A stretch of 64,000 nt of DNA from the NCBI RefSeq assembly GCF_003287285.1, contig NZ_QMIG01000004.1, forward strand, positions 62,001 to 126,000. The letters are read 5' to 3'. The notes under the pieces were generated by a model. It ran no database searches, was not told the DNA's origin, and worked only from the letters and a program-made list of their open reading frames with translations. Shown here one piece after another: positions 1 through 64,000 of this stretch. The DNA comes from Phytoactinopolyspora halophila (lineage in GTDB: Bacteria > Actinomycetota > Actinomycetes > Jiangellales > Jiangellaceae). Within the stretch, counting starts at the first letter, position 1. Each line of letters starts with the position of its first letter. The position numbers were made by a program, and so were the translations under genes.

Positions 1-784
1 TATCAACGGCGTCGATGTCCAGACCACCACCGGAATAGATACCGCCGTAAGCGTCACTGACCGCCACCACGCGGAAGCCCTCATCAGCGGCGAGGCGAGC
101 TGCCCAGGACCCGACATTGCCGTAGCCCTGGATGGCGACGCTCACATCCTCGGGCCGCCAGCCATGATCGGCTGCCGCCTTGATGAGCACCATGATCGTG
201 CCACGTCCGGTGGCCGCGTCCCGGCCCTTCGAGCCGCCGAGCTCCACCGGCTTGCCCGTGACAATGGCCGGTGTGTGACCGTTCTTGCGCCCGTACTCGT
301 CCATCATCCACGCCATGGTCTGGGCGTCGGTGTTGACGTCCGGCGCCATGATGTCGCGGCGTTCGCCGATGACATAGCTCACCTGCGACATGTAGCGCCG
401 AGACATCCGCTCGGCCTCGCCCTCGGACAGCGTGTTCGGGTCCACCTGCACACCGCCCTTGGCCCCGCCGAATGGAACGTCGACGAGCGCCGTCTTCCAC
501 GTCATCAACGACGCCAGCGCCCGCACCTCGTCGAGATCGGCGTGCTGGTGAAAGCGCACACCACCTTTGTACGGACCGCGGGCACCGTTGTGTTGGACCC
601 GATAGCCGTACACCGTGCGCATGCCCCCGTCGCGCGACCGCAGCGGTACCTGCACCCGGATCTCCCGGTAGGTACCAGCCAGCAGTTCCCGCGTCGTGTC
701 CTTCAGACCGAGCTGATCAGCCGCGCGGTGGAAGCACGCCGTCACGGCCTCGAACGGCGTGAGCTTCGTGCTCTCCGATGCCAT
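1..784 (-). CDS. gdhA: Glutamate dehydrogenase (Glu/Leu/Phe/Val family), 5' part, cut by window edge
   Basis: This is the N-terminal 261 codons of a hexameric glutamate dehydrogenase, which interconverts glutamate and 2-oxoglutarate plus ammonia with NAD(P)H. I translated the minus strand directly. The substrate-binding region GPYKGGVRFH (near residue 70), the catalytic-lysine region with DVPFGGAKGG (near residue 100) and the nucleotide-binding stretch IQGYGNVGSW (near residue 220) are all present. The ATG at 784 overlaps the divIVA stop as TGATG, and no good ribosome binding site precedes it, so translation is probably coupled to divIVA. That neighbour is unusual: the gene after divIVA in a dcw region is not normally an amino-acid dehydrogenase. 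The C-terminal part lies outside the window. Confidence 0.93.
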   Translation of the reverse strand, partial: MASESTKLTPFEAVTACFHRAADQLGLKDTTRELLAGTYREIRVQVPLRSRDGGMRTVYGYRVQHNGARGPYKGGVRFHQHADLDEVRALASLMTWKTALVDVPFGGAKGGVQVDPNTLSEGEAERMSRRYMSQVSYVIGERRDIMAPDVNTDAQTMAWMMDEYGRKNGHTPAIVTGKPVELGGSKGRDAATGRGTIMVLIKAAADHGWRPEDVSVAIQGYGNVGSWAARLAADEGFRVVAVSDAYGGIYSGGGLDIDAVD

Positions 785-1788
785 CAACGTTGGTCATCGT
801 CGAGCAAGCTGGCAACCGATCGCAGCGATCCCCCCGTCTGGGTTACCGACGCACCTTCACCGCCAGCCTGTCCCTGCTGGCCCGAGCCACTGCCGTCCGA
901 CTGCGGCTCGTCCTGCTCCGGATACTGCTCCGGGTACTGTTCCGGATATTGCTCCGGGTACTGCTCCGGATATTGCTCCGGGTACTGCTCAGGCTGCTGC
1001 TGGTTCTGGTGCTGGTTCTGATGTAGCTGCTGCACCTCGTCTTCGTGCGGCTGCAGCTGCGGAGGATGCTGCTGCTGCGCCGGAGCGAGCTCGGATTCGT
1101 CGCGCTCCGTCTCTTCAGCCCCGCCCATCTCGAGCTTGCGTAGCTCGTTCTCCAGGTAGGACTTCAGCCGGCTGCGGTATTCACGCTCGAACGCACGGAG
1201 TCCTTCGAGCTGGCGCTCCAGATCGGCCCGCTCGGTCTCGAGCTTGCCGAAGGCCTGTGCCCTACGCTTCTGGACCTCCTGGTCGATCGATTCCGCACGC
1301 TGGCGCGCGTCTTGCTCGAGCTTGGCCGCCTTCGCCTTAGTTTCGGCGTCAAGCTTCTCGGCACGACTGCGAGCCTCGTTGATCAACCGATCCGCCTCGG
1401 TCTTGGCATCCGCCACCAGCTCATCCGCCGTCTTCTGGGCGAGAGCGAGAACCTTGGCCGCCGCATCGCTGGGCTGGCCGCTACCGGAGCCCTGCCCTTG
1501 CGATTGGGCTTGCTGGGCGGCCGCCGCCGGCGGTGCCGCCGACGGTGGAGATTGCGGGGCTTCGGCCTGGCGCGGAGCAGCCTGGACCGGCTCGGCCGAC
1601 CCAACCGCACCCGAACCACGGGTCACGGCGGCGAGCTTGTCACGAAGCTCGTCGTTCTCGCGCTGCAATCGCGCGAGCTCGGCCTCGACTTCGTCCAGGA
1701 ACTCGTCGACCTCCTGCATGTCGTAACCTTCACGCAGGCGGACCGTTGTGAACTCCTTGTTCTGGACAGCCTCAGGCGTCAGTGGCAT
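784..1788 (-). CDS. divIVA: DivIVA/Wag31 polar growth scaffold with a PEQY repeat tail
   Basis: The 334-residue cytoplasmic coiled-coil protein recruits the peptidoglycan machinery to poles and septa in actinobacteria. It opens with the DivIVA lipid-binding domain (MPLTPEAVQNKEF, then GYDMQEVDEFLDEVEAEL). An Ala/Gln/Pro-rich linker follows (about residues 65-105), then a long Lys/Glu/Ala-rich coiled coil (about 105-230), and finally a very Gln/Pro/Glu-rich tail. The tail contains six tandem PEQY units. The ATG at 1788 was chosen over the upstream start at 1824 because it gives the family N-terminus and has GAGGTGAC upstream. It is last in the run ftsZ-pgeF-sepF-yggT-divIVA and overlaps the downstream gdhA start. 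Homologues usually lack this tail, so its role is unknown. Confidence 0.93.
   Translation of the reverse strand: MPLTPEAVQNKEFTTVRLREGYDMQEVDEFLDEVEAELARLQRENDELRDKLAAVTRGSGAVGSAEPVQAAPRQAEAPQSPPSAAPPAAAAQQAQSQGQGSGSGQPSDAAAKVLALAQKTADELVADAKTEADRLINEARSRAEKLDAETKAKAAKLEQDARQRAESIDQEVQKRRAQAFGKLETERADLERQLEGLRAFEREYRSRLKSYLENELRKLEMGGAEETERDESELAPAQQQHPPQLQPHEDEVQQLHQNQHQNQQQPEQYPEQYPEQYPEQYPEQYPEQYPEQDEPQSDGSGSGQQGQAGGEGASVTQTGGSLRSVASLLDDDQR
913..984 (-). repeat. Six tandem 12-bp units encoding PEQY in the DivIVA tail
   Basis: Six consecutive 12-bp units, alternating between ctgctccggata and ctgctccgggta type with few changes, encode Pro-Glu-Gln-Tyr repeated in frame near the DivIVA C-terminus. 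A partial seventh unit follows at 985-993. Because the unit is a multiple of three, copy-number changes would keep the reading frame. Confidence 0.9.
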
Positions 1789-1833
1789 AACGTCACCTCG
1801 AATGTGAGCAGCGTCGAGAGTCACCGTACCGCG

Positions 1834-2121
1834 TCATCCCAGCGAATCCACAACCGAGATGGCAATTCGTACCAGGATGATCAGCACGATGAACGCCAAA
1901 TCAATGGCAACCGATCCGATCCGAAGCGGCGGAATGATCCGCCGCAGTGCCCGGAGAGGCGGATCGGTCACTGTGTACACGGCCTCCAAGACTACGAGTA
2001 GCGGCCCTTTGGGCTGCCATTCGCGCGCGAAGACCTGGATCCAGTCGACCACCAGACGGGCCAGCAGGGCGAAGAAGAACAGCCATAGCGCGATCGACAG
2101 CGGCTGAGTGATGACCTGCAC
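1834..2121 (-). CDS. YggT family membrane protein
   Basis: The 95-residue protein has two hydrophobic helices, around residues 5-28 and 70-92. Between them is the conserved loop with DPPLRALRRIIPP, which marks the YggT family. Members of this family sit between sepF and divIVA in most Gram-positive dcw clusters and are linked to cell division or osmotic tolerance, but no biochemical activity is established. It lies 99 bp after sepF and 45 bp before divIVA on the same strand, so one transcript is likely. Confidence 0.88.
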   Translation of the reverse strand: MQVITQPLSIALWLFFFALLARLVVDWIQVFAREWQPKGPLLVVLEAVYTVTDPPLRALRRIIPPLRIGSVAIDLAFIVLIILVRIAISVVDSLG

Positions 2122-2220
2122 GGGATACGAACCTACCTGACGGGGTGCGAGCGTGCCGCCACCGGTACCGGTCTCGGGGATGTTCTGGAGTCATATCGAA
2201 ATAGTCGCATAGGTACGAAG

Positions 2221-2751
2221 TCAACTCTGATTGAAGAACGCGCCATCGGCAATACGTGCCTTGTCCTCCGCCGTCACCCGCACGTCAGCGGGCGTGAGCA
2301 GGAACACCTTCGCCGTGATGCGATCGATGCTACCGCGCAGCCCGAAGATCAGCCCGGCGGCGAAATCGACGAGCCGTTTGGCGTCCACGTCATCCATGTC
2401 CGACAGGTTCATGATGACGGGGATGCCATCGCGGAAGTGCTCACCGAGAACCCGAGCCTCGTTGTACGTCCTCGGATGCAGCGTCGTGATACGTGCCTCA
2501 CGCTGCGCGTTCCCACGGCGTTGCGAGGTGTTCGACCGCCTCTCGGCCAGCGACGACACGGTGGCCGTGTGCTCCCGCTCGTAGCGGGCCGGTGTCCGCT
2601 CGGTGTCGGCGGGCTCGCCGTCGTCGACGACATCGTCGTCGTAGTCTCCGTCGAACTCGTCGTCATAGATGTCGTCGTACTCACCTTCGTAGCGGTCCCG
2701 GTCCTCCACGAGGCCGAGGTAGACCGCAACCTTGCGCATCGCGCTGGCCAT
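2221..2751 (-). CDS. sepF: SepF cell division protein
   Basis: SepF ties FtsZ filaments to the membrane at the septum. The 176-residue product has the N-terminal amphipathic membrane-anchor segment ([17 protein letters not shown]), a highly acidic linker rich in Asp/Glu/Tyr (about residues 18-55), and the C-terminal SepF fold (about 85-176) with [20 protein letters not shown] chose the ATG at 2751 because GGAGGACTTGGAGC precedes it and longer versions do not look like SepF. In actinobacteria without FtsA, SepF is the main FtsZ anchor. A PLP-binding YggS gene usually lies between pgeF and sepF, but here only about 200 bp of noncoding sequence separates them. Confidence 0.93.
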
Positions 2752-2951
2752 GCTCCAAGTCCTCCGCACTGGTGGTGGACGGTCACTACCTTTGTTACCA
2801 CTGACACTAGCTTGGCCACACGCCTCGCACTGGGATTCGAGACACGACACGCGCGGTGTGTCGCTCGTGATCTTCCCTAGTCGTCGCCATCTCACCTGCG
2901 ATGATCACCTGCGGCCCCGGGGCCGCGGACCCAGGCGACGGACCGGGAACG

Positions 2952-3764
2952 CTATCCGGACGCCATCCAGGCCAGGCCGGCAAACCGCCCGGTGGCGTGC
3001 TCCCGCCGGTACGAAAAGTACCGCGAGTCCTCACGTGTGCAGGGAGAATAGCCGTGATCAGCAAGATCGTCGACGCGCGCCCCCAGCTCGCCGAGCTGGG
3101 CCCGCACGCCGCCGGCGACGTCCAGCGCGGGTGTGCCCTCTCGCGTGCGCGCCCATGCTGCCGGTATGACGTTGGCCACGTCCTCCCGCATCGAAGCGGG
3201 AACCTCGTAGCACGACCCACAGATCGCAGGGCCGACTTGAGCCACGATGTCGCGCGCGCCTTCGTGGCGCATCGTTTCGATCACGGCCGGGACCACGCCG
3301 GCAGCCAGGCCGGGCCGACCGGCGTGTGCGACGCCCAGCACACCGGCACGCGGGTCGGCGAGCACCACGGGCACGCAGTCCGCCACCAGCACGGCGAGTG
3401 CCAGGCCGGGCGTGCTGGTGACCATCGCATCCACCGCTGGCGGACCGCTGGCGCTCGTCCCGGACGAAGCCGCCCCGCCCCGCGAATCGGGGCGCCCGGT
3501 TGGCCGGACGCCCCCGGGCTTTCCGGCCGGCGTCCCCTTCACGACGGCGACATCGGCACCGTGCACCTGGTTCATGTACACGACGCGCTCGGCAGGCAGG
3601 CCGATCTCCGTGGCCAGCCGTCGGCGGTTCTCCTCGACCGCGGACGGCTCGTCTCCGACGTGCCGGGCCAGATTCAGCTCGGCGAATGACGCCTCGCTCA
3701 CGCCGCCCTCGCGATCGGTGAAGGCGAACGTGACCTGGCCGTACGTGCGACTGTGAGCTATCAC
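2952..3764 (-). CDS. pgeF: Peptidoglycan editing factor PgeF (laccase-domain, YlmD/YfiH family)
   Basis: The 270-residue protein belongs to the DUF152 multicopper-like family, whose characterised members act as purine nucleosidases or phosphorylases and as peptidoglycan editing factors. The family metal-site motifs are present: NQVHGADV (about residue 65), ADCVPVVL (about 127) and GVAHAGRPG (about 143), plus a Cys in AICGSCYEV. A Gly/Ser/Pro-rich insert (about residues 78-108) breaks the first half of the domain and looks species-specific. The start is a GTG at 3764. It follows ftsZ by about 100 bp, the standard position in this cluster. Confidence 0.88.
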   Translation of the reverse strand: MIAHSRTYGQVTFAFTDREGGVSEASFAELNLARHVGDEPSAVEENRRRLATEIGLPAERVVYMNQVHGADVAVVKGTPAGKPGGVRPTGRPDSRGGAASSGTSASGPPAVDAMVTSTPGLALAVLVADCVPVVLADPRAGVLGVAHAGRPGLAAGVVPAVIETMRHEGARDIVAQVGPAICGSCYEVPASMREDVANVIPAAWARTREGTPALDVAGGVRAQLGELGARVDDLADHGYSPCTREDSRYFSYRREHATGRFAGLAWMASG

Positions 3765-3866
3765 GGTGCCATCCTGCCCGGCGGCACGAGAGCCTGGCCC
3801 GGCACCCCGCGGGCCGGTGTCATCGAACCGCGGGTCCCGGCATGCTCGTGCGGCGCCGCAGACCCG

Positions 3867-5102
3867 CTATTTGAGAAAGTCCGGCACGTCGAGCTCATCA
3901 TCCGATGGCACGATCCGACGCTGGTCGCGAGGCGGAGGCGGCGCCGCCGGCTCCGCACGCTCCGGCTCCTCACGACGGGGCTGCGAGGAGGTCTCCCTGT
4001 CGGCTTCGCCGACCTCTTGTGGCTCGTCGGAACGGCCACCGGCCTCGCGAGCAGCCTCGATCGGGGTCACGCCCTCGCCGGAGGTCCCCTGCTCGCCCGC
4101 GTCACCGCTGTGGTCATCGCCACGGCGCACCGTGCCGACCTCGCGACGCGGTGGAAGACCGCCGTCGAATCCGGCGGCGATGACCGTGACGCGCACCTCG
4201 TCACCGAGGGCATCGTCGATCACCGCACCAAAGATGATGTTTGCTTCGTCGTGCGCCGCCTGAGCGACCAGGTTCGCCGCCTCGTTGATCTCGAAGAGTC
4301 CGAGGTCGGAACCACCGGATACGGACAGCAGCACTCCGTGCGCGCCGTCGATGGACGCTTCGAGAAGCGGCGACGATATCGCCATCTCCGCCGCGGCCAC
4401 GGCCCGGTCTTCCCCGCGTGCCGAGCCGATTCCCATCAAGGCGGACCCGGCATTGCTCATGACGGACTTCACATCGGCGAAGTCGAGATTGATGAGACCT
4501 GGAGTTGTGATCAGATCAGTGATGCCCTGGACACCGGACAGCAGCACCTGATCGGCGCTCTTGAAGGCATCCAGCACGCTGACCTGGCGATCGCTGATGG
4601 ACAGCAAGCGATCGTTGGGGATCACGATCAGCGTGTCCACTTCTTCGCGCAGAGCCTCGATTCCCGCTTCGGCTTGCAGGGCCCGCCGCCGTCCTTCGAA
4701 CATGAACGGGCGGGTGACCACACCAATAGTGAGCGCGCCGAGCGAGCGTGCGATCCGTGCGACCACGGGAGCTCCCCCGGTCCCGGTGCCACCGCCCTCG
4801 CCCGCCGTGACGAACACCATGTCGGCGCCCTTGAGCACCTCTTCGATCTCTTCGCCGTGGTCTTCGGAGGCATCACGACCGACGTCGGGATTGGCCCCCG
4901 CGCCCAACCCTCGGGTCAGCTCGCGGCCGACGTCGAGCTTGACGTCGGCGTCGCTCATCAACAGTGCCTGCGCATCAGTGTTGATCGCGATGAACTCGAC
5001 ACCCTTGAGGCCGACTTCGATCATGCGGTTGACCGCGTTGACGCCGCCACCACCGATGCCGACGACCTTGATCACCGCGAGATAGTTCTGCGGAGCAGTC
5101 AC
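3867..5102 (-). CDS. ftsZ: Cell division GTPase FtsZ
   Basis: FtsZ is the tubulin-like GTPase that builds the division ring. The 411-residue product is nearly identical in pattern to Streptomyces Fts[11 protein letters not shown] near the N-terminus, the GTP signature [10 protein letters not shown] around residue 105, and the C-terminal interaction peptide [10 protein letters not shown]. An acidic and Pro-rich variable linker spans about residues 320-400. I chose the GTG at 5102 (starting [12 protein letters not shown]) because it matches the family N-terminus and has GAGAGG about nine bases upstream. A longer TTG start at 5135 is less likely. The gene is separated from ftsQ by a strong hairpin, so it probably has its own promoter in 5103-5250. 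Confidence 0.97.
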
Positions 5103-5142
5103 GTCCAGTCGCCTCTCAATCGAGTTCGCCTCCAACTCTCAC

Positions 5143-5155
5143 CCTCAAGTTGAGG
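5143..5155. promoter_or_regulatory. 13-bp palindrome in the ftsZ upstream region
   Basis: CCTCAAGTTGAGG is a perfect palindrome about 40 bp before the ftsZ GTG. A TTGACA-like hexamer (minus strand, 5171-5166) lies just upstream, but no -10 element at normal spacing could be identified. The palindrome may be an operator of an ftsZ-specific promoter. This is inference. Confidence 0.3.
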
Positions 5156-5252
5156 TTTATAGTTATGTCAACCTGAGTGATGTTTTAGACGCTAGGTGCG
5201 CTAAAGCTTCATGCCACGCCGACACGCCGAAGCGGCCGTGATCGACATTCGC

Positions 5253-5336
5253 CACCCCGCCCGTCACCATGATCGTGTACGCATCCGCTCTCTTACAACG
5301 GCGGATGCGTACACGATCATGGTGACGGGCGGGGTG
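5253..5336 (-). terminator. 36-bp perfect inverted repeat between ftsQ and ftsZ
   Basis: The arms 5253-5288 and 5301-5336 are perfect reverse complements over 36 bp with a 12-nt loop. The right arm touches the ftsQ stop codon at 5337. No T-run follows on the minus strand, so it is either a GC-rich terminator or an RNA processing or stability element. The arms contain an ACGATCATGG core also seen in the hairpin at 62697-62764. Confidence 0.6.
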
Positions 5337-6074
5337 TCACGGCACGACCGAGGGGCTGTCCGGTGCGGACACGTCATAGGCCGACGGCGTTTCCTCGTGT
5401 TCGTCCATCAGCGCCAGCAGCACGCGGGCCTTGTCGGCGGTTCGCTCGTCGGTCCCCCACCGCACCGTGGCGCCACTCTCCAAGAGCAGCCGGACGTCGG
5501 CAACCGATTCCACCTCCACCTGCTCCACCAGCTCGTCGATGGAGTCCGGCAGGCCCGTGAGTACCGCCACGCCGGTGGCCCGGGCCAGCTGGGCGGTCTC
5601 TTCGGTGGGCGCCACCAGTACCGGGACGTTCTCCGGTGCCGAATCGGACTCGCCGAAGAGCACGCCCTCCTCGTCCACGCTCCACCACGAGCTGCCATCG
5701 CGGATCGCCGCCGCGGGGACCCTCGGCTCCACCTCGATGGTGATGCTGTGCGGCCACGACCGGTGCACGTCGACGTCGCCGACCTCGGGCAGCTCAGCGA
5801 CCCGTTCTCCGACGTCACCGGTGTCCACCCGGGCCAGCGGAACTCCCTCCGGGACCTCGGCCGTATCACGCACCTCGTCTACCACGTCCCCCTCGACGCC
5901 CGTGACCCGTACGTCCCGCACCGAGAGCACCGACGACCAGCCCACCAGCCATGTGGCGCCCGCCGCCGCGGCGAGCACCACGACCAGCGCCACGACCGTC
6001 AGGAACCTGCGGATACGCCGGCGACGGGCACGGGCGGCGAACCGTTCGGCACTCGTCGACCGCGCGGTGGTCAT
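5337..6074 (-). CDS. ftsQ: Cell division protein FtsQ
   Basis: FtsQ (DivIB) is a bitopic division protein that links the FtsW/FtsI synthase to the other septal proteins. The 245 residues give a basic cytoplasmic tail (RARRRRIRRF), one membrane helix (about 24-45), then the POTRA domain starting at SVLSVRDVRVTGV and the FtsQ domain with HSITIEVEPRVPAA. The ATG overlaps the murC stop as ATGA, so translation is coupled. The gene ends at a long hairpin. The length matches the actinobacterial family. Confidence 0.92.
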   Translation of the reverse strand: MTTARSTSAERFAARARRRRIRRFLTVVALVVVLAAAAGATWLVGWSSVLSVRDVRVTGVEGDVVDEVRDTAEVPEGVPLARVDTGDVGERVAELPEVGDVDVHRSWPHSITIEVEPRVPAAAIRDGSSWWSVDEEGVLFGESDSAPENVPVLVAPTEETAQLARATGVAVLTGLPDSIDELVEQVEVESVADVRLLLESGATVRWGTDERTADKARVLLALMDEHEETPSAYDVSAPDSPSVVP

Positions 6075-7492
6075 CCCCCGTCCTCACCGTCTTCCCGCAA
6101 GATCTCCAGAATCTCCGGCCCCACCAGCGTGACGTCTCCGGCGCCGATGGTCAGCACCACGTCTCCCGGGCGGCTTCCCGACGCGGCCAGCTCGGGCACC
6201 TTCGACCAGGACTGCTCGAACGTCACCTGGACCGACGGCAACGGGACGGCCTCGGCCACGAGCGCACCCGTGACGCCCGGCTGGGGATCTTCACGCGCGG
6301 CGTACACGTCCATGACGATCACTTCGTCGGCCGCGCCCAACGCGGCACCGAACTGTTCCGCGAACAGGCGCGTCCGGCTGAACAGGTGCGGCTGGAACAC
6401 CGCTATCAACCGGCCGCCACCGGCGACCGGGCGCGCCGCCGCCAGAACTGCCGCGACCTCGGTGGGGTGATGCGCATAGTCGTCATACACCCGCACGCCC
6501 GCGGCGGTACCCTTCAGCTCGAACCGCCGCCGCGTGCCGCTGAACCCGGCCAGCCCGTCGCGCACATCACTGGCGGGGAATCCGAGTCCCAGCGCGGCCG
6601 TGAAAGCACCAGCGGCATTCAGCGCGTTGTGCCGCCCGGGCACCCGCAGCTGCACCCGGCCCTGTTTCCGGCCACGCGCCACCAGCTCGAACGAGGCTCC
6701 CGGACCAGACAGCTCGAGCTCCCCGACGCGTACCATCGCTTCGGGCGACTCGCCGTAGGTGTGCACCTCCACGCCACGCTCGGCGGCCCGCTCCCCCAGT
6801 TCCCGGGCGCCGGGGTCGTCCACACACACGACGACGAAGCTGCGCACGCGGTCGATGAACGACTCGAAGGCCGCCACGTACGCGTCGTCCGTGCCATAGT
6901 TGTCGAGGTGATCGGCCTCGACGTTGGTCACGATCGCTACCTCGGGATCGTAGGCGAGAAACGAGGCGTCGCTCTCGTCCGCTTCGGCCACGAACAGCTC
7001 ACCCGTGCCGTTGTGCGCGTTGGCACCGGATTCGTTCAGGTTGCCCCCGATGGCGAACGAGGGATCCGCCCCGCAGTGCTGCAGCACCACGGTCAGCATC
7101 GACGTGGTGGTGGTCTTGCCATGCGTGCCGGCGACGGCGATCGCCCGCCGTCCTGCCATCACCGAGGCCAGCGCCGAGGCGCGCGGCAGGATCCGCAGCC
7201 CCTGGTCGCGGGCCGCCACCACCTCCGGATTGGTCTCGCGGATCGCCGTCGACACGACGACGGTGTCAGCTCGGCCGACGTTCTTCGCGTCGTGTCCGAC
7301 ATGAACGCGGGCACCGAGTGCGCGCAATCCAGTCAGGATCCCGGATTCCTTGACATCGCTGCCGGACACTTCGAGGCCCCTCGCCAGCAGGATCCGCGCG
7401 ATGCCGCTCATTCCGGCCCCACCGATGCCCACGAAGTGGATGCTTCCCAGATCCTCGGCGGGCACGACGCCGTCCGGTGGAGTAACGATCAT
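6071..7492 (-). CDS. murC: UDP-N-acetylmuramate--L-alanine ligase MurC
   Basis: MurC adds L-alanine to UDP-MurNAc with ATP, the first peptide step of peptidoglycan synthesis. The 473-residue protein shows [14 protein letters not shown] at the N-terminal nucleotide fold, the Mur-ligase P-loop [12 protein letters not shown] (about residue 118), EADESDASF, the [10 protein letters not shown] substrate motif and the C-terminal ligase domain. I used the ATG at 7492 because it starts MIVTPPDG and overlaps the murG stop as ATGA. The longer in-frame extension is coding sequence of murG in another frame. Confidence 0.96.
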
Positions 7493-8580
7493 TCCCCGTG
7501 ACCTCCGCCACCTTCGGACGCCGCCTGGCGCACCATCTCGACGAGCCGCTCGTCGGCATCGCGGTGGCCGAGCCGTGCCGCTGCCGTGCTCATCTCGGCG
7601 AGCCGGTCCGGATCGGTCAGCAACGGCAGGGCGTGCTGGACCAGCCAGGAGCCGTTCAACTCCGTGTCGCGGATCATCAGCCCGCCGCCGGCCTCCACCG
7701 TCGGCTCGGCGTTCAGCCGCTGCTCGCCGTTGCCGTGCGGCAGCGGAACGTAGACCGCGGGCAGCCCCACGGCCGCGAGCTCGGCGCAGGTCAGCGCGCC
7801 GGCGCGGCACAGCACGAGGTCGGCGGCGGCGTACGCGAGATCCATGCGATCGATGTAGGCGACGGGCGTATAGCCCGGGCGGGGCGTCACGGCGTCGATG
7901 TTCGCCGAACCGACGGCATGCAGGATCTGCACACCGGCCGCCGTCAGGGCTTCGCCCGCCTCGTCGACTGCCAGGTTCAACCGGCGAGCGCCCTGGCTGC
8001 CCCCGAAAACCAGCAAGGTCGGAGCGTCCTGGGGCAGGCCGAAGAACGTCCGCCCCTCCGCACGCGTGCTCGCCCGGTCGAGGGAGGTGATGGCCCGCCG
8101 CAGCGGGATGCCGATCTCCTGGCTGTTGCGCAAGCCCACGGTGCTCGACGTCGCCGCCACATACGACGTGAACCGGGCACCGAGCCGGTTCGCCAGACCG
8201 GGGCGGGCGTTGGCCTCGTGCACCACGGTAGCCAGCCCGAGCCGCCGTGCGGCCAGATAGGCCGGCAACGCCACGTAACCACCGAAGCCGACGAGAACGT
8301 CAGCACGCCGCTCGCGCAAGACGTCGGCGGTCCGGCGCACCGCTCCGCGCACTCGCGCGGGTAACCTGAGCAGCTCCGGGGTGACCCGGCGCGGCAACGG
8401 CACCGGGGGGATGAGCGCGAGGTCGTAGCCACGTTCGGGGACGAGGCGGTTTTCGAGGCCGCGTTCGGTGCCGAGCAACGTGATCTCGGCCTCGGGCTCG
8501 ACCCTCCGCAGCGCATCCGCGGTGGCCAGCGCCGGTTCGATATGTCCTGCGGTGCCGCCTCCGGCCAACACGACCCTCAC
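7489..8580 (-). CDS. murG: UDP-N-acetylglucosamine transferase MurG
   Basis: MurG adds GlcNAc to undecaprenyl-PP-MurNAc-pentapeptide (lipid I to lipid II) on the inner membrane face. The 363-residue GT-B glycosyltransferase has [11 protein letters not shown] at its start, [10 protein letters not shown] and HEANARPG in the N-lobe, and [13 protein letters not shown] plus the UDP-GlcNAc-binding [18 protein letters not shown] in the C-lobe. The start is a GTG at 8580 that overlaps the ftsW stop as GTGA. The usual GGGSGGH loop reads GGGTAGH here, with the catalytic His kept. Confidence 0.95.
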
Positions 8581-9806
8581 GTGCGCGCCTCCTGCCGCTG
8601 CCGACGCCGTCGCCGTGCGGCCAGCGCCTCCTTCGCTCCGGGTTCCTGCTTGGCCAGGGCGAGCATCACCCCAACGGCCGCAATGGTCACCACCATCGAC
8701 GCCCCTCCATACGAGACAAGCGGAAGCGGTACACCCACCACCGGAAACACCGCCAACACCATGCCGAGATTGATCACGGTCTGCACCATGAACCAGCCGG
8801 TGATACCGGCTGCTGCCAACCGGACGAACGTGTCTTTCGTCCGCGTTGCGATGCGCAGGCCAGCATAGCCGAAGGCGAGGAAGAGCACGATGACCATCAG
8901 GGAGCCGGGAAGCCCGAGCTCCTCGCCCAGGATGGCGAAGATGAAATCGGTGTGCTGCTCCGGCAACGGGCCCCACTTCTGGGTGCTGGCTCCAAGGCCC
9001 GTTCCCCACCATCCGCCGTTCGCGAGGGCGAAGATCGAGTTCGCGGGCTGGTACCCGGTCACCGAGTAGTCGCTGAACGGATCCAGGAACGTCAGGATCC
9101 GCGCGAGCCGGTGTTCCGCCGTGGCGATGAGGTAGACGCCCAGGACTCCCACGCCGCCGAGAGTGAGCCCGAACAGCCATGTCGGCACGCCGATCACCCA
9201 GAGCATGCCGAGCAGGATCAGCATCATGATCACTGACGTGCCCAGGTCACCCTGCCCGATGGTCAAGCCGACGACAACCGCCGCGATGGGCCCGACCGGC
9301 ACGACCAGATGCCGCCAGTGCCGGAGCAGCTTGCCCTTGTTCGCGAACACGTGCGCCGCCCAGATGACAAGGGCAAGCTTGGCGGCTTCGGACGGTTGGA
9401 GCAAGAAGGGACCACCGAAGTCGAGCCAGTTCCGGCTGCCTCCGCGGACCACTCCCAAACCCGGCACGTATGTCAGCGCCAGCAGGACGATGGCACCGAT
9501 CACCATCAACAGCGACAACGCGCGCAGGAACCGCAACGGCATCCTCGAGATCACCCACGCGACGGGTAACGCCACGAGTACCCAGAGAAGCTGCCGGGTG
9601 AAGTAATAGGCCGGGTGGCCGAACTGCTGGGTCGACATGTAGGTCGTGGACGAGAAGACCATGATCAACCCGAGCAGCAGCAACAGCCCGGCCGATCCCA
9701 GGATCAGGTAATACGACGCCAGCGGCCGGCGCAGGAACCGGCCCAGCGACGCCCGAAGGTCCACGCCGGTGCCGTTGTTCGGCGTGCCGCCCTCAGCGGT
9801 CGCCAT
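8577..9806 (-). CDS. ftsW: FtsW, lipid II polymerase (SEDS family)
   Basis: FtsW is the multi-pass SEDS glycosyltransferase that polymerises lipid II at the septum together with FtsI. The 409-residue product has about ten membrane helices from residue 30, the motif [18 protein letters not shown] (about 140), the region with [14 protein letters not shown], and the C-terminal [11 protein letters not shown] signature. A basic tail (ARRRRRQRQ) ends it. The ATG at 9806 lies inside the end of murD, giving a 14-bp overlap. The partner transpeptidase ftsI lies upstream in the same operon. Confidence 0.94.
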
Positions 9807-11256
9807 GCCGGCGTACCGCCGCAGCAAAGGCATCGCCACGGCTGGCGTAGTCGACGAACATGTCCATCGAGGCGCAGGCAGGGGCCAGCAACACGGTATC
9901 GCCCCGCCGGGCCATGTCCGCTGCCGCTCGCACTGCATGCTCCATGGCCATATTGTCGGTCGTGGTGACCTCGACCACCGGCACCTCGGGGGCGTGTCGC
10001 GCCAATGACGCCCGGATCAGGCTCCGATCGGTGCCCATGAGCACCACGCCTCGCAGCCGGTCCCGGGCGCCGAGCACGAGCTCGTCGAACGTGGCTCCCT
10101 TGGCCAGCCCCCCGGCGATCCACACGATGGATTCGTAGGCGCCCAGCGCCGCGGTCGCGGCGTGCGTGTTGGTCGCCTTCGAATCGTCGACGAACGTCAC
10201 GTCGTCGATGGTCGCGACGGTGGCCGCGCGATGGGGATCGGGTTCGTACCCGCGCAGCCCATCACGGACCGCCACAGGGGGCACGCCCAGCGAGCGGGCC
10301 AACGCCGCCGCCGCGAGCGCGTTGGCGACGTTGTGCGGAGCCGACGGTCGCACATCGTCGACCGATGCGAGCTCGGCCGCAGACGTCTGGCGCTCGTCGA
10401 CGAACGCGCGATCCACGAGCACGCCGTCCACCACTCCGACCATGCCGACACGGGGCACATCGAGTGTGAAGCCGATGGCACGCGCCCCCTCGACGACGTC
10501 GGCCTCGCGCACCAGCCGTTCGGTCACCGGGTCCGCGACGTTGTACACGCACGAGGACTCCACGCCCTGGTAGATGCGGCCCTTGTCGGCGGCGTAGGCA
10601 TCCATCGTGCCGTGCCAGTCGAGGTGATCCGGTGCGACGTTGAGCACGGCGGCCGAGCGCACCGCCAGGGAATGGGTCCAATGCAGCTGGAAGCTGGACA
10701 GCTCGACCGCCAGGACGTCGTGACCGGCCGGGTCGAGTACGGCGCTGACGATCGGATCGCCGACATTGCCTGCCGAACCGACCCGGAGACCCGAGGCACG
10801 CAGCATCTGCGTCAGCATTCGCAACGTCGTGGTCTTGCCGTTCGTCCCGGTCAGGGCCAGCCAGGGTGTCGAGCGGTCACGCAGCCGCCATGCCAGCTCG
10901 ACCTCACCCCAGACGGGCACGTTGCTGGCCGCCGCGGCCGCCAGGAGAGGCGCATCGGAACGCCATCCCGGCGAGGTCACTACGAGGTCGGTCCCCTCCG
11001 GCAGGGACGCCGTACTGCCCGGTCCCAGGTACGCCGCCGCCCCGAGCATGTGCAAGACGGTCGCGCGCTCGCGCTCCGCGGTGCCATCGTGTTCGTCGAC
11101 GACGGTCACCCGGGCGCCCAGGCGCACCAGAGCATCGGCCGCGGCGAATCCGGACACACCGATCCCGGCGACGACCACGGACAGTTCCGGCCACGGACCG
11201 TTCCGCTCCGCGGCCTGCACCCACTCCGGACCGTTCAGATCGCTCGGACGGCTCAT
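9793..11256 (-). CDS. murD: UDP-N-acetylmuramoylalanine--D-glutamate ligase MurD
   Basis: MurD adds D-glutamate to UDP-MurNAc-L-Ala. The 487-residue protein has a Rossmann start ([13 protein letters not shown]), the P-loop [14 protein letters not shown] (about residue 140), [19 protein letters not shown], and the C-terminal [10 protein letters not shown] motif. The start is the ATG at 11256, which overlaps the mraY stop as ATGA. An earlier in-frame GTG five codons upstream lies within mraY and is less likely. Confidence 0.95.
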
Positions 11257-12314
11257 AACGTGGCAACCCACTCCGCGTAGAACAGGCCGGCGCCTCCCAT
11301 GACGAACAGGCCGGCGATGATCCAGAACCGGATGACGATGGTGACCTCGCCCCAGCCCTTGAGCTCGAAGTGGTGCTGCAACGGTGCCATCCGGAACAAC
11401 CGCTTACCACGCGACACCTTGAACCATCCCACCTGCAGGATCACCGAGAGGGTGATGACGGCGAAGAGGCCACCGAGCACTATCAGCAGCAGCTCGGTGC
11501 GGCTGGTGATCGCCAATCCCGCCAGCGCACCTCCGAGAGCCAGCGACCCGGTGTCGCCCATGAAGATCTTCGCCGGTGCCGCGTTCCACCACAGGAAGCC
11601 GAAACAGGCACCCATCAAGGCGGCGGACAGTACAGCGAGATCGAGCGGGTCGCGGACCTCGTAGCACCCCGGTCCTGGCTCCACCGCGCAACTCTGGTTG
11701 AACTGCCAGACGCTGATGAGCGTGTACGCGCCGAACACCATGACCGACGCCCCGGTGGCCAGCCCGTCGAGACCGTCGGTCAGGTTAACCGCGTTCGACG
11801 CACCCGCGACCATCAGCAACGCCCAGATCACGAACGCCGCTGCTGGCAGCGCGACGGGGGTGTCGCGCAAGAACGAGATGGCCTCGGAACCGGGCGTGTA
11901 TCCCTGCTCGTCGGGAAAATTCAGGGCCATGATGCCAAACGCCACGGCCACCGCGACCTGGCCAGACATCTTCGCCCCGCTGCGCAAGCCCAGGCTGCGC
12001 TGCTTGGAGATCTTGATGTAGTCGTCGAGAAAACCGACCAGTCCGAGGCCGACCAGCAAGAACAACACCAGCAGCCCGGATGCGCTCGGTGCCGACGGCC
12101 GAGCGAGGTGCGCACCGGCGTATCCCGCCACCGCTGCGACGATGATCACGGCTCCGCCCATCGTGGGCGTGCCTCGCTTCGTGTGGTGGCTCGTCGGGCC
12201 GTCGTCGCGGATGAGCTGGCCGTATCCACGTTTGACGAGGAGACGGATGGTCGCGGGTGTCCCGAGAATGGCCACGATCACGGCGATGGTGCCGGCCGTG
12301 ATGATCGAGATCAC
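11253..12314 (-). CDS. mraY: Phospho-N-acetylmuramoyl-pentapeptide transferase MraY
   Basis: MraY transfers phospho-MurNAc-pentapeptide to undecaprenyl phosphate to make lipid I. The 353-residue protein has about ten membrane segments. Signature motifs are [12 protein letters not shown] (about residue 44), FLDDYIK (about 95), the Mg-binding [12 protein letters not shown] (about 178), and [13 protein letters not shown] near the C-terminus. The start is a GTG at 12314 overlapping the murF stop as GTGA. Length and motif order are those of the family. Confidence 0.97.
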
Positions 12315-13732
12315 GTGGTCGCCTCCTGTCCCGCGAGATCCTCGCCCAGATGGCGCAGGCCAGCGTCCCGGGACGACTTGACGAGCACGACGTCACCACT
12401 GCTGAGCTCGCTTGCCAGGAGCTTCGCTGCCGCCTCGCGGTCCGGAACCCACGTGGATTCGCCCGCCCAGGAGCCTTCGAGGCTGGCGCCTTGCTGCATC
12501 GCGCGCGCGCCCTCCCCGACAGCAACCAGCCGATCGATGTTGAGCCGTACGGCCAGTCGCCCGATGGAGTCGTGTTCGGCGGCCGAATCCTTGCCCAGTT
12601 CGAGCATCTCGCCCAGGACGGCCCAGGTCCGGCGCCCTTGCGCCATGGAGGCCAGCGCCTTCAGGGCGGCCCGGGTGGACTCCGGGTTGGCGTTGTAGGC
12701 GTCGTTGACGACGGTGACACCGTCGGGCCGCTCGGTCACCTCCATCCGCCACCGGGACAGCGAGTGGGCAGCCGAGAGCTGGTCGGCGATATCGGATGTG
12801 GGCATGCCGAGCGCGTGCGCCACGCCGGCGACGGCGAGTGCATTGGCGACCTGATGTTCCCCGATCAGGCGCAACGTGACCGGTGCGGTGCCGCCCGGAG
12901 TGACGAGGGTGAACGAGGCCCGTCCGGTCCCGTCCAGCTCGACGTCGTCGGCCCGAATATCCGCATAGACCGACTCACCCACCATCACCACGGACGTCGG
13001 GGCACGCTCTGCCATCCGGCGGACAATCTGATCGTCGCCGTTGAGTACCGCCGTGCCCTCTCGTGGCAATGCTTCGATCAGCTCGCCCTTGGCCTGCGCG
13101 ATGGACTCGCGGTCGCCGAACTCGCCGAGGTGCGCGGAGCCCACGTTAAGGACCACGCCGATCCGCGGCGGCGCGACGCCACACAGGTACCGGATGTGGC
13201 CGATCCCCCGTGCGCCCATCTCCACGATCAGGGTACGGGTGGTGTGGTCCGCCTTCAGTACCGTCAGCGGCACGCCGACCTCGGTGTTGTAGGAACCGGG
13301 TGGCGCCACGACGGGGCCGAGGGGCGCGAGCGCCTGGGCCAGGAGATCCTTCGTCGTCGTCTTGCCCGACGATCCCGTCACTCCGACGACGACGAGCTCG
13401 GGCAGGCGATCCACCACGCCGCGCGCCAGCCGTCCGAGCGCGCGTTCAGCATCGTCGACCACGATCTGCGGCACGCCGACATCGGCGACGATTCGCTCGA
13501 CGAGCGCGGCCGCCACGCCAGCTTCGGACGCCGCAGCCACGTAATCGTGCCCATCTCGATGCTCGCCCCGCCGGGCCACGAACAATCCACCGGGACCGGC
13601 CTCGCGGGAATCGACGACAACGTCTCCGGTGACCTCCGTCGCGGCCACGGCCGCATCCTGCTCGTCCTCCGCAACATCGTTCAGCCGGCCGCCGGTCACA
13701 TCCGCGATCTCGGTCAGTGTTAGCCGGATCAC
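12311..13732 (-). CDS. murF: UDP-MurNAc-tripeptide D-alanyl-D-alanine ligase MurF
   Basis: MurF adds D-Ala-D-Ala to the UDP-MurNAc-tripeptide, the last cytoplasmic peptide step. The 473-residue product has the N-terminal [15 protein letters not shown] motif, the ATP loop [14 protein letters not shown] (about residue 120), the [11 protein letters not shown] motif, and [14 protein letters not shown] in the C-terminal half. It starts with a GTG at 13732. The gap to murE is 103 bp, one of the few real spacers inside this operon. Confidence 0.95.
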
Positions 13733-13835
13733 CGCACCATACCTCCGGTCATGCTCGGCTGCTCGCTGCCTCGGCTCGCGCTCGGCGTCGTCCTCGCTCC
13801 GGTGCCAGCCCGCACCCGTACGTGACGCCGGCCAG

Positions 13836-15500
13836 TCATCTCCGCCACCTGTTCAATTCCTCTCTCAGGACCTCACGGTCGTCGAACGGATGCACGGTGC
13901 CAGCGATCTCCTGCCCTTGCTCGTGTCCCTTGCCGAGCAAGACAACCGTGTCCTCCGCTCCCCGGGCACGAGCGAGCGCGGCCTCGATCGCCGCCCGCCG
14001 TCCGGCGACCTCGACCAGGTCCGCACGCTTCTCCCGGGACATTTCCTCAGCCCCCGCAAGCACCGCCGCCCGGATCACTGCCGGTTCCTCCGAGCGCGGA
14101 TTGTCGTCGGTCACGATTACCACATCGGCCTCGGCCGCCGCAGCAGCCCCCATGGCTCGCCGCTTGTCCCGGTCGCGGTCGCCACCGGCGCCGACGACGG
14201 CGATGAGCCGTCCCCCGTCCCCGTGATGCTCGGGACGATCGTCCCGTTCTCCCCCGCTTGCGGCCCGGCGATCGCGCAGTGCCCGCAAGACATTCTGGAT
14301 GGCATCAGGCGTGTGTGCGTAATCGACGACCGCCAGCGGCGCGCCCGGAATGTCCGCACCCACCTGCTCCATGCGTCCCGGCACACCGGCACACGACGCT
14401 ACACCGGAGACCGCCAGCTGGGGATCGATGCCCGCCTCCACCAGCATCGCCACCGCCAGCGCGGCGTTGGCCACGTTGAAGTCGCCCGGTAGCGGCACGT
14501 GTAACGGCAGCGACCGGCCCCCGGGCGTGACCAGGCACAGTCCGGCGCCACGGCCGTGTACCGACCATCGGGGCAGGGCGATCTCCCCGGCGAGCTCGCG
14601 CCCCCCAGATGGCGACGCATCCGGCTCGTTCCCGGTGGGCGCCGGAGTGGTCAAGATCACCGAACCCGGAATGTCAATCCACGAGGCCAGCATGCGGCCG
14701 TACTCGTCGTCGATGCACACGACCGCGCGCTCCGCCCGGTGCGACCTGAACAGCCGGGCCTTGGTCGCGAAATACTCGTCCAGGTCGCTATGGAAATCGA
14801 GATGGTCCTGCGAGAGGTTGGTGAATCCGGCGACGTCGAAGACGATTCCGTCCACTCGGCCGAACGCCAGTGCGTGACTGGACACCTCCATCACGCAGGC
14901 ACCGATGCCGCGCTCGCGCATCACCGCGAGAATCGCGTGGATGTCAGTCGCTTCCGGCGTGGTGCGCACGCTGGGCAGCGTCTCGTCGTCGATCCTGGTC
15001 TCCACCGTGCCGATCAGGCCCGTGGACCAGCCGGCATGCCGCATGCCCGCTTCCAGCATGTAGGTGGTGGTGGTCTTGCCGTTCGTCCCGGTGACCCCCA
15101 GCATGCACAGGTCCCGCGCCGGGTAGCCGTAAACCGCCGCCGCTACGTCGCCCATCCACGCTCGCGGGTGGTCCACCACCACGACCGGGACCTCCCGGCC
15201 GGATCCCCCACCTGCGTCCCCCGCGAGGAGCCCGCCGACCAGCTCGGCGCCGTCCGGATCGGTCAGCACGGCCGCCGCGCCCCTGCCGACCGCTTCGCCA
15301 ACGAAGCGGGCGCCGTGCGTCGTCGCTCCGGGGATCGCAGCATACAGATCTCCCGGCTGCACCTGGCGCGAGTCATGGGCGATGCCGGTGACCACTGTGG
15401 AGCACGGTTCGGGTACGGCACCGAGCGGCAGCATCGACCGCAGCGTGGTCAGCGGAAACGGCTCGACATGCAGGGGACGCGGACCAGACCACTCAGGCAC
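13836..15500 (-). CDS. murE: UDP-MurNAc-dipeptide--diaminopimelate ligase MurE
   Basis: MurE adds the third residue of the stem peptide. The 554-residue protein has IAHDSRQVQPGDLYAA, the P-loop [15 protein letters not shown] (about residue 135), QDHLDFHSDL, and the diagnostic DDNPRSEEP motif. DNPR is the meso-diaminopimelate-binding signature in MurE, so a diaminopimelate-type wall is predicted, in keeping with dapF in this window. A Gly/Glu/Asp-rich insert (about residues 420-440) breaks the C-terminal domain. The start is a GTG at 15500, 11 bp after ftsI. Confidence 0.95.
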   Translation of the reverse strand: MPEWSGPRPLHVEPFPLTTLRSMLPLGAVPEPCSTVVTGIAHDSRQVQPGDLYAAIPGATTHGARFVGEAVGRGAAAVLTDPDGAELVGGLLAGDAGGGSGREVPVVVVDHPRAWMGDVAAAVYGYPARDLCMLGVTGTNGKTTTTYMLEAGMRHAGWSTGLIGTVETRIDDETLPSVRTTPEATDIHAILAVMRERGIGACVMEVSSHALAFGRVDGIVFDVAGFTNLSQDHLDFHSDLDEYFATKARLFRSHRAERAVVCIDDEYGRMLASWIDIPGSVILTTPAPTGNEPDASPSGGRELAGEIALPRWSVHGRGAGLCLVTPGGRSLPLHVPLPGDFNVANAALAVAMLVEAGIDPQLAVSGVASCAGVPGRMEQVGADIPGAPLAVVDYAHTPDAIQNVLRALRDRRAASGGERDDRPEHHGDGGRLIAVVGAGGDRDRDKRRAMGAAAAAEADVVIVTDDNPRSEEPAVIRAAVLAGAEEMSREKRADLVEVAGRRAAIEAALARARGAEDTVVLLGKGHEQGQEIAGTVHPFDDREVLREELNRWRR

Positions 15501-15511
15501 GGGAGCACAAT

Positions 15512-17668
15512 CTACTCGTCCTCGGCGGCACCGTCAGCCGGTGGTACTGCCGACCCGCCATCCTCGGAACCGTCGTCAGTACCACCGCCGGCACCGTCGC
15601 CGGAGCCGGCCGAACTCGCAGCGCTTTCCTCCTCGTCGCGGACGATCTCGTCGGCGAACAAGGGCAGTTCCGGGGCCTCATCGACCGACGGCGGGACACC
15701 GCCGTTTTCCAGCGCAAAGCGCATGATGTCGTGGAACGCCGGACCGGCCAGGGCCCCGCCGGAATTGCCGTTGCGCGGGTTCATGAGCGAGACCACGACG
15801 ACATAGCGGGGATCCTCCGCCGGGGCGAATCCCATGAACGACGCGTTGTACTGGCTGTAGCAGCCACACTCCGGATCGACACGCTGCGCCGTCCCCGTTT
15901 TCCCGGCCACCCGGTAACCGTCGAGTGCCACGTCGGCCCCCGTACCGTCCTCTCCCATGACGGACTCCATCATCGACGTCACCTGCGCCGCCGTCTCCTC
16001 GCTGATCACCCTTTCCGGTTCCGCGGGGTCGACCGGAACCTCGTTTCCATCCGGGTCGATGGTGGCGGAGATCAGCATGGGGTCAAACCGGACACCACCG
16101 GTTGCGATCGTGGCATACGCCGACGCGAGCTGTACCGCATTCACCGACACACCCTGCCCGAACGAGATGTTGTCGTGGGTGAGCGACGACCACTCCTCCA
16201 GTTCCGGCAGCCGGCCGGCCGTCTCGGCGGGCAGCCCGATGCCGGTCACGCTGCCGAGCCCGAAGTCCGACAGGTAGCCCCGGAAGGTCTCGGCATCAAT
16301 TCCCTCGGCCGCCAGCAGAGTCCCCACGTTGCTGGACTTCGCGAGGATGCCCGCCAGCGTCATCTCCTGCTCCGGGTGGCTGTAGTGATCGTGGATGGTG
16401 TGCCCACTCCGGCGGATCTGCCCGGGTACGGAATACACGGAGTCGACCTCGGCGGCACCCTCTTCGAGGATCGCGGCCATGGTCAGCGGCTTGAAGATCG
16501 AGCCGGGCTCGTACGCCTCTTCGACCGCCCTACTACCTCGATCACCGGCGGGGGTGTCGCTCGGTTCGTTCGGGTCGACCGACGGGTCACTGGCCAGCGC
16601 GACGATCTCGTGGGACTCCGGCGCCATCTCGAGCACGACCGCCGCTCCGCCGTCAGCGTCGGCGTTCTCGACCGCCTCGGACAGTGCTTCCTCCGCGTAC
16701 CACTGGATGTCCCGGTCGAGCGTCAGCCGCAGCCCGTCCCCGGCCACCGGTTCCTCGTGGACCATCGCCTCGGTCGGGATACGTTCACCCGTCGGACTGC
16801 GCCGCCGGACGACATGCCCGTCCTGCCCGGCCAGCACGTCGTCTTGGGACAGCTCCAACCCCGCAAGGGGCTCGCCGTCAGAGCCGGTGAAGCCGACGAC
16901 GCTGCCCCCGACCGGGCCGGCGGGATAGGTACGCCCGTCGGCGTCCTCGGCATCGATACCCCGCAAATCGAGTTCCTCGATGTCTCGCCACGTCGAGCCG
17001 CTCACGTCCTTCGCGATATAAGCGAAGGGCCGGTCGCCGCTCAACCGCTCTTGAAGCTCGGGGACATCCTCGTCCAGGACGGTGTCCAGCTGCAGGGCGT
17101 AAGCCGCGGGATTGGAGACCTGGGTCTGGTCGACGAAGACGTTGTACGCCTCGACGGCCCGGGCCAGTGGCGCGCCATTGCGATCGACGATGTCGCCCCG
17201 GGGTGCCGGCAGAGTGGTGTCCGTCCGGCCGATCTGGTTGGCCGCCACCGCATAGGTCGACGCGTCCAGCCCTTGCAACTGCACGAGCCGGCCAGCCAGC
17301 AACGAAAGCACCACGCAGAGCCCGACCAGGAGGACCTTGATCCGCTTTCTGGGGTCGGCGAACCGGAACGGCGGTACTCTGCGCTTCTTCGGCGTGCCCG
17401 GGCGCCGAGCAGAGACGCTCGGCTGCCGCGCCGCCGGTCTCGTCTTCCGCACCGGTGGTTGACGTGGCTGACGCTTCGCGTCGCGCCCCTTTCCCTGCGC
17501 AGGTGCGCGCCCCTGGTTTCGATTGGCCGACGTTCCGGAACGCCCCTGGTTCGCCTGCTTCCGGCCGTCTCGCCGCCCGGAAGCAGGAGGTTCCCGCCGG
17601 GGGCGTCCCCGGTCTGGTTTATCGCGCGCGCGGCCCCCGTCCTTGCGGCCACCGCCACGTGTCGTCAC
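15512..17668 (-). CDS. ftsI: FtsI/PBP3 septal transpeptidase
   Basis: This class B penicillin-binding protein cross-links septal peptidoglycan beside FtsW. The 718 residues comprise a very basic, Gly/Pro/Arg-rich cytoplasmic tail of about 105 residues, one membrane helix (about 110-128), the PBP dimerisation domain, and the transpeptidase domain. The SxxK motif (PGSIFKPL), SxN (AKSSNVGT) and KTG (VAGKTGTAQR) are all present. A low-complexity Gly/Ser/Asp/Glu tail ends the protein. The GTG start at 17668 overlaps the ftsL stop. The long charged N-terminus is a common actinobacterial feature. Confidence 0.95.
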   Translation of the reverse strand: MTTRGGGRKDGGRARDKPDRGRPRREPPASGRRDGRKQANQGRSGTSANRNQGRAPAQGKGRDAKRQPRQPPVRKTRPAARQPSVSARRPGTPKKRRVPPFRFADPRKRIKVLLVGLCVVLSLLAGRLVQLQGLDASTYAVAANQIGRTDTTLPAPRGDIVDRNGAPLARAVEAYNVFVDQTQVSNPAAYALQLDTVLDEDVPELQERLSGDRPFAYIAKDVSGSTWRDIEELDLRGIDAEDADGRTYPAGPVGGSVVGFTGSDGEPLAGLELSQDDVLAGQDGHVVRRRSPTGERIPTEAMVHEEPVAGDGLRLTLDRDIQWYAEEALSEAVENADADGGAAVVLEMAPESHEIVALASDPSVDPNEPSDTPAGDRGSRAVEEAYEPGSIFKPLTMAAILEEGAAEVDSVYSVPGQIRRSGHTIHDHYSHPEQEMTLAGILAKSSNVGTLLAAEGIDAETFRGYLSDFGLGSVTGIGLPAETAGRLPELEEWSSLTHDNISFGQGVSVNAVQLASAYATIATGGVRFDPMLISATIDPDGNEVPVDPAEPERVISEETAAQVTSMMESVMGEDGTGADVALDGYRVAGKTGTAQRVDPECGCYSQYNASFMGFAPAEDPRYVVVVSLMNPRNGNSGGALAGPAFHDIMRFALENGGVPPSVDEAPELPLFADEIVRDEEESAASSAGSGDGAGGGTDDGSEDGGSAVPPADGAAEDE

Positions 17669-18066
17669 CCGTCTCTCCCGCCGTTCGCCGCGGCTTCACC
17701 GCCTGATGCGACGGAATCGATCCGGATGAACTCCACGTCCTCGGCGGGAACCATACCGAGATCGCGGGCCTGCTCTGCCAGGGCGGCCGGAGACTCGAGA
17801 TTGGCCAGTTCACTCGACAGCATCTCGGCACGATCACGCAGCGCCGTGGTCTCGGCCTCGAGCTTGCTCAACGCGAACGAGCCCTGCTGTAAAGCCGTGT
17901 TGAGCAGCAACAGCCCGACCAGGCCGACGCCCAACACAAGCAATACCGTGACGACGAACGGTGTGCGCCGGGATCGGGTGACTCCCGGCAGCACCCGCAG
18001 CGGCGCCTGTGCACGCCGCTGCCGGGCGCGAAGCACCTCCGGATTGAGTGCTCGTTCTGCGCTCAT
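17665..18066 (-). CDS. ftsL: FtsL-like septum protein
   Basis: The 133-residue bitopic protein has a basic cytoplasmic region of about 37 residues, a single hydrophobic helix ([18 protein letters not shown]), and an extracellular leucine-zipper-like coiled coil (about 65-105). That is the FtsL/DivIC layout. It sits between rsmH and ftsI with overlapping codons on both sides, the invariant position of ftsL. FtsL sequences diverge widely, so the name rests mainly on topology and context. Confidence 0.85.
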
Positions 18067-19046
18067 GGTCGCTCCTCCCCGTGTGTGCGAACCCGCTCGA
18101 GAGCCCGCAGCCTGGCTGATGCCGCTCGCGGGTTGGTCTCGATTTCGGCTTCGTCTGGAACCTCGCCCTTGGCCAGCAGCCGTGCCACCGGTCGGTGCTC
18201 GGGCAGCTCGACGGGCAGGCCGGGAGGCGCCGTACTCGCCGCACGGGCTGCGAACAGCCGCTTGACGATACGGTCCTCCAGCGAGTGATACGAAAGGACG
18301 ACCGCGCGGCCGCCGACAGCGAGCGCGTCGACCGCCCCGGGCAGCGCGCGCTCCAGAGTCGACAGCTCACCGTTCACCTCGATGCGCAAGGCCTGAAAGG
18401 TGCGCTTGGCCGGGTGGCCTCCCGTGCGCCGGGCCGGAGCCGGAATAGCGGCACGCACCACCTCGACCAACTGCCCGGTAGTCTCGAACGGCTGGTTCTT
18501 GCGCTGTCGCGCGATAGCCGTAGCGATCCGTGAGGCATAGCGCTCTTCGCCGTAGATCCGCAGAACCCGGGCGAGCGTACGCGCGTCGTACGTGTTGAGA
18601 ACATCCGCCGCGGTGCGCCCACCACCCTCCTGGTTCATGCGCATGTCCAGCGGCGCGTCGTGTGCGTACGAGAATCCACGCTCGGTCTCGTCGAGCTGGA
18701 GCGACGAGACTCCGAGATCGAACAGGACACCGTGGATCCGCTCGATTCCACGCTCGGCCAGAACGTCGCCGATCTCGTCGTAGACCGCGTTCACCGTCGT
18801 CACTCGATCGCCGAACGCGCCGAGGCGGCGCTGCGCCTCGTCGAGTGCCTTCGGGTCGCGATCCAGCCCGATCAGCTGTGCTGCCGGGCAACGCTGCAAC
18901 ACGGCCTCGGCGTGGCCTCCCAAGCCGAGAGTCGCGTCGACAACCACGCTTCCGGGAGACTCCAAAGCTGGCGCGAGCAGACTCGTGACGCGATCGAGCA
19001 GCACCGGCACGTGGGCCCCACCCGGAGTCCACTGCTCCGATGCCAT
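18063..19046 (-). CDS. rsmH: 16S rRNA m4C1402 methyltransferase RsmH (MraW)
   Basis: RsmH methylates N4 of C1402 in 16S rRNA using S-adenosylmethionine. The 327-residue protein begins with HVPVLLDRV and has the SAM loop [15 protein letters not shown] (about residue 38), [28 protein letters not shown] and [13 protein letters not shown]. The ATG at 19046 gives the normal family length. A longer in-frame extension covers the spacer and is not supported. It is the second gene of the dcw operon, after a 221-bp spacer from mraZ. Confidence 0.95.
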
Positions 19047-19267
19047 CGCTGTCACCCCCGTCGATCTATCCGAATGCGCTACGCGTGGTGGAAATCGCCG
19101 TATTCGGTTCGTGCCACCAGGTCCCCGCCCGCTCGATCTCGTCTGGGTGCTCGGTACTGCCTGACGCCGGGGAAGTTGCGTCAGGGAGTGGTGAGCGGGC
19201 CGGAGACCTCGCCGCACGAACCGGAACGTCCCGCGTTGAGCTCCTGGTCGCGCCGTTCGTGTGGCTC

Positions 19268-19699
19268 CTAGAAGATTCCCGGCAGCACCTCCTCCGATAT
19301 GTCGGCGAACATGGGCTCCTTCTCGGCCTGGTACTGATCCCAGGCCTCGGACGACCAGATCTCTACCCGGGTCATCGCGCCGACGACGGTGCATTCGCGC
19401 TCCAGCCCGGCATAGGCACGCAGCCCCGGTGGAATGGTGATCCGGCCCTGCTTGTCGGGAACCTCGTCGCTGGCTCCCGCGGCCAGCATGCGGGCGAAGT
19501 CCCGGGTGCCCTTGTGCGTGAAGGGTGCTGCCTTGAGCTGCTCGGTGAACTGAACGAACTCCGCTCGAGGCCAGACGTAGAGACAACGTTCCTGCCCCCG
19601 TGTAATCACTACGCCCTCCGCTAATTCGTCCCGGAACTTCGCGGGGAGAAAGAGCCGGCCCTTGTCGTCCAACCGGGGCGTATGGGTGCCCAGAAACAT
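19268..19699 (-). CDS. mraZ: Transcriptional regulator MraZ
   Basis: MraZ is an AbrB-like ring-forming DNA-binding protein that represses or tunes its own dcw operon. The 143 residues contain two SpoVT-AbrB-type repeats: [17 protein letters not shown] (about residue 10) and [16 protein letters not shown] (about 85). The ATG at 19699 is preceded by GGAGGTGGGGCTC and gives the canonical [15 protein letters not shown] start. It is the first gene of the operon, directly after its operator at 19744-19768. Confidence 0.95.
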
Positions 19700-19743
19700 G
19701 AGCCCCACCTCCCCGTTGGTCAGGCCACTCTTGCTCCATCGGC

Positions 19744-19768
19744 CTCCACTGTACTCCACCTTTCCCCA
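19744..19768 (-). promoter_or_regulatory. MraZ operator (three TGGRG boxes)
   Basis: On the minus strand the sequence reads TGGGG-N5-TGGAG-N5-TGGAG at 19768-19764, 19758-19754 and 19748-19744, exactly 10 bp apart. Three such direct repeats upstream of mraZ are the known MraZ binding site. They lie within and over the promoter below, as expected for autoregulation. Confidence 0.8.
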
Positions 19769-19775
19769 CTTGCAA
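19748..19775 (-). promoter_or_regulatory. Predicted dcw operon promoter upstream of mraZ
   Basis: Minus strand: TTGCAA (19775-19770), 16-bp spacer, TACAGT (19753-19748). The -10 fits the actinobacterial TANNNT form and lies 48 bp before the mraZ ATG. The spacer and -10 overlap the three MraZ boxes. Confidence 0.55.
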
Positions 19776-19980
19776 CCACAATCACACCATTAACATGTCG
19801 CGTCGCCCCACGCGTTCGTCCGCACCAGGTGACGGCTTAACTAAATCAGCAGGTCAGAGACCTTTTGCGGCGAATGGCGAGGCGTGGAGGGAGCGTGGTG
19901 GAGAGGTGGTGGACCCGTGAGCCGTGTCGGGTCGTGTCGTTGCCCGCCTCACCCCCGGTCGGCACCCGACGCGGTCCGCC

Positions 19981-20095
19981 GTGCACGCTGAACCCACGTC
20001 GACTCCCCGCCGTGCACGCTGAGCCCACGTCGACTCCCCGCCGTGCACGCTGAGCCCACGTCGACTCCCCGCCGTGCACGCTGAGCCCACGTCGA
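19981..20095. repeat. Four tandem copies of a 31-bp unit
   Basis: Copies begin at 19981, 20012, 20043 and 20074. The first three are full length with one base difference, and the fourth stops after about 22 bp. The unit starts GTGCACGCTGARCCCACGTC. There are no spacers and the unit is not a multiple of three, so it is neither CRISPR nor protein coding. It lies in the long gene-free gap between the mraZ promoter and moxR (19776-20985). Confidence 0.9.
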
Positions 20096-20432
20096 TCGAG
20101 CTGTGAAAGCGCCTTCCCGGGTGCACTCACCGTGCACGGCGCTGCGGGACACACCTTTCGTCAGCTGGTCGTCATCGGCCCGGCCGTCTGCGGAGGACCG
20201 GGCAGATGAGGGAAACCCGCGTCCCGACGGCAAGCCGCCGCAACGTCAGCGTTTCCGCACAGCGTGCGGGCACGGGCATCGGTCGGAGTTTCGTGGCAGG
20301 TCAGAGGAGTTCTTCCGGTATCTCGGCCCGACGTCCGGCGCCGTGCAGCAGCCGTCGAACGTCCGTTCTCGCCCGGCCGAGAACGGATGGCGGGATGATC
20401 GCGACCATGTAGACGGTCAAGGCCGCCGAACA

Positions 20433-20861
20433 GGGCCGGCGGAAAGGGCCGGCGGAAAGGGCCGGCGGAAAGGGCCGGCGGAAAGGGCCGGCGGAAAGGG
20501 CCGGCGGAAAGGGCCGGCGGAAAGGGCCGGCGGAAAGGGCCGGCGGAAAGGGCCGGCGGAAAGGGCCGGCGGAAAGGGCCGGCGGAAAGGGCCGGCGGAA
20601 AGGGCCGGCGGAAAGGGCCGGCGGAAAGGGCCGGCGGAAAGGGCCGGCGGAAAGGGCCGGCGGAAAGGGCCGGCGGAAAGGGCCGGCGGAAAGGGCCGGC
20701 GGAAAGGGCCGGCGGAAAGGGCCGGCGGAAAGGGCCGGCGGAAAGGGCCGGCGGAAAGGGCCGGCGGAAAGGGCCGGCGGAAAGGGCCGGCGGAAAGGGC
20801 CGGCGGAAAGGGCCGGCGGAAAGGGCCGGCGGAAAGGGCCGGCGGAAAGGGCCGGCGGAAA
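20433..20861. repeat. 33 perfect tandem copies of a 13-bp unit
   Basis: GGGCCGGCGGAAA is repeated head to tail 33 times (429 bp) with no visible mismatch. The 13-bp unit shifts frame at each copy, so every frame on both strands is open and gives artificial 13-residue repeat proteins. I regard these as noncoding. The array ends nine bases before a small open frame and about 125 bp before moxR. Confidence 0.97.
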
Positions 20862-20870
20862 GGAGAGAAT

Positions 20871-21008
20871 ATGGGCACAAGACGTTTGTCGGGAGACATC
20901 CTCCCGGGCTCGTTTCTCGGCTCGCAATTTGCCAGACTCGTGACACGAGCGTCCGCGCCTGAGATCGGCCACAAAGGAGACGGCTGTGCCCGAGCCCCTG
21001 AACAATAG
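20871..21008 (+). CDS. Possible 45-codon leader peptide overlapping moxR
   Basis: Directly after the 13-bp array, an AAAGGAGAG ribosome-binding-like sequence is followed three bases later by ATG and a 45-codon open frame starting MGTRRLSGDI. It ends at TAG 21006-21008, inside the moxR N-terminus in another frame. It resembles no protein I know. It could be a leader peptide whose translation affects moxR, or chance. Confidence 0.2.
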   Translation: MGTRRLSGDILPGSFLGSQFARLVTRASAPEIGHKGDGCARAPEQ

Positions 21009-22023
21009 TCCTTCCGACGACGTGCCCAGCGACGGCACGCTGCCGGGCGCTGCGACGAGCGGCGAGCTCAACCTGGCGGACCTCACCGAGGTCGCGGACC
21101 GGCTGCAGACTGCTATCGGCGGCGTGGTCGAAGGAAAATCTGAGGTCATCGAACTCGCACTGGCCACGCTGTTCGCCGAGGGACATCTATTGATCGAGGA
21201 CGTACCCGGCGTTGGCAAGACGCTGCTGGCCAAAGCGATGGCCCGGGCGATCGATTGCTCGGTGCGGCGGATCCAGTTCACGCCCGATCTGATGCCCAGT
21301 GACGTCACCGGCGTCTCGGTCTTCAACCAGGAGTCGCGCGAGTTCGAGTTCAAGCCCGGCGGCGTGTTCGCCAACGTCGTCGTCGGAGACGAGATCAACC
21401 GGGCCTCGCCCAAGACCCAATCGGCGTTGCTGGAGTGCATGGAGGAGCGCCAGGTCACCGTCGACGGCACGACGTACCCCCTGGATACTCCCTTCATGGT
21501 GGTCGCCACCCAGAACCCCATCGAGATGGAGGGCACCTACCCCCTCCCGGAAGCACAACGCGATCGCTTCATGATCCGCCTGTCCATGGGGTATCCGGCG
21601 ACATCATCCGAGATCGACATGATCGACACGCACGGTGCCTACACGGGGCTCGACACGCTCGAACCCGTCACCGACGCGGCCCACATGCGCAAGCTCGTCG
21701 GTCTCGTCCGGGATGTGTACGTGTCCGAGGCCGTCAAGAACTATTCCGTCGCCCTCACGGCTGCGACCCGCACATCGTCGGAGCTGCGCCTCGGCGCTTC
21801 GCCCCGGGCAACCCTGCACCTCGTCCGGGCCGCCAAGGCTTGGGCCGCCCTCGACGGCCGCGATTACGTGCTGCCCGACGATCTGCAGGCACTCGCCGTT
21901 CCGGTCCTCGCACATCGCCTGCTGCCCACGGCGGAGGCACAGATCGGGCGGCGCGACACCGCGGGCGTGGTCACCAGCATCGTCCAGCAGACCCCGGTGC
22001 CGGAAGGTCAGCCCGGAACATGA
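20986..22023 (+). CDS. MoxR-family AAA+ ATPase
   Basis: MoxR ATPases act as chaperones that mature partner proteins, often with a DUF58 protein beside them. The 345-residue product has Walker A DVPGVGKTLLAKA (about residue 73), Walker B VVVGDEINRASPKTQ (about 130), the sensor stretch MVVATQNPIEMEGTYPLPEAQRDRF kept in full, and the C-terminal lid. The GTG start at 20986 has AAAGGAGACGGCT before it. It is the first gene of a three-gene operon. Its stop overlaps the next ATG as ATGA. Confidence 0.92.
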   Translation: MPEPLNNSPSDDVPSDGTLPGAATSGELNLADLTEVADRLQTAIGGVVEGKSEVIELALATLFAEGHLLIEDVPGVGKTLLAKAMARAIDCSVRRIQFTPDLMPSDVTGVSVFNQESREFEFKPGGVFANVVVGDEINRASPKTQSALLECMEERQVTVDGTTYPLDTPFMVVATQNPIEMEGTYPLPEAQRDRFMIRLSMGYPATSSEIDMIDTHGAYTGLDTLEPVTDAAHMRKLVGLVRDVYVSEAVKNYSVALTAATRTSSELRLGASPRATLHLVRAAKAWAALDGRDYVLPDDLQALAVPVLAHRLLPTAEAQIGRRDTAGVVTSIVQQTPVPEGQPGT

Positions 22024-23339
22024 CTCGCTGGCTGTCCGGATTGACCCGTCGCGGGTGGGCGTTTCTGGCGCTCGGCTCGGGTGTCGTTGTGGCCGCAATC
22101 CTCGTCGGACAGCAGGACATCTTGCGCGCCGGCATCTTGCTTCTCATCCTTCCCCTCGCCAGCTTGCTCATCGCCGCCAGGAGCCGGGTGCACCTGAACG
22201 CCCGCCGAACCGTCGAGCCGCAACGCTTGCCGGTGGGTTCGCGCAGCACCGTCCGTCTCGAACTTGCCAACCAGACGCGAACGCCCATCGGTGTGGTGCT
22301 TGTCGAGGACACGTTGCCGTATACGCTCGGCAGCCGCCCCCGATTCGTGCTGGACAACGTATGGTCTCGATTTCGCCGCGAGGTCACGTACGAGCTCCAG
22401 CCCGCCACCCGCGGCCGCTTTTCCATCGGGCCACTTACCGTGCGGGTCACCGATCCGTTCGGCCTGATCGAGTTCCGTCGCGCCTTCAGCGACGTCGCGA
22501 CCTTGATCGCAACCCCGGTTGTGTGGCCGCTGCCCACCGTTCGGCTGACGGGCGAATGGACCGGCAGCGGGGCGACCCGGCCCCGCGCGATCGCCACCGC
22601 AGGAGAAGAGGACGCCACGGTGCGCGCTTACCGCGACGGCGACGACATGCGCCGGGTGCACTGGCGCGCCACGGCCCATCACGGCGAGCTCATGGTGCGC
22701 CGCGAGGAGCAACCATGGCAGAGCAGGGCCAGCATCTTGCTGGACACCAGGCTCAGCGGGCACGCCGGTGAGGGACCAGACTCCTCCTTCGAATGGGCGA
22801 TCAGCGCCGCCGCGTCGGTCGGCGTGCACCTGGCGGAGCGCGGCTACCTGGTGCGCCTCGTCAACGAGCAGTCCGGCGCTGCCGGCCCGGCGGCAACCGA
22901 CGGGCAGCACTCGGCACGCGAACCAGTCAGTTCCCGGGTCCAGCTCCTCGACACGCTCGCCGTCACGTCGGCCAGCCGCCACGTGTCCGTGGGGCACTGG
23001 TCGGACCTGCTCGACGGTCCCGAATCGGCCACCGGCATGCTGATCGCCGTGCTGGGCCGGTTACAGCCAGCCGAGGCACACATCGTCGCTCAGCTCCGGC
23101 ACAGTTCCACGGCAGCGCTGGCCATCCTGCTCGACGTCAACTCGTGGACGTCCGCCCCCACGCCGGAGAGCGAACGGGTCCGGGAGGCTGAAGTGGCCCA
23201 GATCTTGCGGCGCGGTGGCTGGAACGTGATCGAGGCCCGCCGTAGTGAGCCGCTGGCCACGGTGTGGGAACGCCTCAGCCTCGCCACTACGTCCAGCCCG
23301 TCGTCTCCCGGCTCGGTGAACATGGAGGGCGTCGCATGA
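22020..23339 (+). CDS. DUF58 domain membrane protein
   Basis: The 439-residue protein has two adjacent N-terminal membrane helices (about 13-30 and 36-52), a beta-rich extracytoplasmic part, and the DUF58 signature YRDGDDMRRVHWRATA (about residue 200), followed by a von Willebrand A-like C-terminal region. DUF58 proteins pair with MoxR ATPases and transglutaminase-like proteins, as here. Their biochemical role is not settled. The start overlaps the moxR stop and the stop overlaps the next ATG, so all three proteins are likely made together. Confidence 0.88.
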   Translation: MTRWLSGLTRRGWAFLALGSGVVVAAILVGQQDILRAGILLLILPLASLLIAARSRVHLNARRTVEPQRLPVGSRSTVRLELANQTRTPIGVVLVEDTLPYTLGSRPRFVLDNVWSRFRREVTYELQPATRGRFSIGPLTVRVTDPFGLIEFRRAFSDVATLIATPVVWPLPTVRLTGEWTGSGATRPRAIATAGEEDATVRAYRDGDDMRRVHWRATAHHGELMVRREEQPWQSRASILLDTRLSGHAGEGPDSSFEWAISAAASVGVHLAERGYLVRLVNEQSGAAGPAATDGQHSAREPVSSRVQLLDTLAVTSASRHVSVGHWSDLLDGPESATGMLIAVLGRLQPAEAHIVAQLRHSSTAALAILLDVNSWTSAPTPESERVREAEVAQILRRGGWNVIEARRSEPLATVWERLSLATTSSPSSPGSVNMEGVA

Positions 23340-25657
23340 GTACGGCGATCCGGCTGACTCTCGTCGGAGCGGTCGCCACCGCGCTGTCAGTGCTCCCCCT
23401 TCTCGAACTCACCGACACCGGAGCCTGGCTCATCCAGGCCAGCCTGGCACTTGCGCTGATCAGCGCCACCGGCCATCTCGCCCGTAGGCTTCGCCTGCCG
23501 GTGCTGCTCACCGTGATCATTCAGCTAGCCGTGCTGACCTGGTGGATCGGCTTAATGATCGCCGCGGACCTGGCCTGGCTGGGCTTTCTGCCCAGCACGG
23601 AGTGGCCCGCGAGATTCGTCGCCGTATTCGGGGACGGCGCCGAGCTGATCGCCACAACCGTCACCCCCATCGCCATACCCAACGCCGTGCTCGTGTATCT
23701 CGTCGGCGGTGCCGGACTCGTCGCCATCGTCGTCGATCTCACTGTCGGAAGTCTCAGGCGCGGCGTGCTGGCCGGGCTGCCACTCGGTTCCTGCTACGCG
23801 GTCACCGCATACGTCGAAGGTGGAGGTCTGGGCTGGTGGTGGTTCGTCCTGCCGGCCGCGGCATACCTCGCCGTGCTCATGGCCGAGAACCGGATCCGGG
23901 TTGCCGCGTGGGGACGCTCCACCAGCCAGCACCGCCACCCCCGCAATCCGCTCCAAGCCACCGACGCACTCGCGCGTAGCGGACGGCGGGTCGGCGCCGT
24001 GGCCATCGCCGCTGCCGTCGCCGTCCCAGCCACCGCCCCGGTGCTCAGCGACGGTTTCCTCTCCGGACATGGCAGCGGTGGTAGTGGCGGCGACGGGCGC
24101 ACCATCCGCACCGACAACCCGATCCTCGATCTACAGCGCAACCTCACGAGGCCGGACAACGTCGACGTGTTGCGCTACGAAGCCTCCGACGAAGCACCCC
24201 ACTACATTCGTACGGTCACTCTCGATTCCTTCGACGGCGAGGTCTGGCAAACGTCGGACCGCCCGGTCCCGGAGGAGCAGCGGGTGGACGAAGGGTTGCC
24301 CGAACCTCCCGGGATGGACATCGACGATCCCGACGAGATCGAGCTCCACTTCGAGATCACCGACAACTACAGCTCGCGCTGGCTGCCCCTGGTCTATCCA
24401 GCACAGCAGATCGAGATCGCGGGCGACTGGCGCTACGACGTCGCCACCCTCGACGTCGTTTCCACCGACGACGACGTGCTGGGCACCGAATACACGACGG
24501 TCAGCCTGGACGTGCCGCTCGACGCGGAGATCCTGCAGGACGCCGGCTCCCCGGATTCCGACGTGGAGGAATTGACCGAGCTTCCCGACGAGCTACCCGA
24601 GAGCGTCATCGAGCACGCCGAGGAGGTCACCTCGGACGCCGAGGGCGACTTCGCCAAGGCCGTGGCACTTCAGGAGTGGTTCAGGGGCTCGGCCTTCACC
24701 TACGACCTGGATACGCAGGCTGGGACCTCGACCTCGGCGGTGGTCGACTTCCTCGAAGACCGCCGGGGTTACTGCGAGCAGTTCGCCGGCACGATGGCGA
24801 TCATGGCTCGCTACCTGGGCATTCCGGCACGGGTCGCCGTCGGCTTCACACCGGGCACGTTCGAAGGGGACGCCACCTGGCTAGTCCGCGCCCACGATGC
24901 CCATGCCTGGCCCGAGCTGTACTTCGAGGGTGTCGGCTGGGTTCCGTGGGAGCCGACGCCGGCCGCGCGCACCGGCACGGCTCCGGAATGGACAACGGAG
25001 CCGAGGGAGGCACCGTCGACCGACGGAGAAACCCCGGAGGGCTCCGACGCGACGACGGCACCCGACGATCAGGAAACCCTGCCCGAGGAAGAAATGTTCG
25101 GTGGCGGTGGCAGCGCCACGCCCGGCGAGACCACCAGGTGGCCGTGGGCGATCGTCGCGATCGCCGGCATCGGCATCGTACTCGTTGCCGTGCCGTCCAG
25201 ACTTGCGGCGCTACGCCGGTGGCTGCGCTGGCGGCGTGCCGGCACCGACCCCGTGGCCTGCGCCTCCGCCGCTTGGTCCGACCTCAGTGAGGCTACCCGA
25301 GACGCCGGATTCGCTTGGAACACCGCGGCGACGCCCCGCACCGTCGGGCGGACGCTCGCGGCTTCGGCCGGGCTCACCGGCACCGACCGCGATCTTCTCG
25401 ATCACTTGGTGGGTGTGGTGGAACGGGCCCGCTACGCTCGCACCCACGAACAGGTGACGTTCTTGCGGGGTGACACGGCCGTGCTGTGTGCCACGCTGCG
25501 CCACTCTGCAGGACGCGGGCGACGCCTGCGGGCGTTCCTCTGGCCCACGGCGTTGCGCGACGCCGTTCGGGCGGGCGCGCAGCGGATCAGCGCCATGCTC
25601 GACCGGTGGGAGTCCGCCAGATCTCGTCGATTGAAGGACGCGCCGCTACGCCGGTGA
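23336..25657 (+). CDS. Membrane transglutaminase-like protein (DUF3488, TgpA type)
   Basis: The 773-residue protein starts with six or so membrane helices (to about residue 235, the DUF3488/TgpA_N region). An extracytoplasmic segment and a transglutaminase core follow: the catalytic Cys in RRGYCEQFAGTMA (about residue 480) and the His in HDAHAWPEL (about 520). A Thr/Glu/Asp-rich linker, one more membrane helix (about 602-620) and a cytoplasmic DUF4129-like tail end it. It probably acts on wall or surface proteins as a protease, amidase or cross-linking enzyme. The exact reaction is unknown. It is the last gene of the moxR operon. Confidence 0.87.
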   Translation: MSTAIRLTLVGAVATALSVLPLLELTDTGAWLIQASLALALISATGHLARRLRLPVLLTVIIQLAVLTWWIGLMIAADLAWLGFLPSTEWPARFVAVFGDGAELIATTVTPIAIPNAVLVYLVGGAGLVAIVVDLTVGSLRRGVLAGLPLGSCYAVTAYVEGGGLGWWWFVLPAAAYLAVLMAENRIRVAAWGRSTSQHRHPRNPLQATDALARSGRRVGAVAIAAAVAVPATAPVLSDGFLSGHGSGGSGGDGRTIRTDNPILDLQRNLTRPDNVDVLRYEASDEAPHYIRTVTLDSFDGEVWQTSDRPVPEEQRVDEGLPEPPGMDIDDPDEIELHFEITDNYSSRWLPLVYPAQQIEIAGDWRYDVATLDVVSTDDDVLGTEYTTVSLDVPLDAEILQDAGSPDSDVEELTELPDELPESVIEHAEEVTSDAEGDFAKAVALQEWFRGSAFTYDLDTQAGTSTSAVVDFLEDRRGYCEQFAGTMAIMARYLGIPARVAVGFTPGTFEGDATWLVRAHDAHAWPELYFEGVGWVPWEPTPAARTGTAPEWTTEPREAPSTDGETPEGSDATTAPDDQETLPEEEMFGGGGSATPGETTRWPWAIVAIAGIGIVLVAVPSRLAALRRWLRWRRAGTDPVACASAAWSDLSEATRDAGFAWNTAATPRTVGRTLAASAGLTGTDRDLLDHLVGVVERARYARTHEQVTFLRGDTAVLCATLRHSAGRGRRLRAFLWPTALRDAVRAGAQRISAMLDRWESARSRRLKDAPLRR

Positions 25658-25880
25658 CGGCCACCCGCAACGGGCGCGGCTGACAACCCTGCCCGCTCAC
25701 CAACCCCTGCCCGAGGGCCTTCTGCCGAAGACGTGACGTTTGGCGTTCGGCGAGGCAGGCGCACAGCGACGATCTTCGACTCGGTGCCCACGTTTCGTGT
25801 CCAGTCCGCGATCCGTTCACACCCGCACCCGCACGCTGTCCAACGGTGATGTAGCGAACGACGTCAGATCCGCCGCACGG

Positions 25881-26303
25881 TCAGTTGCCGTATCCGCGCT
25901 CCCGCCGCTGACGCCAACGTTCCTCCATGCGCTGCATGAACGACGCTCCGTCACGCTGGCGGCCAGAACGCCGCTGCCGACGTGGTGAACCAGGCCCGAT
26001 ATCCGGGATCTCGCCACCGTCTTCCGAAACCTCGGGAGCTCGTCTCCACGATGTCACGCCCAGCCACGCCGAGCCGAGCATCACGACGAATCCAGCCACA
26101 CCGAGGGGAATGATCTCGGTGATCGCACCCGTCATCAACATGACGATACCGATGACGAACGCGATACCGGCCCACACCGCGCGGCGGATGCAACGCCGAC
26201 GTAAATCGGAGCCACGCATGGTCGTGGCGAACTTCGGATCCTCAGCCTGGAGCGCCTGCTCCATCTGCTCGAGCAGCCGCTGCTCATGATCGGAGAGAGG
26301 CAC
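25881..26303 (-). CDS. DUF3040 family membrane protein
   Basis: The 140-residue protein begins with the DUF3040 signature PLSDHEQRLLEQMEQAL, then FATTMRG, two membrane helices (about 42-60 and 65-85), and a basic cytoplasmic tail. This family is confined to actinobacteria and its function is unknown. The start is a GTG at 26303 with GGAGGGAAACG upstream, which fits better than longer starts. It converges on the transglutaminase gene across a 223-bp spacer in which I see no clear terminator. Confidence 0.85.
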   Translation of the reverse strand: MPLSDHEQRLLEQMEQALQAEDPKFATTMRGSDLRRRCIRRAVWAGIAFVIGIVMLMTGAITEIIPLGVAGFVVMLGSAWLGVTSWRRAPEVSEDGGEIPDIGPGSPRRQRRSGRQRDGASFMQRMEERWRQRRERGYGN

Positions 26304-26447
26304 CGTTTCCCTCCAACGAACGCGGACTAACAAGGGGTGTTGCTCCTGCCACTTCAAGCATATGCGGCGATTGCGCGCCGCGAAAGCCAGGATGGCCTTC
26401 CTCGTGACAGACGTCGCCAATACGGGACATCCTCCGCCGCGACTCAC

Positions 26448-27221
26448 TCATGTGAGCGACGCCACGATGTGCAAGGCAGCCGCGAGAGAGCGCATCTCCG
26501 GCAGCTCCGCCGCCCGTTCCTCCAAGGTGGCCAGAGCTCGCATGTCGACTGGATCGTCGACGAAAGCCCCCGGGACCAGTTCGCTGAACATCCGTACCCC
26601 GTGGACGGCGTCGACGGTCAGGCCGGCCTCATCGACCAGTTTCCGCAGCCCCGCTTCGGTGAATCGACGAGGCAACGGGTCGGTACTGCCCCACCGGCCC
26701 TCCGGATCCTCCAGGAGGCGGCAGGCCGCTTCCAGGTGCCCGGCGAGCGCCTTGCCTATCACGGCAGCGCTGCGCTGCGCGGCAACGATACTGACGATAG
26801 CGCCCGGTCGCAGGCAGTCGACCATGCCCGTGAGCGCCGTCTGGGGCTCATCGACCACTTCGAGAACACCGTGGCATACGACGACGTCGACACTCGCTCG
26901 CGGCACCGCTGAGCGTAACCCGGCCGCGTCGCCCTGTATCGGAGTAATCTGCTCGGTCACCCCGGCCTCACGGGCACGCTGGCGCAGGGTGGCCAGCGCG
27001 TTCGGGCTGGGATCGACCACGGTGACGGCATGTCCGTCCGCGGCCAGCGGCACGGCGAGCGTGCCGCTCCCGCCGCCCACGTCGACAATGTCGAGTGCGG
27101 AGCGATTCAACGTCTCGCGCTGCCGGTTCACCACCGAGAGCAACTGGTCCCACACGGTCAGGCTCGTCCCGTGGCGTTCCGCACCCGTCATCTCCCGCCT
27201 CCACAGTTCCCTCGTCGTCAT
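26448..27221 (-). CDS. Class I SAM-dependent methyltransferase
   Basis: The 257-residue protein has the SAM-binding motif I IVDVGGGSGTLAVPLA (about residue 45), the acidic motif VTVVDPSPNAL (about 67), and VVVCHGVLEVVDEP (about 112). It resembles the small-molecule methyltransferases often found beside DUF3040 genes in actinobacteria. The substrate cannot be told from sequence. It lies 144 bp upstream of the DUF3040 gene on the same strand. Confidence 0.85.
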   Translation of the reverse strand: MTTRELWRREMTGAERHGTSLTVWDQLLSVVNRQRETLNRSALDIVDVGGGSGTLAVPLAADGHAVTVVDPSPNALATLRQRAREAGVTEQITPIQGDAAGLRSAVPRASVDVVVCHGVLEVVDEPQTALTGMVDCLRPGAIVSIVAAQRSAAVIGKALAGHLEAACRLLEDPEGRWGSTDPLPRRFTEAGLRKLVDEAGLTVDAVHGVRMFSELVPGAFVDDPVDMRALATLEERAAELPEMRSLAAALHIVASLT

Positions 27222-27292
27222 GACCTGGTTGTACCCATGAACTCAAGCTTCGCAACGCCATCTGGCCCGCGCTCACGCGCCCTCACACGGGT

Positions 27293-28324
27293 TCAGCTCT
27301 CGCTCGAACGCGCCCACAGGTTCAGGCTGGCATCCACGGCATACGGCTCGATCGCAGCGATCTCGTCATCGGCCAGCTCCAGCCGTTCCAGAGCACCGAG
27401 ATTGTCCAGCAGCTGCTCTGGCGTGCGCGCACCCACCAGGACCGAGGTCACGCGATCGTCGCGGAGAGCCCAGCTCAACGCCAGCTGAGCGAGCGTCTGA
27501 CCACGCTCCGCGGCAATCCGGTTCAACGCGCCGATCCGTTCCCGGACGTTGTCCGTGACCAGCGACGGATCAAACGATCCCGCACGGGCCGCGCGGGCGT
27601 CGTCGGGGATGCCATCGAGATACTTCGACGTCAGCAAGCCCTGTGCCAGCGGCGAGAAGGCGATCACTCCGATGCCCAGCTCGCCGACCGCATCCAGCAA
27701 GCCCGTCTCGATCCACCGGTTGAACATCGAATACGACGGCTGATGAATGGTCACCGGTGTACCGAGCTCTGCCATGATCTGCGCCGCTTCCCGCGTGCGT
27801 TGCGCGGAGTACGACGATATGCCGGCATACAGCGCCCGTCCCGAGCGAACGGCAGTGTCGAGCGCACCCAGGGTCTCCTCGAGCGGCGTGGCCGGATCGA
27901 CGCGATGCGAATAGAAGATGTCGACGTAATCCAGACCCATCCGTTTCAGCGACTCGTCGAGACTCGCCAACAGGTACTTCCGGGACCCCCAATCACCGTA
28001 CGGGCCCGGCCACATGTCGTAGCCGGCTTTCGTCGAGATGATCAGCTCGTTTCGGTAGGGCTTGAGATCCTCGGCGAAGATCCGCCCGAAGTTCTTCTCG
28101 GCCGATCCCGGTGGCGGGCCGTAGTTGTTCGCGAGATCGAAGTGGGTGATTCCACGGTCGAACGCTGTGCGGACGATTTCGCGCTGGGTGGCCAGCGGCG
28201 CGTCGTCGCCGAAATTCTGCCAGAGCCCGAGCGATATCGCGGGCAGATCGAGACCAGTTCGTCCACACCGGCGATAGCGCATCGAATCGTAGCGGTCCTC
28301 GGCCGCACGGTAGGGCGAGTTCAC
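27293..28324 (-). CDS. Aldo-keto reductase (YghZ / L-glyceraldehyde-3-phosphate reductase type)
   Basis: The 343-residue TIM-barrel NADPH oxidoreductase has the catalytic Asp and Tyr in THFDLANNYGPPPGSAE (about residue 60), the catalytic Lys in IISTKAGYDMWPGPYG (about 97) and the nucleotide-binding C-terminal region VLVGARTPEQLLDN. The GPPPGSAE and MWPGPYGDWGSRK stretches mark the YghZ/MgrA branch, which reduces L-glyceraldehyde 3-phosphate and other aldehydes. The GTG at 28324 was chosen because AGGAAAGG lies eight bases upstream. It appears monocistronic. Confidence 0.87.
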   Translation of the reverse strand: MNSPYRAAEDRYDSMRYRRCGRTGLDLPAISLGLWQNFGDDAPLATQREIVRTAFDRGITHFDLANNYGPPPGSAEKNFGRIFAEDLKPYRNELIISTKAGYDMWPGPYGDWGSRKYLLASLDESLKRMGLDYVDIFYSHRVDPATPLEETLGALDTAVRSGRALYAGISSYSAQRTREAAQIMAELGTPVTIHQPSYSMFNRWIETGLLDAVGELGIGVIAFSPLAQGLLTSKYLDGIPDDARAARAGSFDPSLVTDNVRERIGALNRIAAERGQTLAQLALSWALRDDRVTSVLVGARTPEQLLDNLGALERLELADDEIAAIEPYAVDASLNLWARSSES

Positions 28325-28471
28325 GTGTAGATCCTTTCCTGGGCGTCGGCTCATGGTGCGAACCTATCGCGCTCCTCCTCATGACCACCTGCACGCCGCA
28401 ACACGCTCTCTCGGGCAACGACACGTTCAGCAGGCATGTCGCCGCTCGAGAAGAGCCGTCACAGCCCAAAA

Positions 28472-28506
28472 AGCGGGGAACCGGGCTTGCTCACCGGTTC
28501 CCCGCT
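28472..28506 (-). terminator. Intrinsic terminator after nrdJ
   Basis: A perfect 13-bp stem (28472-28484 with 28494-28506) with a 9-nt loop is followed on the minus strand by a short T-run (TTTTT overlapping the stem base). It lies 57 bp after the nrdJ stop codon. Confidence 0.8.
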
Positions 28507-28562
28507 CATGGGTCGCGACCTCTTCACCAGCGGACGTCACATATGAGGTCAGCGAAATCTCA

Positions 28563-31457
28563 TCAGCTGCAGCCGCTGGTGGAACCACACCCTTCGCAGA
28601 CGTAGCAACTTCCGGCCGGGCGCATCTTGGTGCCACAGGTGAGGCACAGCGGTGCATCGGTGTTTATGCCCTGCATGGATTCGAGCAATTCGGTGGATGT
28701 ATGTGCCTCCGGCCGGGAGCTGGGGTCGGCCTTGGCTTCCTCGACATCCTCCACTCCTTCCTCGTCCCCGTTCTTGGCCCGATCGGCAACCGGGGCGGAC
28801 TGGCGGAAGGACTCGACGTAGAAATCGTCGTCCTCCTCCACCGGCGAGAACTCTCCCGTTTCCATCTGCTTGGTGCGCTCGGCCACCGTGTGGATTCCGA
28901 GGGCGGAGCGAGCTTCGAACGGAAGGTGATCCAGCGCGAGACGGCGGAAGATGTAGTCCACCACGCTCTGGGCCATGCGCACGTCAGGGTCATCGGTGAG
29001 GCCTGAGGGCTCGAACCGCATGTTGGTGAACTTCTGCACATACGTTTCGAGGGGAACGCCGTACTGCAGCGCTATGGAGATCGCGATGGAGAACGCGTCC
29101 ATCATGCCGGCCAGTGTCGATCCCTGCTTCCCCAGCTTGAGGAAGACTTCGCCGAGACCGTCGTCCGGATACGAGCCAGCGGTGATGTAGCCCTTCGCGC
29201 CGCCGACCGTGAACGACGTGGTCTGGCTCGGCCGCGTCTTGGGCAGCCTCCTGCGGATGGGCCGGTACTCGACCACCACCTCCTTCTCCGGCTCGGCCTC
29301 CTCCTTGCGCGAGCTACCGTCAGACAGTGGCTGACCGACCTTGCAGTTGTCCCGGTAAACGGCCAGAGCCTTCAGCCCCAGCTTCCAACCTTCGAGATAG
29401 ATCTCTTCGATGTCCTCGACGGTGGCCGACTCGGGCATGTTCACCGTCTTGCTGATCGCCCCGGACAGGAACGGCTGCACCGCTGCCATCATCCGGACAT
29501 GTCCCATGGCCTCGATGGAGCGGCGCTGCCCCGTCGCGCAGTCGAACACGTCGTAGTGCTCGGGACGAAGGCCAGGAGCGTCGATGACATGGCCGTGTTC
29601 GGCGATGTATTCGACCACGGCCTCGGCCGTCTCTTCCGGATAGCCCAGGCGGCTCAGCGCCGCCGGGACGGCTTGATTGACGATCTGCATCGACCCGCCG
29701 CCAACCAGCTTCTTGAACTTCACAAGCGAGAAGTCCGGCTCGATCCCGGTGGTGTCGCAGTCCATCATGAACCCGATGGTGCCGGTGGGCGCGAGCAGGC
29801 TGGCCTGCGCGTTACGCCACCCGTTGCGCTCGCCGATCTTGTTGCCTTCTTGCCAGTAGCGAGTGGCGACCTTCTGCACATCGGCATCCAGCGCCCAGTG
29901 GGTGCGCAGCGCATCGTTGGCCGCGGCGTGCTTGCGCATGACCCGCGCGTGGGCATCGGCGTTGCGCGCGTACCCCTCGTACGGGCCCACGACGCCGGCG
30001 AGCTCGGCGGAACGCTTGTAGGCCGCGCCGGTCATCAGGGAGGTGACCGCCCCGGCCAGCGCCCGGCCCGCTTCGGAATCGTAGGCGAGCCCCGATGCCA
30101 TGAGCAGCGCGCCGAGATTGGCGTAGCCGATCCCGAGCTGCCGGTACGCGCGTGTGATCTCGGTGATCTGATCCGTCGGGAAGTCGGCGAAGCAGATCGA
30201 GATGTCCATCGCCGTGATCACCATCTCGACGACCTTGGCGAAGGTCTCGGCGTCGAAGCTCCCGTCCTCGTTCAGGAACTTCAGCAGATTCAGGCTGGCG
30301 AGGTTGCAGCTGGAATTGTCCAGGCTCATGTACTCCGAGCATGGATTGGACGCCGTGATCCGGCCCGTCTCGGGATTGGTGTGCCAGTCGTTGATGGTGT
30401 CGTCGTACTGCATACCCGGATCCGCGCACTCCCACGCCGCCTGCGCCATCTTGCGGAACAGGCTCCGGGCGTCGGTCGTGTCGACGACCTCACCCGTCAT
30501 GCGCGCGCGCAGCCCGAACTCGTCACCCTTCTCCACCGCACGCATGAACTCGTCGGAGACGCGCACCGAGTTGTTGGCGTTCTGGTACTGCACCGACACG
30601 ATGTCCTTGCCCCCGAGGTCCATCTCGAACCCGGCGTCGCGCAAGGCACGGATCTTGTGCTCTTCACGTGCCTTGGTCTCGATGAACTCTTCGACATCGG
30701 GGTGGTCGACATCGAGGACGACCATCTTCGCCGCACGCCGGGTGGCGCCACCGGACTTGATGGTGCCGGCCGACGCATCCGCCCCGCGCATGAAGCTCAC
30801 CGGGCCCGAGGCGGTGCCGCCAGAGGACAAGAGTTCTTTACTGGACCGAATACGGGACAGGTTCAGGCCCGCCCCGGACCCGCCTTTGAAGATCATCCCT
30901 TCTTCGCGGTACCAGTTCAGGATCGATTCCATGGAATCGTCCACGGACAGGATGAAGCACGCCGAGACCTGTTGCGGCGAGGCCGTTCCGACGTTGAACC
31001 ACACCGGGGAGTTGAAGCTGAACACCTGATGGAGCAGCATCCAGGCGAGCTCGTGCTCAAAGACCTCTGCATCCTCCGCGCTCGCGAAGTATCCGTGCTC
31101 CTCACCGGACTGCCGATAGGTCTTGACGACCCGGTCGATGAGCTGGCGCAGGCTCCACTCGCGAGCATCCGATCCCAACGCGCCCCGGAAGTACTTGGTG
31201 GTGACGATCGTCGAGGCGTTCATCGACCAGAACTCCGGGAATTCGACGCCCTTCTGCTCGAAGACCGTTTCTCCCGTCTGCCAGTTTTGCTGCGAGACGT
31301 CGCGCCGTTCCCAGGTGACTTCGTCGTACGGGTGAACTCCGGGTGTGGTGTAGATCCGATCTATGGTGAGTCCCCGTGCGGCCCGCTTCATCTTCGACCG
31401 TCCGGATGCCTTGGCACCGGAGCCACCTCGTCCTGGACCGCTCACCGTTTCCGTCAT
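28563..31457 (-). CDS. nrdJ: Class II (adenosylcobalamin-dependent) ribonucleotide reductase
   Basis: NrdJ makes deoxynucleotides from ribonucleotides using adenosylcobalamin to generate the radical. The 964-residue protein has the N-terminal region DEVTWERRDVSQQNW, the barrel motifs FNSPVWFNVG, NPCSEYMSLDNSSCNLASLN and LLAPTGTIGFMMDCDTTG, and a C-terminal Cys-rich tail (CLTCGTKM, CYVCEGCGS), all typical of actinobacterial class II enzymes. The ATG at 31457 has GAGGAGCAGTTG before it. It follows nrdR by 115 bp and ends in a terminator, so nrdR-nrdJ form one transcript probably repressed by NrdR when dATP is high. It shares a need for B12 with metH in this window. Confidence 0.96.
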   Translation of the reverse strand: MTETVSGPGRGGSGAKASGRSKMKRAARGLTIDRIYTTPGVHPYDEVTWERRDVSQQNWQTGETVFEQKGVEFPEFWSMNASTIVTTKYFRGALGSDAREWSLRQLIDRVVKTYRQSGEEHGYFASAEDAEVFEHELAWMLLHQVFSFNSPVWFNVGTASPQQVSACFILSVDDSMESILNWYREEGMIFKGGSGAGLNLSRIRSSKELLSSGGTASGPVSFMRGADASAGTIKSGGATRRAAKMVVLDVDHPDVEEFIETKAREEHKIRALRDAGFEMDLGGKDIVSVQYQNANNSVRVSDEFMRAVEKGDEFGLRARMTGEVVDTTDARSLFRKMAQAAWECADPGMQYDDTINDWHTNPETGRITASNPCSEYMSLDNSSCNLASLNLLKFLNEDGSFDAETFAKVVEMVITAMDISICFADFPTDQITEITRAYRQLGIGYANLGALLMASGLAYDSEAGRALAGAVTSLMTGAAYKRSAELAGVVGPYEGYARNADAHARVMRKHAAANDALRTHWALDADVQKVATRYWQEGNKIGERNGWRNAQASLLAPTGTIGFMMDCDTTGIEPDFSLVKFKKLVGGGSMQIVNQAVPAALSRLGYPEETAEAVVEYIAEHGHVIDAPGLRPEHYDVFDCATGQRRSIEAMGHVRMMAAVQPFLSGAISKTVNMPESATVEDIEEIYLEGWKLGLKALAVYRDNCKVGQPLSDGSSRKEEAEPEKEVVVEYRPIRRRLPKTRPSQTTSFTVGGAKGYITAGSYPDDGLGEVFLKLGKQGSTLAGMMDAFSIAISIALQYGVPLETYVQKFTNMRFEPSGLTDDPDVRMAQSVVDYIFRRLALDHLPFEARSALGIHTVAERTKQMETGEFSPVEEDDDFYVESFRQSAPVADRAKNGDEEGVEDVEEAKADPSSRPEAHTSTELLESMQGINTDAPLCLTCGTKMRPAGSCYVCEGCGSTSGCS

Positions 31458-31572
31458 CAACTGCTCCTCATCTCTTTCCCCCGTTACCGGCAACCGTGCT
31501 CGTGGGATCGGCCACCGGATGGCGAGCTCTTGTCTTCATGTGTGCGCACGTGCTGTGGTGCCCGGAGGTGCT

Positions 31573-32019
31573 CTAGCTGACTTCCCGAAGCGCGGCGATC
31601 TCGGCTTCGAAGTCAGCCAACGAGTCGAACCCGCGGTACACGCTGGCGAATCGCAGGTATGCCACCTCGTCGAGCTCCCGTAGCGGTTCGAGGATCGCCA
31701 GCCCGACCTCGTTGCTCGGGATCTCGGCACACCCGGCGCCGCGAAAGCGCTCCTCGATTCGCTGGGCCAGGCGGGCCAGGGCGTCCTCGTCGACACCTCG
31801 TCCCTGGCAGGCCTTACGGACACCGGTGACGACCTTGTCCCGGCTGAACGGCTCCGTTGCCCCCGACCTCTTCACCACGGCGAGTGTCAGCTGCTCGACG
31901 GTGGTGAACCGCCGCTCGCACGCGGGGCACTGACGACGCCGCCGGATGGCCGTGCCGTCCTCGGCGGTCCGGCTGTCGACGACACGACTGTCCGGATGCC
32001 GGCAGAAGGGACAGTTCAT
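31573..32019 (-). CDS. nrdR: Transcriptional repressor NrdR
   Basis: NrdR senses ATP/dATP and represses ribonucleotide reductase genes by binding tandem 16-bp boxes. The 148-residue protein has the zinc ribbon [17 protein letters not shown] with [17 protein letters not shown], then the ATP-cone domain (about 47-137) starting [16 protein letters not shown]. The ATG at 32019 has GGAAAGGAGG upstream. It leads the nrdR-nrdJ pair and has candidate NrdR boxes in its own promoter region. Confidence 0.97.
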
Positions 32020-32083
32020 GCCGCAAACCTCCTTTCCGGACCGTCGCCTGTGGAAGAGCTGGGGACAACCTGTGCACCGCCAA

Positions 32084-32131
32084 CCACAACTTGTGGACTA
32101 CTTACATGTATGTAACTACTAGATATAGGGG
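32084..32131 (-). promoter_or_regulatory. Candidate tandem NrdR boxes upstream of nrdR
   Basis: On the minus strand, 32131-32116 contains CTATATCTAGT, which fits the NrdR core CWATATNTWGT. A weaker box at 32099-32084 contains CCACAAGTTGTGG. The two 16-bp boxes are separated by 16 bp, the layout known for NrdR operators. A near-palindrome, TTACATGTATGTAA, fills the spacer (32102-32115). The box call is by eye. Confidence 0.5.
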
Positions 32132-32291
32132 AACCGTACGTCGAAGCGAGACCCTTTGCAACCACATTGACGCGATCGACCGACCGGCTGCCATCGCCGC
32201 AGCTCAGGACTGCCCGTGACGGCCGCCACGGCGCGTCGGCGAGGGACCTCACGCTCTCCGCGCGACCCGCCGCCATCACCGACAGCGCAGG

Positions 32292-32948
32292 TCATCCCCC
32301 AGACGCCGGGACACGGAGCACGTCACCCGGCTCGATGTCGCCTCCGTCACCAAGATCGTTGAGCTCGACGATGGTATCGACCAACGGCCGGGGATCGGCA
32401 GTGGCGTCGATCTCCCTGGCGACACTCCACAGCGTGTCACCCGGCTCGATGCGGACGGACACCGTCTCGCCCGGGACCTCCGTGCCGGGCTCGCGCGCCA
32501 CGAACGGCAGCGCGGCCAGGACCACCAGCACCATCCATGCTAGTGCCACCACCACCCTGCCACGCCGTGTCAGCCGCGAACCGTGCATCGACGGCGGCGC
32601 CGGCGCGGCGCAGCCGTGCGGACGCCGGCTCCGCGCACCCAATGGCCGTCCGCACGGCTGGCCGGCCCGCTGGCCGGGCTGGCCAGAAGCTGGACCGGTG
32701 CGCCCGCCGATGCGCCGGCCCGGCGTCACCTCCCGTTCCGATGGAGGAGCCACCTCCGGCAGCGGAGGAGCCACCCCCGGCCGTGGAGGAGCCTCCGGCA
32801 ACCCGGGGGCCACCTCCGGCGAGCGCGGCGCGACACGCCCGGCCGGCCTGACGAACCCGGCCTCCGATACGGCACCCAGCTCGCTGCACGCGCCAGGGGG
32901 ATCGGACGGCGCCGTCGGCCGCGCCGACCGTGTCGTTATGATCATCAT
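32292..32948 (-). CDS. LysM-domain membrane protein, DNA-damage-linked (YneA/ChiZ-like)
   Basis: The 218-residue protein has a Pro/Ala/Gly-rich cytoplasmic half (about 1-125), one membrane helix (RVVVALAWMVLVVLAALPF), then an extracellular LysM domain (about 160-215, SVRIEPGDTLWSVAREI to EPGDVLRVP). The nrdR / LysM protein / lexA order matches M. tuberculosis Rv2718c-Rv2719c-Rv2720, where Rv2719c (ChiZ) is a damage-induced wall-binding division modulator, and Bacillus yneA beside lexA. By analogy it should delay division after DNA damage. The upstream region holds a LexA box and a candidate PafBC promoter. I see no hydrolase domain. Confidence 0.8.
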   Translation of the reverse strand: MMIITTRSARPTAPSDPPGACSELGAVSEAGFVRPAGRVAPRSPEVAPGLPEAPPRPGVAPPLPEVAPPSEREVTPGRRIGGRTGPASGQPGQRAGQPCGRPLGARSRRPHGCAAPAPPSMHGSRLTRRGRVVVALAWMVLVVLAALPFVAREPGTEVPGETVSVRIEPGDTLWSVAREIDATADPRPLVDTIVELNDLGDGGDIEPGDVLRVPASGG

Positions 32949-32989
32949 CGCGCCTACCTCCGGTTTCTCATCGCAACCACCTCACGGTT

Positions 32990-33005
32990 GCGAACAGCCG
33001 TTCGA
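32990..33005. promoter_or_regulatory. LexA (SOS) box for the LysM gene
   Basis: GCGAAC-N4-GTTCGA matches the actinobacterial SOS box TCGAAC-N4-GTTCGA in 11 of 12 fixed positions. It lies 41 bp upstream of the LysM gene ATG and just downstream of the candidate promoter at 33026-33048. Confidence 0.7.
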
Positions 33006-33025
33006 TAGAACATTCGTACGAACTA

Positions 33026-33048
33026 GTTCTACACCTCCGCACCGACAA
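33026..33048 (-). promoter_or_regulatory. Candidate PafBC-type damage promoter for the LysM gene
   Basis: Minus strand: TTGTCGGTG (33048-33040), exactly 8 bp, then TAGAAC (33031-33026). This matches the RecA-independent damage promoter pattern TTGTCRGTG-N8-TANNNT of mycobacteria, apart from the last -10 base. The palindrome GAACTAGTTC (33020-33029) overlaps the -10. Confidence 0.6.
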
Positions 33049-33061
33049 TGTCGAGAAAACC

Positions 33062-33077
33062 TCGAACAGATGTTTGA
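33062..33077. promoter_or_regulatory. LexA (SOS) box for lexA
   Basis: TCGAAC-N4-GTTTGA matches the actinobacterial SOS box at 11 of 12 positions. It overlaps the -35 of the lexA promoter, consistent with autorepression. Confidence 0.75.
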
Positions 33078-33102
33078 TCGTGTCGGAGTTTCGAGCTAGC
33101 CT
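33074..33102 (+). promoter_or_regulatory. Predicted lexA promoter
   Basis: TTGATC (33074-33079), 17-bp spacer, TAGCCT (33097-33102). The -35 overlaps the SOS box, and transcription would begin near 33109, about 38 bp before the chosen lexA start. Confidence 0.5.
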
Positions 33103-33146
33103 GACGAAAACAGATCATGAGGCACGGACAACGCGGAGGTACTGTC

Positions 33147-33899
33147 GTGGCCAGCGAGAGCAAGAAGAACCCCGGAGCGAGTCAGGGAACCGCGCGACAC
33201 GCCTCTGTCCACCAGTTCCCCGATCCCACCACCGGTGGGCGGCCCATCCTGACGCCGCGGCAGTGGAGGGTGCTCGAGGTCATCCGGGATTCCGTGGATC
33301 GGCGCGGCTACCCGCCGAGCATGCGCGAGATCGGGGAAGCCGCCGGGCTGGCCAGTCCATCCAGCGTTTCGCACCAGCTCAGCGTTCTCGAAGAAAAGGG
33401 ATACATCCGGCGCGACCCGCACCGTCCGCGCGCACTCGAGGTCCTCGCTCCACCGCGCGACGACGAGCACGGCGAGACCCGCGCCGCGCCTGTCTCGCTG
33501 GTCACCGACGACACACCGATGCCCCAGCCTTCGTACGTTCCGATGGTCGGGCGGATCGCCGCCGGTGGTCCGGTACTTGCCGAGCAAGCCGTCGAAGACG
33601 TCTTCCCGCTGCCCCGGGAGCTCGTCGGTGAGGGCGAGCTGTTCATGCTCAAGGTCACCGGTGACTCGATGGTAGATGCAGCCATCTGCGATGGAGACTG
33701 GGTCGTCGTACGCCAGCAGCAGGTCGCCGAGAACGGAGAGATCGTGGCAGCGATGATCGACGGCGAGGCGACGGTCAAGACCTACAAGCAACGCGACGGC
33801 GAGGTCTGGCTCCTGCCACACAACGACGCATACGAGCCCATTCCCGGCGACGACGCCGCTGTCCTGGGACGGGTCGTCGCCGTCATGCGCCGGATCTAG
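33147..33899 (+). CDS. lexA: SOS repressor LexA
   Basis: LexA represses damage-inducible genes and cleaves itself when stimulated by RecA filaments. The 250-residue protein has a winged-helix DNA-binding domain (about 35-100, [40 protein letters not shown]) and an S24 peptidase domain. The Ala-Gly cleavage site is in GRIAAGGPV, the catalytic Ser in [11 protein letters not shown] and the catalytic Lys in GEATVKTY. I chose the GTG at 33147 because GGAGGTACTGTC precedes it. A longer ATG-type start at 33117 has no such site. Targets visible here are lexA itself, the LysM gene and recA. Confidence 0.95.
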
Positions 33900-33900
33900 G

Positions 33901-35931
33901 TCACGAACCCGGCGCTTGCCTCCCGCCCGCGAGGCGGCCGAGCGCTCCGGTCACCACCGAGCGATCTGTGGTGAACCACATGGGCGGCAGTGACGCGCGC
34001 AGATACCCGCCGTACCGTGCCGTGACCAGCCGGGGATCCAGCACCGCAACTACGCCCCGGTCGCTGGACCTGCGGATGAGCCGGCCGGCGCCCTGCGCGA
34101 GCAACAACGCCGCATGGTGAGCGGCCACGGTCATGAAGCCGTTGCCGCCGTGGCGCTCGACCCACCGTTGGCGCGCGGAACTCAACGGCTCGTCCGGTCG
34201 CGGGAACGGCAGGCGGTCGATCACCACCAGGTGACATGCCGCGCCGGGAACGTCCACGCCCTGCCAGAGCGACAGCGTTCCGAACAGGCTTGTCGTATCG
34301 TCCTCGGCGAATCGACGGACGAGTGTCGCCATCACGTCGTCGCCCTGACACAACACCGGAAAGTCCGGCAGCCGTTCGCGGATCGCCTCTCCCGCCTCCA
34401 TCGCGGCCCGACGCGAGGAGAACAGGCCCAGGGTACGCCCGCCTGCCGCCGAGATCAGCTCGGCCAGCACGTCCACGGCCTCGCTGCGCAGCCCGTCTCG
34501 CCCGGGCGTCGGAAGGTCGCGAGCCACATACAGAATGGCTTGCCGGGCGTAATCGAACGGGGAACCAACATCGACGCCCTCCCAGCTCGGCGCCTTCTCG
34601 TCGAGCAACCCGAAGGAGCCGGCGGCCGAGTCGAACGAGCCACCGATCTCCAGCGTGGCCGACGTGCCCACAACCGTGAATTCGTCGAAGAGTTTCTCGC
34701 GTAGCAGTCCCGCCACGGACAGGGGTGCGACACGCAGCATGCGTCCGGCGGAGGGCCTGCCGGGGCCGCGATCGAACTCCTCCACCCAGGCCACGTCATG
34801 CTCGCTGCGTGCCAGCAAGCGTTCGGCGGTGGCGTGCACGTCGTCCACCATCGTCTGCGCCGATCTCCGGGCCGCCTCCACATCCGGATCGCGATCTTCG
34901 CGCTCCGTGCCGGAGAAACCCGACGCCACATCTCGTGCCGCATCACGCACCAGTTCCAGCACGCTCATCAGCTGCTCCGGCGGCTCGTCCAGCCGCCCGG
35001 CCGGCACGTCGGCCAGGACGTCACGCAACCGCTCCCCCGCCGCGCGCAGCTCCCCGGACTCCGCCTCACCCGCGTGAGCGCGGGACCGGGTGCCTGCCCG
35101 CTCCACCATCGCCGGCCACAGATCGGCGGATGCCACGCTGGTGACCCGGGAAACGAGTTCGTGTGCCTCGTCCACGACCACAACGCCGTGTTCCGGCAAC
35201 ACGGGAACGCCCTCCAGCGCGTTGATGGCCAGCAGGGCATGGTTGGTGACCACCACGTCGGCCTCCGCCGCGCGAGCCCGTGCCACCTCGGCAAAGCACT
35301 CCTGCCCGTACGGGCAACGCGAGGCGCCGAGGCATTCGCGCGCACTGACCGACACCTGCGCCCACGCCCGATCGCTCACTCCCGGTTCCAACCGGTCGCG
35401 ATCACCCGTGCCACCTGTCCGGGCTTGCTCCTCGGCCCAGTCCCGGGCCCGGACCACGTCGGCACCCATGGACCCCGTGGAGACCTCGTCCGCCGCGACC
35501 AGCTCGCCCTGGTCGTCGGGTACACCGTCGCGAACCCGGTGCAGGCACGCGTAGTTGGCCCGGCCCTTCAATGTCGCCCACCGGGGGCGGCGCCCGAGCA
35601 GTGGCTCGGCCGCCTCCGCGAGCACGGGAAGGTCACGATCGACCAGCTGGGCTTGGAGAGCGAGGGTGGCCGTTGCCACGACGACCGGCTCGTCCAGCTC
35701 GGTGGCATACCGCAGTGCCGGCACCAGGTAAGCCATCGACTTCCCGGTTCCGGTGCCGGCTTGCACCAGCAGGTGCTCGCCCGTGATGATCGCCGACTCG
35801 ACGGACTCGGCCATGCGCAGCTGGCCCGGCCTGTGGGTCCCACCCAGCGAGTCCACTACCGCGTCGAGTAGTTCTTTAACACCGACGTCGGCATCGGCGT
35901 CGGCTGACTCCCGTTCCTCGCTCCCGCTCAT
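33901..35931 (-). CDS. DinG/XPD-type ATP-dependent helicase
   Basis: The 676-residue superfamily 2 helicase has Walker A QAGTGTGKSMAY (about residue 58), the DEAH box VVVDEAHEL (about 250), and the C-terminal motor motifs LGLFSSRRAAMEAG, GTLSLWQGVDVPG and QGAGRLIRRSSDRG. Four cysteines (ANYACLHR, then CLGASRCPYGQEC) occupy the XPD iron-sulfur position, so it likely carries a 4Fe-4S cluster and unwinds DNA 5' to 3'. It converges on lexA with a single base between the two stop codons. It is probably a repair or replication helicase. I saw no SOS box upstream of its ATG. Confidence 0.9.
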   Translation of the reverse strand: MSGSEERESADADADVGVKELLDAVVDSLGGTHRPGQLRMAESVESAIITGEHLLVQAGTGTGKSMAYLVPALRYATELDEPVVVATATLALQAQLVDRDLPVLAEAAEPLLGRRPRWATLKGRANYACLHRVRDGVPDDQGELVAADEVSTGSMGADVVRARDWAEEQARTGGTGDRDRLEPGVSDRAWAQVSVSARECLGASRCPYGQECFAEVARARAAEADVVVTNHALLAINALEGVPVLPEHGVVVVDEAHELVSRVTSVASADLWPAMVERAGTRSRAHAGEAESGELRAAGERLRDVLADVPAGRLDEPPEQLMSVLELVRDAARDVASGFSGTEREDRDPDVEAARRSAQTMVDDVHATAERLLARSEHDVAWVEEFDRGPGRPSAGRMLRVAPLSVAGLLREKLFDEFTVVGTSATLEIGGSFDSAAGSFGLLDEKAPSWEGVDVGSPFDYARQAILYVARDLPTPGRDGLRSEAVDVLAELISAAGGRTLGLFSSRRAAMEAGEAIRERLPDFPVLCQGDDVMATLVRRFAEDDTTSLFGTLSLWQGVDVPGAACHLVVIDRLPFPRPDEPLSSARQRWVERHGGNGFMTVAAHHAALLLAQGAGRLIRRSSDRGVVAVLDPRLVTARYGGYLRASLPPMWFTTDRSVVTGALGRLAGGRQAPGS

Positions 35932-35997
35932 CGACGTGAGGCTACACCGATACCGGCCGCGCATTCGATCTCGGTGGGCACGTGATGGAATCGAGTC

Positions 35998-37842
35998 ATG
36001 AGCGATGAAGGTGTCCCCCTGATCCCGCGCGACGTTCTCTTCGGTAACCCGGAACGGCTGCTTCCGAGCCTCTCCCCCGACGGCACCCGCCTCGGCTTCG
36101 TCGCGCCCGACGATGGCGTTCTCAACGTCTGGGTTGGCCCGGCGGATGACCCGGCGGCGGCCCGGCCGGTCACGTTCGACCGCGGCAGGGGCATCCGCAT
36201 CTACGACTTCTGCCACGACGACCGCACGCTCGTCTATCTCCAGGACACTGACGGCGACGAAGACTGGCGACTCTATGCGCTGGACCTCGAGACCGGCGAG
36301 GCACAGCTCGTCACGCCGCAATCCGGTGTCACGGCTGGCGTGCTGGCGCACAATCGGTGGCATCCCACCACCATGTTGGTGGCGCTAAACGCCGACGATC
36401 CGGCGCTGCACGACGTCTACCGGCTCGACCTGACCAGCCGTGAGATCGAGAAGATCGAGACGAACCCGGGCTACGCGGCCTGGATGGTCGATTCCGACCT
36501 CCGGATACGTGGTGGTGTCGCCATGACCGAGGACGGCGGCGCCGTGATTTACCTGCGCAATTCCGATACCGGGGCCGACGAGCCATGGCTGGAGGTCGGT
36601 CCGGACGACACCGCCACCACCGGGGTCTACGGCTTCAGCCGGGATGGCCAGACGGTCTATCTCCTGTCGAGTATCGGCGCGAATTCGTCGCGCCTGCTCG
36701 CGGTCGACCTCTCCACCGGCGAGGAGACCGTTCTCGCCGAGGACCCGAACTATGACGTCGCGGGCGTCGCGCAGCATCCGGAGACCCTCGAACCCCAAGG
36801 CGTCAGCTTCCTCAAGGAGCGCAAGGAATGGCTCTACCTCGATCCCGAGTTCGGGGCCGAGGTTGATCACCTACGTTCCATGTTGCGGGGTGAGATCGGT
36901 ATCTCCCGTCCGGTACGCGACGGCCACCGCTGGATGGTGCACGATCTCCTCTCCGATGGCCCCATCCGCTATTACATCTACGAGCGCGGCACTCGCGAGC
37001 TCACATTCTTGTTCTCGCATCGCCCGGAGCTGGAGCAGTACCAGCTCGCCGAGATGGAGCCGTTCAGCTACACCGCACGGGATGGGCTGACCATCCACGG
37101 GTACCTGACGGTTCCCGTCGGTGCCGAGCGCAGGGATCTCCCGGCGGTGCTGAACGTGCACGGTGGCCCGTGGGCCCGCGACACCTGGGGATACGACCCC
37201 GAGGCGCAGTGGTTCGCCAACCGTGGATACGTCTGCGTCCAGGGCAACTTCCGGGGCTCATCGGGCTATGGCAAGGCTTTCGGCAACGCCGGAGACAAGC
37301 AGTGGGGCAAGGCGATGCACACCGACCTGATCGACGCGGTCGACTACCTGGCGGGACGCGGCTGGATCGATCGGGAGCGGGTGGGCATCTACGGCGGGTC
37401 CTACGGTGGCTACGCCGCGCTCGCCGGGGCCGCGTTCACGCCCGACGTCTTCCGGTGCGCCGTCGATCTTGTCGGGCCGTCGAATTTGCTGACCTTGCTG
37501 TCGTCCATACCGGAGTATTGGAAGCCCCAGCTCGCGTTCATGCACAAGGCCGTTGGCAACCCGGACGCCGAGAAGGATCTGCTCTGGGAGGCCTCTCCCC
37601 TGTCCCGGGTGGACGACATCCGGATCCCCATCCTGGTTGCGCAGGGAAAGAACGATCCGCGCGTGAAGGAAGCCGAGGCCGAGCAGATCGTCAACGCGCT
37701 GGCCGAGAAGAACCTCGATCACGAGTACCTGTTGTTCGAGGATGAGGGCCACGGACTGGCCAAGCCCGAGAACCGGGAACGCTTCTACGCTGCCGCCGAG
37801 GCGTTTCTCGCCCAGCACCTGGGTGGGCGTTATCAGTCCTGA
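35998..37842 (+). CDS. S9 family (prolyl oligopeptidase-like) serine peptidase
   Basis: The 614-residue protein has an N-terminal beta-propeller (about 1-350, repeated SPDGTRLGFV-like blades) and a C-terminal alpha/beta hydrolase. The catalytic Ser is in YGGSYGGYAAL (about residue 466), the Asp in VAQGKNDPRV (about 552) and the His in FEDEGHGLAK (about 584). It should cleave short peptides or acyl-peptides in the cytoplasm, since no signal peptide is visible. It is transcribed alone, divergent from the helicase gene, and ends near two hairpins shared with hflX. Confidence 0.9.
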   Translation: MSDEGVPLIPRDVLFGNPERLLPSLSPDGTRLGFVAPDDGVLNVWVGPADDPAAARPVTFDRGRGIRIYDFCHDDRTLVYLQDTDGDEDWRLYALDLETGEAQLVTPQSGVTAGVLAHNRWHPTTMLVALNADDPALHDVYRLDLTSREIEKIETNPGYAAWMVDSDLRIRGGVAMTEDGGAVIYLRNSDTGADEPWLEVGPDDTATTGVYGFSRDGQTVYLLSSIGANSSRLLAVDLSTGEETVLAEDPNYDVAGVAQHPETLEPQGVSFLKERKEWLYLDPEFGAEVDHLRSMLRGEIGISRPVRDGHRWMVHDLLSDGPIRYYIYERGTRELTFLFSHRPELEQYQLAEMEPFSYTARDGLTIHGYLTVPVGAERRDLPAVLNVHGGPWARDTWGYDPEAQWFANRGYVCVQGNFRGSSGYGKAFGNAGDKQWGKAMHTDLIDAVDYLAGRGWIDRERVGIYGGSYGGYAALAGAAFTPDVFRCAVDLVGPSNLLTLLSSIPEYWKPQLAFMHKAVGNPDAEKDLLWEASPLSRVDDIRIPILVAQGKNDPRVKEAEAEQIVNALAEKNLDHEYLLFEDEGHGLAKPENRERFYAAAEAFLAQHLGGRYQS

Positions 37843-37899
37843 GGCTGTCGGTATGAGTCCCCGAGGCTGCTGGCTCGTCGTTCGAGCACTCACCGGAAC

Positions 37900-37929
37900 C
37901 CGCGTCTCCGCTATGACTGGGAGACGCGG
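37900..37929. terminator. Hairpin after the S9 peptidase gene
   Basis: A 10-bp perfect stem (37900-37909 with 37920-37929, CCGCGTCTCC and its complement) with a 10-nt loop lies 58 bp after the peptidase stop. No T-run follows. Confidence 0.45.
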
Positions 37930-37940
37930 CGTTCGGCCGA

Positions 37941-37986
37941 AGAAACCGACATCATCGAGGTGATGACCTCGATGATGTCGGTTTCT
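37941..37986. terminator. Bidirectional terminator between the S9 peptidase gene and hflX
   Basis: The 21-bp arms 37941-37961 and 37966-37986 are perfect reverse complements with a 4-nt loop (GATG). The element lies between two convergent genes, 99 bp after one stop and 68 bp after the other, so it can serve both. The outer arm ends in TTTCT on the plus strand and again on the minus strand. Confidence 0.75.
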
Positions 37987-38053
37987 GCCAACGCGACCCG
38001 ATCAGTTTCCGGCACAGGTCACGCGATGCTCGCGAACGGGATGCCCCGATGGC

Positions 38054-39523
38054 TCACGTGGTGGCGTACGGATCGAGAGCTGCCGCCAGCTGTTCCGGAA
38101 CGCGAGCGCAGATGCGCGTGCCCGCGACGTCATGCTCGACCGAGAGGATCTCGCCAGTCGAGTGCACCTTCGATACGAGCTCGCCCCGATCGTAGGGCAC
38201 CAGGGCCTCGATCTGGACCGGTGGGCGTGGCAGATCTCGCTCGATCGTCTCGCGCAGCTCGTCGATGCCCCGGCCACGGCGGGCCGACACGGCTACCGCG
38301 TGCGGCTCGGTGCGCAGCAGCCGCTCGATGACACCGGGCTCGGCGGCATCGATCTTGTTCACCGCGACGATCTCCGGGACATCGGCGGCGCCCACGTCGG
38401 CCAGGACCTCCCGCACGGCCGCGAGCTGGCTTTCCGGGTCCGGATGGGAACCGTCGACGACGTGCACCAAAACGTTGGCCTCGGCGACCTCTTCCAGTGT
38501 GGATCGGAACGACTCGACGAGTTCGTGTGGCAGGTGCCGGACGAAACCCACCGTGTCCGTGAACGTGTACACCCGGCCGTCCGATGCCTGCGCCCGCCGC
38601 ACCGTCGGGTCAAGCGTGGCGAACAACTCGTCCTCGACCAGAACGCCCGCGCCCGTCAACCGATTGAGCAGCGACGACTTCCCGGCGTTGGTGTATCCGA
38701 CGATGGCAACGGCCGGAACCGCGTGACGCTGGCGGTCGGCGCGTTTGGTCTCCCGGGCCGTACGCATCGCCGCAAGCTCGCGGCGGAGTTTCGCCATGCG
38801 AGCCTGGATCCGCCGCCGGTCAGTTTCGAGCTTGGTTTCACCCGGCCCACGCGTTCCGACGCCGCCGCCCGGGCCTCCAGCCCGGCCACCGGCCTGCCGG
38901 GAGAGGCTGGAACCCCAGCCCCGGAGCCGTTGGGAGAGGTAGTCGAGCTGGGCAAGCTCCACCTGTGCCTTGCCCTCGCGACTTCGGGCATGCTGGGCGA
39001 AGATGTCGAGGATCAGCATCGTACGGTCGACGACCTTCACCTTGATCCGGTCTTCGAGATTCCGTAGCTGCGAAGCCGAGAGCTCGCCATCGCAGATCAC
39101 CGTGTCGGCACCGGTGTCCTGCACGACATCGCGCAGTTCATCGACCTTCCCCGAGCCGATGAACGTGGCCGGGTCGGGCCGGAGCCGACGCTGGACGAGA
39201 CCTTCCAGGACCATCGAGCCAGCGGTTTCCGCGAGTGCGGCGAGCTCGGCAAGCGAGTTCTCGGCGTCGGCGGCCTTGCCATCGGTCCAGACTCCCGCGA
39301 GAACCACACGCTCCAGCCGCAGTTTCCGGTACTCGACTTCGGTGATCTCGTCGAGCTCGGTAGACAGGCCAGCGATGCGGCGCAGCGACTCGCGATGCTC
39401 GCGGTCGATGTCGCTGGCGGTGAGCTCGGTAGCTTCAGCAACGGCTGGCGACGGTTCCAGCGTCTCCGTGCCGGACTGATCGGCGTCGACCTGGGGGGTC
39501 GTCGGTTGTGGGCTCCTGGTCAT
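38054..39523 (-). CDS. hflX: Ribosome-splitting GTPase HflX
   Basis: HflX splits stalled 70S ribosomes during stress. The 489-residue protein has the N-terminal HflX nucleotide-binding region (about 90-200, with PDPATFIGSGKVDELR), a coiled-coil linker with a Gly-rich loop (RAGGPGGGVGTRGPGETKLE, the family signature), and the GTPase domain: G1 GYTNAGKSSL (about residue 281), G3 DTVG, G4 NKID. A longer, variable N-terminal tail is seen. The ATG at 39523 has GAAGGAGC upstream. It follows dapF and a small gene, as in Streptomyces. Confidence 0.95.
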   Translation of the reverse strand: MTRSPQPTTPQVDADQSGTETLEPSPAVAEATELTASDIDREHRESLRRIAGLSTELDEITEVEYRKLRLERVVLAGVWTDGKAADAENSLAELAALAETAGSMVLEGLVQRRLRPDPATFIGSGKVDELRDVVQDTGADTVICDGELSASQLRNLEDRIKVKVVDRTMLILDIFAQHARSREGKAQVELAQLDYLSQRLRGWGSSLSRQAGGRAGGPGGGVGTRGPGETKLETDRRRIQARMAKLRRELAAMRTARETKRADRQRHAVPAVAIVGYTNAGKSSLLNRLTGAGVLVEDELFATLDPTVRRAQASDGRVYTFTDTVGFVRHLPHELVESFRSTLEEVAEANVLVHVVDGSHPDPESQLAAVREVLADVGAADVPEIVAVNKIDAAEPGVIERLLRTEPHAVAVSARRGRGIDELRETIERDLPRPPVQIEALVPYDRGELVSKVHSTGEILSVEHDVAGTRICARVPEQLAAALDPYATT

Positions 39524-39718
39524 GCTCCTTCTTCCGCCCCGCTCCGCGTGCCGGGGCTGTGCGAGAGGTTGTTCTTACAGGATTCAACACACGAACGGTA
39601 CGTGCGCATCCCGACACATCACCCAGAATGGCACGGATCCGCTACGGTGGTCACCTGAATATCCACGCCAATCTCCAGGCGACGACACCGCGTTTCCGTT
39701 GTGACCCCTCGCCGAAAC

Positions 39719-39886
39719 CTAGCTGGCTGACGTGGAGCGGGCGCCCTCCGTCGCAGCTTGCCGCAACGCCGAAACCGCACGGGCGGACGCCGCCCGCCGT
39801 CCGTTGCGTCCCGCGGAACGCCGGCGCGAGCGCAGTGCCGCCGCCACCAGGACGGCCTCTCGCTTTTCCGTCTCGATTCGCAACAT
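39719..39886 (-). CDS. 55-residue basic Ala/Arg-rich protein between dapF and hflX
   Basis: I found this 56-codon frame by hand. It runs from ATG at 39886, with AAGGGGTG upstream, to TAG at 39719-39721. The product starts MLRIETEKREAVLVAAALRS, is rich in Ala, Arg and Ser, and has no membrane segment. It fits snugly in the dapF-hflX gap on the same strand. I do not recognise a domain. It may be a small conserved actinobacterial protein or a chance frame in GC-rich DNA. Confidence 0.4.
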   Translation of the reverse strand: MLRIETEKREAVLVAAALRSRRRSAGRNGRRAASARAVSALRQAATEGARSTSAS

Positions 39887-40041
39887 GTCGTCACCCCTTC
39901 GGCTCTGGTGGCCTTCCCCCGCAGAAAGCCACCTACGACGACGTTCCGGCTGCCGGCACCGCGCTGTAGCGACACCGCAGGCACCCGGTTCTCTTATGTG
40001 TAAAGACGTATCCGGGGCCCGACAAGATGCGGTGATTTACG

Positions 40042-41019
40042 TCACAGAGCGGGTGAGGATCTCGCCGTCCGATCCGGCGCGGGATCCGGATACGTCTTCC
40101 TCACGAAACGCGCATCGAGCGTCACCGTACCGCGCACCCCCAGCTCGGCTGGACCGGTGAGCATGAGCTCGCCATCGGGGCGTTCGGTCACCCGTAGCTG
40201 CCCGCCGGGTACCTGAACGGTGTACGTCCCCTCCCGCGTGCCGTCCCGGCGCATCGCCGCCCAAGCCGCCGCGCACACCCCCGTACCGCATGACCGGGTC
40301 TCCCCCACGCCCCGCTCCCATACGCGCAGGGCGATGTGCCGCTCTCCCACGCGGGCGACGAACTCGACGTTCGCCCCATCCGGGAAGACGTCGCGCGGAC
40401 GCACAGTGGGCACGCTCGTCAGCATGCCCAGCTCAGCCAGCGCTCTCACGTCGTCCACCCGCACGTGCTCGTCGCCGATACCGGCGGCGTCGCCACCTTC
40501 GTCGACGAACACGACGGCGTGAGGGTTCGGCACCGTGACCGCCGTCGCGGGCCAGCTACGCCCGTCCAGCCCGATCGTCGCCTCGACCGAGCCGCCGGTC
40601 AGGGGCACGGCCCTGCCCATTTCGACCGTGAACTGGCCCTCCGGCTCCACGTGAACCACGCGGACGCCGCCACGGGTGGCGATCCGCATCGTGGGCCCGG
40701 CGGCATGTCCGTGATCAAGCAGGTAGCGCGCGAGCACGCGGATACCATTGCCGCACATCTCGGCAACCGAGCCGTCGGCGTTGCGGTAGTCCATGAACCA
40801 CTCGGCCCCGGACTCCTCCGCCAGCCCCGGCATCTCGGCAACGGCGGCGGTACGCACGACACGGATCAGGCCGTCCGCACCGATGCCGGAATGGCGATCC
40901 GTGATCATCCGCACCGTCGGTGGGTCCACCACGCCGTCGGACACGCCGTCGGGATCCGGCACGAGCACGAAGTCGTTCTGCGTGCCATGCCCCTTGACGA
41001 ACTCGACTTGCGCACCCAT
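40042..41019 (-). CDS. dapF: Diaminopimelate epimerase
   Basis: DapF converts LL- to meso-diaminopimelate for lysine and cell-wall synthesis, using two cysteines as acid and base. The 325-residue protein starts VEFVKGHGTQNDFVL and has both catalytic Cys residues, in VAEMCGNGIRVLARY (about residue 88) and GETRSCGTGVCAAAWAA (about 232). The ATG at 41019, preceded by GGAAGGGA, gives the normal N-terminus. It follows miaA by 28 bp. It supplies the substrate used by MurE encoded at 13836-15500. Confidence 0.94.
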   Translation of the reverse strand: MGAQVEFVKGHGTQNDFVLVPDPDGVSDGVVDPPTVRMITDRHSGIGADGLIRVVRTAAVAEMPGLAEESGAEWFMDYRNADGSVAEMCGNGIRVLARYLLDHGHAAGPTMRIATRGGVRVVHVEPEGQFTVEMGRAVPLTGGSVEATIGLDGRSWPATAVTVPNPHAVVFVDEGGDAAGIGDEHVRVDDVRALAELGMLTSVPTVRPRDVFPDGANVEFVARVGERHIALRVWERGVGETRSCGTGVCAAAWAAMRRDGTREGTYTVQVPGGQLRVTERPDGELMLTGPAELGVRGTVTLDARFVRKTYPDPAPDRTARSSPAL

Positions 41020-41047
41020 CGGCGCTACCGTCCCTTCCTCCATGCCA

Positions 41048-41986
41048 TCACGTGTGTGCGGATAGCGCACCGAGGCGGCTCACCACGCGATCCGCCTTCT
41101 CCGTATCCGCCTGCTCGAACGGGACCCACCAGATCCGCTCGTCCTTGCGGAACCACGAATCCTGACGGCGGGCGAATCGCCGTGTGGCCCGCACGGTCTC
41201 GGCCCGGGCGTCCTCCTCGGTGCATTCCCCAGCCAGAAACGCCAGCACCTGCGCATAGCCCAGCGCCCGGCTGGCGGTACGGCCCTGCCGCAGCCCGCGC
41301 GCCTCCAGCTGGCGGACCTCCTCGACCAGGCCGGCCTCCCACATCGCCGCCACGCGCGACTCGATCCGAGCGTCGAGCACGTCGCGCGGCACGTCGATAC
41401 CGACCTGGGTGACATCGTCGTAGACGTGTTCCCGGGGCGGCAGCGACGCCCGGAAGGGCCCGCCGGTCAGCTCGATGACCTCGAGAGCCCGGACAATTCG
41501 CCGGCCGTTGCTGGGCAGGATGGCCGCCGCCGCGTCCGGGTCCCGCTCGGCCAGCCGGGCATGCAGCCGCGCGGCACCCTCACGGGCCAGCTCGTCCTCC
41601 AGCCGGGAGCGGACGCGGGCATCGGTGCCGGGAAAGTCGAAGCGGTCGAGAATCGCACGCACGTAGAGAGCGCTACCTCCGACGACGACGGGCACGACGC
41701 CACCCTTCCGGCACTCGTCGATCGCCGCACGGGCCATGCCCTGGAACTCGGCCACCGTAGCCGGTTCGGTGACGTCGAGGATGTCGAGGAGGTGGTGGGG
41801 AACGCCACCACGCTGTTCCGGCGGCACCTTCGCGGTGCCGATGTCCATGCCGCGATAGATCTGCATCGAGTCGGCGTTGACCACCTCGCCACCCAACCGG
41901 CTGGCCAGTTCGATCGCCAGGCCGCTCTTGCCGGCCGCCGTGGGTCCGACGACGGCAACGATCGGCACTCGATCCGCTACGCTCAT
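41048..41986 (-). CDS. miaA: tRNA dimethylallyltransferase MiaA
   Basis: MiaA adds a dimethylallyl group to A37 of tRNAs reading UNN codons. The 312-residue protein has the P-loop VVGPTAAGKSGLA (about residue 12), NADSMQIYRGMDIGTAK, PHHLLDILD, VGGSALYVRAILD, and C-terminal RQDSWFRKDERI. The ATG at 41986 has GGAGCTG before it. Its partner MiaB (52790-54316) acts on the same base. In related genomes the two genes are close, but here about 10 kb containing the methyl-cycle cassette lies between them. Confidence 0.95.
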   Translation of the reverse strand: MSVADRVPIVAVVGPTAAGKSGLAIELASRLGGEVVNADSMQIYRGMDIGTAKVPPEQRGGVPHHLLDILDVTEPATVAEFQGMARAAIDECRKGGVVPVVVGGSALYVRAILDRFDFPGTDARVRSRLEDELAREGAARLHARLAERDPDAAAAILPSNGRRIVRALEVIELTGGPFRASLPPREHVYDDVTQVGIDVPRDVLDARIESRVAAMWEAGLVEEVRQLEARGLRQGRTASRALGYAQVLAFLAGECTEEDARAETVRATRRFARRQDSWFRKDERIWWVPFEQADTEKADRVVSRLGALSAHT

Positions 41987-42018
41987 CAGCTCCAGTGTCA
42001 CACGCCGACCCGTCACAA

Positions 42019-42068
42019 ACGACGAGTCGCCCCACCATCGCTCGTGCGACAGTGAGGCGACTCGTCGT
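42019..42068 (-). terminator. Hairpin after ahcY (cassette end)
   Basis: A perfect 13-bp stem (42019-42031 with 42056-42068, ACGACGAGTCGCC) with a 24-nt loop lies 67 bp after the ahcY stop and before miaA. It probably ends the methyl-cycle transcript, though no T-run is seen. Confidence 0.6.
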
Positions 42069-42135
42069 GCCTGATACCGGCGAAGCCCGCGTGGCTCGAC
42101 TGGCAGCAGCCGAGACCGCGGGGACAACAGCCGGA

Positions 42136-43617
42136 TCAGTAGCGGTAGTACTCGGGCTTGTACGGGCCCTCAACGTCCACACCGATGTACTCGGCCTGGT
42201 CCTTGCTCATCTTGGTGAGCTTGCCGCCGAGCGCCTCGAGGTGCACCCGGGCGACCTTCTCATCCAGGTGCTTGGGCAGCAAGTACACCTGGTCCGTGCC
42301 GTACTCGCCCTGCTTGGTGAACAGCTCGATCTGCGCGATGGTCTGATCGGAGAACGAGTTCGACATGACGAACGATGGGTGTCCAGTGGCGTTGCCCAGG
42401 TTGAGCAGCCGGCCCTCGGAGAGCACGATGATCGAGTGGCCGTCGGGGAACATCCACTCGTCGACCTGCGGCTTGATGTGGGTGCGCTTGACGCCGGGGT
42501 AGCGCTCGAGCTCGGCGATCTGGATCTCGTTGTCGAAGTGACCGATGTTTCCGACGATCGCCTGGTGCTTCATCTTCGCCATGTGGTCGACCGTGATCAC
42601 GTCCTTGTTACCCGTGGCGGTGATCACGATGTCGGCACGGTCCAGGACGTCGTCCAGCACGGCGACCTCGTACCCGTCCATCGCGGCCTGCAAGGCACAG
42701 ATCGGGTCGATCTCGGTGATGATCACGCGGGCACCCTGACCGCGAAGCGACTCCGCGCTGCCCTTGCCGACGTCACCGTAGCCGCAGACCACGGCGGTCT
42801 TGCCGCCGATGAGCACGTCAGTGGCCCGGTTGATGCCGTCGATGAGCGAATGCCGGCAGCCGTACTTGTTGTCGAACTTGGACTTGGTGACAGCGTCGTT
42901 GACGTTGATCGCCGGGAAGAGCAGCTCGCCAGTCTCCGCCAGGTGGTACAGCCGGTGCACGCCGGTGGTGGTCTCCTCGGTGACACCCTTGATACCCGAC
43001 GCGAGCGTGGTCCACTTCGACGCGTCCTGAGCCAGCGAGGCACGCAGGCGGTCGAGGAAGACCTTGAACTCCTCCGGGTCGTTCTCGTCGGCCGTGGGCA
43101 CCGCACCGGCCTTCTCGAACTCGACCCCCTTGTGCACCAGCAGGGTGGCGTCCCCGCCGTCGTCGAGGATCATGTTCGGCGCCGAGCCCGGCCAGGTCAG
43201 CATCTGCTCGGTGCACCACCAGTACTCCTCCAGCGACTCGCCCTTCCAGGCGAATACCGGAACACCGGCCGGGGACTGCGGCGTGCCGTTCGGGCCCACG
43301 ACGACGGCTGCCGCGGCGTGGTCCTGTGTCGAGAAGATGTTGCAGCTGGCCCAGCGGACTTCCGCGCCCAGCGCCACGAGTGTCTCGATCAACACGGCCG
43401 TCTGGATGGTCATGTGCAGCGAGCCGGAGATCCGGGCGCCCCGCAACGGCTGGGACTCGGCGTACTCGCGCCGCAGAGCCATCAGGCCCGGCATCTCGTG
43501 TTCGGCCAGACGGATCTCGTTGCGGCCGAACTCGGCCAGGGACAGGTCGGCGACGGCAAAGTCCACGCCGTTGAGTGACTGCTTCGGTACGGACGGACTA
43601 AAGGTCGCGGCGGTCAT
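42136..43617 (-). CDS. ahcY: S-adenosylhomocysteine hydrolase
   Basis: AhcY splits S-adenosylhomocysteine into adenosine and homocysteine with tightly bound NAD, removing the inhibitor of methyltransferases. The 493-residue protein has [32 protein letters not shown], the NAD-binding [20 protein letters not shown] (about residue 275) and the C-terminal [10 protein letters not shown] ending. The insert typical of bacterial enzymes is present (about residues 150-195). The ATG at 43617 has GAAGGAGTCATCAG upstream. It lies 146 bp after metH and closes the methyl-cycle cassette. Confidence 0.97.
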
Positions 43618-43763
43618 CTGATGACTCCTTCGAATACGGTTTTCGGTTCCAGCTTATGGCGTCGAAATCTTCGGGCCGGGGCGCGGCCGGGTGCTGGAGG
43701 GCATCGGTGGAGCCCTCCACGGGCGAAGCCGGTGGTCTCCGGCACGCCGCCCGGCTGCGCTGA

Positions 43764-46700
43764 CTACGTGTTGAAATACTTGGCCTCCGGGTGGTGGACG
43801 ACAAAAGCATCGGTCGACTGTTCGGGATGCAGCTGGTGCTCGTCGGAGAGCTTGACCCCGATCCGGTCGGGCTCGAGCAGCTCGACGATCTTCGTGCGAT
43901 CCTCCAGCTCCGGGCATGCCCCGTAGCCCAGCGAGAACCGCGCGCCGCGGTAGCCCAGGCGGAAGTACTCCTCGATGTCCTCCGGGTCCTCCGCCGAGAC
44001 CGGCACGGAGCCGTTGAAGAGCAGCTCGTCACGCACGCGACGGTGCCAGTACTCGGCCAGCGCCTCGGTGAGCTGCACACCCAGACCGTGCACTTCCAGG
44101 TAGTCGCGGTAGGAGTTGCTCGCGAACAGCTCGTTCGCGAAATCCGCGATCGGCTGGCCCATGGTCACCAGCTGCAACGGCAACACGTCGACGTGGCCGC
44201 GCTCGGCTGCGAGCTCCCGCGTGCGGAAGAAGTCCGCCAGGCACAGCCGCCGGTCGCGGCGCTGGCGCGGGAACGTGAACCGGAGCCGCTCCTTCGCGTC
44301 AGGCTCGGGGCTCTCCAGCACGACGACGGAGTCGCCCTCGGACACGCAGGGGAAATATCCGTAGACCACGGCGGCGTGTGCCAGGACGCCTTCCGTCGTC
44401 AGCCGGTCGATCCAGGAGCGCAAGCGCGGGCGGCCTTCGGTCTCGACGAGCTCCTCGTACGTGGGGCCGTCGCCACCCTTGGTGCCGCGCAGGCCCCACT
44501 GCCCGAAGAACGTGGCACGCTCGTCGAGCATCGTCGAGTAGTCGGCCACGGCCACGCCCTTGACCAGCCGGCTTCCCCAGAACGGCGGTTCGGGGACCGG
44601 CACGTCGGTCTCGACGTCGGAGCGTGCCGGCTGCTCCTCGGGCTCATCCGCGGCGGCTTCACGGGCGGCCGCGATCCGCTTGGACCGCTCCCGGCGGGCC
44701 TTGCGTTCGGCGCGTTTGCGCTGGGCCTCTTCGTCGACCTCCAGCGTCTCGCCCTTCTTGCGGGCCATCACCGTGTCCATGAGCTTCAGGCCCTCGAAGG
44801 CGTCCTTCGCGTAGGAAACCTCGCCCTCGTAGATCTCGGCGAGGTCATCCTCGACGTAGGTCCGGTTGAGGGCGGCACCACCCAGCAGCACCGGCCAGGT
44901 CTCGGCGACCCCCCGGGAGTTCATCTCCTGGAGGTTCTCCTTCATGATCACCGTGGATTTGACGAGCAAGCCGGACATGCCGATCGCGTCGGCCTCGTGC
45001 TCGGTCGCGGCATCCAGGATCGCGTTGATCGGCTGTTTGATCCCGATGTTCACGACGTCGTAGCCGTTGTTGGACAGGATGATGTCCACCAGGTTCTTGC
45101 CGATATCGTGCACGTCGCCCTTGACGGTGGCGAGCACGATCCGGCCCTTGCCCCCGGAATCGTCCTTGTCCATGTGTGGCTCGAGATGCGCCACCGCCGT
45201 CTTCATGACCTCGGCAGCCTGCAGCACGAACGGAAGCTGCATCTGGCCCGAGCCGAACAGGTCACCGACGGTCTTCATGCCAGCAAGCAACGTGTCGTTG
45301 ACGATGTCGAGCGGCTTGCGCTCCTTCATCGCCTCGTCGAGGTCCTCTTCGAGGCCATTGCGCTCGCCATCGACGATCCGCCGTTCCAGCCGCTCGCCCA
45401 GCGGGAGCGCCGCGAGCTCTTCGGCGCGGCTCTGCCGGTTCGAGGACGAACTGGCGCCCTCGAACAGCGCCATGAACTTCTGCAGCGGGTCGTAGTCCTC
45501 GGTACGGCGGTCATACACCAGATCCAGGGCGACCTCGCGCTGCTCGTCCGGGATCCTGGCCATCGGCAGGATCTTCGACGCGTGCACGATCGCCGTAGAC
45601 AGGCCGGCCTGCACGCATTCGTGCAAGAAGACCGAGTTCAGCACCTGCCGGGCAGCGGCGTTCAGCCCGAACGACACGTTGGATACACCCAGTGTCGTCT
45701 GGACGCCCGGGTATTCGGTCGTGAGCTGGCGGATCGCCTCGATCGTCTCGATGGCGTCCCGGCGGACCTCTTCCTGACCCGTCGAGATGGGGAACGTCAG
45801 GGTGTCGACGATGATGTCCTCGACAGCCATGCCCCAGTTCGTGGTGAGGTCCTCGATCAGGCGCCGCGCCACCCGCATCTTCCATTCCGCGGTGCGGGCC
45901 TGCCCGTCCTCGTCGATACACAGGGCAACCACGGAGGCGCCGTGCTCGGAGACGATCTCCATCGCCTTCTGGTAACGCGAGTCCGGGCCAGCGCCGTCCT
46001 CGTAGTTCACCGAGTTGATGACGCACCGGCCGCCGACCCGTTCCAGGCCGGCTTCGATCACGCTCGGCTCGGTGGAGTCCAGCATGATGGGCAACGTCGA
46101 TGCCGTGGCCAGCCGCGATGCGAGCAGGTCCATGTCGGCCACGCCGTCGCGGCCCACGTAGTCGACGCACAGGTCGAGCAGGTGGGCGCCCTCGCGCGTT
46201 TGCGTGCGGGCGATCTCCACGCAGTCATCCCAGCGCTCTTCTGCCATGGCCTCCCGGAAGGCCTTCGAGCCGTTGGCGTTCGTGCGCTCGCCGATCATCA
46301 GGACGGAGGCATCTTGCCGGAAGGGCACCGTCTGGTAGACCGACGACACGCCGGGCTCGGGCTCCGGTGTGCGCTCGGCCGGCTCCAGATCCACGACCTT
46401 CTCGACAACCTTGCGCAGATGCTCCGGTGTGGTACCGCAGCACCCGCCCACCATCCGGGTGCCGAACTCGGTCACGAACTCGGCCAGGGCTCTCGCCAGC
46501 CCGTCCGGATCCAGCGGGTAAACGGCACCGTCCGGGCCGATCTCCGGCAGCCCCGCGTTCGGCATCACCGATATCGGCACGCGGGCGTGCTGCGAAAGGT
46601 ACCGGAGGTGCTCGCTCATCTCCTCGGGGCCGGTCGCGCAATTCATCCCGATCATGTCGATGCCGAGCGGTTCCAGCGCGGTAAGCGCCGCCCCGATCTC

Positions 46701-47309
46701 GCTTCCGACCAGCATGGTCCCGGTCTGCTCGACCGTGACCTGCGCGATGATCGGTACCTTGTGTCCCTCCGCGGCCATGGCCCGCTTCGCGGCGATGACC
46801 GCGGCCTTCGTCTGCAACAGGTCCTGGCTGGTCTCGACCAGAACCACGTCGATGCCGCCGTTGAGCATCCCGCGCACCTGCTCGATGTAGGCGTCGCGGA
46901 TCTCGGCGTACGTGATGTGGCCGAGCGTTGGCAGCTTCGTCCCGGGACCCACTGCCCCGAGCACGAAGCGCGGCTTCTGCGGTGTGGAGTACTCGTCGGC
47001 CGTCTCCCGCGCCAACCGCGCGCCGGCCTCGGCGAGCTCGCGGATGCGGTCCTGGATGTCGTACTCCATCAGGTTCGGCAAGTTCGTGCCGAACGTGTTG
47101 GTCTCGATCAGATCGGACCCGACTTCGAGAAACCCGCGGTGCACCGCGCGGACCGCATCCGGCCGCGTCACGTTGAGGATCTCGTTACAACCTTCGAGCC
47201 CGTCGAAGTCGTCCAGGGTGAGGTCTTGAGCCTGCAGCTGGGTACCCATGGCTCCATCGGCCACGAGCACTCGGCGGCGCAGTTCGCTGAGGAACGCGCT
47301 CTCAGCCAC
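43764..47309 (-). CDS. metH: Cobalamin-dependent methionine synthase
   Basis: MetH remakes methionine from homocysteine with methyltetrahydrofolate and B12. The 1181-residue protein is full length with all four modules: the homocysteine domain (ADGAMGTQLQAQ, zinc Cys in MNCATG and GGCCGTTPEH), the pterin domain (GERTNANGSKAFREAM), the B12 domain with DVHDIGKNLVDIIL (His ligand), and the SAM-binding reactivation domain with RGARFSLGYGACPELEDR. I chose the GTG at 47309 because GAGGAGG lies eight bases upstream. Longer versions run through a hairpin. It follows the kinase gene and precedes ahcY. Confidence 0.96.
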   Translation of the reverse strand: MAESAFLSELRRRVLVADGAMGTQLQAQDLTLDDFDGLEGCNEILNVTRPDAVRAVHRGFLEVGSDLIETNTFGTNLPNLMEYDIQDRIRELAEAGARLARETADEYSTPQKPRFVLGAVGPGTKLPTLGHITYAEIRDAYIEQVRGMLNGGIDVVLVETSQDLLQTKAAVIAAKRAMAAEGHKVPIIAQVTVEQTGTMLVGSEIGAALTALEPLGIDMIGMNCATGPEEMSEHLRYLSQHARVPISVMPNAGLPEIGPDGAVYPLDPDGLARALAEFVTEFGTRMVGGCCGTTPEHLRKVVEKVVDLEPAERTPEPEPGVSSVYQTVPFRQDASVLMIGERTNANGSKAFREAMAEERWDDCVEIARTQTREGAHLLDLCVDYVGRDGVADMDLLASRLATASTLPIMLDSTEPSVIEAGLERVGGRCVINSVNYEDGAGPDSRYQKAMEIVSEHGASVVALCIDEDGQARTAEWKMRVARRLIEDLTTNWGMAVEDIIVDTLTFPISTGQEEVRRDAIETIEAIRQLTTEYPGVQTTLGVSNVSFGLNAAARQVLNSVFLHECVQAGLSTAIVHASKILPMARIPDEQREVALDLVYDRRTEDYDPLQKFMALFEGASSSSNRQSRAEELAALPLGERLERRIVDGERNGLEEDLDEAMKERKPLDIVNDTLLAGMKTVGDLFGSGQMQLPFVLQAAEVMKTAVAHLEPHMDKDDSGGKGRIVLATVKGDVHDIGKNLVDIILSNNGYDVVNIGIKQPINAILDAATEHEADAIGMSGLLVKSTVIMKENLQEMNSRGVAETWPVLLGGAALNRTYVEDDLAEIYEGEVSYAKDAFEGLKLMDTVMARKKGETLEVDEEAQRKRAERKARRERSKRIAAAREAAADEPEEQPARSDVETDVPVPEPPFWGSRLVKGVAVADYSTMLDERATFFGQWGLRGTKGGDGPTYEELVETEGRPRLRSWIDRLTTEGVLAHAAVVYGYFPCVSEGDSVVVLESPEPDAKERLRFTFPRQRRDRRLCLADFFRTRELAAERGHVDVLPLQLVTMGQPIADFANELFASNSYRDYLEVHGLGVQLTEALAEYWHRRVRDELLFNGSVPVSAEDPEDIEEYFRLGYRGARFSLGYGACPELEDRTKIVELLEPDRIGVKLSDEHQLHPEQSTDAFVVHHPEAKYFNT

Positions 47310-47379
47310 ACCGCTCACCTCCTCATTCTGTATTGTCACTCTCGGTCCCTCGCTCATCATCGTCGTATCCAGATACCGA

Positions 47380-47420
47380 TCAGGGGATTGCCGCCACAGG
47401 GGGCGACGGCAATCCCCTGA
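47380..47420 (-). terminator. Hairpin in the leader between the kinase gene and metH
   Basis: The 14-bp arms 47380-47393 and 47407-47420 (TCAGGGGATTGCCG and complement) are perfect, with a 13-nt loop. The hairpin starts 8 bp after the kinase stop and ends 71 bp before the metH start. Lacking a T-run, it may be an attenuator or mRNA-processing site that sets metH output. Confidence 0.5.
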
Positions 47421-47427
47421 CGGCACG

Positions 47428-48411
47428 TCAGAGCGTGCGACCGAGGAATGGCTTCACCTCTGTCGCGGCTTCCTCGCCGTACGCATCGGCGAACCGGCGC
47501 ACGAATGTCTCCGGATCGATCTCGTACTCCTGCGGCCCCAGGGTCTCCAGCACGGTCGTGGCCAACAGGCTGCCGAATTGCATGGACCGCTCGGTGGAGA
47601 GCTGCCACGCGACGCCCGCGAAGAAGCCGACCCGGAACGCGTCCCCGACACCGGTCGGATCGACCTCCTGTTTCGCAGGGACGGCGGGAACCGTGGCGAC
47701 CTCGCCCTCCTTGGTCTCCAGCCGCGCCCCGGCGCTTCCGAGCGTGGTCATCCACGATCCAACCCGAGCCAGCACGTCCTCCTTCGACCAGCCGGTCTTG
47801 TCCAGGAGGAGGCTGTGCTCGTACTCGTTCGTGAACAGCCACGCCGCGCCGTCCACCAGGCCACGAATCTCATCGCCGGTCATCCGGGCCACCTGCTGGC
47901 CGACGTCGGCGACGAATCGGTAGCCATGCTGACGGCACTCCTCGGTGTGCCGCAGCATCGCCACCGGATCGTGCGGGCTGATCGTCACGAGGTCGAACCC
48001 GCCGACGCGCTCGGCGACGGAAGCGAGCTCGATCTGCCGCGCGTCGGACATCGCACCCGAGTAGAAGGTTCCGATCTGGTTCTGGTCCTCGTCCGTGGTG
48101 CAAATGAAACGCGCGGTGTGCTTGTCCTCGGAGACGTACACCCCGCTCGTGTCGACACCGTGGCTGGACAGGAACTCGTCGTACTCCGCGAAGTCCCGGC
48201 CGACCCCCGCGACGAGGACCGGCGACATGCCGATCTTGGCGAAGCCCAGCGCGATGTTTCCGGCGGTACCTCCGCGCCGGATGTCGAGCTGGTCGGCCAG
48301 GAACGACAGCGACACCTGGTCGAGATGGTCGGCTACGAGCTGGTCGGCGAACCGACCCGGGAACACCATCAGATGGTCGGTGGCGATCGATCCGGTCACT
48401 GCAATACGCAA
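47428..48411 (-). CDS. PfkB-family kinase, probable adenosine kinase
   Basis: The 327-residue ribokinase-fold enzyme starts RIAVTGSIATDHLMVFPGRF, has the substrate region RRGGTAGNIALGFAKIG (about residue 47) and the catalytic anion-hole motif DPTGVGDAFRVGFF (about 253). This branch is annotated in actinobacteria as carbohydrate or adenosine kinase. Its place between metK and metH, in a cassette that releases adenosine through AhcY, makes adenosine the likely substrate, converting it to AMP. That is inference. The start is a TTG at 48411 with GAGGAG five bases upstream. It lies 50 bp after metK. Confidence 0.8.
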   Translation of the reverse strand: MRIAVTGSIATDHLMVFPGRFADQLVADHLDQVSLSFLADQLDIRRGGTAGNIALGFAKIGMSPVLVAGVGRDFAEYDEFLSSHGVDTSGVYVSEDKHTARFICTTDEDQNQIGTFYSGAMSDARQIELASVAERVGGFDLVTISPHDPVAMLRHTEECRQHGYRFVADVGQQVARMTGDEIRGLVDGAAWLFTNEYEHSLLLDKTGWSKEDVLARVGSWMTTLGSAGARLETKEGEVATVPAVPAKQEVDPTGVGDAFRVGFFAGVAWQLSTERSMQFGSLLATTVLETLGPQEYEIDPETFVRRFADAYGEEAATEVKPFLGRTL

Positions 48412-48461
48412 GGGGACTCCTCGTCGTCGGGGGGCGGCGTTCGGGTTCTGACCAGCGATCG

Positions 48462-49658
48462 CTAGACGCGAGCCGCCGCCTTCAGCTGCTCCACGCGATC
48501 CGTGCGCTCCCACGGCACGTCGAGGTCGTCCCGGCCGAAGTGGCCGTAGGCCGCCGTCGGCGCGTAGCGGGGACGCAGCAGGTCGAGATCCCGGACGATC
48601 GCTGCCGGGCGAAGGTCGAAGACTTCTTCGATCGCCATCTGAATCTTGGCAGGATCGACCTTCTCGGTACCGAAGGTCTCGATGAAGAGACCCACCGGGG
48701 CCGCCTTGCCGATGGCGTAGGCGGTCTGCACCTCGATCTTGTCCGCCAGCCCTGCCGCAACAGCGTTCTTGGCGACCCACCGCGTCGCGTACGCCGCGGA
48801 ACGATCCACCTTGGACGGGTCCTTACCCGAGAACGCGCCGCCACCGTGGCGAGCGTAGCCACCGTAGGTGTCGACGATGATCTTCCGACCCGTGAGGCCG
48901 GCGTCACCGACCGGGCCACCGACGACGAACCGGCCCGTCGGGTTGACCAGCAGCCGGGTCTCGGAAACGTCGAGACCCAGCGAATCGATCACTGGTGTCA
49001 TGACGTGCTCGCGTACGTCCGGGGTGAGCATCTCTTCGAGATCGATGTCGGCGGCGTGCTGGCTGGAGACGACGACCGTGTCCAGCCGGACCGGCTTGCC
49101 GTCCTCGTACTCCACCGTGACCTGGGTCTTGCCGTCCGGGCGCAGGTACGGCAACGTGCCTTCCTTGCGAACCTCGCTCAACCGGCGAGCCAGGCGGTGG
49201 GCCAGCGCGATCGGCAGCGGCATGAGCTCCGGGGTCTCCGTGCAGGCAAAGCCGAACATGAGCCCCTGGTCACCCGCACCCTGCGATGCGATCTCGTCCT
49301 TCTCACCCTCGACGCGAGTCTCGAACGCGGAGTCGACACCCTGGGCGATGTCGGGCGACTGCGCGTCGATCGCGACGTTCACGCCACACGATGCTCCGTC
49401 GAATCCCTTCGCCGAGGAGTCGTATCCGATCTCGAGAATGCGGTCGCGCACCACCGCGGGGATGTCGACGTAGCCCTTCGTGGTCACCTCACCGGCCACG
49501 TGTACCTGGCCGGTCGTGATCAGCGTCTCGCACGCCACCCGGGACTTCGGATCCTGCTCCAGCATCGCGTCCAGGATCGAATCACTGATGGCATCCGACA
49601 TCTTGTCCGGATGACCCTCGGTAACCGACTCGCTCGTAAACAGTCGTCGATATGCCAT
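48462..49658 (-). CDS. metK: S-adenosylmethionine synthetase
   Basis: MetK makes S-adenosylmethionine from methionine and ATP. The 398-residue protein has [20 protein letters not shown] at the start, [18 protein letters not shown] (about residue 130), the [19 protein letters not shown] phosphate loop (about 270) and the C-terminal [15 protein letters not shown]. The ATG at 49658 gives the normal length. A terminator-like hairpin lies between it and the upstream methyltransferase gene, so metK may have added transcription of its own. Confidence 0.97.
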
Positions 49659-49730
49659 GCCTCTTATCTCGCTTCCTTCATCGTCTCTTACGATTCGCCA
49701 TGTGGTCCGGCCGTTGCAATGGGGCCGAGA

Positions 49731-49780
49731 TTCGTGACGCGTCGGCCATGGGCTATCAACCACGGCCGACCGTCACGAAC
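49731..49780 (-). terminator. Imperfect hairpin after the betaine methyltransferase gene
   Basis: Arms 49731-49750 and 49760-49780 (TTCGTGACGCGTCGGCC against its near complement, with a one-base bulge and one mismatch) form a long stem 11 bp after the methyltransferase stop and about 70 bp before metK. It could be a terminator or an internal processing site that raises the first gene over the rest. Confidence 0.5.
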
Positions 49781-49790
49781 CGGATGAGAT

Positions 49791-51488
49791 CTAGCGGCGG
49801 GCGACGATCACGCCCCATGCCAGATTTCCGGCATTTCCGCCATTGACCCAATTCTTTAGGCCGGCCTTCATCCGCTCCTGGTACTCCTGGCTCACCCGGC
49901 CTTCGAGCTCGCCCGCTCGCTTCTCCAGCTCACCGAGAACGCGTCCGTAATGGCGCGGAAGCTGCTCGCTCTCGTCGCGGAATTCGATCGAGGTGAGTCC
50001 GAGCCGATTGAGCTCTCGCCGGTAGAAGTCCGGCGTGCCCATGGTTTCCAGCTGCAAGCGTGCCAGGATCGGCTCGATCGACTTCTGGTCGATGTGATCC
50101 GCAGCCATCGGATCGGTGAAGATGAGCGTCCCGGTCGGCTTGAGCACCCGCACAGCCTCTTCGAGCGTGCGGCTGCGGTCACCACTGTGCAAGAACGAGT
50201 CCTGTGACCACACGACGTCGTACGAGTTGTCCTCGAACGGCAGATCCTCGAACGAGCCGTCGACCACGTCGATCAGGTCGTCCAGGTTCTGCTCCCGGTT
50301 CATGACGCGGTTCCGCTCGTTCTCCACCTCACTGAGATTGAGGCATGTCACCCGGCAACCGAACGTCTTCGCGAGATAGCGGGCCGAGCCACCGTAGCCC
50401 GCCCCCAGGTCCAGCACCTTGGTATCCGCGTCCAGCTTGAGCTCGCCGGCCATCTGCTCGACGGTGCGCCGGCTGGCGGCGCCGATGTCCTCGTCCGGCG
50501 TGGCGTACAACCCGACGTGGATGTCCTCGCCACCCCAGATGATCGAGTAGAAGTTGTCGGCATCTTCGGAGTTGTAGTAATCGCGCGCTGTGTTGACAGT
50601 AGTGGAATAAATGTCAGCCAGCTCCTCGTCCGAACGGTAGCGCTTCTCCGCGACGTGGATGAAGAAGTCCGGATCATCCTCGCGATACGTTTGCTGGAAG
50701 TCGCCGAATGTCTCGACATGCTGGAATCCGACTTCGCGCATGAGCCTGCGCACATAATTCTTGCGAAGCGGATACATGTTCAAGTAGTACTCGGAACCAT
50801 CCGAGAACGTGTAGCGAAAACGGGCCAAACCGTCGTCGACATATTCCGGGACGGCCGATACGTCTTCACCACAGTAATAATACGTGTGCTTGCTCGAAAA
50901 ACCTTGATCGAGAATCGAGTCGTAATTACGCTGATCGATGATCAGGACACCGTCGTGTTTCAGCATTGCGTAGAATTCCGCAAGCGCCTTGCGACGGTCT
51001 CGCTCGGAGAAGAGATGGGTGAAAGAATTACCCAGACACACGATGGCGTCATATTCTCCGTGCACGTCACGGTTGAGCCAGCGCCAATCGGCATTGACCA
51101 CGCGCAGGATATGCCCGCCGTGCTTCAATCCGTTCTCGAACGCCTTGGCCAGCATGGGCGCGCTGCCATCGGCGCTGACCGTCTCGAAGCCTTCTTCGAG
51201 CAACCGCACCGAGTGGAAACCCGTTCCCGTGGCAACGTCGAGCACCTTGCGGACGCCGCGCTCCTTGAGTTGATCGACGAAGAAGCTGCCTTCACTTTCA
51301 GCACGCTTCTTCCAGTCGATCAGGTCATCCCACTTCTCGACGAACCCGGGAACGTACTCCTCGGTGTAGTGATCGGTGGTACGCACCTCGAGTGGACTGT
51401 CACCGAAGTCCTGATGAACATCGAGGGAGTCAGATGACTCCGATTCTGGCGCCTTGCCATTACTTGCTTCGCTAATCTGTCTCGCCAT
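49791..51488 (-). CDS. Fused glycine/sarcosine N-methyltransferase and sarcosine/dimethylglycine N-methyltransferase
   Basis: The 565-residue protein is two class I methyltransferases in one chain. The N-terminal half (about 30-285) has SPLEVRTTDHYTEEYVPGFV, the SAM loop VLDVATGTGFHS (about residue 82) and the glycine/sarcosine enzyme pattern. The C-terminal half (about 295-565) has IWGGEDIHVGLYATPDEDI, the SAM loop VLDLGAGYGGSARYL (about 358) and WSQDSFLHSGDRS, typical of sarcosine/dimethylglycine methyltransferase. Together they convert glycine to betaine with three S-adenosylmethionine. Halophiles such as Actinopolyspora halophila use this route. Base composition is visibly less GC-rich than in neighbouring genes. 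The ATG at 51488 has GGGAG eight bases upstream. Confidence 0.93.
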   Translation of the reverse strand: MARQISEASNGKAPESESSDSLDVHQDFGDSPLEVRTTDHYTEEYVPGFVEKWDDLIDWKKRAESEGSFFVDQLKERGVRKVLDVATGTGFHSVRLLEEGFETVSADGSAPMLAKAFENGLKHGGHILRVVNADWRWLNRDVHGEYDAIVCLGNSFTHLFSERDRRKALAEFYAMLKHDGVLIIDQRNYDSILDQGFSSKHTYYYCGEDVSAVPEYVDDGLARFRYTFSDGSEYYLNMYPLRKNYVRRLMREVGFQHVETFGDFQQTYREDDPDFFIHVAEKRYRSDEELADIYSTTVNTARDYYNSEDADNFYSIIWGGEDIHVGLYATPDEDIGAASRRTVEQMAGELKLDADTKVLDLGAGYGGSARYLAKTFGCRVTCLNLSEVENERNRVMNREQNLDDLIDVVDGSFEDLPFEDNSYDVVWSQDSFLHSGDRSRTLEEAVRVLKPTGTLIFTDPMAADHIDQKSIEPILARLQLETMGTPDFYRRELNRLGLTSIEFRDESEQLPRHYGRVLGELEKRAGELEGRVSQEYQERMKAGLKNWVNGGNAGNLAWGVIVARR

Positions 51489-51711
51489 GCACAACTCCCG
51501 GTGTTCACGCGGCGTGCGGAGCTCGCCCAGCCGACGCACCGTTGCATCAGCATCTGGCCGCTCTCGTCGGTCAGACGCATCTCCAGGCGGGGCTCGCAGC
51601 CACAATCTCGTGGGCGCCACCCGCCTGCGTCGCCCGACTCCTGTCGGCAATTCACTGGACCGGTCCCAGCGCTGCGAGAAGAAGATCGAACCTCATCTCG
51701 CATCGTTTAAC

Positions 51712-51740
51712 ACGCTAGAGGATTCGACCGGACATATCAA
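51712..51740 (-). promoter_or_regulatory. Predicted promoter of the betaine cassette
   Basis: Minus strand: TTGATA (51740-51735), 17-bp spacer, TAGCGT (51717-51712). Transcription would start near 51705, giving a leader of about 215 nt before the ATG at 51488. I could not match the leader to a known riboswitch. Confidence 0.5.
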
Positions 51741-51744
51741 CTCT

Positions 51745-51762
51745 GGGCATACAAACATGCCC
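51745..51762. promoter_or_regulatory. Inverted repeat next to the betaine promoter -35
   Basis: GGGCAT-N6-ATGCCC lies four bases upstream of the predicted -35. Its size and place suit a binding site for a regulator of the cassette. No regulator gene is adjacent. Confidence 0.35.
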
Positions 51763-52218
51763 TGACCAGGCAAGTTTCCGCCACAATTCGAGAACAGATC
51801 AGGCCGTCTTCGAAAGCGGTCAGGGGTGGGCGGGACAGCGATGACTGAATGCCGTAAAGTGGTTTCGTTATTCACTTTCGCGGCATCTCAGTATCTGATC
51901 AACTTCCCCCGGGATTCGGTTCTATTCGGACTGGTGCGTACCAGTAACAATGTCGCATCTTTGTGTTCCGCGTATGTTTCTTTCTACGCAACCGTTCCGG
52001 TGTACGCAACTATGATAGGAGACAGATTTCTTTTACGCCAACCCGGATTCGAACATTCCGATCGGCCACTTTCGCTCGAAATACGCCCGGCCGCAGCACC
52101 CGGGAACGCTGCTGGTACGGCGCTCGGGAGACGTCCCCGGGACCGCCCGGCTCCCCAGCATCCGGACACGCCGGAGGGTCATTCGTCACGTGACGCCCCA
52201 ACATGGTCGAATAACGTC
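51763..52218. other. Gene-poor, comparatively AT-rich spacer upstream of the cassette
   Basis: This 456-bp stretch is visibly richer in A and T than the rest of the window, especially 51840-52080. A plus-strand open frame from 51826 continues into the membrane protein gene, but its first 131 codons show no domain and poor codon bias, so I treat it as noncoding. TATGAT at 52010-52015 could be a -10 for the plus-strand gene. Confidence 0.4.
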
Positions 52219-52713
52219 ATGGTCTCCTTCGGCGACGCCCTCCAACTCATGTGCGCAGGTGTCGTCACCCTCATCACGCTGTCGTCCGTCATCGCTTGGT
52301 TGCCCGCTCGCAGCCACTGCCCGGACTGCCTGAGCGGGCGCCTGTTCATCGGCATCGGAACGATCGCGCTGATCTTGGACCCCGGAGGCGTCGGCGTGTT
52401 GGGCGCGATACTTGCCGCCATGGGTATTGCCATCTGGTGGGCCGGGCAGCCAGTACCCGAGATACCCCGTCCCCGGCAGCAGGGATTGCTCATCACATCC
52501 CTCATAGCGGGACTCGTCACCCTCATGGCCCTGCGTGGCTGGGGACCGCTAGGCGACATCCCGGAGCAAGCCCGGATCGTCGTCGCACCCTTCGTCGCCG
52601 CGGTCGGCGCCCTCGGCACGCTCGCCGTCGCCGACCGCGCCCGCGTTACCTACCGAGACGAGCTACGCCGTCGCCTGCGGCACCCGTCCGCCGTGCACGA
52701 ATACCGATCTTGA
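52219..52713 (+). CDS. Small four-helix membrane protein of unknown function
   Basis: The 164-residue product (from ATG 52219) has four hydrophobic helices (about 8-25, 35-65 as two close spans, 86-104, 112-130) and a basic cytoplasmic tail (DRARVTYRDELRRRLRH). A CPDC pair lies after the first helix. I do not recognise the family. The start is uncertain because no strong ribosome binding site is seen and the frame is open to 51826. It is divergent from the betaine cassette and converges on miaB. The position hints at a link to the cassette, without proof. Confidence 0.55.
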   Translation: MVSFGDALQLMCAGVVTLITLSSVIAWLPARSHCPDCLSGRLFIGIGTIALILDPGGVGVLGAILAAMGIAIWWAGQPVPEIPRPRQQGLLITSLIAGLVTLMALRGWGPLGDIPEQARIVVAPFVAAVGALGTLAVADRARVTYRDELRRRLRHPSAVHEYRS

Positions 52714-52789
52714 CCCGCTCACCAGCTGCCGGGCCCGCCGCCCACGGAGCGCGAGACGGGCCCCACTCGTGGTGCTTACTCGCACTTGA

Positions 52790-54316
52790 TCACGAAGGCG
52801 AGCTGCAGCAGGCGTCCCCGGCCGGCTCCGGCTCCGGAGTACCAACCGACGGCATGCCCAGCATCACACCGCCGGGCGACGCCGACGCCGTAGCCGTCGA
52901 GGTGCCAGCCGTGCTCGCCCGGTTGGCACGCTCGTACGCATCACCAGCCGTAGTGCGGCGTACCTCGTATCGGCCACCAGCCGATGCCGAGTCCGCGACC
53001 AGGTAATGCGGTGCCGCGTGCGTCACCTCGACGGTCACCATGTCTCCCGGGCGGGGCCGGGGAACATCGTCGGGCACCGAGAAGTGCACCAGGCGGTTGT
53101 CCCGTGCCCGTCCGGACCATCGACGGGTCTCGTCATCCTTGCGTCCCTCGCCGTCAGCCACCAGCACCTCAACGGGGCGGCCGACTGCCTTGCGTGCCTC
53201 GTCCCACGCGATCTCCTCGACGAGCTCGGTCAGCCGCTGGTATCGATCGCGCACGACCTCAGGAGGCACGTGCCCGTCCATCTCCGCAGCCGGGGTACCG
53301 GGACGCTTGGAGTACTGGAAGGTGAATGCCGAGGCGAACCTCGCCTCGCGCACCACGTGCAGCGTCTCCTGGAAGTCCTCCTCCGTCTCGCCGGGAAAGC
53401 CGACGATGATGTCGGTGGTGATGGCGGCCTCCGGCATCGCCTCTCGAACTCGGGACACGATGTCCAGGTAGCGCTTCTGCCGGTACGAACGCCGCATCGC
53501 CTTGAGCACGCGATCCGAGCCGGATTGCAGTGGCATGTGCAGCTGTGGCATCACCGCCGGGGTCTCGGCCATCGCGGCGATGACATCGTCAGTGAAATCC
53601 CGCGGGTGCGGGCTGGTGAAGCGCACCCGCTCCAGCCCTTCCACCGAGCCGACCGTGCGCAAGAGTTTGCCGAAGGCGTAGCGATCCCCGAACTCGACGC
53701 CGTACGCGTTGACGTTCTGGCCGAGCAGCGTCACCTCGATCACGCCATCAGCCACCAGCGCCTCGACCTCGGCCAGCACGTCGCCTGGACGGCGGTCCTT
53801 CTCCCGGCCACGCAACGCCGGCACGATACAGAAGGTGCACGTGTTGTTGCAGCCGACACTGATGGCCACCCACGCGGAGTACGGGCTTTCCCGGCGCGAC
53901 GGAAGCGAGGAGGGGAAGGTCTCGAGCGCCTCGACGATCTCAACCTGTGCTTCCTGTTCGATCCGCGCGCGTTCCAACAGGGCCGGCAACGAGCCAACAT
54001 TGTGCGTGCCGAAGACGACATCGACCCAGGGCGCGCGCCGCACGATCTCGTCGCGATCCTTCTGCGCGAGGCACCCGCCCACGGCGATCTGCATGCCGGG
54101 ATGGGCGGATTTGCGCGAGGCGAGGTGGCCGAGATTGCCGTAAAGCTTGTTGTCGGCGTTCTCGCGGACCGCACACGTGTTGAGCACCACGACGTCGGCG
54201 TCGTTCGAGCCCGCCTTGGCGAAGCCCGCGTCGTCGAGGAGCCCGGCGATCCGCTCCGAGTCGTGGACATTCATCTGGCACCCGAAGGTGCGGACGTGGT
54301 ACGTGCGTGTGCTCAT
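52790..54316 (-). CDS. miaB: tRNA-2-methylthio-N6-dimethylallyladenosine synthase MiaB
   Basis: MiaB is a radical SAM methylthiotransferase acting on the base made by MiaA. The 508-residue protein has the N-terminal cluster-binding domain ([25 protein letters not shown] with the three Cys), the radical SAM motif CNNTCTFC (about residue 156), the barrel ([26 protein letters not shown]) and a TRAM domain (about 380-450). A Thr/Ser/Ala-rich C-terminal tail of about 45 residues ending in CCSSPS is extra. Each reaction uses S-adenosylmethionine. Confidence 0.95.
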
Positions 54317-54355
54317 CTCGCCATCCAGGGTACGCGGTTTCCGCCCGGGCGCGCG

Positions 54356-56521
54356 TCACGTGGTGGCCAGCGCTGCCTCGCGCCGCCGTAGCCGCGGGCC
54401 GCTCCACCACTGCCACGCGAAGATCGACGCCGCGATCACCAAGCCGATCGCGTCGGCCGCGATCGAGCCGTGCAGCAGCAAGAGACCGGCACCGGCCAGT
54501 GCCACCCGCAATACCGGGCTGATCCTGCGGTCAACATACCCGACCACCCCGACACCGAGGCTGACGATGCCCGCGACTGCCGTCAGGAACGCCAGCACGC
54601 CCGTCACCCACGTGGCGTCCTGCAGGAGCAACTCGTGCGAGAACAGGAACATGTACGGCACGATGAAGCCGCCGAGCGCGATGCGTACCGACTGCACGCC
54701 CGTCCGCATCGGATTGCTGCGCGCGATGCCGGATGCCGCGTACGACGCGAGACAGACCGGCGGAGTGATATCGGCCAGGACACCGAAGTAGTACACGAAC
54801 AGGTGCGCGACCAGGATCTGCTCGGGCGCGAAATCGCCGGCCATCATGATCGCCGGTGCCGCAAGCGTGGCGGTAATCACGTAGTTCGCCGTCGTGGGCA
54901 CGCCGATACCGAGGATCAGGCACGCGATCATGGCAAGGAAGGCCGTCACCAACAGCTGCCCACCTGCCAGCGCCACCAACTCGCTACCCAGATGAAGGCC
55001 GACGCCGGTCAGGGTGATCACCCCGGCGATGAGGCCGGCAGTAGCACACGCCACGATGATCGGCAACGCCAGCCGGGCCGCGTCGACCAGCCCGTCGAGC
55101 AGGGCTACCGGGGTGAGCTTGTCTTCCATCGTGCGCCACCGCCGGAAGGCCACCGCGATGATCTGGCTGAGGACGTTGATCCCCACTGCCACGCCAATGG
55201 CCACCGTCGCTGCGAACATCGGCGTGTATCCCTGGATCAGGACGATGAAGATCACGATGATCGGGATGACGAGATAGCCCTTGCGCAGCAGCAATCTCCG
55301 CACATTCGGTAGCTGGCTGCGCGCCAGCCCGCCGATGCCCAGGCGCTTCGAGTCATAGTGAATGATCACGTACTGGGCGAGGAAGAAGAGGATGGCCGGG
55401 ATGATCGCCGCCTTCATGATCTCGGAGTACGGCTGGCCGGTCATGTCGATCATGATGAATGCGGCAGCGCCCATCACGGGTGGCGCGAGCTGTCCACCCG
55501 TCGACGACGCCGCCTCGACGGCGCCCGCGTACTCGCCCGTGTAGCCCGATCGCTTCATCATCGGGATAGTGAAGGCGCCGTTGCCGACGGTGTTGGCCAC
55601 CGAGCTTCCGGTGATCGTCCCGGAGAAGGCGCTCGTCAGCACGCCGACCTTGGCCGTCCCTCCGGTCATCCATCCGGTGGCGCCGAAGGCCGCGTCGGTA
55701 AAGAAGCGTTCCATGCCGCTGCGTTGCAGCATCGCGGCAAAGATCATGAACATGTAGATGAACGTCGACGACACGGCGATCGGCGTGCCGAACACGCCCT
55801 CGGTGCCGAGAAACTGCGTGGAGATGATCCGATCGATCGAGTAACCGGCATGGCGCAGGAACCCCGGCATGATCTCGCCGAAGTACGCGTATCCCAGCAT
55901 CACGGCGGCCACCGCGACGAGCGGCGTACCGATGACACGCTGCGCCGCCACCAGGATCAGCATGATGCCGATCGCACCCACCGCGATGTGGATCTCGTCG
56001 TGCCGGCCGGCCTGCGCGAGGATCTCATCGGAGTTGAAAAACAGGTACAGGCCGGAGAAGAAGCCCAGAATCGAGAGGAGCACGTCGGCCACCGGGATGC
56101 CGGCCAATGCGAGCGGCAGATGCCGGGCAGCCTGTACCAGCAGCACCACGACCGCCGCCGGAGCGGCAGCGTGCAGGCCGACATCGCCGCTCGCCACGAC
56201 GAAGGCCAGCCCGCCGAGAACGATCGCCGTGATCACCCAGCTGCGCCGCGCCTCCCACGCGGTGAACTCCACCTTGGCCGGATACAGCAGGAACGTGAGC
56301 CCGAGACCGAAGGCGACGTGAAACGACCGCTGCTGGTGACTGGGCAGCTGGGCACCGATGGCCGTGTAGAGATGGAACACGCTCAGCGCGAGTGCCAGAA
56401 CGAAGAACGCCCACCGCCACCACGCCCGCATCTGGGTCCGGATCTTGACGGTCGCGTCGGTGAAGTCAGCCTGTTCAAGCCTCTCGATGTCCTGGCTCGC
56501 GTCCTCGATCTTGCCAGCCAT
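54356..56521 (-). CDS. TRAP transporter permease, fused 4TM/12TM (TAXI type)
   Basis: The 721-residue integral membrane protein has about 16-18 helices. The N-terminal third corresponds to the small TRAP subunit and the rest to the large DctM-type subunit, with GTITGSSVANTVGNGAFTIP (the membrane motif near residue 300), SSTGGQLAPPVMGAAAF and ITPPVCLASYAASGIA. Such fused permeases work with TAXI solute receptors to import organic acids using a sodium or proton gradient. The receptor gene (57160-58128) lies upstream in the same operon. A GTG at 56548 overlapping the DUF1850 stop is an alternative start. I prefer ATG 56521 with GAAGGG upstream. Confidence 0.93.
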   Translation of the reverse strand: MAGKIEDASQDIERLEQADFTDATVKIRTQMRAWWRWAFFVLALALSVFHLYTAIGAQLPSHQQRSFHVAFGLGLTFLLYPAKVEFTAWEARRSWVITAIVLGGLAFVVASGDVGLHAAAPAAVVVLLVQAARHLPLALAGIPVADVLLSILGFFSGLYLFFNSDEILAQAGRHDEIHIAVGAIGIMLILVAAQRVIGTPLVAVAAVMLGYAYFGEIMPGFLRHAGYSIDRIISTQFLGTEGVFGTPIAVSSTFIYMFMIFAAMLQRSGMERFFTDAAFGATGWMTGGTAKVGVLTSAFSGTITGSSVANTVGNGAFTIPMMKRSGYTGEYAGAVEAASSTGGQLAPPVMGAAAFIMIDMTGQPYSEIMKAAIIPAILFFLAQYVIIHYDSKRLGIGGLARSQLPNVRRLLLRKGYLVIPIIVIFIVLIQGYTPMFAATVAIGVAVGINVLSQIIAVAFRRWRTMEDKLTPVALLDGLVDAARLALPIIVACATAGLIAGVITLTGVGLHLGSELVALAGGQLLVTAFLAMIACLILGIGVPTTANYVITATLAAPAIMMAGDFAPEQILVAHLFVYYFGVLADITPPVCLASYAASGIARSNPMRTGVQSVRIALGGFIVPYMFLFSHELLLQDATWVTGVLAFLTAVAGIVSLGVGVVGYVDRRISPVLRVALAGAGLLLLHGSIAADAIGLVIAASIFAWQWWSGPRLRRREAALATT

Positions 56522-56544
56522 CGCCCTTCGCCCCTCGATCCGTC

Positions 56545-57123
56545 TCACCCTCGAACCGCAAGCTCGACATATTCGCCACGGCGAGTCACGTCGAGCAGCC
56601 GCAACCGCTCACCGTCAGCGAACACCACGGTGTGATCCACCGCATCGCTCCCGACGCGCAGGGGCACGGTGCCGATCCGCATATCGTGGTGCAAGACACG
56701 GTATGCCCCATTCTCGTGCACAAACGTCGTCTCCCCATCGTCACCGAGCTCCTCCGCCCCGGCGGGCAGGTTCGGACCGAACTCGTCGAACCGCAGTTCG
56801 CGTAACAGGATCGCCGGCGCCTCGTCGTCGATCGCGAATATCTCGACGACGGGGCGGTTGGTCACCGAGTGCGTGTGTTCGAGCCGGAACGTTTCCCCCG
56901 CCGTGACGGGGCGCGAATAGACCACCTCGTCCGCGCCCATGTCCCGGACCTCGAACTCGAGGCCATCATCGCCGGTACGGGTCGCCGCCACGATCACCAC
57001 GACGGCAAACAACGCGACGACGCCGATCGTGCGCCACCCGGGCATGCCACCCCACGCGAGCACACCGCGACGCGGTGCGGCCGGCGAATCCGGCCGCACC
57101 ACCACCTCGTCGCGCTCGGTCAT
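56545..57123 (-). CDS. DUF1850 protein of a TRAP-TAXI system
   Basis: The 192-residue protein has one N-terminal membrane helix (about 32-48, TIGVVALFAVVVIVAA), then an extracytoplasmic DUF1850 domain with FRLEHTHSVTNRPVVEIFAI and LRELRFDEFGPNLPAG, the conserved stretches of this family. DUF1850 genes are found almost only between TAXI receptor and fused permease genes. Their role is unknown, perhaps assembly or coupling. It is 36 bp after the receptor gene. Confidence 0.85.
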   Translation of the reverse strand: MTERDEVVVRPDSPAAPRRGVLAWGGMPGWRTIGVVALFAVVVIVAATRTGDDGLEFEVRDMGADEVVYSRPVTAGETFRLEHTHSVTNRPVVEIFAIDDEAPAILLRELRFDEFGPNLPAGAEELGDDGETTFVHENGAYRVLHHDMRIGTVPLRVGSDAVDHTVVFADGERLRLLDVTRRGEYVELAVRG

Positions 57124-57159
57124 GCTCACCCGAGCTCAGCCGATCACCGTCCGCTCCGG

Positions 57160-58128
57160 CTACCCCTCCCCGTCCAGGGCGTTGTTCTCCTCGTAGTAGC
57201 GTTCAGCGCCCGGATGCAGCGGGATGTCACCCCGACCCAGCACGGCCGACTCGATGTCGATCTGGTTGCCCGTCGCCTGCGCTTCCGCGATCTCTGAGCT
57301 CTCTTCGTACAACACGCGGGTCAGCTCGTACGCCAGATCCTCGTCGAGATCGGAGCGGGCATACAGCGTCGCCCAGTTCGTCACGAGGGTCGCCGGCTCG
57401 GTGATGTTGGAGTACGTGCCCGGCTCGTACTCGATCTCGGTCAACGTGGGATCGTCCGACAGCGTCTGCTCCAGCAGCTCACCTTCCAGCGAGACGAGAT
57501 TGAGGTCGACAGCCGTTGCGACCTCTTCCAGGCTTCCGGCGGGCAGGGCCAGGATCGCGAAGGCGGCATCGATGGAGCCGTCACGCAGCCGGTCGGCCGC
57601 CTCGCCGAAGGTGTCCTGGAACTCCTCGACCTCGATTCCCGCACGGTCGAGCAAGTCACGGGCGAAAGCCTCCGTGCCGCTCCCGGGAGGGCCGAGTGCG
57701 ACACGCATACCGTCGAGATCTTCGACCGTCTCGATACCGGCATCCGCACGCGCCACGATCTGGTTGACCTCTTGATAGACGTTTCCGATGAACGTGATGT
57801 CGTGATCTTCACCTTCGAACGCGCCGGTGCCCTCGCGCGCGACCGCGGCCCGGCCGTTCACCGCCATGATCAATTCGACTTCCTCGTCGTGGAGCAAGGC
57901 CAAATTCTCGTCCGACGCGCCGCTGGACTGGGTGCTCACCCGTACATCCGGAATGTGATCGTTCCACACTCCAGCGATGGCACCGCCGAGCGGGAAGTAG
58001 GTTCCACCGGTGGAACCGGTGGCCATCGTCAAGATCTCCGTGTCGTCTCCGCATGCAGCCAGCAACAACGCCGGTGCCGCCAGCAACGCCGCAACACGCC
58101 TGGCGATCATGCGCCCCGCCCTCGTCAT
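57160..58128 (-). CDS. TAXI family TRAP solute receptor lipoprotein
   Basis: The 322-residue protein has a lipoprotein signal (RRVAALLAAPALLLAAC, with the lipobox Cys near residue 26) and then the TAXI fold: TMATGSTGGTYFPLGGAIAG, STQSSGASDENLALL and VALGPPGSGTEAFARDLL. It should be anchored outside the membrane and deliver a substrate to the fused permease. TAXI receptors bind glutamate or other acidic solutes in known cases, but the ligand here cannot be told. Glutamate import would suit osmotic balance, as speculation. Confidence 0.92.
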   Translation of the reverse strand: MTRAGRMIARRVAALLAAPALLLAACGDDTEILTMATGSTGGTYFPLGGAIAGVWNDHIPDVRVSTQSSGASDENLALLHDEEVELIMAVNGRAAVAREGTGAFEGEDHDITFIGNVYQEVNQIVARADAGIETVEDLDGMRVALGPPGSGTEAFARDLLDRAGIEVEEFQDTFGEAADRLRDGSIDAAFAILALPAGSLEEVATAVDLNLVSLEGELLEQTLSDDPTLTEIEYEPGTYSNITEPATLVTNWATLYARSDLDEDLAYELTRVLYEESSEIAEAQATGNQIDIESAVLGRGDIPLHPGAERYYEENNALDGEG

Positions 58129-58417
58129 GCTCGTCGTCCTCCTTCTGGGTCCGGGCCCTGTGCTGGGTGTTGCCCTGCTGTGACAGGGTCACGTGCAACG
58201 ATCAACTTCCTGTTGTCACAGAGAAGATCACCGTGTCATGCGTTGACGGTAAGACCGTGCGATGGGGCGGGCAAGGGGCATCACGGCATACGCCTGTCGG
58301 GGAGGCGGAACCGAGTCGGATTCGTATCTCGTCCGTGACCGGCCGCTCGGCGGGTATCCGGTTTCCTGTGCAGGCCATACGCACGCCGCCGGCGCTCCGA
58401 GCGCCATGGTTCGCCGC

Positions 58418-58551
58418 GTGCCTTCGCGGCAGGCCCGCTTCGCCAAGTGCCCTCGCAGTAGGCCCGCTCTCGTCGAGTGCCTTCGCGGCAGGCCCGCTTC
58501 GCCGGGGACTTCGCGGCAGGCCCGCTTCGCCGGGGACTTCGCGGCAGGCCC
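58418..58551. repeat. Degenerate tandem repeats of about 29 bp
   Basis: Five imperfect copies start at 58418, 58447, 58477, 58506 and 58534 around the core TTCGCGGCAGGCCCGCTTCG. They lie in the 795-bp gene-free spacer between the RNase Y and TAXI receptor genes (58129-58923). The copies vary in length from 28 to 30 bp, and the last is truncated. Confidence 0.75.
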
Positions 58552-58704
58552 TATACGGCAGCCGTGGTTCTCGCGATCGGTGTGGAGTTTCGGCCGGGCT
58601 GCGCGGCAAAACAGTCGTTATAGCAGCCCATCCTCCACGCACAGTGTGCCCGAACTCCACATCGATCACCGTCATGCCGTGCCTGCAGGCGGCGACCACA
58701 TCCC

Positions 58705-58789
58705 GGGCGTGACGACGTGCTGGGCGTGACGACGTGCTGGGCGTAACCGCGTGCCGGGCGTAACCGCGTGCCGGGCGTGACGACGTGCC
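58705..58789. repeat. 17-bp tandem repeat, five clear copies
   Basis: Units start at 58705, 58722, 58739, 58756 and 58773 with the form GGGCGTGACGACGTGCT or GGGCGTAACCGCGTGCC. More decayed copies continue to about 58865. This is a second array in the same spacer. I see no gene in 58129-58923. Confidence 0.8.
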
Positions 58790-58923
58790 GGGCGTGACCA
58801 CATCATCCCGGGCGGTCACGGTCTGCGGGCGTGACCGCGTGCTGGGCGGTCACCGCGTGCCGGCACGGCGCGCCGTCACCGCCCTCACACCACGTCCCGG
58901 CGTTCACACAGCTGGCTGCCGAA

Positions 58924-60507
58924 CTAGCGGGCGAACTCGCTTGCCCGGGACTCCCGGACAACCGTGATACGAATCTGACCCGGATAGGTCAGTTCCTCCT
59001 CGACCTGCTTGGCGATATCTCGGGCGAGCACCTGGGCCTGGAGGTCGTCGACCTCGTCGGGCTGCACCATGACCCGTACCTCGCGTCCGGCCTGCATGGC
59101 GAAGACCTTCTCGACGCCCTCCTGCGCCATGGCGATCTCTTCCAGCCGCTCCAGGCGCTTGACATAGGCTTCCAGCGACTCGCGCCGGGCACCCGGGCGG
59201 CTCCCCGAGATCGCGTCCGCCGCTTGGGTCAGCACCGCCTCGACACTGCGGACCTCGACCTCGTTGTGATGTGCCTCGATGGCGTGCACCACGTCATCGC
59301 TTTCACCGTAGCGCCGGGCGACTTCCGCACCGATCAGTGCGTGGCTTCCCTCGACCTCGTGTGTCAGGGCCTTGCCGATGTCATGCAGCAGGCCGCAACG
59401 TTTCGCCAACTGGACATCCAGGCCGAGCTCCGCGGCCATGATTCCGGCCAGATGCGCCGATTCCAACAAGTGCTGCAGCACGTTCTGCCCGTAGGACATG
59501 CGGTATCGCAGCCGTCCCAGGAGCGCCACGAGATCCGGGTGGACGTCCGAGATGCCCATCTCGACGAGCGCGTCTTCACCAGCGCGCTGGCAAACGTTCT
59601 CCACCTCCGCCTTGCTCTTGTGGTATTGCTCCTCGATCCGGTGCGGGTGGATCCTTCCGTCGAGCACCAGCTCTTCGAGTGTCATGCGGGCGATCTCGCG
59701 CCGCACGGGATCGAAACACGAGAGCAACACCGCTTCTGGCGTGTCGTCGATGATGACGTTGACACCGGTGATCTGTTCGAAGGCCCGGATATTGCGTCCT
59801 TCACGTCCGATGATCCGGCCCTTCATCTCGTCACCAGGCAGGTTAAGCACCGACACGACCGCCTCGGCAGTCTGTTCCGAAGCGAGCCGCTGGATCGCGA
59901 GCGTGATAATCTCCCGTGCCCGCGCCTGCGCCTGCTCGGTTGCCTCGCGCTCGATGTCACGTGCCTTGATCGCGGCTTCTCGCTTCGCCTGACCTTCGAT
60001 GACCTCGACAAGTTCCTTCTTGGCGTCCTCCGGGGTCAGCCCGGCGACCCGGGCGAGCTCGGCTTGCCGGGAATTCTCCAGCTCCTCGAGCTCGACGAGC
60101 TTGGCCGCGACCGCAGCTTCCTGTCGGGACAGTTCATATTGGCGACTCTCCAGGGCACGGTTCTCGACGTGTAACCGCGCCTCTCGTTGACCCAGTCTTG
60201 CCTCGCGTTGTTCAAGATCCAGACGTTTCTCGCCGAGCTCGGAATTGATCTCGTCCACATGCTGCTCGGCTTGTTCGGTCTCGGCCTGCGCGTGAGCCCG
60301 CAGCTCATCGGCCTCGCGCTGCGCCTCTTCCCGGATCGAGGCAGCCTCTTGCCGGGCGGCCGCCAACTCCGCGGAATGCTGCTCCTCCAGCTCCCGCTCG
60401 GCCTTCGACCTGCGCTTGGCCGAGCGGCGGAGAAGTTCGACGAGGACCAGAACAACTGCGACGGCAATAACCGAGCCGACGATGAGAATCGCAGTTGCAG
60501 TCTCCAT
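58924..60507 (-). CDS. rny: Ribonuclease Y
   Basis: RNase Y is a membrane-tethered endoribonuclease that starts mRNA decay. The 527-residue protein has an N-terminal membrane helix (about 5-25), a long Glu/Ala/Arg coiled coil (about 28-190), a KH RNA-binding domain (GDEMKGRIIGREGRNIRAF, about residue 225) and an HD phosphohydrolase domain with the metal pair in CGLLHDIGKALTHE (about 370). The C-terminus matches the family. It follows recX across a 334-bp spacer with its own predicted promoter. Confidence 0.95.
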   Translation of the reverse strand: METATAILIVGSVIAVAVVLVLVELLRRSAKRRSKAERELEEQHSAELAAARQEAASIREEAQREADELRAHAQAETEQAEQHVDEINSELGEKRLDLEQREARLGQREARLHVENRALESRQYELSRQEAAVAAKLVELEELENSRQAELARVAGLTPEDAKKELVEVIEGQAKREAAIKARDIEREATEQAQARAREIITLAIQRLASEQTAEAVVSVLNLPGDEMKGRIIGREGRNIRAFEQITGVNVIIDDTPEAVLLSCFDPVRREIARMTLEELVLDGRIHPHRIEEQYHKSKAEVENVCQRAGEDALVEMGISDVHPDLVALLGRLRYRMSYGQNVLQHLLESAHLAGIMAAELGLDVQLAKRCGLLHDIGKALTHEVEGSHALIGAEVARRYGESDDVVHAIEAHHNEVEVRSVEAVLTQAADAISGSRPGARRESLEAYVKRLERLEEIAMAQEGVEKVFAMQAGREVRVMVQPDEVDDLQAQVLARDIAKQVEEELTYPGQIRITVVRESRASEFAR

Positions 60508-60788
60508 CGTCAGCTCCCTTGCATACGCGCCCTGCAGTGGACGCAGCTGTGGTGGAAACCGCTCTACGACCGCGCCAGCACGGCAACGAAGCTCCGGCGG
60601 CCATCCACCCGCAGAGGGCGCTACTCGAGTGTGCTACCGGCCAAGCCAGCACACTCACCACAGACATAGCCGCCATAAAAGCGGTTCGCCCTCACCCGAT
60701 GAGTGGATAGTGCCGTATCTACTGCTCCTTATGTGTCGTATTGCTATGTCGAACCGCAGTCGCGGAGTTCTTTCCACCTTTTATATTG

Positions 60789-60817
60789 AGGCTACGTAAG
60801 GGCGAACACGAGGTCAA
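60789..60817 (-). promoter_or_regulatory. Predicted rny promoter
   Basis: Minus strand: TTGACC (60817-60812), 17-bp spacer, TAGCCT (60794-60789). Transcription would start near 60782, leaving an untranslated leader of about 275 nt before the rny ATG at 60507. The rest of 60508-60841 shows no gene. Confidence 0.5.
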
Positions 60818-60841
60818 GGCAGGGCCGCCTCAGTATGAAGA

Positions 60842-61444
60842 TCATTCGTCCTCGTCAGGAGGCTCGAACGACAGCTCCGTTTCGTCCACGCCTTCCGCTT
60901 CGAGACACTCCCGCACCACCCGATACGCCAAGCCAGCCGGATAGCCTTTTCGGCCAAGCATGCCGACCAGGCGCCGGGTTCGCGCGGCCGGCTCAAGCCT
61001 TCCGGTACTGGGCAGACGTCGCGCCACCAGGGCGCGCGCTGCTTCTTCCTCCTGGTCCGCAGAGACGACTTCTACCGCTCGCTCAGCAACCTCGGGTTCC
61101 ACACCCCGGTTGCGAAGCTCTTGCGCCAGAGCTCGCCGCGCCAGGCCGCGGCCCGAGTGCCGGGACTCCACCCAGGCCGCGGCAAACGCTGCGTCGTCAA
61201 TCAGCTTCACGTCGCTGAACCGATCGAGGACGCGATGGCGTACGTCGTCGGGCACACCCTTCCGTGCCATCGCCTCATCGAGCTGCGCACGAGTCTGCGG
61301 GGCAGCAGCCAAGCGGCGCAGCGCTACCGCTCGTGCCATCTCCTCCGGATCGGTTCCGGCATCGTCGCGCGCGGAGTCATCATCGCCATCACGATCGGCG
61401 TGACTAGATGCTTCGGATACCGTCGGATGTTGGTGATATGTCAT
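60842..61444 (-). CDS. recX: RecA regulator RecX
   Basis: RecX binds RecA filaments and limits their activity. The 200-residue protein has a variable acidic N-terminus (about 1-33), then three helix-bundle repeats: ALRRLAAAPQTRAQLDEAMARKG kept in full, RFSDVKLIDDAAFAAAWVESR and GRGLARRALAQELRNRGVE, and a final repeat with RRLVGMLGRKGYP. The ATG at 61444 has GGAG six bases upstream. An adjacent GTG at 61450 is possible. It starts 20 bp after the recA stop, so the two are co-transcribed as in most actinobacteria. Confidence 0.92.
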   Translation of the reverse strand: MTYHQHPTVSEASSHADRDGDDDSARDDAGTDPEEMARAVALRRLAAAPQTRAQLDEAMARKGVPDDVRHRVLDRFSDVKLIDDAAFAAAWVESRHSGRGLARRALAQELRNRGVEPEVAERAVEVVSADQEEEAARALVARRLPSTGRLEPAARTRRLVGMLGRKGYPAGLAYRVVRECLEAEGVDETELSFEPPDEDE

Positions 61445-61464
61445 CAACACTCCATACGGCGTGT

Positions 61465-62505
61465 TCAGAAGTCTGCCGCAGACTCGTCATCGGCCTCCGC
61501 GTCGACTCGTGGCCCGACACCGAGCTTCTCCTTGATCTTCTTCTCGATGCCGTCGGCGAGATCGGGATTCTCCTTCAAGAAGTTACGGGCATTCTCCTTG
61601 CCCTGCCCCAGCTGATCGCCCTCGTAGGTGTACCACGCGCCGGACTTGCGGACGATGCCCTGCTCAACGCCAAGATCGATCAAGCTTCCTTCGCGGCTGA
61701 TTCCCTCACCATAAAGAATGTCGAACTCCGCCTGCTTGAATGGAGGGGCAACCTTGTTCTTGACTATTTTGACTCGAGTTCGATTTCCGACGGCGTCGGT
61801 TCCGTCTTTCAACGTCTCGATTCTGCGAATATCCAGGCGAACAGAGGAGTAGAATTTCAGCGCCTTTCCTCCGGTGGTCGTCTCCGGCGAACCAAAGAAA
61901 ACACCGACCTTTTCCCGAAGCTGGTTGATGAAAATCGCCATCGTCTTGGATTGGCTCAACGCACCGGCGATCTTGCGTAGCGCCTGGCTCATCAGCCGGG
62001 CCTGCAAGCCCACGTGGCTGTCACCCATCTCGCCCTCGATCTCGGCCCGCGGCACCAGCGCCGCCACCGAGTCGATCACGATGACGTCCAACGCTCCGGA
62101 ACGGATCAGGGTGTCCGCGATCTCCAGCGCCTGCTCCCCCGTGTCTGGCTGGGAGACCAGCAGCTGATCCGTGTCCACGCCCAGTGCCTTGGCATAGTCG
62201 GGATCGAGCGCGTGCTCGGCATCGATGAAGCCCGCGACGCCGCCCAACTTCTGAGCATTGGCCACCGCATGCAGTGCCACCGTCGTCTTCCCACTGCTCT
62301 CGGGGCCATACATTTCGATCACCCGGCCGCGTGGCAGACCACCGATGCCGAGCGCCACGTCGAGCGAGATGGAACCCGTGGGAACGACCTCTACCGGTGC
62401 CCGGGTTTCCTGTCCCAGGCGCATGACCGAGCCCTTGCCGTGTGCACGCTCGATCTGCGCCAGAGCCGTGTCGAGAGCCTTCTCGCGATCTGCGGGAGCT
62501 GCCAT
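61465..62505 (-). CDS. recA: Recombinase RecA
   Basis: RecA pairs homologous DNA and triggers LexA self-cleavage. The 346-residue protein has the Walker [16 protein letters not shown] (about residue 68), Walker [21 protein letters not shown], loop L2 [20 protein letters not shown] and an acidic C-terminus. I chose the ATG at 62505 ([15 protein letters not shown]) because AGGTGG lies just upstream and the N-terminus matches the family. The ATG at 62559 would start almost on the predicted transcription start and lacks a ribosome binding site. The upstream region holds both a LexA box and a PafBC-type promoter. Confidence 0.96.
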
Positions 62506-62567
62506 AGATACCACCTGGGATTGACGAGCCGCGCCGCGGCCCTGATTACGTTTGGCCATCAGTTGAG

Positions 62568-62590
62568 ACGTTACGCGCTCGCACCGACAA
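62568..62590 (-). promoter_or_regulatory. PafBC-type (LexA-independent) recA promoter
   Basis: Minus strand: TTGTCGGTG (62590-62582), exactly 8 bp, TAACGT (62573-62568). This is a full match to the mycobacterial damage promoter TTGTCRGTG-N8-TANNNT bound by PafBC. The start of transcription would be near 62561, about 55 nt before the chosen recA ATG. Confidence 0.75.
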
Positions 62591-62653
62591 GGTCGACGGC
62601 CTCACCGCGCCCTGTGGACAAGCCTTCACCGTCTCGACGGCATCCACCGTATA

Positions 62654-62669
62654 CCGAAACTCTGTTCGA
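62654..62669. promoter_or_regulatory. LexA (SOS) box upstream of recA
   Basis: On the minus strand TCGAAC-N4-TTTCGG matches the SOS box TCGAAC-N4-GTTCGA in 10 of 12 positions with correct spacing. It lies about 150 bp before the chosen recA ATG, further out than the PafBC promoter. Confidence 0.55.
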
Positions 62670-62696
62670 AGGCGCGCGACACGCCCACCCACGCCT

Positions 62697-62764
62697 CCTC
62701 TCCCATGATCATGAACACGTACACCCCCTACAGGGTCGACAAGTGTTCACGATCATGGGAGAGG
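62697..62764. repeat. 22-bp inverted repeat at the end of the amidohydrolase gene
   Basis: Arms 62697-62718 and 62743-62764 match in 21 of 22 positions (CCTCTCCCATGATCRTGAACAC) with a 24-nt loop. The right arm is inside the last codons of the amidohydrolase gene (encoding HDREH). It probably ends that transcript ahead of the recA control region. The GATCATGG core recalls the hairpin at 5253-5336. Confidence 0.6.
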
Positions 62765-64000
62765 GTCGCGAGGATCGGGATGTCCGCAAGCGACGAGGAC
62801 GACACCCGGCGCGGGTCCTCACCGAGAACGACAAGATCCGCGAGCTTTCCCGGTTCGACACTGCCCACCAGGTACTCGACCCCGCACACCTGGGCCGCGG
62901 TCCTCGTGTACGCCGCCAGGGCCTCCTCTACCGACACCGCCTCGTCCGGCCCCACCGGACGACCACTCGAGCTCATCCGTTCCACCATGGCCTGAATTCC
63001 CCGCAACGGCGCGCCATCTGCGACGGGCCGATCCGAGCTTCCGGCCAGCGGCACACCGCGATCGAGAAACGAGCGCATCCGATACAGCCACGCGCTACGT
63101 TCCTCCCCCATGACGCGCATGTAGTCGTCGCCGAAGACATTCAGGAACGTCGGCTGGACCACAGCGCTCAGCCCAGCCGCAGCGAACCGCTCCATCTGAT
63201 CCGGCCGGACCAGACCGCAGTGTTCGATCCGATGCCGGGCGTTCTCCCGCGGCCATGCTTCCTGCGCCCACTGCACCGCCGCGATCGCCTGATCGACGGC
63301 GCGGTCACCGATCGCGTGCATCGCCAGCTGCCAACCACCTCGATGCGCATCGGCGACGAGCTCGGCCAGCTCGTCGCCGGTATAGTTCAACCGTCCCGAT
63401 CCGCCGTCGAGGTACGGCTCGGTCAACGCCGCCGTACGCGCCGACATCCCGCCGTCGAGCCACATCTTCAGCGCGCCCACGGAGAGCCACTCGTCGCCCA
63501 GCCCGGTCCGCAGTCCGAGATCGAGCGCGCGGGGAACGCCGTCGGCGGGATCGGCACCGGACTGCCGCAAGACGCTGGCCGGAACCATCGCTTGCACCCG
63601 CACCGGGAGCCGACCACGTTCGCGGGCACTCTGGTAGGCGCCCAGCTCGACCGGCGAGAACCCGGCCAGTCCAGCGGCGATACCCGCGTCGGCGCACATC
63701 GTGACGCCCTGTGCCCGGCATTTCCGGCCCGCCGCTTCGATCGCGTCCACGATCTCCTCGACGCTGTAGGGCAGGCGCCGCGTCCGGACCAGCATCATCG
63801 CGTCCTCCAAGAAGACGCCGGTGGGCTGGCCGTCGCCGTCTCGCACGACGCCGGCGTCGAACGATGCCAGCTCCCCGTCGGGAATCATGTCCAGCACGGC
63901 GCGGGAGACGAGACAGGCGTGTCCGGAGATGTGCGACGCGAGCACCTTGCGCCCCGCCGCCACGGGCTCCAGGTCCCGCCACGTCAGGTGTTCGCCGAGC
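62728..64000 (-). CDS. Amidohydrolase of the YtcJ type, N-terminus cut by window edge
   Basis: About 423 codons are present, and the frame stays open to base 64000. The TIM-barrel metal hydrolase shows LASHISGHACLVS, LKMWLDGGMSARTAAL (about 145 residues after the first), the metal ligands in AMHAIGDRAVD and RIEHCGLVRPDQM, LAGSSDRPVADGAPL, and the C-terminal GSVEPGKLADLVVL that closes the composite beta domain. This cd01300/YtcJ group removes or hydrolyses N-acyl or amide groups. The substrate is unknown. An internal GTG at 63963 is not the true start. Confidence 0.88.
   Translation of the reverse strand, partial: LGEHLTWRDLEPVAAGRKVLASHISGHACLVSRAVLDMIPDGELASFDAGVVRDGDGQPTGVFLEDAMMLVRTRRLPYSVEEIVDAIEAAGRKCRAQGVTMCADAGIAAGLAGFSPVELGAYQSARERGRLPVRVQAMVPASVLRQSGADPADGVPRALDLGLRTGLGDEWLSVGALKMWLDGGMSARTAALTEPYLDGGSGRLNYTGDELAELVADAHRGGWQLAMHAIGDRAVDQAIAAVQWAQEAWPRENARHRIEHCGLVRPDQMERFAAAGLSAVVQPTFLNVFGDDYMRVMGEERSAWLYRMRSFLDRGVPLAGSSDRPVADGAPLRGIQAMVERMSSSGRPVGPDEAVSVEEALAAYTRTAAQVCGVEYLVGSVEPGKLADLVVLGEDPRRVSSSSLADIPILATLSHDREHLSTL

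Follow-up and report, generated by a model that had tools for sequence, protein, structure and literature searches.

Why does a 36-bp perfect palindrome stand between ftsQ and ftsZ in Phytoactinopolyspora halophila? The two arms are complementary at 36 of 36 nucleotides across a 12-nt loop, and among inverted repeats of the window (the whole 64-kb stretch of DNA analysed; Table 1) whose arms are at most 200 nt apart, this one ranks first. The initial annotation had described a perfect repeat touching the ftsQ stop, and both points are exact: the arms occupy 5253-5288 and 5301-5336, and base 5336 directly adjoins the stop codon (TCA on the plus strand, 5337-5339). RNA folding of the 111 nt from 5240 to 5350 gave -84 kcal/mol; dinucleotide shuffles gave -37.9 +/- 3.5, and none of 200 folded as well (z -13). 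Three hairpins scoring at least 16 occurred in the real window compared with none in a locally shuffled one. The palindrome is therefore real and far above chance. An assembly artefact is unlikely because the arms lie within a 264-kb contig and like palindromes recur at many sites in several assemblies. Among Rfam models, the stem drew only microRNA precursors, all under their gathering scores and generic to perfect hairpins.

Table 1. Coordinates of the features discussed, numbered from the first base of the window
Feature	Position	Strand	Remarks
Left arm	5253-5288		36 nt; core CATGATCGTGTACGC at 5268-5282, C-rich outer part at 5253-5267
Loop	5289-5300		12 nt
Right arm	5301-5336		36 nt; exact reverse complement of left arm; mirrored core at 5307-5321
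ftsQ	5337-6074	-	stop codon 5337-5339 adjoins palindrome
ftsZ open reading frame	3867-5135	-	first possible start TTG at 5135
ftsZ upstream block	5133-5251	-	between ftsZ and palindrome; alignment of eight Jiangellaceae
Candidate FtsR (MerR-type activator) site AACTATAAACCTCAACTTGAGGGTG	5140-5164	-	nearly invariant in the eight sequences aligned
Second, clearer family copy (CCTCTCCCATGATCATGAACAC ... GTGTTCACGATCATGGGAGAGG)	62697-62764		upstream of recA, 182 nt from the recA gene

The ftsZ product matched its NCBIfam model above the cut-off; FtsQ was the best NCBIfam match for 5337-6074 (E 4e-37) but fell under the curated cut-off, and the protein is no longer at its C-terminus than its orthologues. 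By comparison with other actinobacterial FtsZ proteins, we take the true ftsZ start to be probably the GTG at 5100-5102, ~150 nt from the palindrome, which fills the space between a conserved ftsZ upstream block and the ftsQ stop. Positions ~5133-5178 of this block are nearly invariant across the eight Jiangellaceae aligned, and a piece of them is also matched in 11 genomes of other families; the palindrome-proximal part is conserved mainly with the genus Phytoactinopolyspora. Across the aligned Jiangellaceae, 5136-5172 is strongly conserved, reads GTTGACATAACTATAAACCTCAACTTGAGGGTGAG on the ftsZ strand and holds a candidate site for FtsR, presented in the part of PMC6683498 drawn on here as a MerR-type activator of ftsZ. 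The candidate shares 16 of 25 positions with the Corynebacterium glutamicum site, and the best chance matches in the window reach 17 of 25; identity by itself is thus no better than chance, and therefore only position and conservation favour an FtsR site.

In the 18 relatives measured, the hairpin is not conserved at the orthologous slot. One congener (G004) has a 274-nt gap holding a different 21-bp palindrome, and P. limicola has a 916-nt gap with another palindrome again, of 26 bp. In the remaining 16 the two genes are 0.9-4.2 kb apart, and a few of these gaps contain inverted repeats of 14-28 nt. Because relatives hold different palindromes or gene inserts there, the slot is a place where things insert. 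A conserved device for the FtsQ:FtsZ ratio is not supported, since the slot in relatives has other palindromes or longer inserts. As an observation in its own right, inserted genes occupy this gap in many Jiangellaceae (loci L035-L051): Pfam searches of ten selected insert open reading frames found DUF222 in two (one also with HNH), 60KD_IMP in four and MTES_1575/DUF559 in four, the last being restriction-endonuclease-like proteins.

The palindrome probably has relatives elsewhere in the genome. They are recognised by two TGATCATGAACAC cores that face each other and span 49-50 bp; the outer arms are rich in C, and the inner arms are of a type that varies from genome to genome. The core pattern CCATGATCRTGWACRC has 45 matches in the P. 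halophila genome, many as facing pairs 39-40 nt apart, and none when read backwards. The genome search for a palindrome family that the initial annotation proposed was positive: the exact paired pattern TGATCATGAACAC-N20-28-GTGTTCATGATCA has 102 copies in this genome and 0 when read backwards, a count that takes in exact copies only and leaves diverged copies out. The annotation had named a lack of related hairpins elsewhere as part of what would speak against it, and family copies in fact occur genome-wide. Exact pairs, counted in the same way, occur in four of five genomes of the genus Phytoactinopolyspora (g5), namely P. limicola (G007, 86), P. halotolerans (G010, 57), G004 (40) and P. endophytica (G012, 6). 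Of the 393 genomes of the class that were examined, the other 388 have none; in G003, a related pattern is matched twice, each time by a single arm. The named genomes among the matches listed (best 80 of 108 stretches) include P. limicola, P. halotolerans and P. endophytica. A structure model, R2, which leans on pairing, has matches in 21 of 22 family genomes, its match numbers (at most 150 recorded per genome) not being taken as copy numbers. Because the carriers are genomes of Phytoactinopolyspora, a genus of the Jiangellaceae, we treat the family as one of Jiangellaceae. It is probably a clade-restricted, non-autonomous, interspersed palindrome repeat that is not special to ftsQ-ftsZ. Within one full-text library, no title or abstract was found that describes a TGATCATGAACAC palindrome family.

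The window itself holds a second copy, near recA, which is by its sequence a clear family member; the gene upstream of it (weak amidohydrolase-type matches) ends inside it. Other repeats were also recorded. A peptidase-like gene with weak NCBIfam matches lies tail to tail with hflX, and between them 37941-37986 forms a perfect inverted repeat of 21 bp, its loop 4 nt long, that has no match to the TGATCATGAACAC family models; 20008-20141 contains CGCCGTGCACGCTGAGCCCAC three times at 31-nt steps plus a facing inverted copy. Further palindrome types (L231-L270, L297-L316) begin TGATCATGTAAACC in G014, TGATCATGTTTGGT in both G004 and P. halophila, GGTGATCGTCAGTG in G004 and CTTGGGTCTGCGGAACGTCCAG in P. 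halophila. A repeat at G000:C12:92604-92682, TCCCCGCGTGCGCGGGGAGCATCCC, resembles a type I-E CRISPR repeat.

We consider it probable that the ftsQ-ftsZ hairpin is a diverged copy of this dispersed, REP/ERIC-like, non-autonomous Jiangellaceae palindrome, tolerated at gene ends, and not a cell-division device. Copies would disperse, perhaps by some form of mobility, and then persist mainly at gene 3' ends, where they would be least harmful. Each would place a strong symmetric hairpin in a 3' UTR, with whatever effect this may have on termination or mRNA stability. The dcw transcript would accordingly carry the hairpin just after ftsQ, and ftsZ would retain its own upstream region.

With a strict core, 94 of 124 copies have a gene 3' end in the core or no more than 40 nt away from it, compared with 17% of random 54-nt boxes in the intergenic gaps of 8-kb loci, a contrast somewhat inflated because the boxes cannot overlap genes but copies can; genes were called with a simple codon-usage caller written for the analysis. 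Sixty-eight of these 124 copies lie between tandem genes, 37 between convergent and 10 between divergent ones, with eight at locus edges and one within a gene. Gaps of 54 nt or more, copy-holding ones included, number 266 tandem, 68 convergent and 99 divergent. A relaxed core gives 159 copies, the stop-position set for which comes mostly from P. limicola and P. halotolerans, and here a stop falls inside or within 60 nt in 120 copies and in none of the remaining 39. Gene ends fall exactly at the TGA of TGATCA 55 times, in 48 of the 159 copies and on both sides in seven, and the 75 stops inside the element divide among the three frames as 55, 18 and 2 (binomial p 2e-12 for 55/75). Copies at gene ends add a few residues and often supply the TGA stop. 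The bias is weaker in the P. halophila genome, where a stop lies inside or within 60 nt in 23 of 35 copies. In an unbiased 400 kb of that genome, five of the eight family-type hairpins not deep in a called gene have a 3' end nearby, against 28% of random boxes, and two of ten lie deep inside called genes.

Strong hairpins of other kinds behave similarly. Outside the TGATCATGAA type, and with those deep in genes excluded, 13 of 19, 13 of 14 and 25 of 36 lie near 3' ends in three 400-kb stretches, against 28-30% of random boxes; because other strong hairpins favour 3' ends too, gene-end placement is no proof of a family-specific function. TGATCA is present in 32 of 85 strong hairpins and ~4% of random intergenic segments. 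TCA in general does not follow TGA stops more often than expected in G014, in G004 or in the window. The idea of TGATCA as a tag common to unrelated hairpin families was not borne out: once hairpins were clustered by shared 10-mers, the TGATCATG types fell into a single cluster, so that only two of 37 clusters retained TGATCA.

Could the palindromes instead be kept for what they do to transcripts? A selected terminator or insulator, which we regard as rather unlikely, would be a symmetric, bidirectional, factor-independent stem ending the dcw transcript after ftsQ, the palindromes having been recruited to gene ends with dispersal secondary. The initial annotation had proposed such insulation of ftsZ, and its positional part holds, the hairpin lying directly after the ftsQ stop and ahead of the conserved ftsZ upstream block; the lack of conservation in the 18 relatives and of a T-run speaks against the rest. 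No T-run flanks the ftsQ-ftsZ stem on either side, as an intrinsic terminator would have on one strand or the other, and the 30 nt downstream of 81 oriented family copies are 19% T and 40% G. (The consensus terminator scan allows loops of 3-8 nt only and is blind to a 12-nt loop.) Selection on the RNA should favour G-U pairs, but on the sense strand of those 81 copies, oriented by one neighbouring gene, stem mismatches comprise 88 G-T, 93 A-C and 294 others; with no G-U excess, no RNA-level selection is visible. The 37 copies between convergent genes, the other strong hairpins near 3' ends and the different palindromes at some orthologous 3' ends in different genomes are all consistent with recruitment for termination, but a strong terminator at the copy found between hisA and hisF would deprive hisF of transcription if that gene had no promoter of its own. 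Judged from sequence, transcription termination by family hairpins is possible.

A broader reading, which we hold to be unlikely, makes the palindromes gene-end modules. Tagged with TGATC, they would correspond to the GTAG and CGTC REP superfamilies and would owe their spread to a trans-acting enzyme preferring stop codons. TGATC near the stem base is common to the TGATCATGAACAC, TGATCATGTTTGGT, TGATCATGTAAACC, GGTGATCGTCAGTG and TGATCATTGGCTTTT palindrome types, the insides of which differ. Because the TGATCA in each arm has TGA on both strands, one element can end both convergent genes, and under this reading one hairpin would serve both convergent messages.

Returning to dispersed copies tolerated at gene ends, the way in which the arms match is informative. 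In a partner-swap test that left the ftsQ-ftsZ copy out, the outer arms of 35 P. halophila copies show a perfect run of 6.9 nt with their own partner compared with 1.7 +/- 0.4 nt when swapped, and those of 123 copies from other genomes 6.1 compared with 3.9 +/- 0.1 nt. Inner arms also match their own partner better in two length classes (6.67 vs 5.75 +/- 0.19; 9.56 vs 8.38 +/- 0.11), but within-copy matching is no better in a third (41 copies; 6.76 vs 6.63 +/- 0.19). At one locus (L221) the symmetry runs 24 nt into unique flanks that are even coding, and both neighbours end at the element's TGA. Within-copy arm matching, the lack of any wobble sign and symmetry into unique flanks together make a DNA-level process the simplest account: the arms of each copy would be kept alike, most probably because replication switches template across the hairpin, and the same switching would lengthen the palindrome at the expense of unique flanks.

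How copies might move was also addressed. Y1_Tnp (PF01797, RAYT-type) was found in 0 of 22 family genomes and in five of 14 control genomes, which speaks against RAYT mobilisation. Lone arms numbered 12 among 266 in the stretches scanned, which are parts of genomes, and these stretches contained no facing lone-arm pairs 0.3-4 kb apart, the mark of the parent transposon from which a MITE would derive.

Orthologous sites have differing occupants. For the hisA-hisF pair, which NCBIfam models identify as hisA-trpF type and hisF, the genes overlap without a palindrome in G014, and a palindrome is present in G004 and P. halotolerans, each with its own inner-arm type; in P. halophila a hisA-like gene also ends in a family copy (L081). 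The HisA-type protein ends in EVAS in G014 and G004 and in VASPHDHEH in P. halotolerans, and in P. halophila it has a longer tail ending ADHEH. G014 also lacks the counterpart of another copy (L078) at the orthologous site, and the place of the recA-side copy holds a different palindrome in G004 and no hairpin scoring at least 16 in G014. At some orthologous 3' ends, the type of palindrome changes from one genome to the next. Two further sites each have a copy in two species, with differing inner arms, so not all copies need be recent. Alignments of empty and filled sites at hisA-hisF and L078 show no clean target-site duplication, their flanks being too diverged.

Does the ftsQ-ftsZ copy itself belong to this family? 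Models were built from 21 other copies, with this one outside the training set. The sequence-only model scores the palindrome at 18.5 bits (E 6e-5, either strand, 5258-5331), and the model of sequence plus pairing at 57.5 bits (E 8e-15, 5256-5333). In 400 kb of the P. halophila genome, 11 copies (one of them a training copy) score 35.9-59.4 bits on sequence and the best non-family match 13.5 bits (E 0.014), below the ftsQ-ftsZ copy. Its core spacing of 50 bp (5270-5319) is that of the family, in which the 159-copy set, this copy included, has spacings of 50 (90), 49 (68) and 47 (1). It also has the C-rich outer arm, and the ftsQ stop lies 17 nt from the TGATC core, so that it shares the family's position at a gene 3' end. 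It departs from the core consensus at three places, each time in both arms, and its inner arm reads CATCCGC where the common type in this genome is AGTCGACC-TATG; a search allowing up to three mismatches found no further pair with that inner arm in the 22 family genomes. The hairpin is likely a diverged member of the TGATCATGAACAC family; likely rather than certain, because 18.5 bits is well under 35.9-59.4 and the inner arm is private.

Those same two features would suit a palindrome particular to this locus, made by a single template-switch event and resembling the family by chance. Its inner arm is unique in the genome as a pair, its sequence-only score reaches at most about half that of ordinary members, and, according to the portion of PMC8794818 consulted, one template switch can make perfect arms. 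We think this origin quite improbable: the match stands at E 6e-5 on sequence alone and on both strands, and chance would also have to supply the family's 49-50 bp core spacing, C-rich outer arm and 3'-end placement. An RNase III type processing site setting the FtsQ to FtsZ ratio, which the initial annotation had also suggested and which is proposed for NEMIS in Neisseria in the part of PMC2229807 used, would suit a long perfect stem of -84 kcal/mol but is highly improbable, with no conservation at the locus in the 18 relatives measured and no sign of RNA-level selection on family stems.

Taking the ftsQ-ftsZ hairpin as a diverged copy of a dispersed palindrome turns the story of a gene-specific ftsQ/ftsZ switch into a genome-wide one, of abundant clade-restricted palindromes that alter gene 3' ends, add C-terminal residues and stop codons, and seem to keep their arms alike through a process acting on DNA. 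This genome supplies ~100 natural replicates for studying the origin, spread and tolerance of long perfect palindromes in GC-rich Actinobacteria, which could also show if a hairpin of this sort can stop transcription with no T-run behind it.

Known bacterial repeats offer several partial parallels. In the passages of PMC3733652 used here, REPs of the GTAG and CGTC superfamilies lie mostly between unidirectional or convergent genes near 3' ends, GTAG REPs often supply the stop codon TAG, and CGTC REPs have no dedicated RAYT either. The TGATCATGAACAC family is also short, present in many copies, near gene 3' ends and stop-supplying (TGA in place of TAG). It differs in its core of 53-54 bp plus outer arms, compared with the 20-40 bp of REPs described in those passages; in its symmetry, with no GTAG or CGTC tag at either end in an alignment of 21 copies; and in the absence of a Y1_Tnp (RAYT-type) gene from 22 family genomes. 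The phyla that the same passages name do not include Actinobacteria, to which this family belongs. Small size, strong secondary structure, mostly intergenic location and mobility that is not established or is borrowed are shared with ERIC, NEMIS/Correia, RUP and YPAL elements, as the part of PMC2229807 drawn on describes them. Most of those have TA termini and target-site duplications, whereas the TGATCATGAACAC family runs into unique, often self-matching flanks and shows no clean duplication at the two empty and filled sites aligned. Prokaryotic 3'-end stem-loops, some of them possibly bidirectional terminators according to sections of PMC1590033, have a like placement after stops and between convergent genes; unlike the stem-loops of those sections, TGATCATGAACAC stems share a conserved core as members of a single sequence family, and they lack terminal A/T runs. 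The perfect arms and the changes on both sides together recall the template-switch hairpins of PMC8794818, in the portion consulted; relative to that portion, template switching in the TGATCATGAACAC family would concern a dispersed bacterial repeat, with symmetry reaching in some copies into coding flank (L221). The closest kinds are REP, ERIC and NEMIS; from REPs the TGATCATGAACAC family is set apart by having no tags, no RAYT and a larger size.

Follow-up and report, generated by a model that had tools for sequence, protein, structure and literature searches.

A perfect 33-copy array of a 13-bp unit upstream of a moxR operon, probably a recently expanded minisatellite

The window analyzed here, a stretch of 64,000 nucleotides from a soil actinomycete, contains a tandem array so regular that it raises the questions of whether the array is real, how it arose, and whether its length could influence the genes that follow it. 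A letter-by-letter comparison showed that positions 20433-20861 consist of GGGCCGGCGGAAA repeated 33 times with every letter identical, exactly as claimed in the original prediction. The perfect period of 13 extends over 20432-20863 (432 bp, or 33.2 units), and Tandem Repeats Finder (TRF) called the array at 20421-20863 with 34.1 copies, a count that takes in a decayed leftmost unit, GGCCGCCGAACAG. The units are contiguous and arranged head-to-tail at a single intergenic locus. When up to one mismatch was allowed, the 13-bp unit was matched 33 times in the window, compared to 0.27 matches expected in shuffled sequences. In the genome from which the window was taken (a 5.04 Mb draft in 77 contigs), the 33 occurrences of GGGCCGGCGGAAA are all at the array and on a single strand.

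The array lies in the intergenic region between mraZ and moxR, upstream of a moxR-DUF58-transglutaminase operon related to the cell envelope, and the Pfam-backed gene context thus bears out the predicted location. Coordinates of the features are collected in Table 1. The start codon of mraZ is likely to be the ATG near 19699, because a longer open frame that reaches 19759 crosses the MraZ-box-like repeats at 19744-19769. mraZ and moxR are separated by ∼1.2-1.3 kb here, as against roughly 0.15-1.07 kb in the Jiangellaceae relatives, whose spacers contain no such array. Among the genomes searched, none of the same genus, the closest relatives of the DUF58 and MoxR proteins were found in Phytoactinopolyspora, followed by Jiangella and Haloactinopolyspora. 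These matches place the window in the Jiangellaceae, near Phytoactinopolyspora.

Table 1. Positions in the window of the array and of the features around it.
Feature	Position	Strand	Basis
mraZ, divergent upstream neighbor	19268..19699	-	Pfam PF02381, ORF list
Decayed edge unit GGCCGCCGAACA(G), left end of array	20420..20432	+	TRF span from 20421, sequence
Array, 33 perfect copies of GGGCCGGCGGAAA	20433..20861	+	TRF, word counts, sequence
Conserved 35-bp block GGRCTCGTTTNTNNGCNNNCAATTTGCNAGACTCG, putative promoter/operator	20906..20940	+	Alignment and pattern search, six genomes
moxR (AAA_3 ATPase), nearest gene downstream of array	20986..22023	+	Pfam PF07726, PF17863
DUF58 gene	22008..23339	+	Pfam PF01882
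TgpA-like transglutaminase gene (TgpA_N/transglutaminase-core)	23264..25657	+	Pfam PF11992, PF01841

We then asked how widely the repeat is distributed. A word of two adjacent units, searched with up to three mismatches, was found in none of the 21 other Jiangellaceae genomes. Exact searches with the same word gave no match in IMG/VR, and none in the genome_contigs collection, from which the genome's own or very near records were possibly left out. A scan for over-represented words in the sampled part of the genome returned nothing linked to the 13-bp unit. Taken together, the perfection over 432 bp, the confinement to one genome and the decayed unit at the edge point to a recent tandem expansion. 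Recent expansion had already been proposed, and it is well supported by the perfect identity of the copies, their single locus and their absence from the 21 other genomes of the family.

These properties resemble those of bacterial minisatellites, or variable-number tandem repeats (VNTRs), which similarly consist of near-perfect head-to-tail units longer than 9 bp at one intergenic locus with a decayed unit at the edge; the array also fits the description of a VNTR as a single locus at which units of roughly 10-100 bp are repeated in tandem. By its sequence it would therefore be a further case of this known class, in which variation between strains is part of the definition, although the array stands apart by its high number, 33, of strictly perfect 13-bp units.

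Other classes of repeat could be set aside. The units are contiguous and have no spacers, and we therefore rejected a CRISPR array; a dispersed palindromic (REP-like) element was rejected as the unit is confined to the array. MraZ boxes (GTGGRG, with a 10-bp spacing) resemble the array as short direct repeats located between the same two genes, but the 13-bp unit lacks GTGG and has the wrong period, and no GTGGRG box occurs in the array, so that a cluster of MraZ boxes was also rejected. Three GTGGRG boxes with a 10-bp spacing are present before mraZ (19744, 19754 and 19764), and we take these to be typical MraZ boxes. Period-10 repeats rich in GTGG are seen in the Jiangella spacers too, and a literature search on MraZ direct repeats found no papers. 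The GGGNATC repeats of Xanthomonas and Nostoc are, like the array, G-rich tandem repeats of a short unit in non-coding DNA; they have 7-bp units in runs of 2 to 26, are distributed genome-wide and form G-quadruplexes (PMC4692102), whereas the array occupies one locus and has a 13-bp unit with a competing GCCGGC hairpin. The G4Hunter score of the array was 0.92, below the usual threshold of ∼1.2, and its GGG tracts are 10 nt apart. In the absence of four G3 tracts with short loops we rejected a G-quadruplex repeat, though two-tetrad forms may occur.

Our preferred reading is that the array is probably a VNTR that expanded recently through slippage and is near-neutral, a minisatellite born in this lineage. 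One 13-bp unit would have been duplicated locally, followed by a recent and rapid expansion through replication slippage or unequal recombination. DNA folding predicted GCCGGC stem-loops with a 7-nt loop on both strands of the array, and such short GCCGGC-GGAAAGG-GCCGGC hairpins on either strand would favor slippage. A profile search for MutS_V gave no match in this genome (the same search was positive in 11 of 14 control genomes), while NucS was found. NucS is not known to correct slipped loops, and a loop of 13 nt may in any case escape MutS repair. The slippage mechanism, the young age and the near-neutrality of the array are inferences.

Tandem expansion is a habit of this genome and not of the locus alone, because other near-perfect arrays are present. 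In the 1.57 Mb sampled (31% of the genome), TRF reported nine repeats of at least 100 bp with at least 95% match, and the other near-perfect arrays included units of 51 bp (15.2 copies, 776 bp) and 57 bp (8.1 copies, 461 bp). The same cut-offs gave four repeats in 0.4 Mb of P. alkaliphila and none in a 0.4 Mb sample of a Jiangella genome assembled as one contig. No other near-perfect array in the sampled 31% reaches the copy number of the 13-bp array, which we count against the preferred reading. The array of the 51-bp unit (L188:5431-6206; C25:45431-46206), with 99% match, is larger than the 13-bp array.

Repeats of other kinds are also found in this genome. A 31-bp tandem repeat of 3.9 copies (19976-20095) lies between mraZ and the array, and consists of left-arm sequence from a dispersed 72-bp hairpin element. 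One copy of this element, an imperfect palindrome with a fold of -35 kcal/mol, is seen at 20069-20140 (GCCGTGCACGCTGAG...GGAAAGCGCTTTCC...CTCACCGTGCACGGC). It occurs at 20 or more places in the genome (including L120-L138), several of them with extra tandem copies of the left arm, and is a REP/MITE-like family. A second dispersed palindrome, TTCTCGGGCC...GGCCCGAGAA, was seen at L193:6761-6995, L153:13843-14363 and some 40 other places. The 57-bp tandem repeat lies beside this second palindrome; its copy number is 8.1 at one locus and 3.1 at a different one.

Alignment of the 3' flank of the array with Phytoactinopolyspora sequences revealed the conserved 35-bp block listed in Table 1, which begins 42 bp downstream of the point where the array ends; no other stretch upstream of moxR is conserved. 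With three mismatches allowed, a single occurrence of the block was found in this genome and in each of five genomes of the Phytoactinopolyspora group, in all six cases shortly before moxR. None of the 16 other genomes of the family contained it at this stringency, and Jiangella and Haloactinopolyspora lack the block. It is probably a lineage-specific promoter or operator of moxR, although it showed no sigma-70 consensus. All five relatives keep the block intact and have no array, indicating that the array is not needed for this control block, and since the array ends 42 bp upstream, the expansion took place outside the conserved control region of moxR. A 45-aa ORF (20871-21008) directly follows the array and overlaps the start of moxR out of frame; its strong Shine-Dalgarno sequence, AAAGGAG, is partly formed by the last repeat unit. 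No matching ORF was seen by eye in the relatives, and we do not claim it as a gene.

Could the array be a product of the assembly? The original prediction warned of this, and the concern is fair. An assembler or gap filler might have created the copy number or the perfection, the true array being shorter, longer or imperfect. The source is a draft in 77 contigs, a perfect array of 432 bp is longer than short reads, and assemblers are known to make errors at tandem repeats (PMC6868369). However, a contig of 264 kb passes through the site with unique flanks, the sampled stretches contain no N, and the word would be found in tandem only if an array of some length exists. Assembly errors are also expected to collapse arrays and not to expand them, as argued in PMC12817950. 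We therefore think an artefact improbable, though the true number of copies may be lower or higher than that in the assembly (PMC6868369). A coding array is far less credible still. No frame of the 13-bp unit contains a stop, and long ORFs pass through the array, among them ORFs on the minus strand and one of 301 aa on the plus strand (20103-21008) that contains a basic repeat, GRRKGPAERAGGK, 11 times. However, a stop-free unit automatically opens all six frames, so that such ORFs mean nothing on their own, and the plus-strand ORF crosses the dispersed hairpin element and enters the start of moxR. A Pfam search with two of the long ORFs through the array found no family match. The GC content at the three codon positions was 0.70/0.61/0.72 in the left flank and 0.65/0.58/0.58 in the right flank, compared to 0.69/0.46/0.85 in moxR. 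With codon-position GC this flat outside the array, the flanks are non-coding, and we rejected a repeat-protein gene.

A regulatory role, also raised in the original prediction, deserves more weight than either of these, though we consider it unlikely. The length of the array would then tune expression of the moxR-DUF58-transglutaminase genes by phase variation, through a protein bound in many copies, through a change in the context of the DNA preceding the promoter or, if the array is transcribed, through a long hairpin leader. The array is just upstream of moxR, with only 42 bp between it and the putative promoter/operator, and the RNA structure predicted for it is very stable (-292 kcal/mol, z -5.7). 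There is also a precedent in the promoter tandem repeats of Mycobacterium tuberculosis (dop, lpdA and cysG-efpA), for which tuning by length has been proposed and one report gives copy-number changes of 1e-2 to 1e-3 per chromosome, two or three copies at dop and a unit of 54-56 bp at cysG (PMC12817950). In the examples described there, these repeats are, like the array, actinobacterial and close upstream of an operon; they have longer units in few copies and lie in the promoter, unlike the 33 units of 13 bp found here upstream of the block (PMC12817950). Other observations weaken the regulatory reading. The array is upstream of the conserved block and not within it, and no relative has the array. 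The structure score is largely due to repetition of a self-complementary unit. No sigma-70-like promoter was found in the region, nor a recognizable one in the 13-bp unit. A weak terminator-like hairpin at 20889-20907 was the only one found, a number that shuffled sequences also reach, and an Rfam search of 19400-21300 with E values up to 1 found no known RNA family. The stronger proposal of a hypermutable switch, in which frequent changes of the unit number by slippage would set how strongly the MoxR-DUF58-transglutaminase operon is expressed, we regard as more doubtful than regulation in general. Being outside the conserved block, a near-neutral array that is tolerated is likelier than one whose length tunes the operon. 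Under the preferred reading of a recently expanded minisatellite, the array would sit just upstream of the block at 20906-20940 without interrupting it, and any effect on the moxR operon would most likely be absent or slight, exerted via the upstream DNA context.

If the array is neutral, it would be an ordinary minisatellite that could serve at best as a marker for strain typing. If its length varies, it would offer a convenient natural means of following slippage in an actinomycete that lacks MutS, as well as a test of promoter-proximal repeat switching of the M. tuberculosis type outside pathogens. A length switch, if true, would make the cell envelope heterogeneous among clonal cells of an actinomycete that is not a pathogen.
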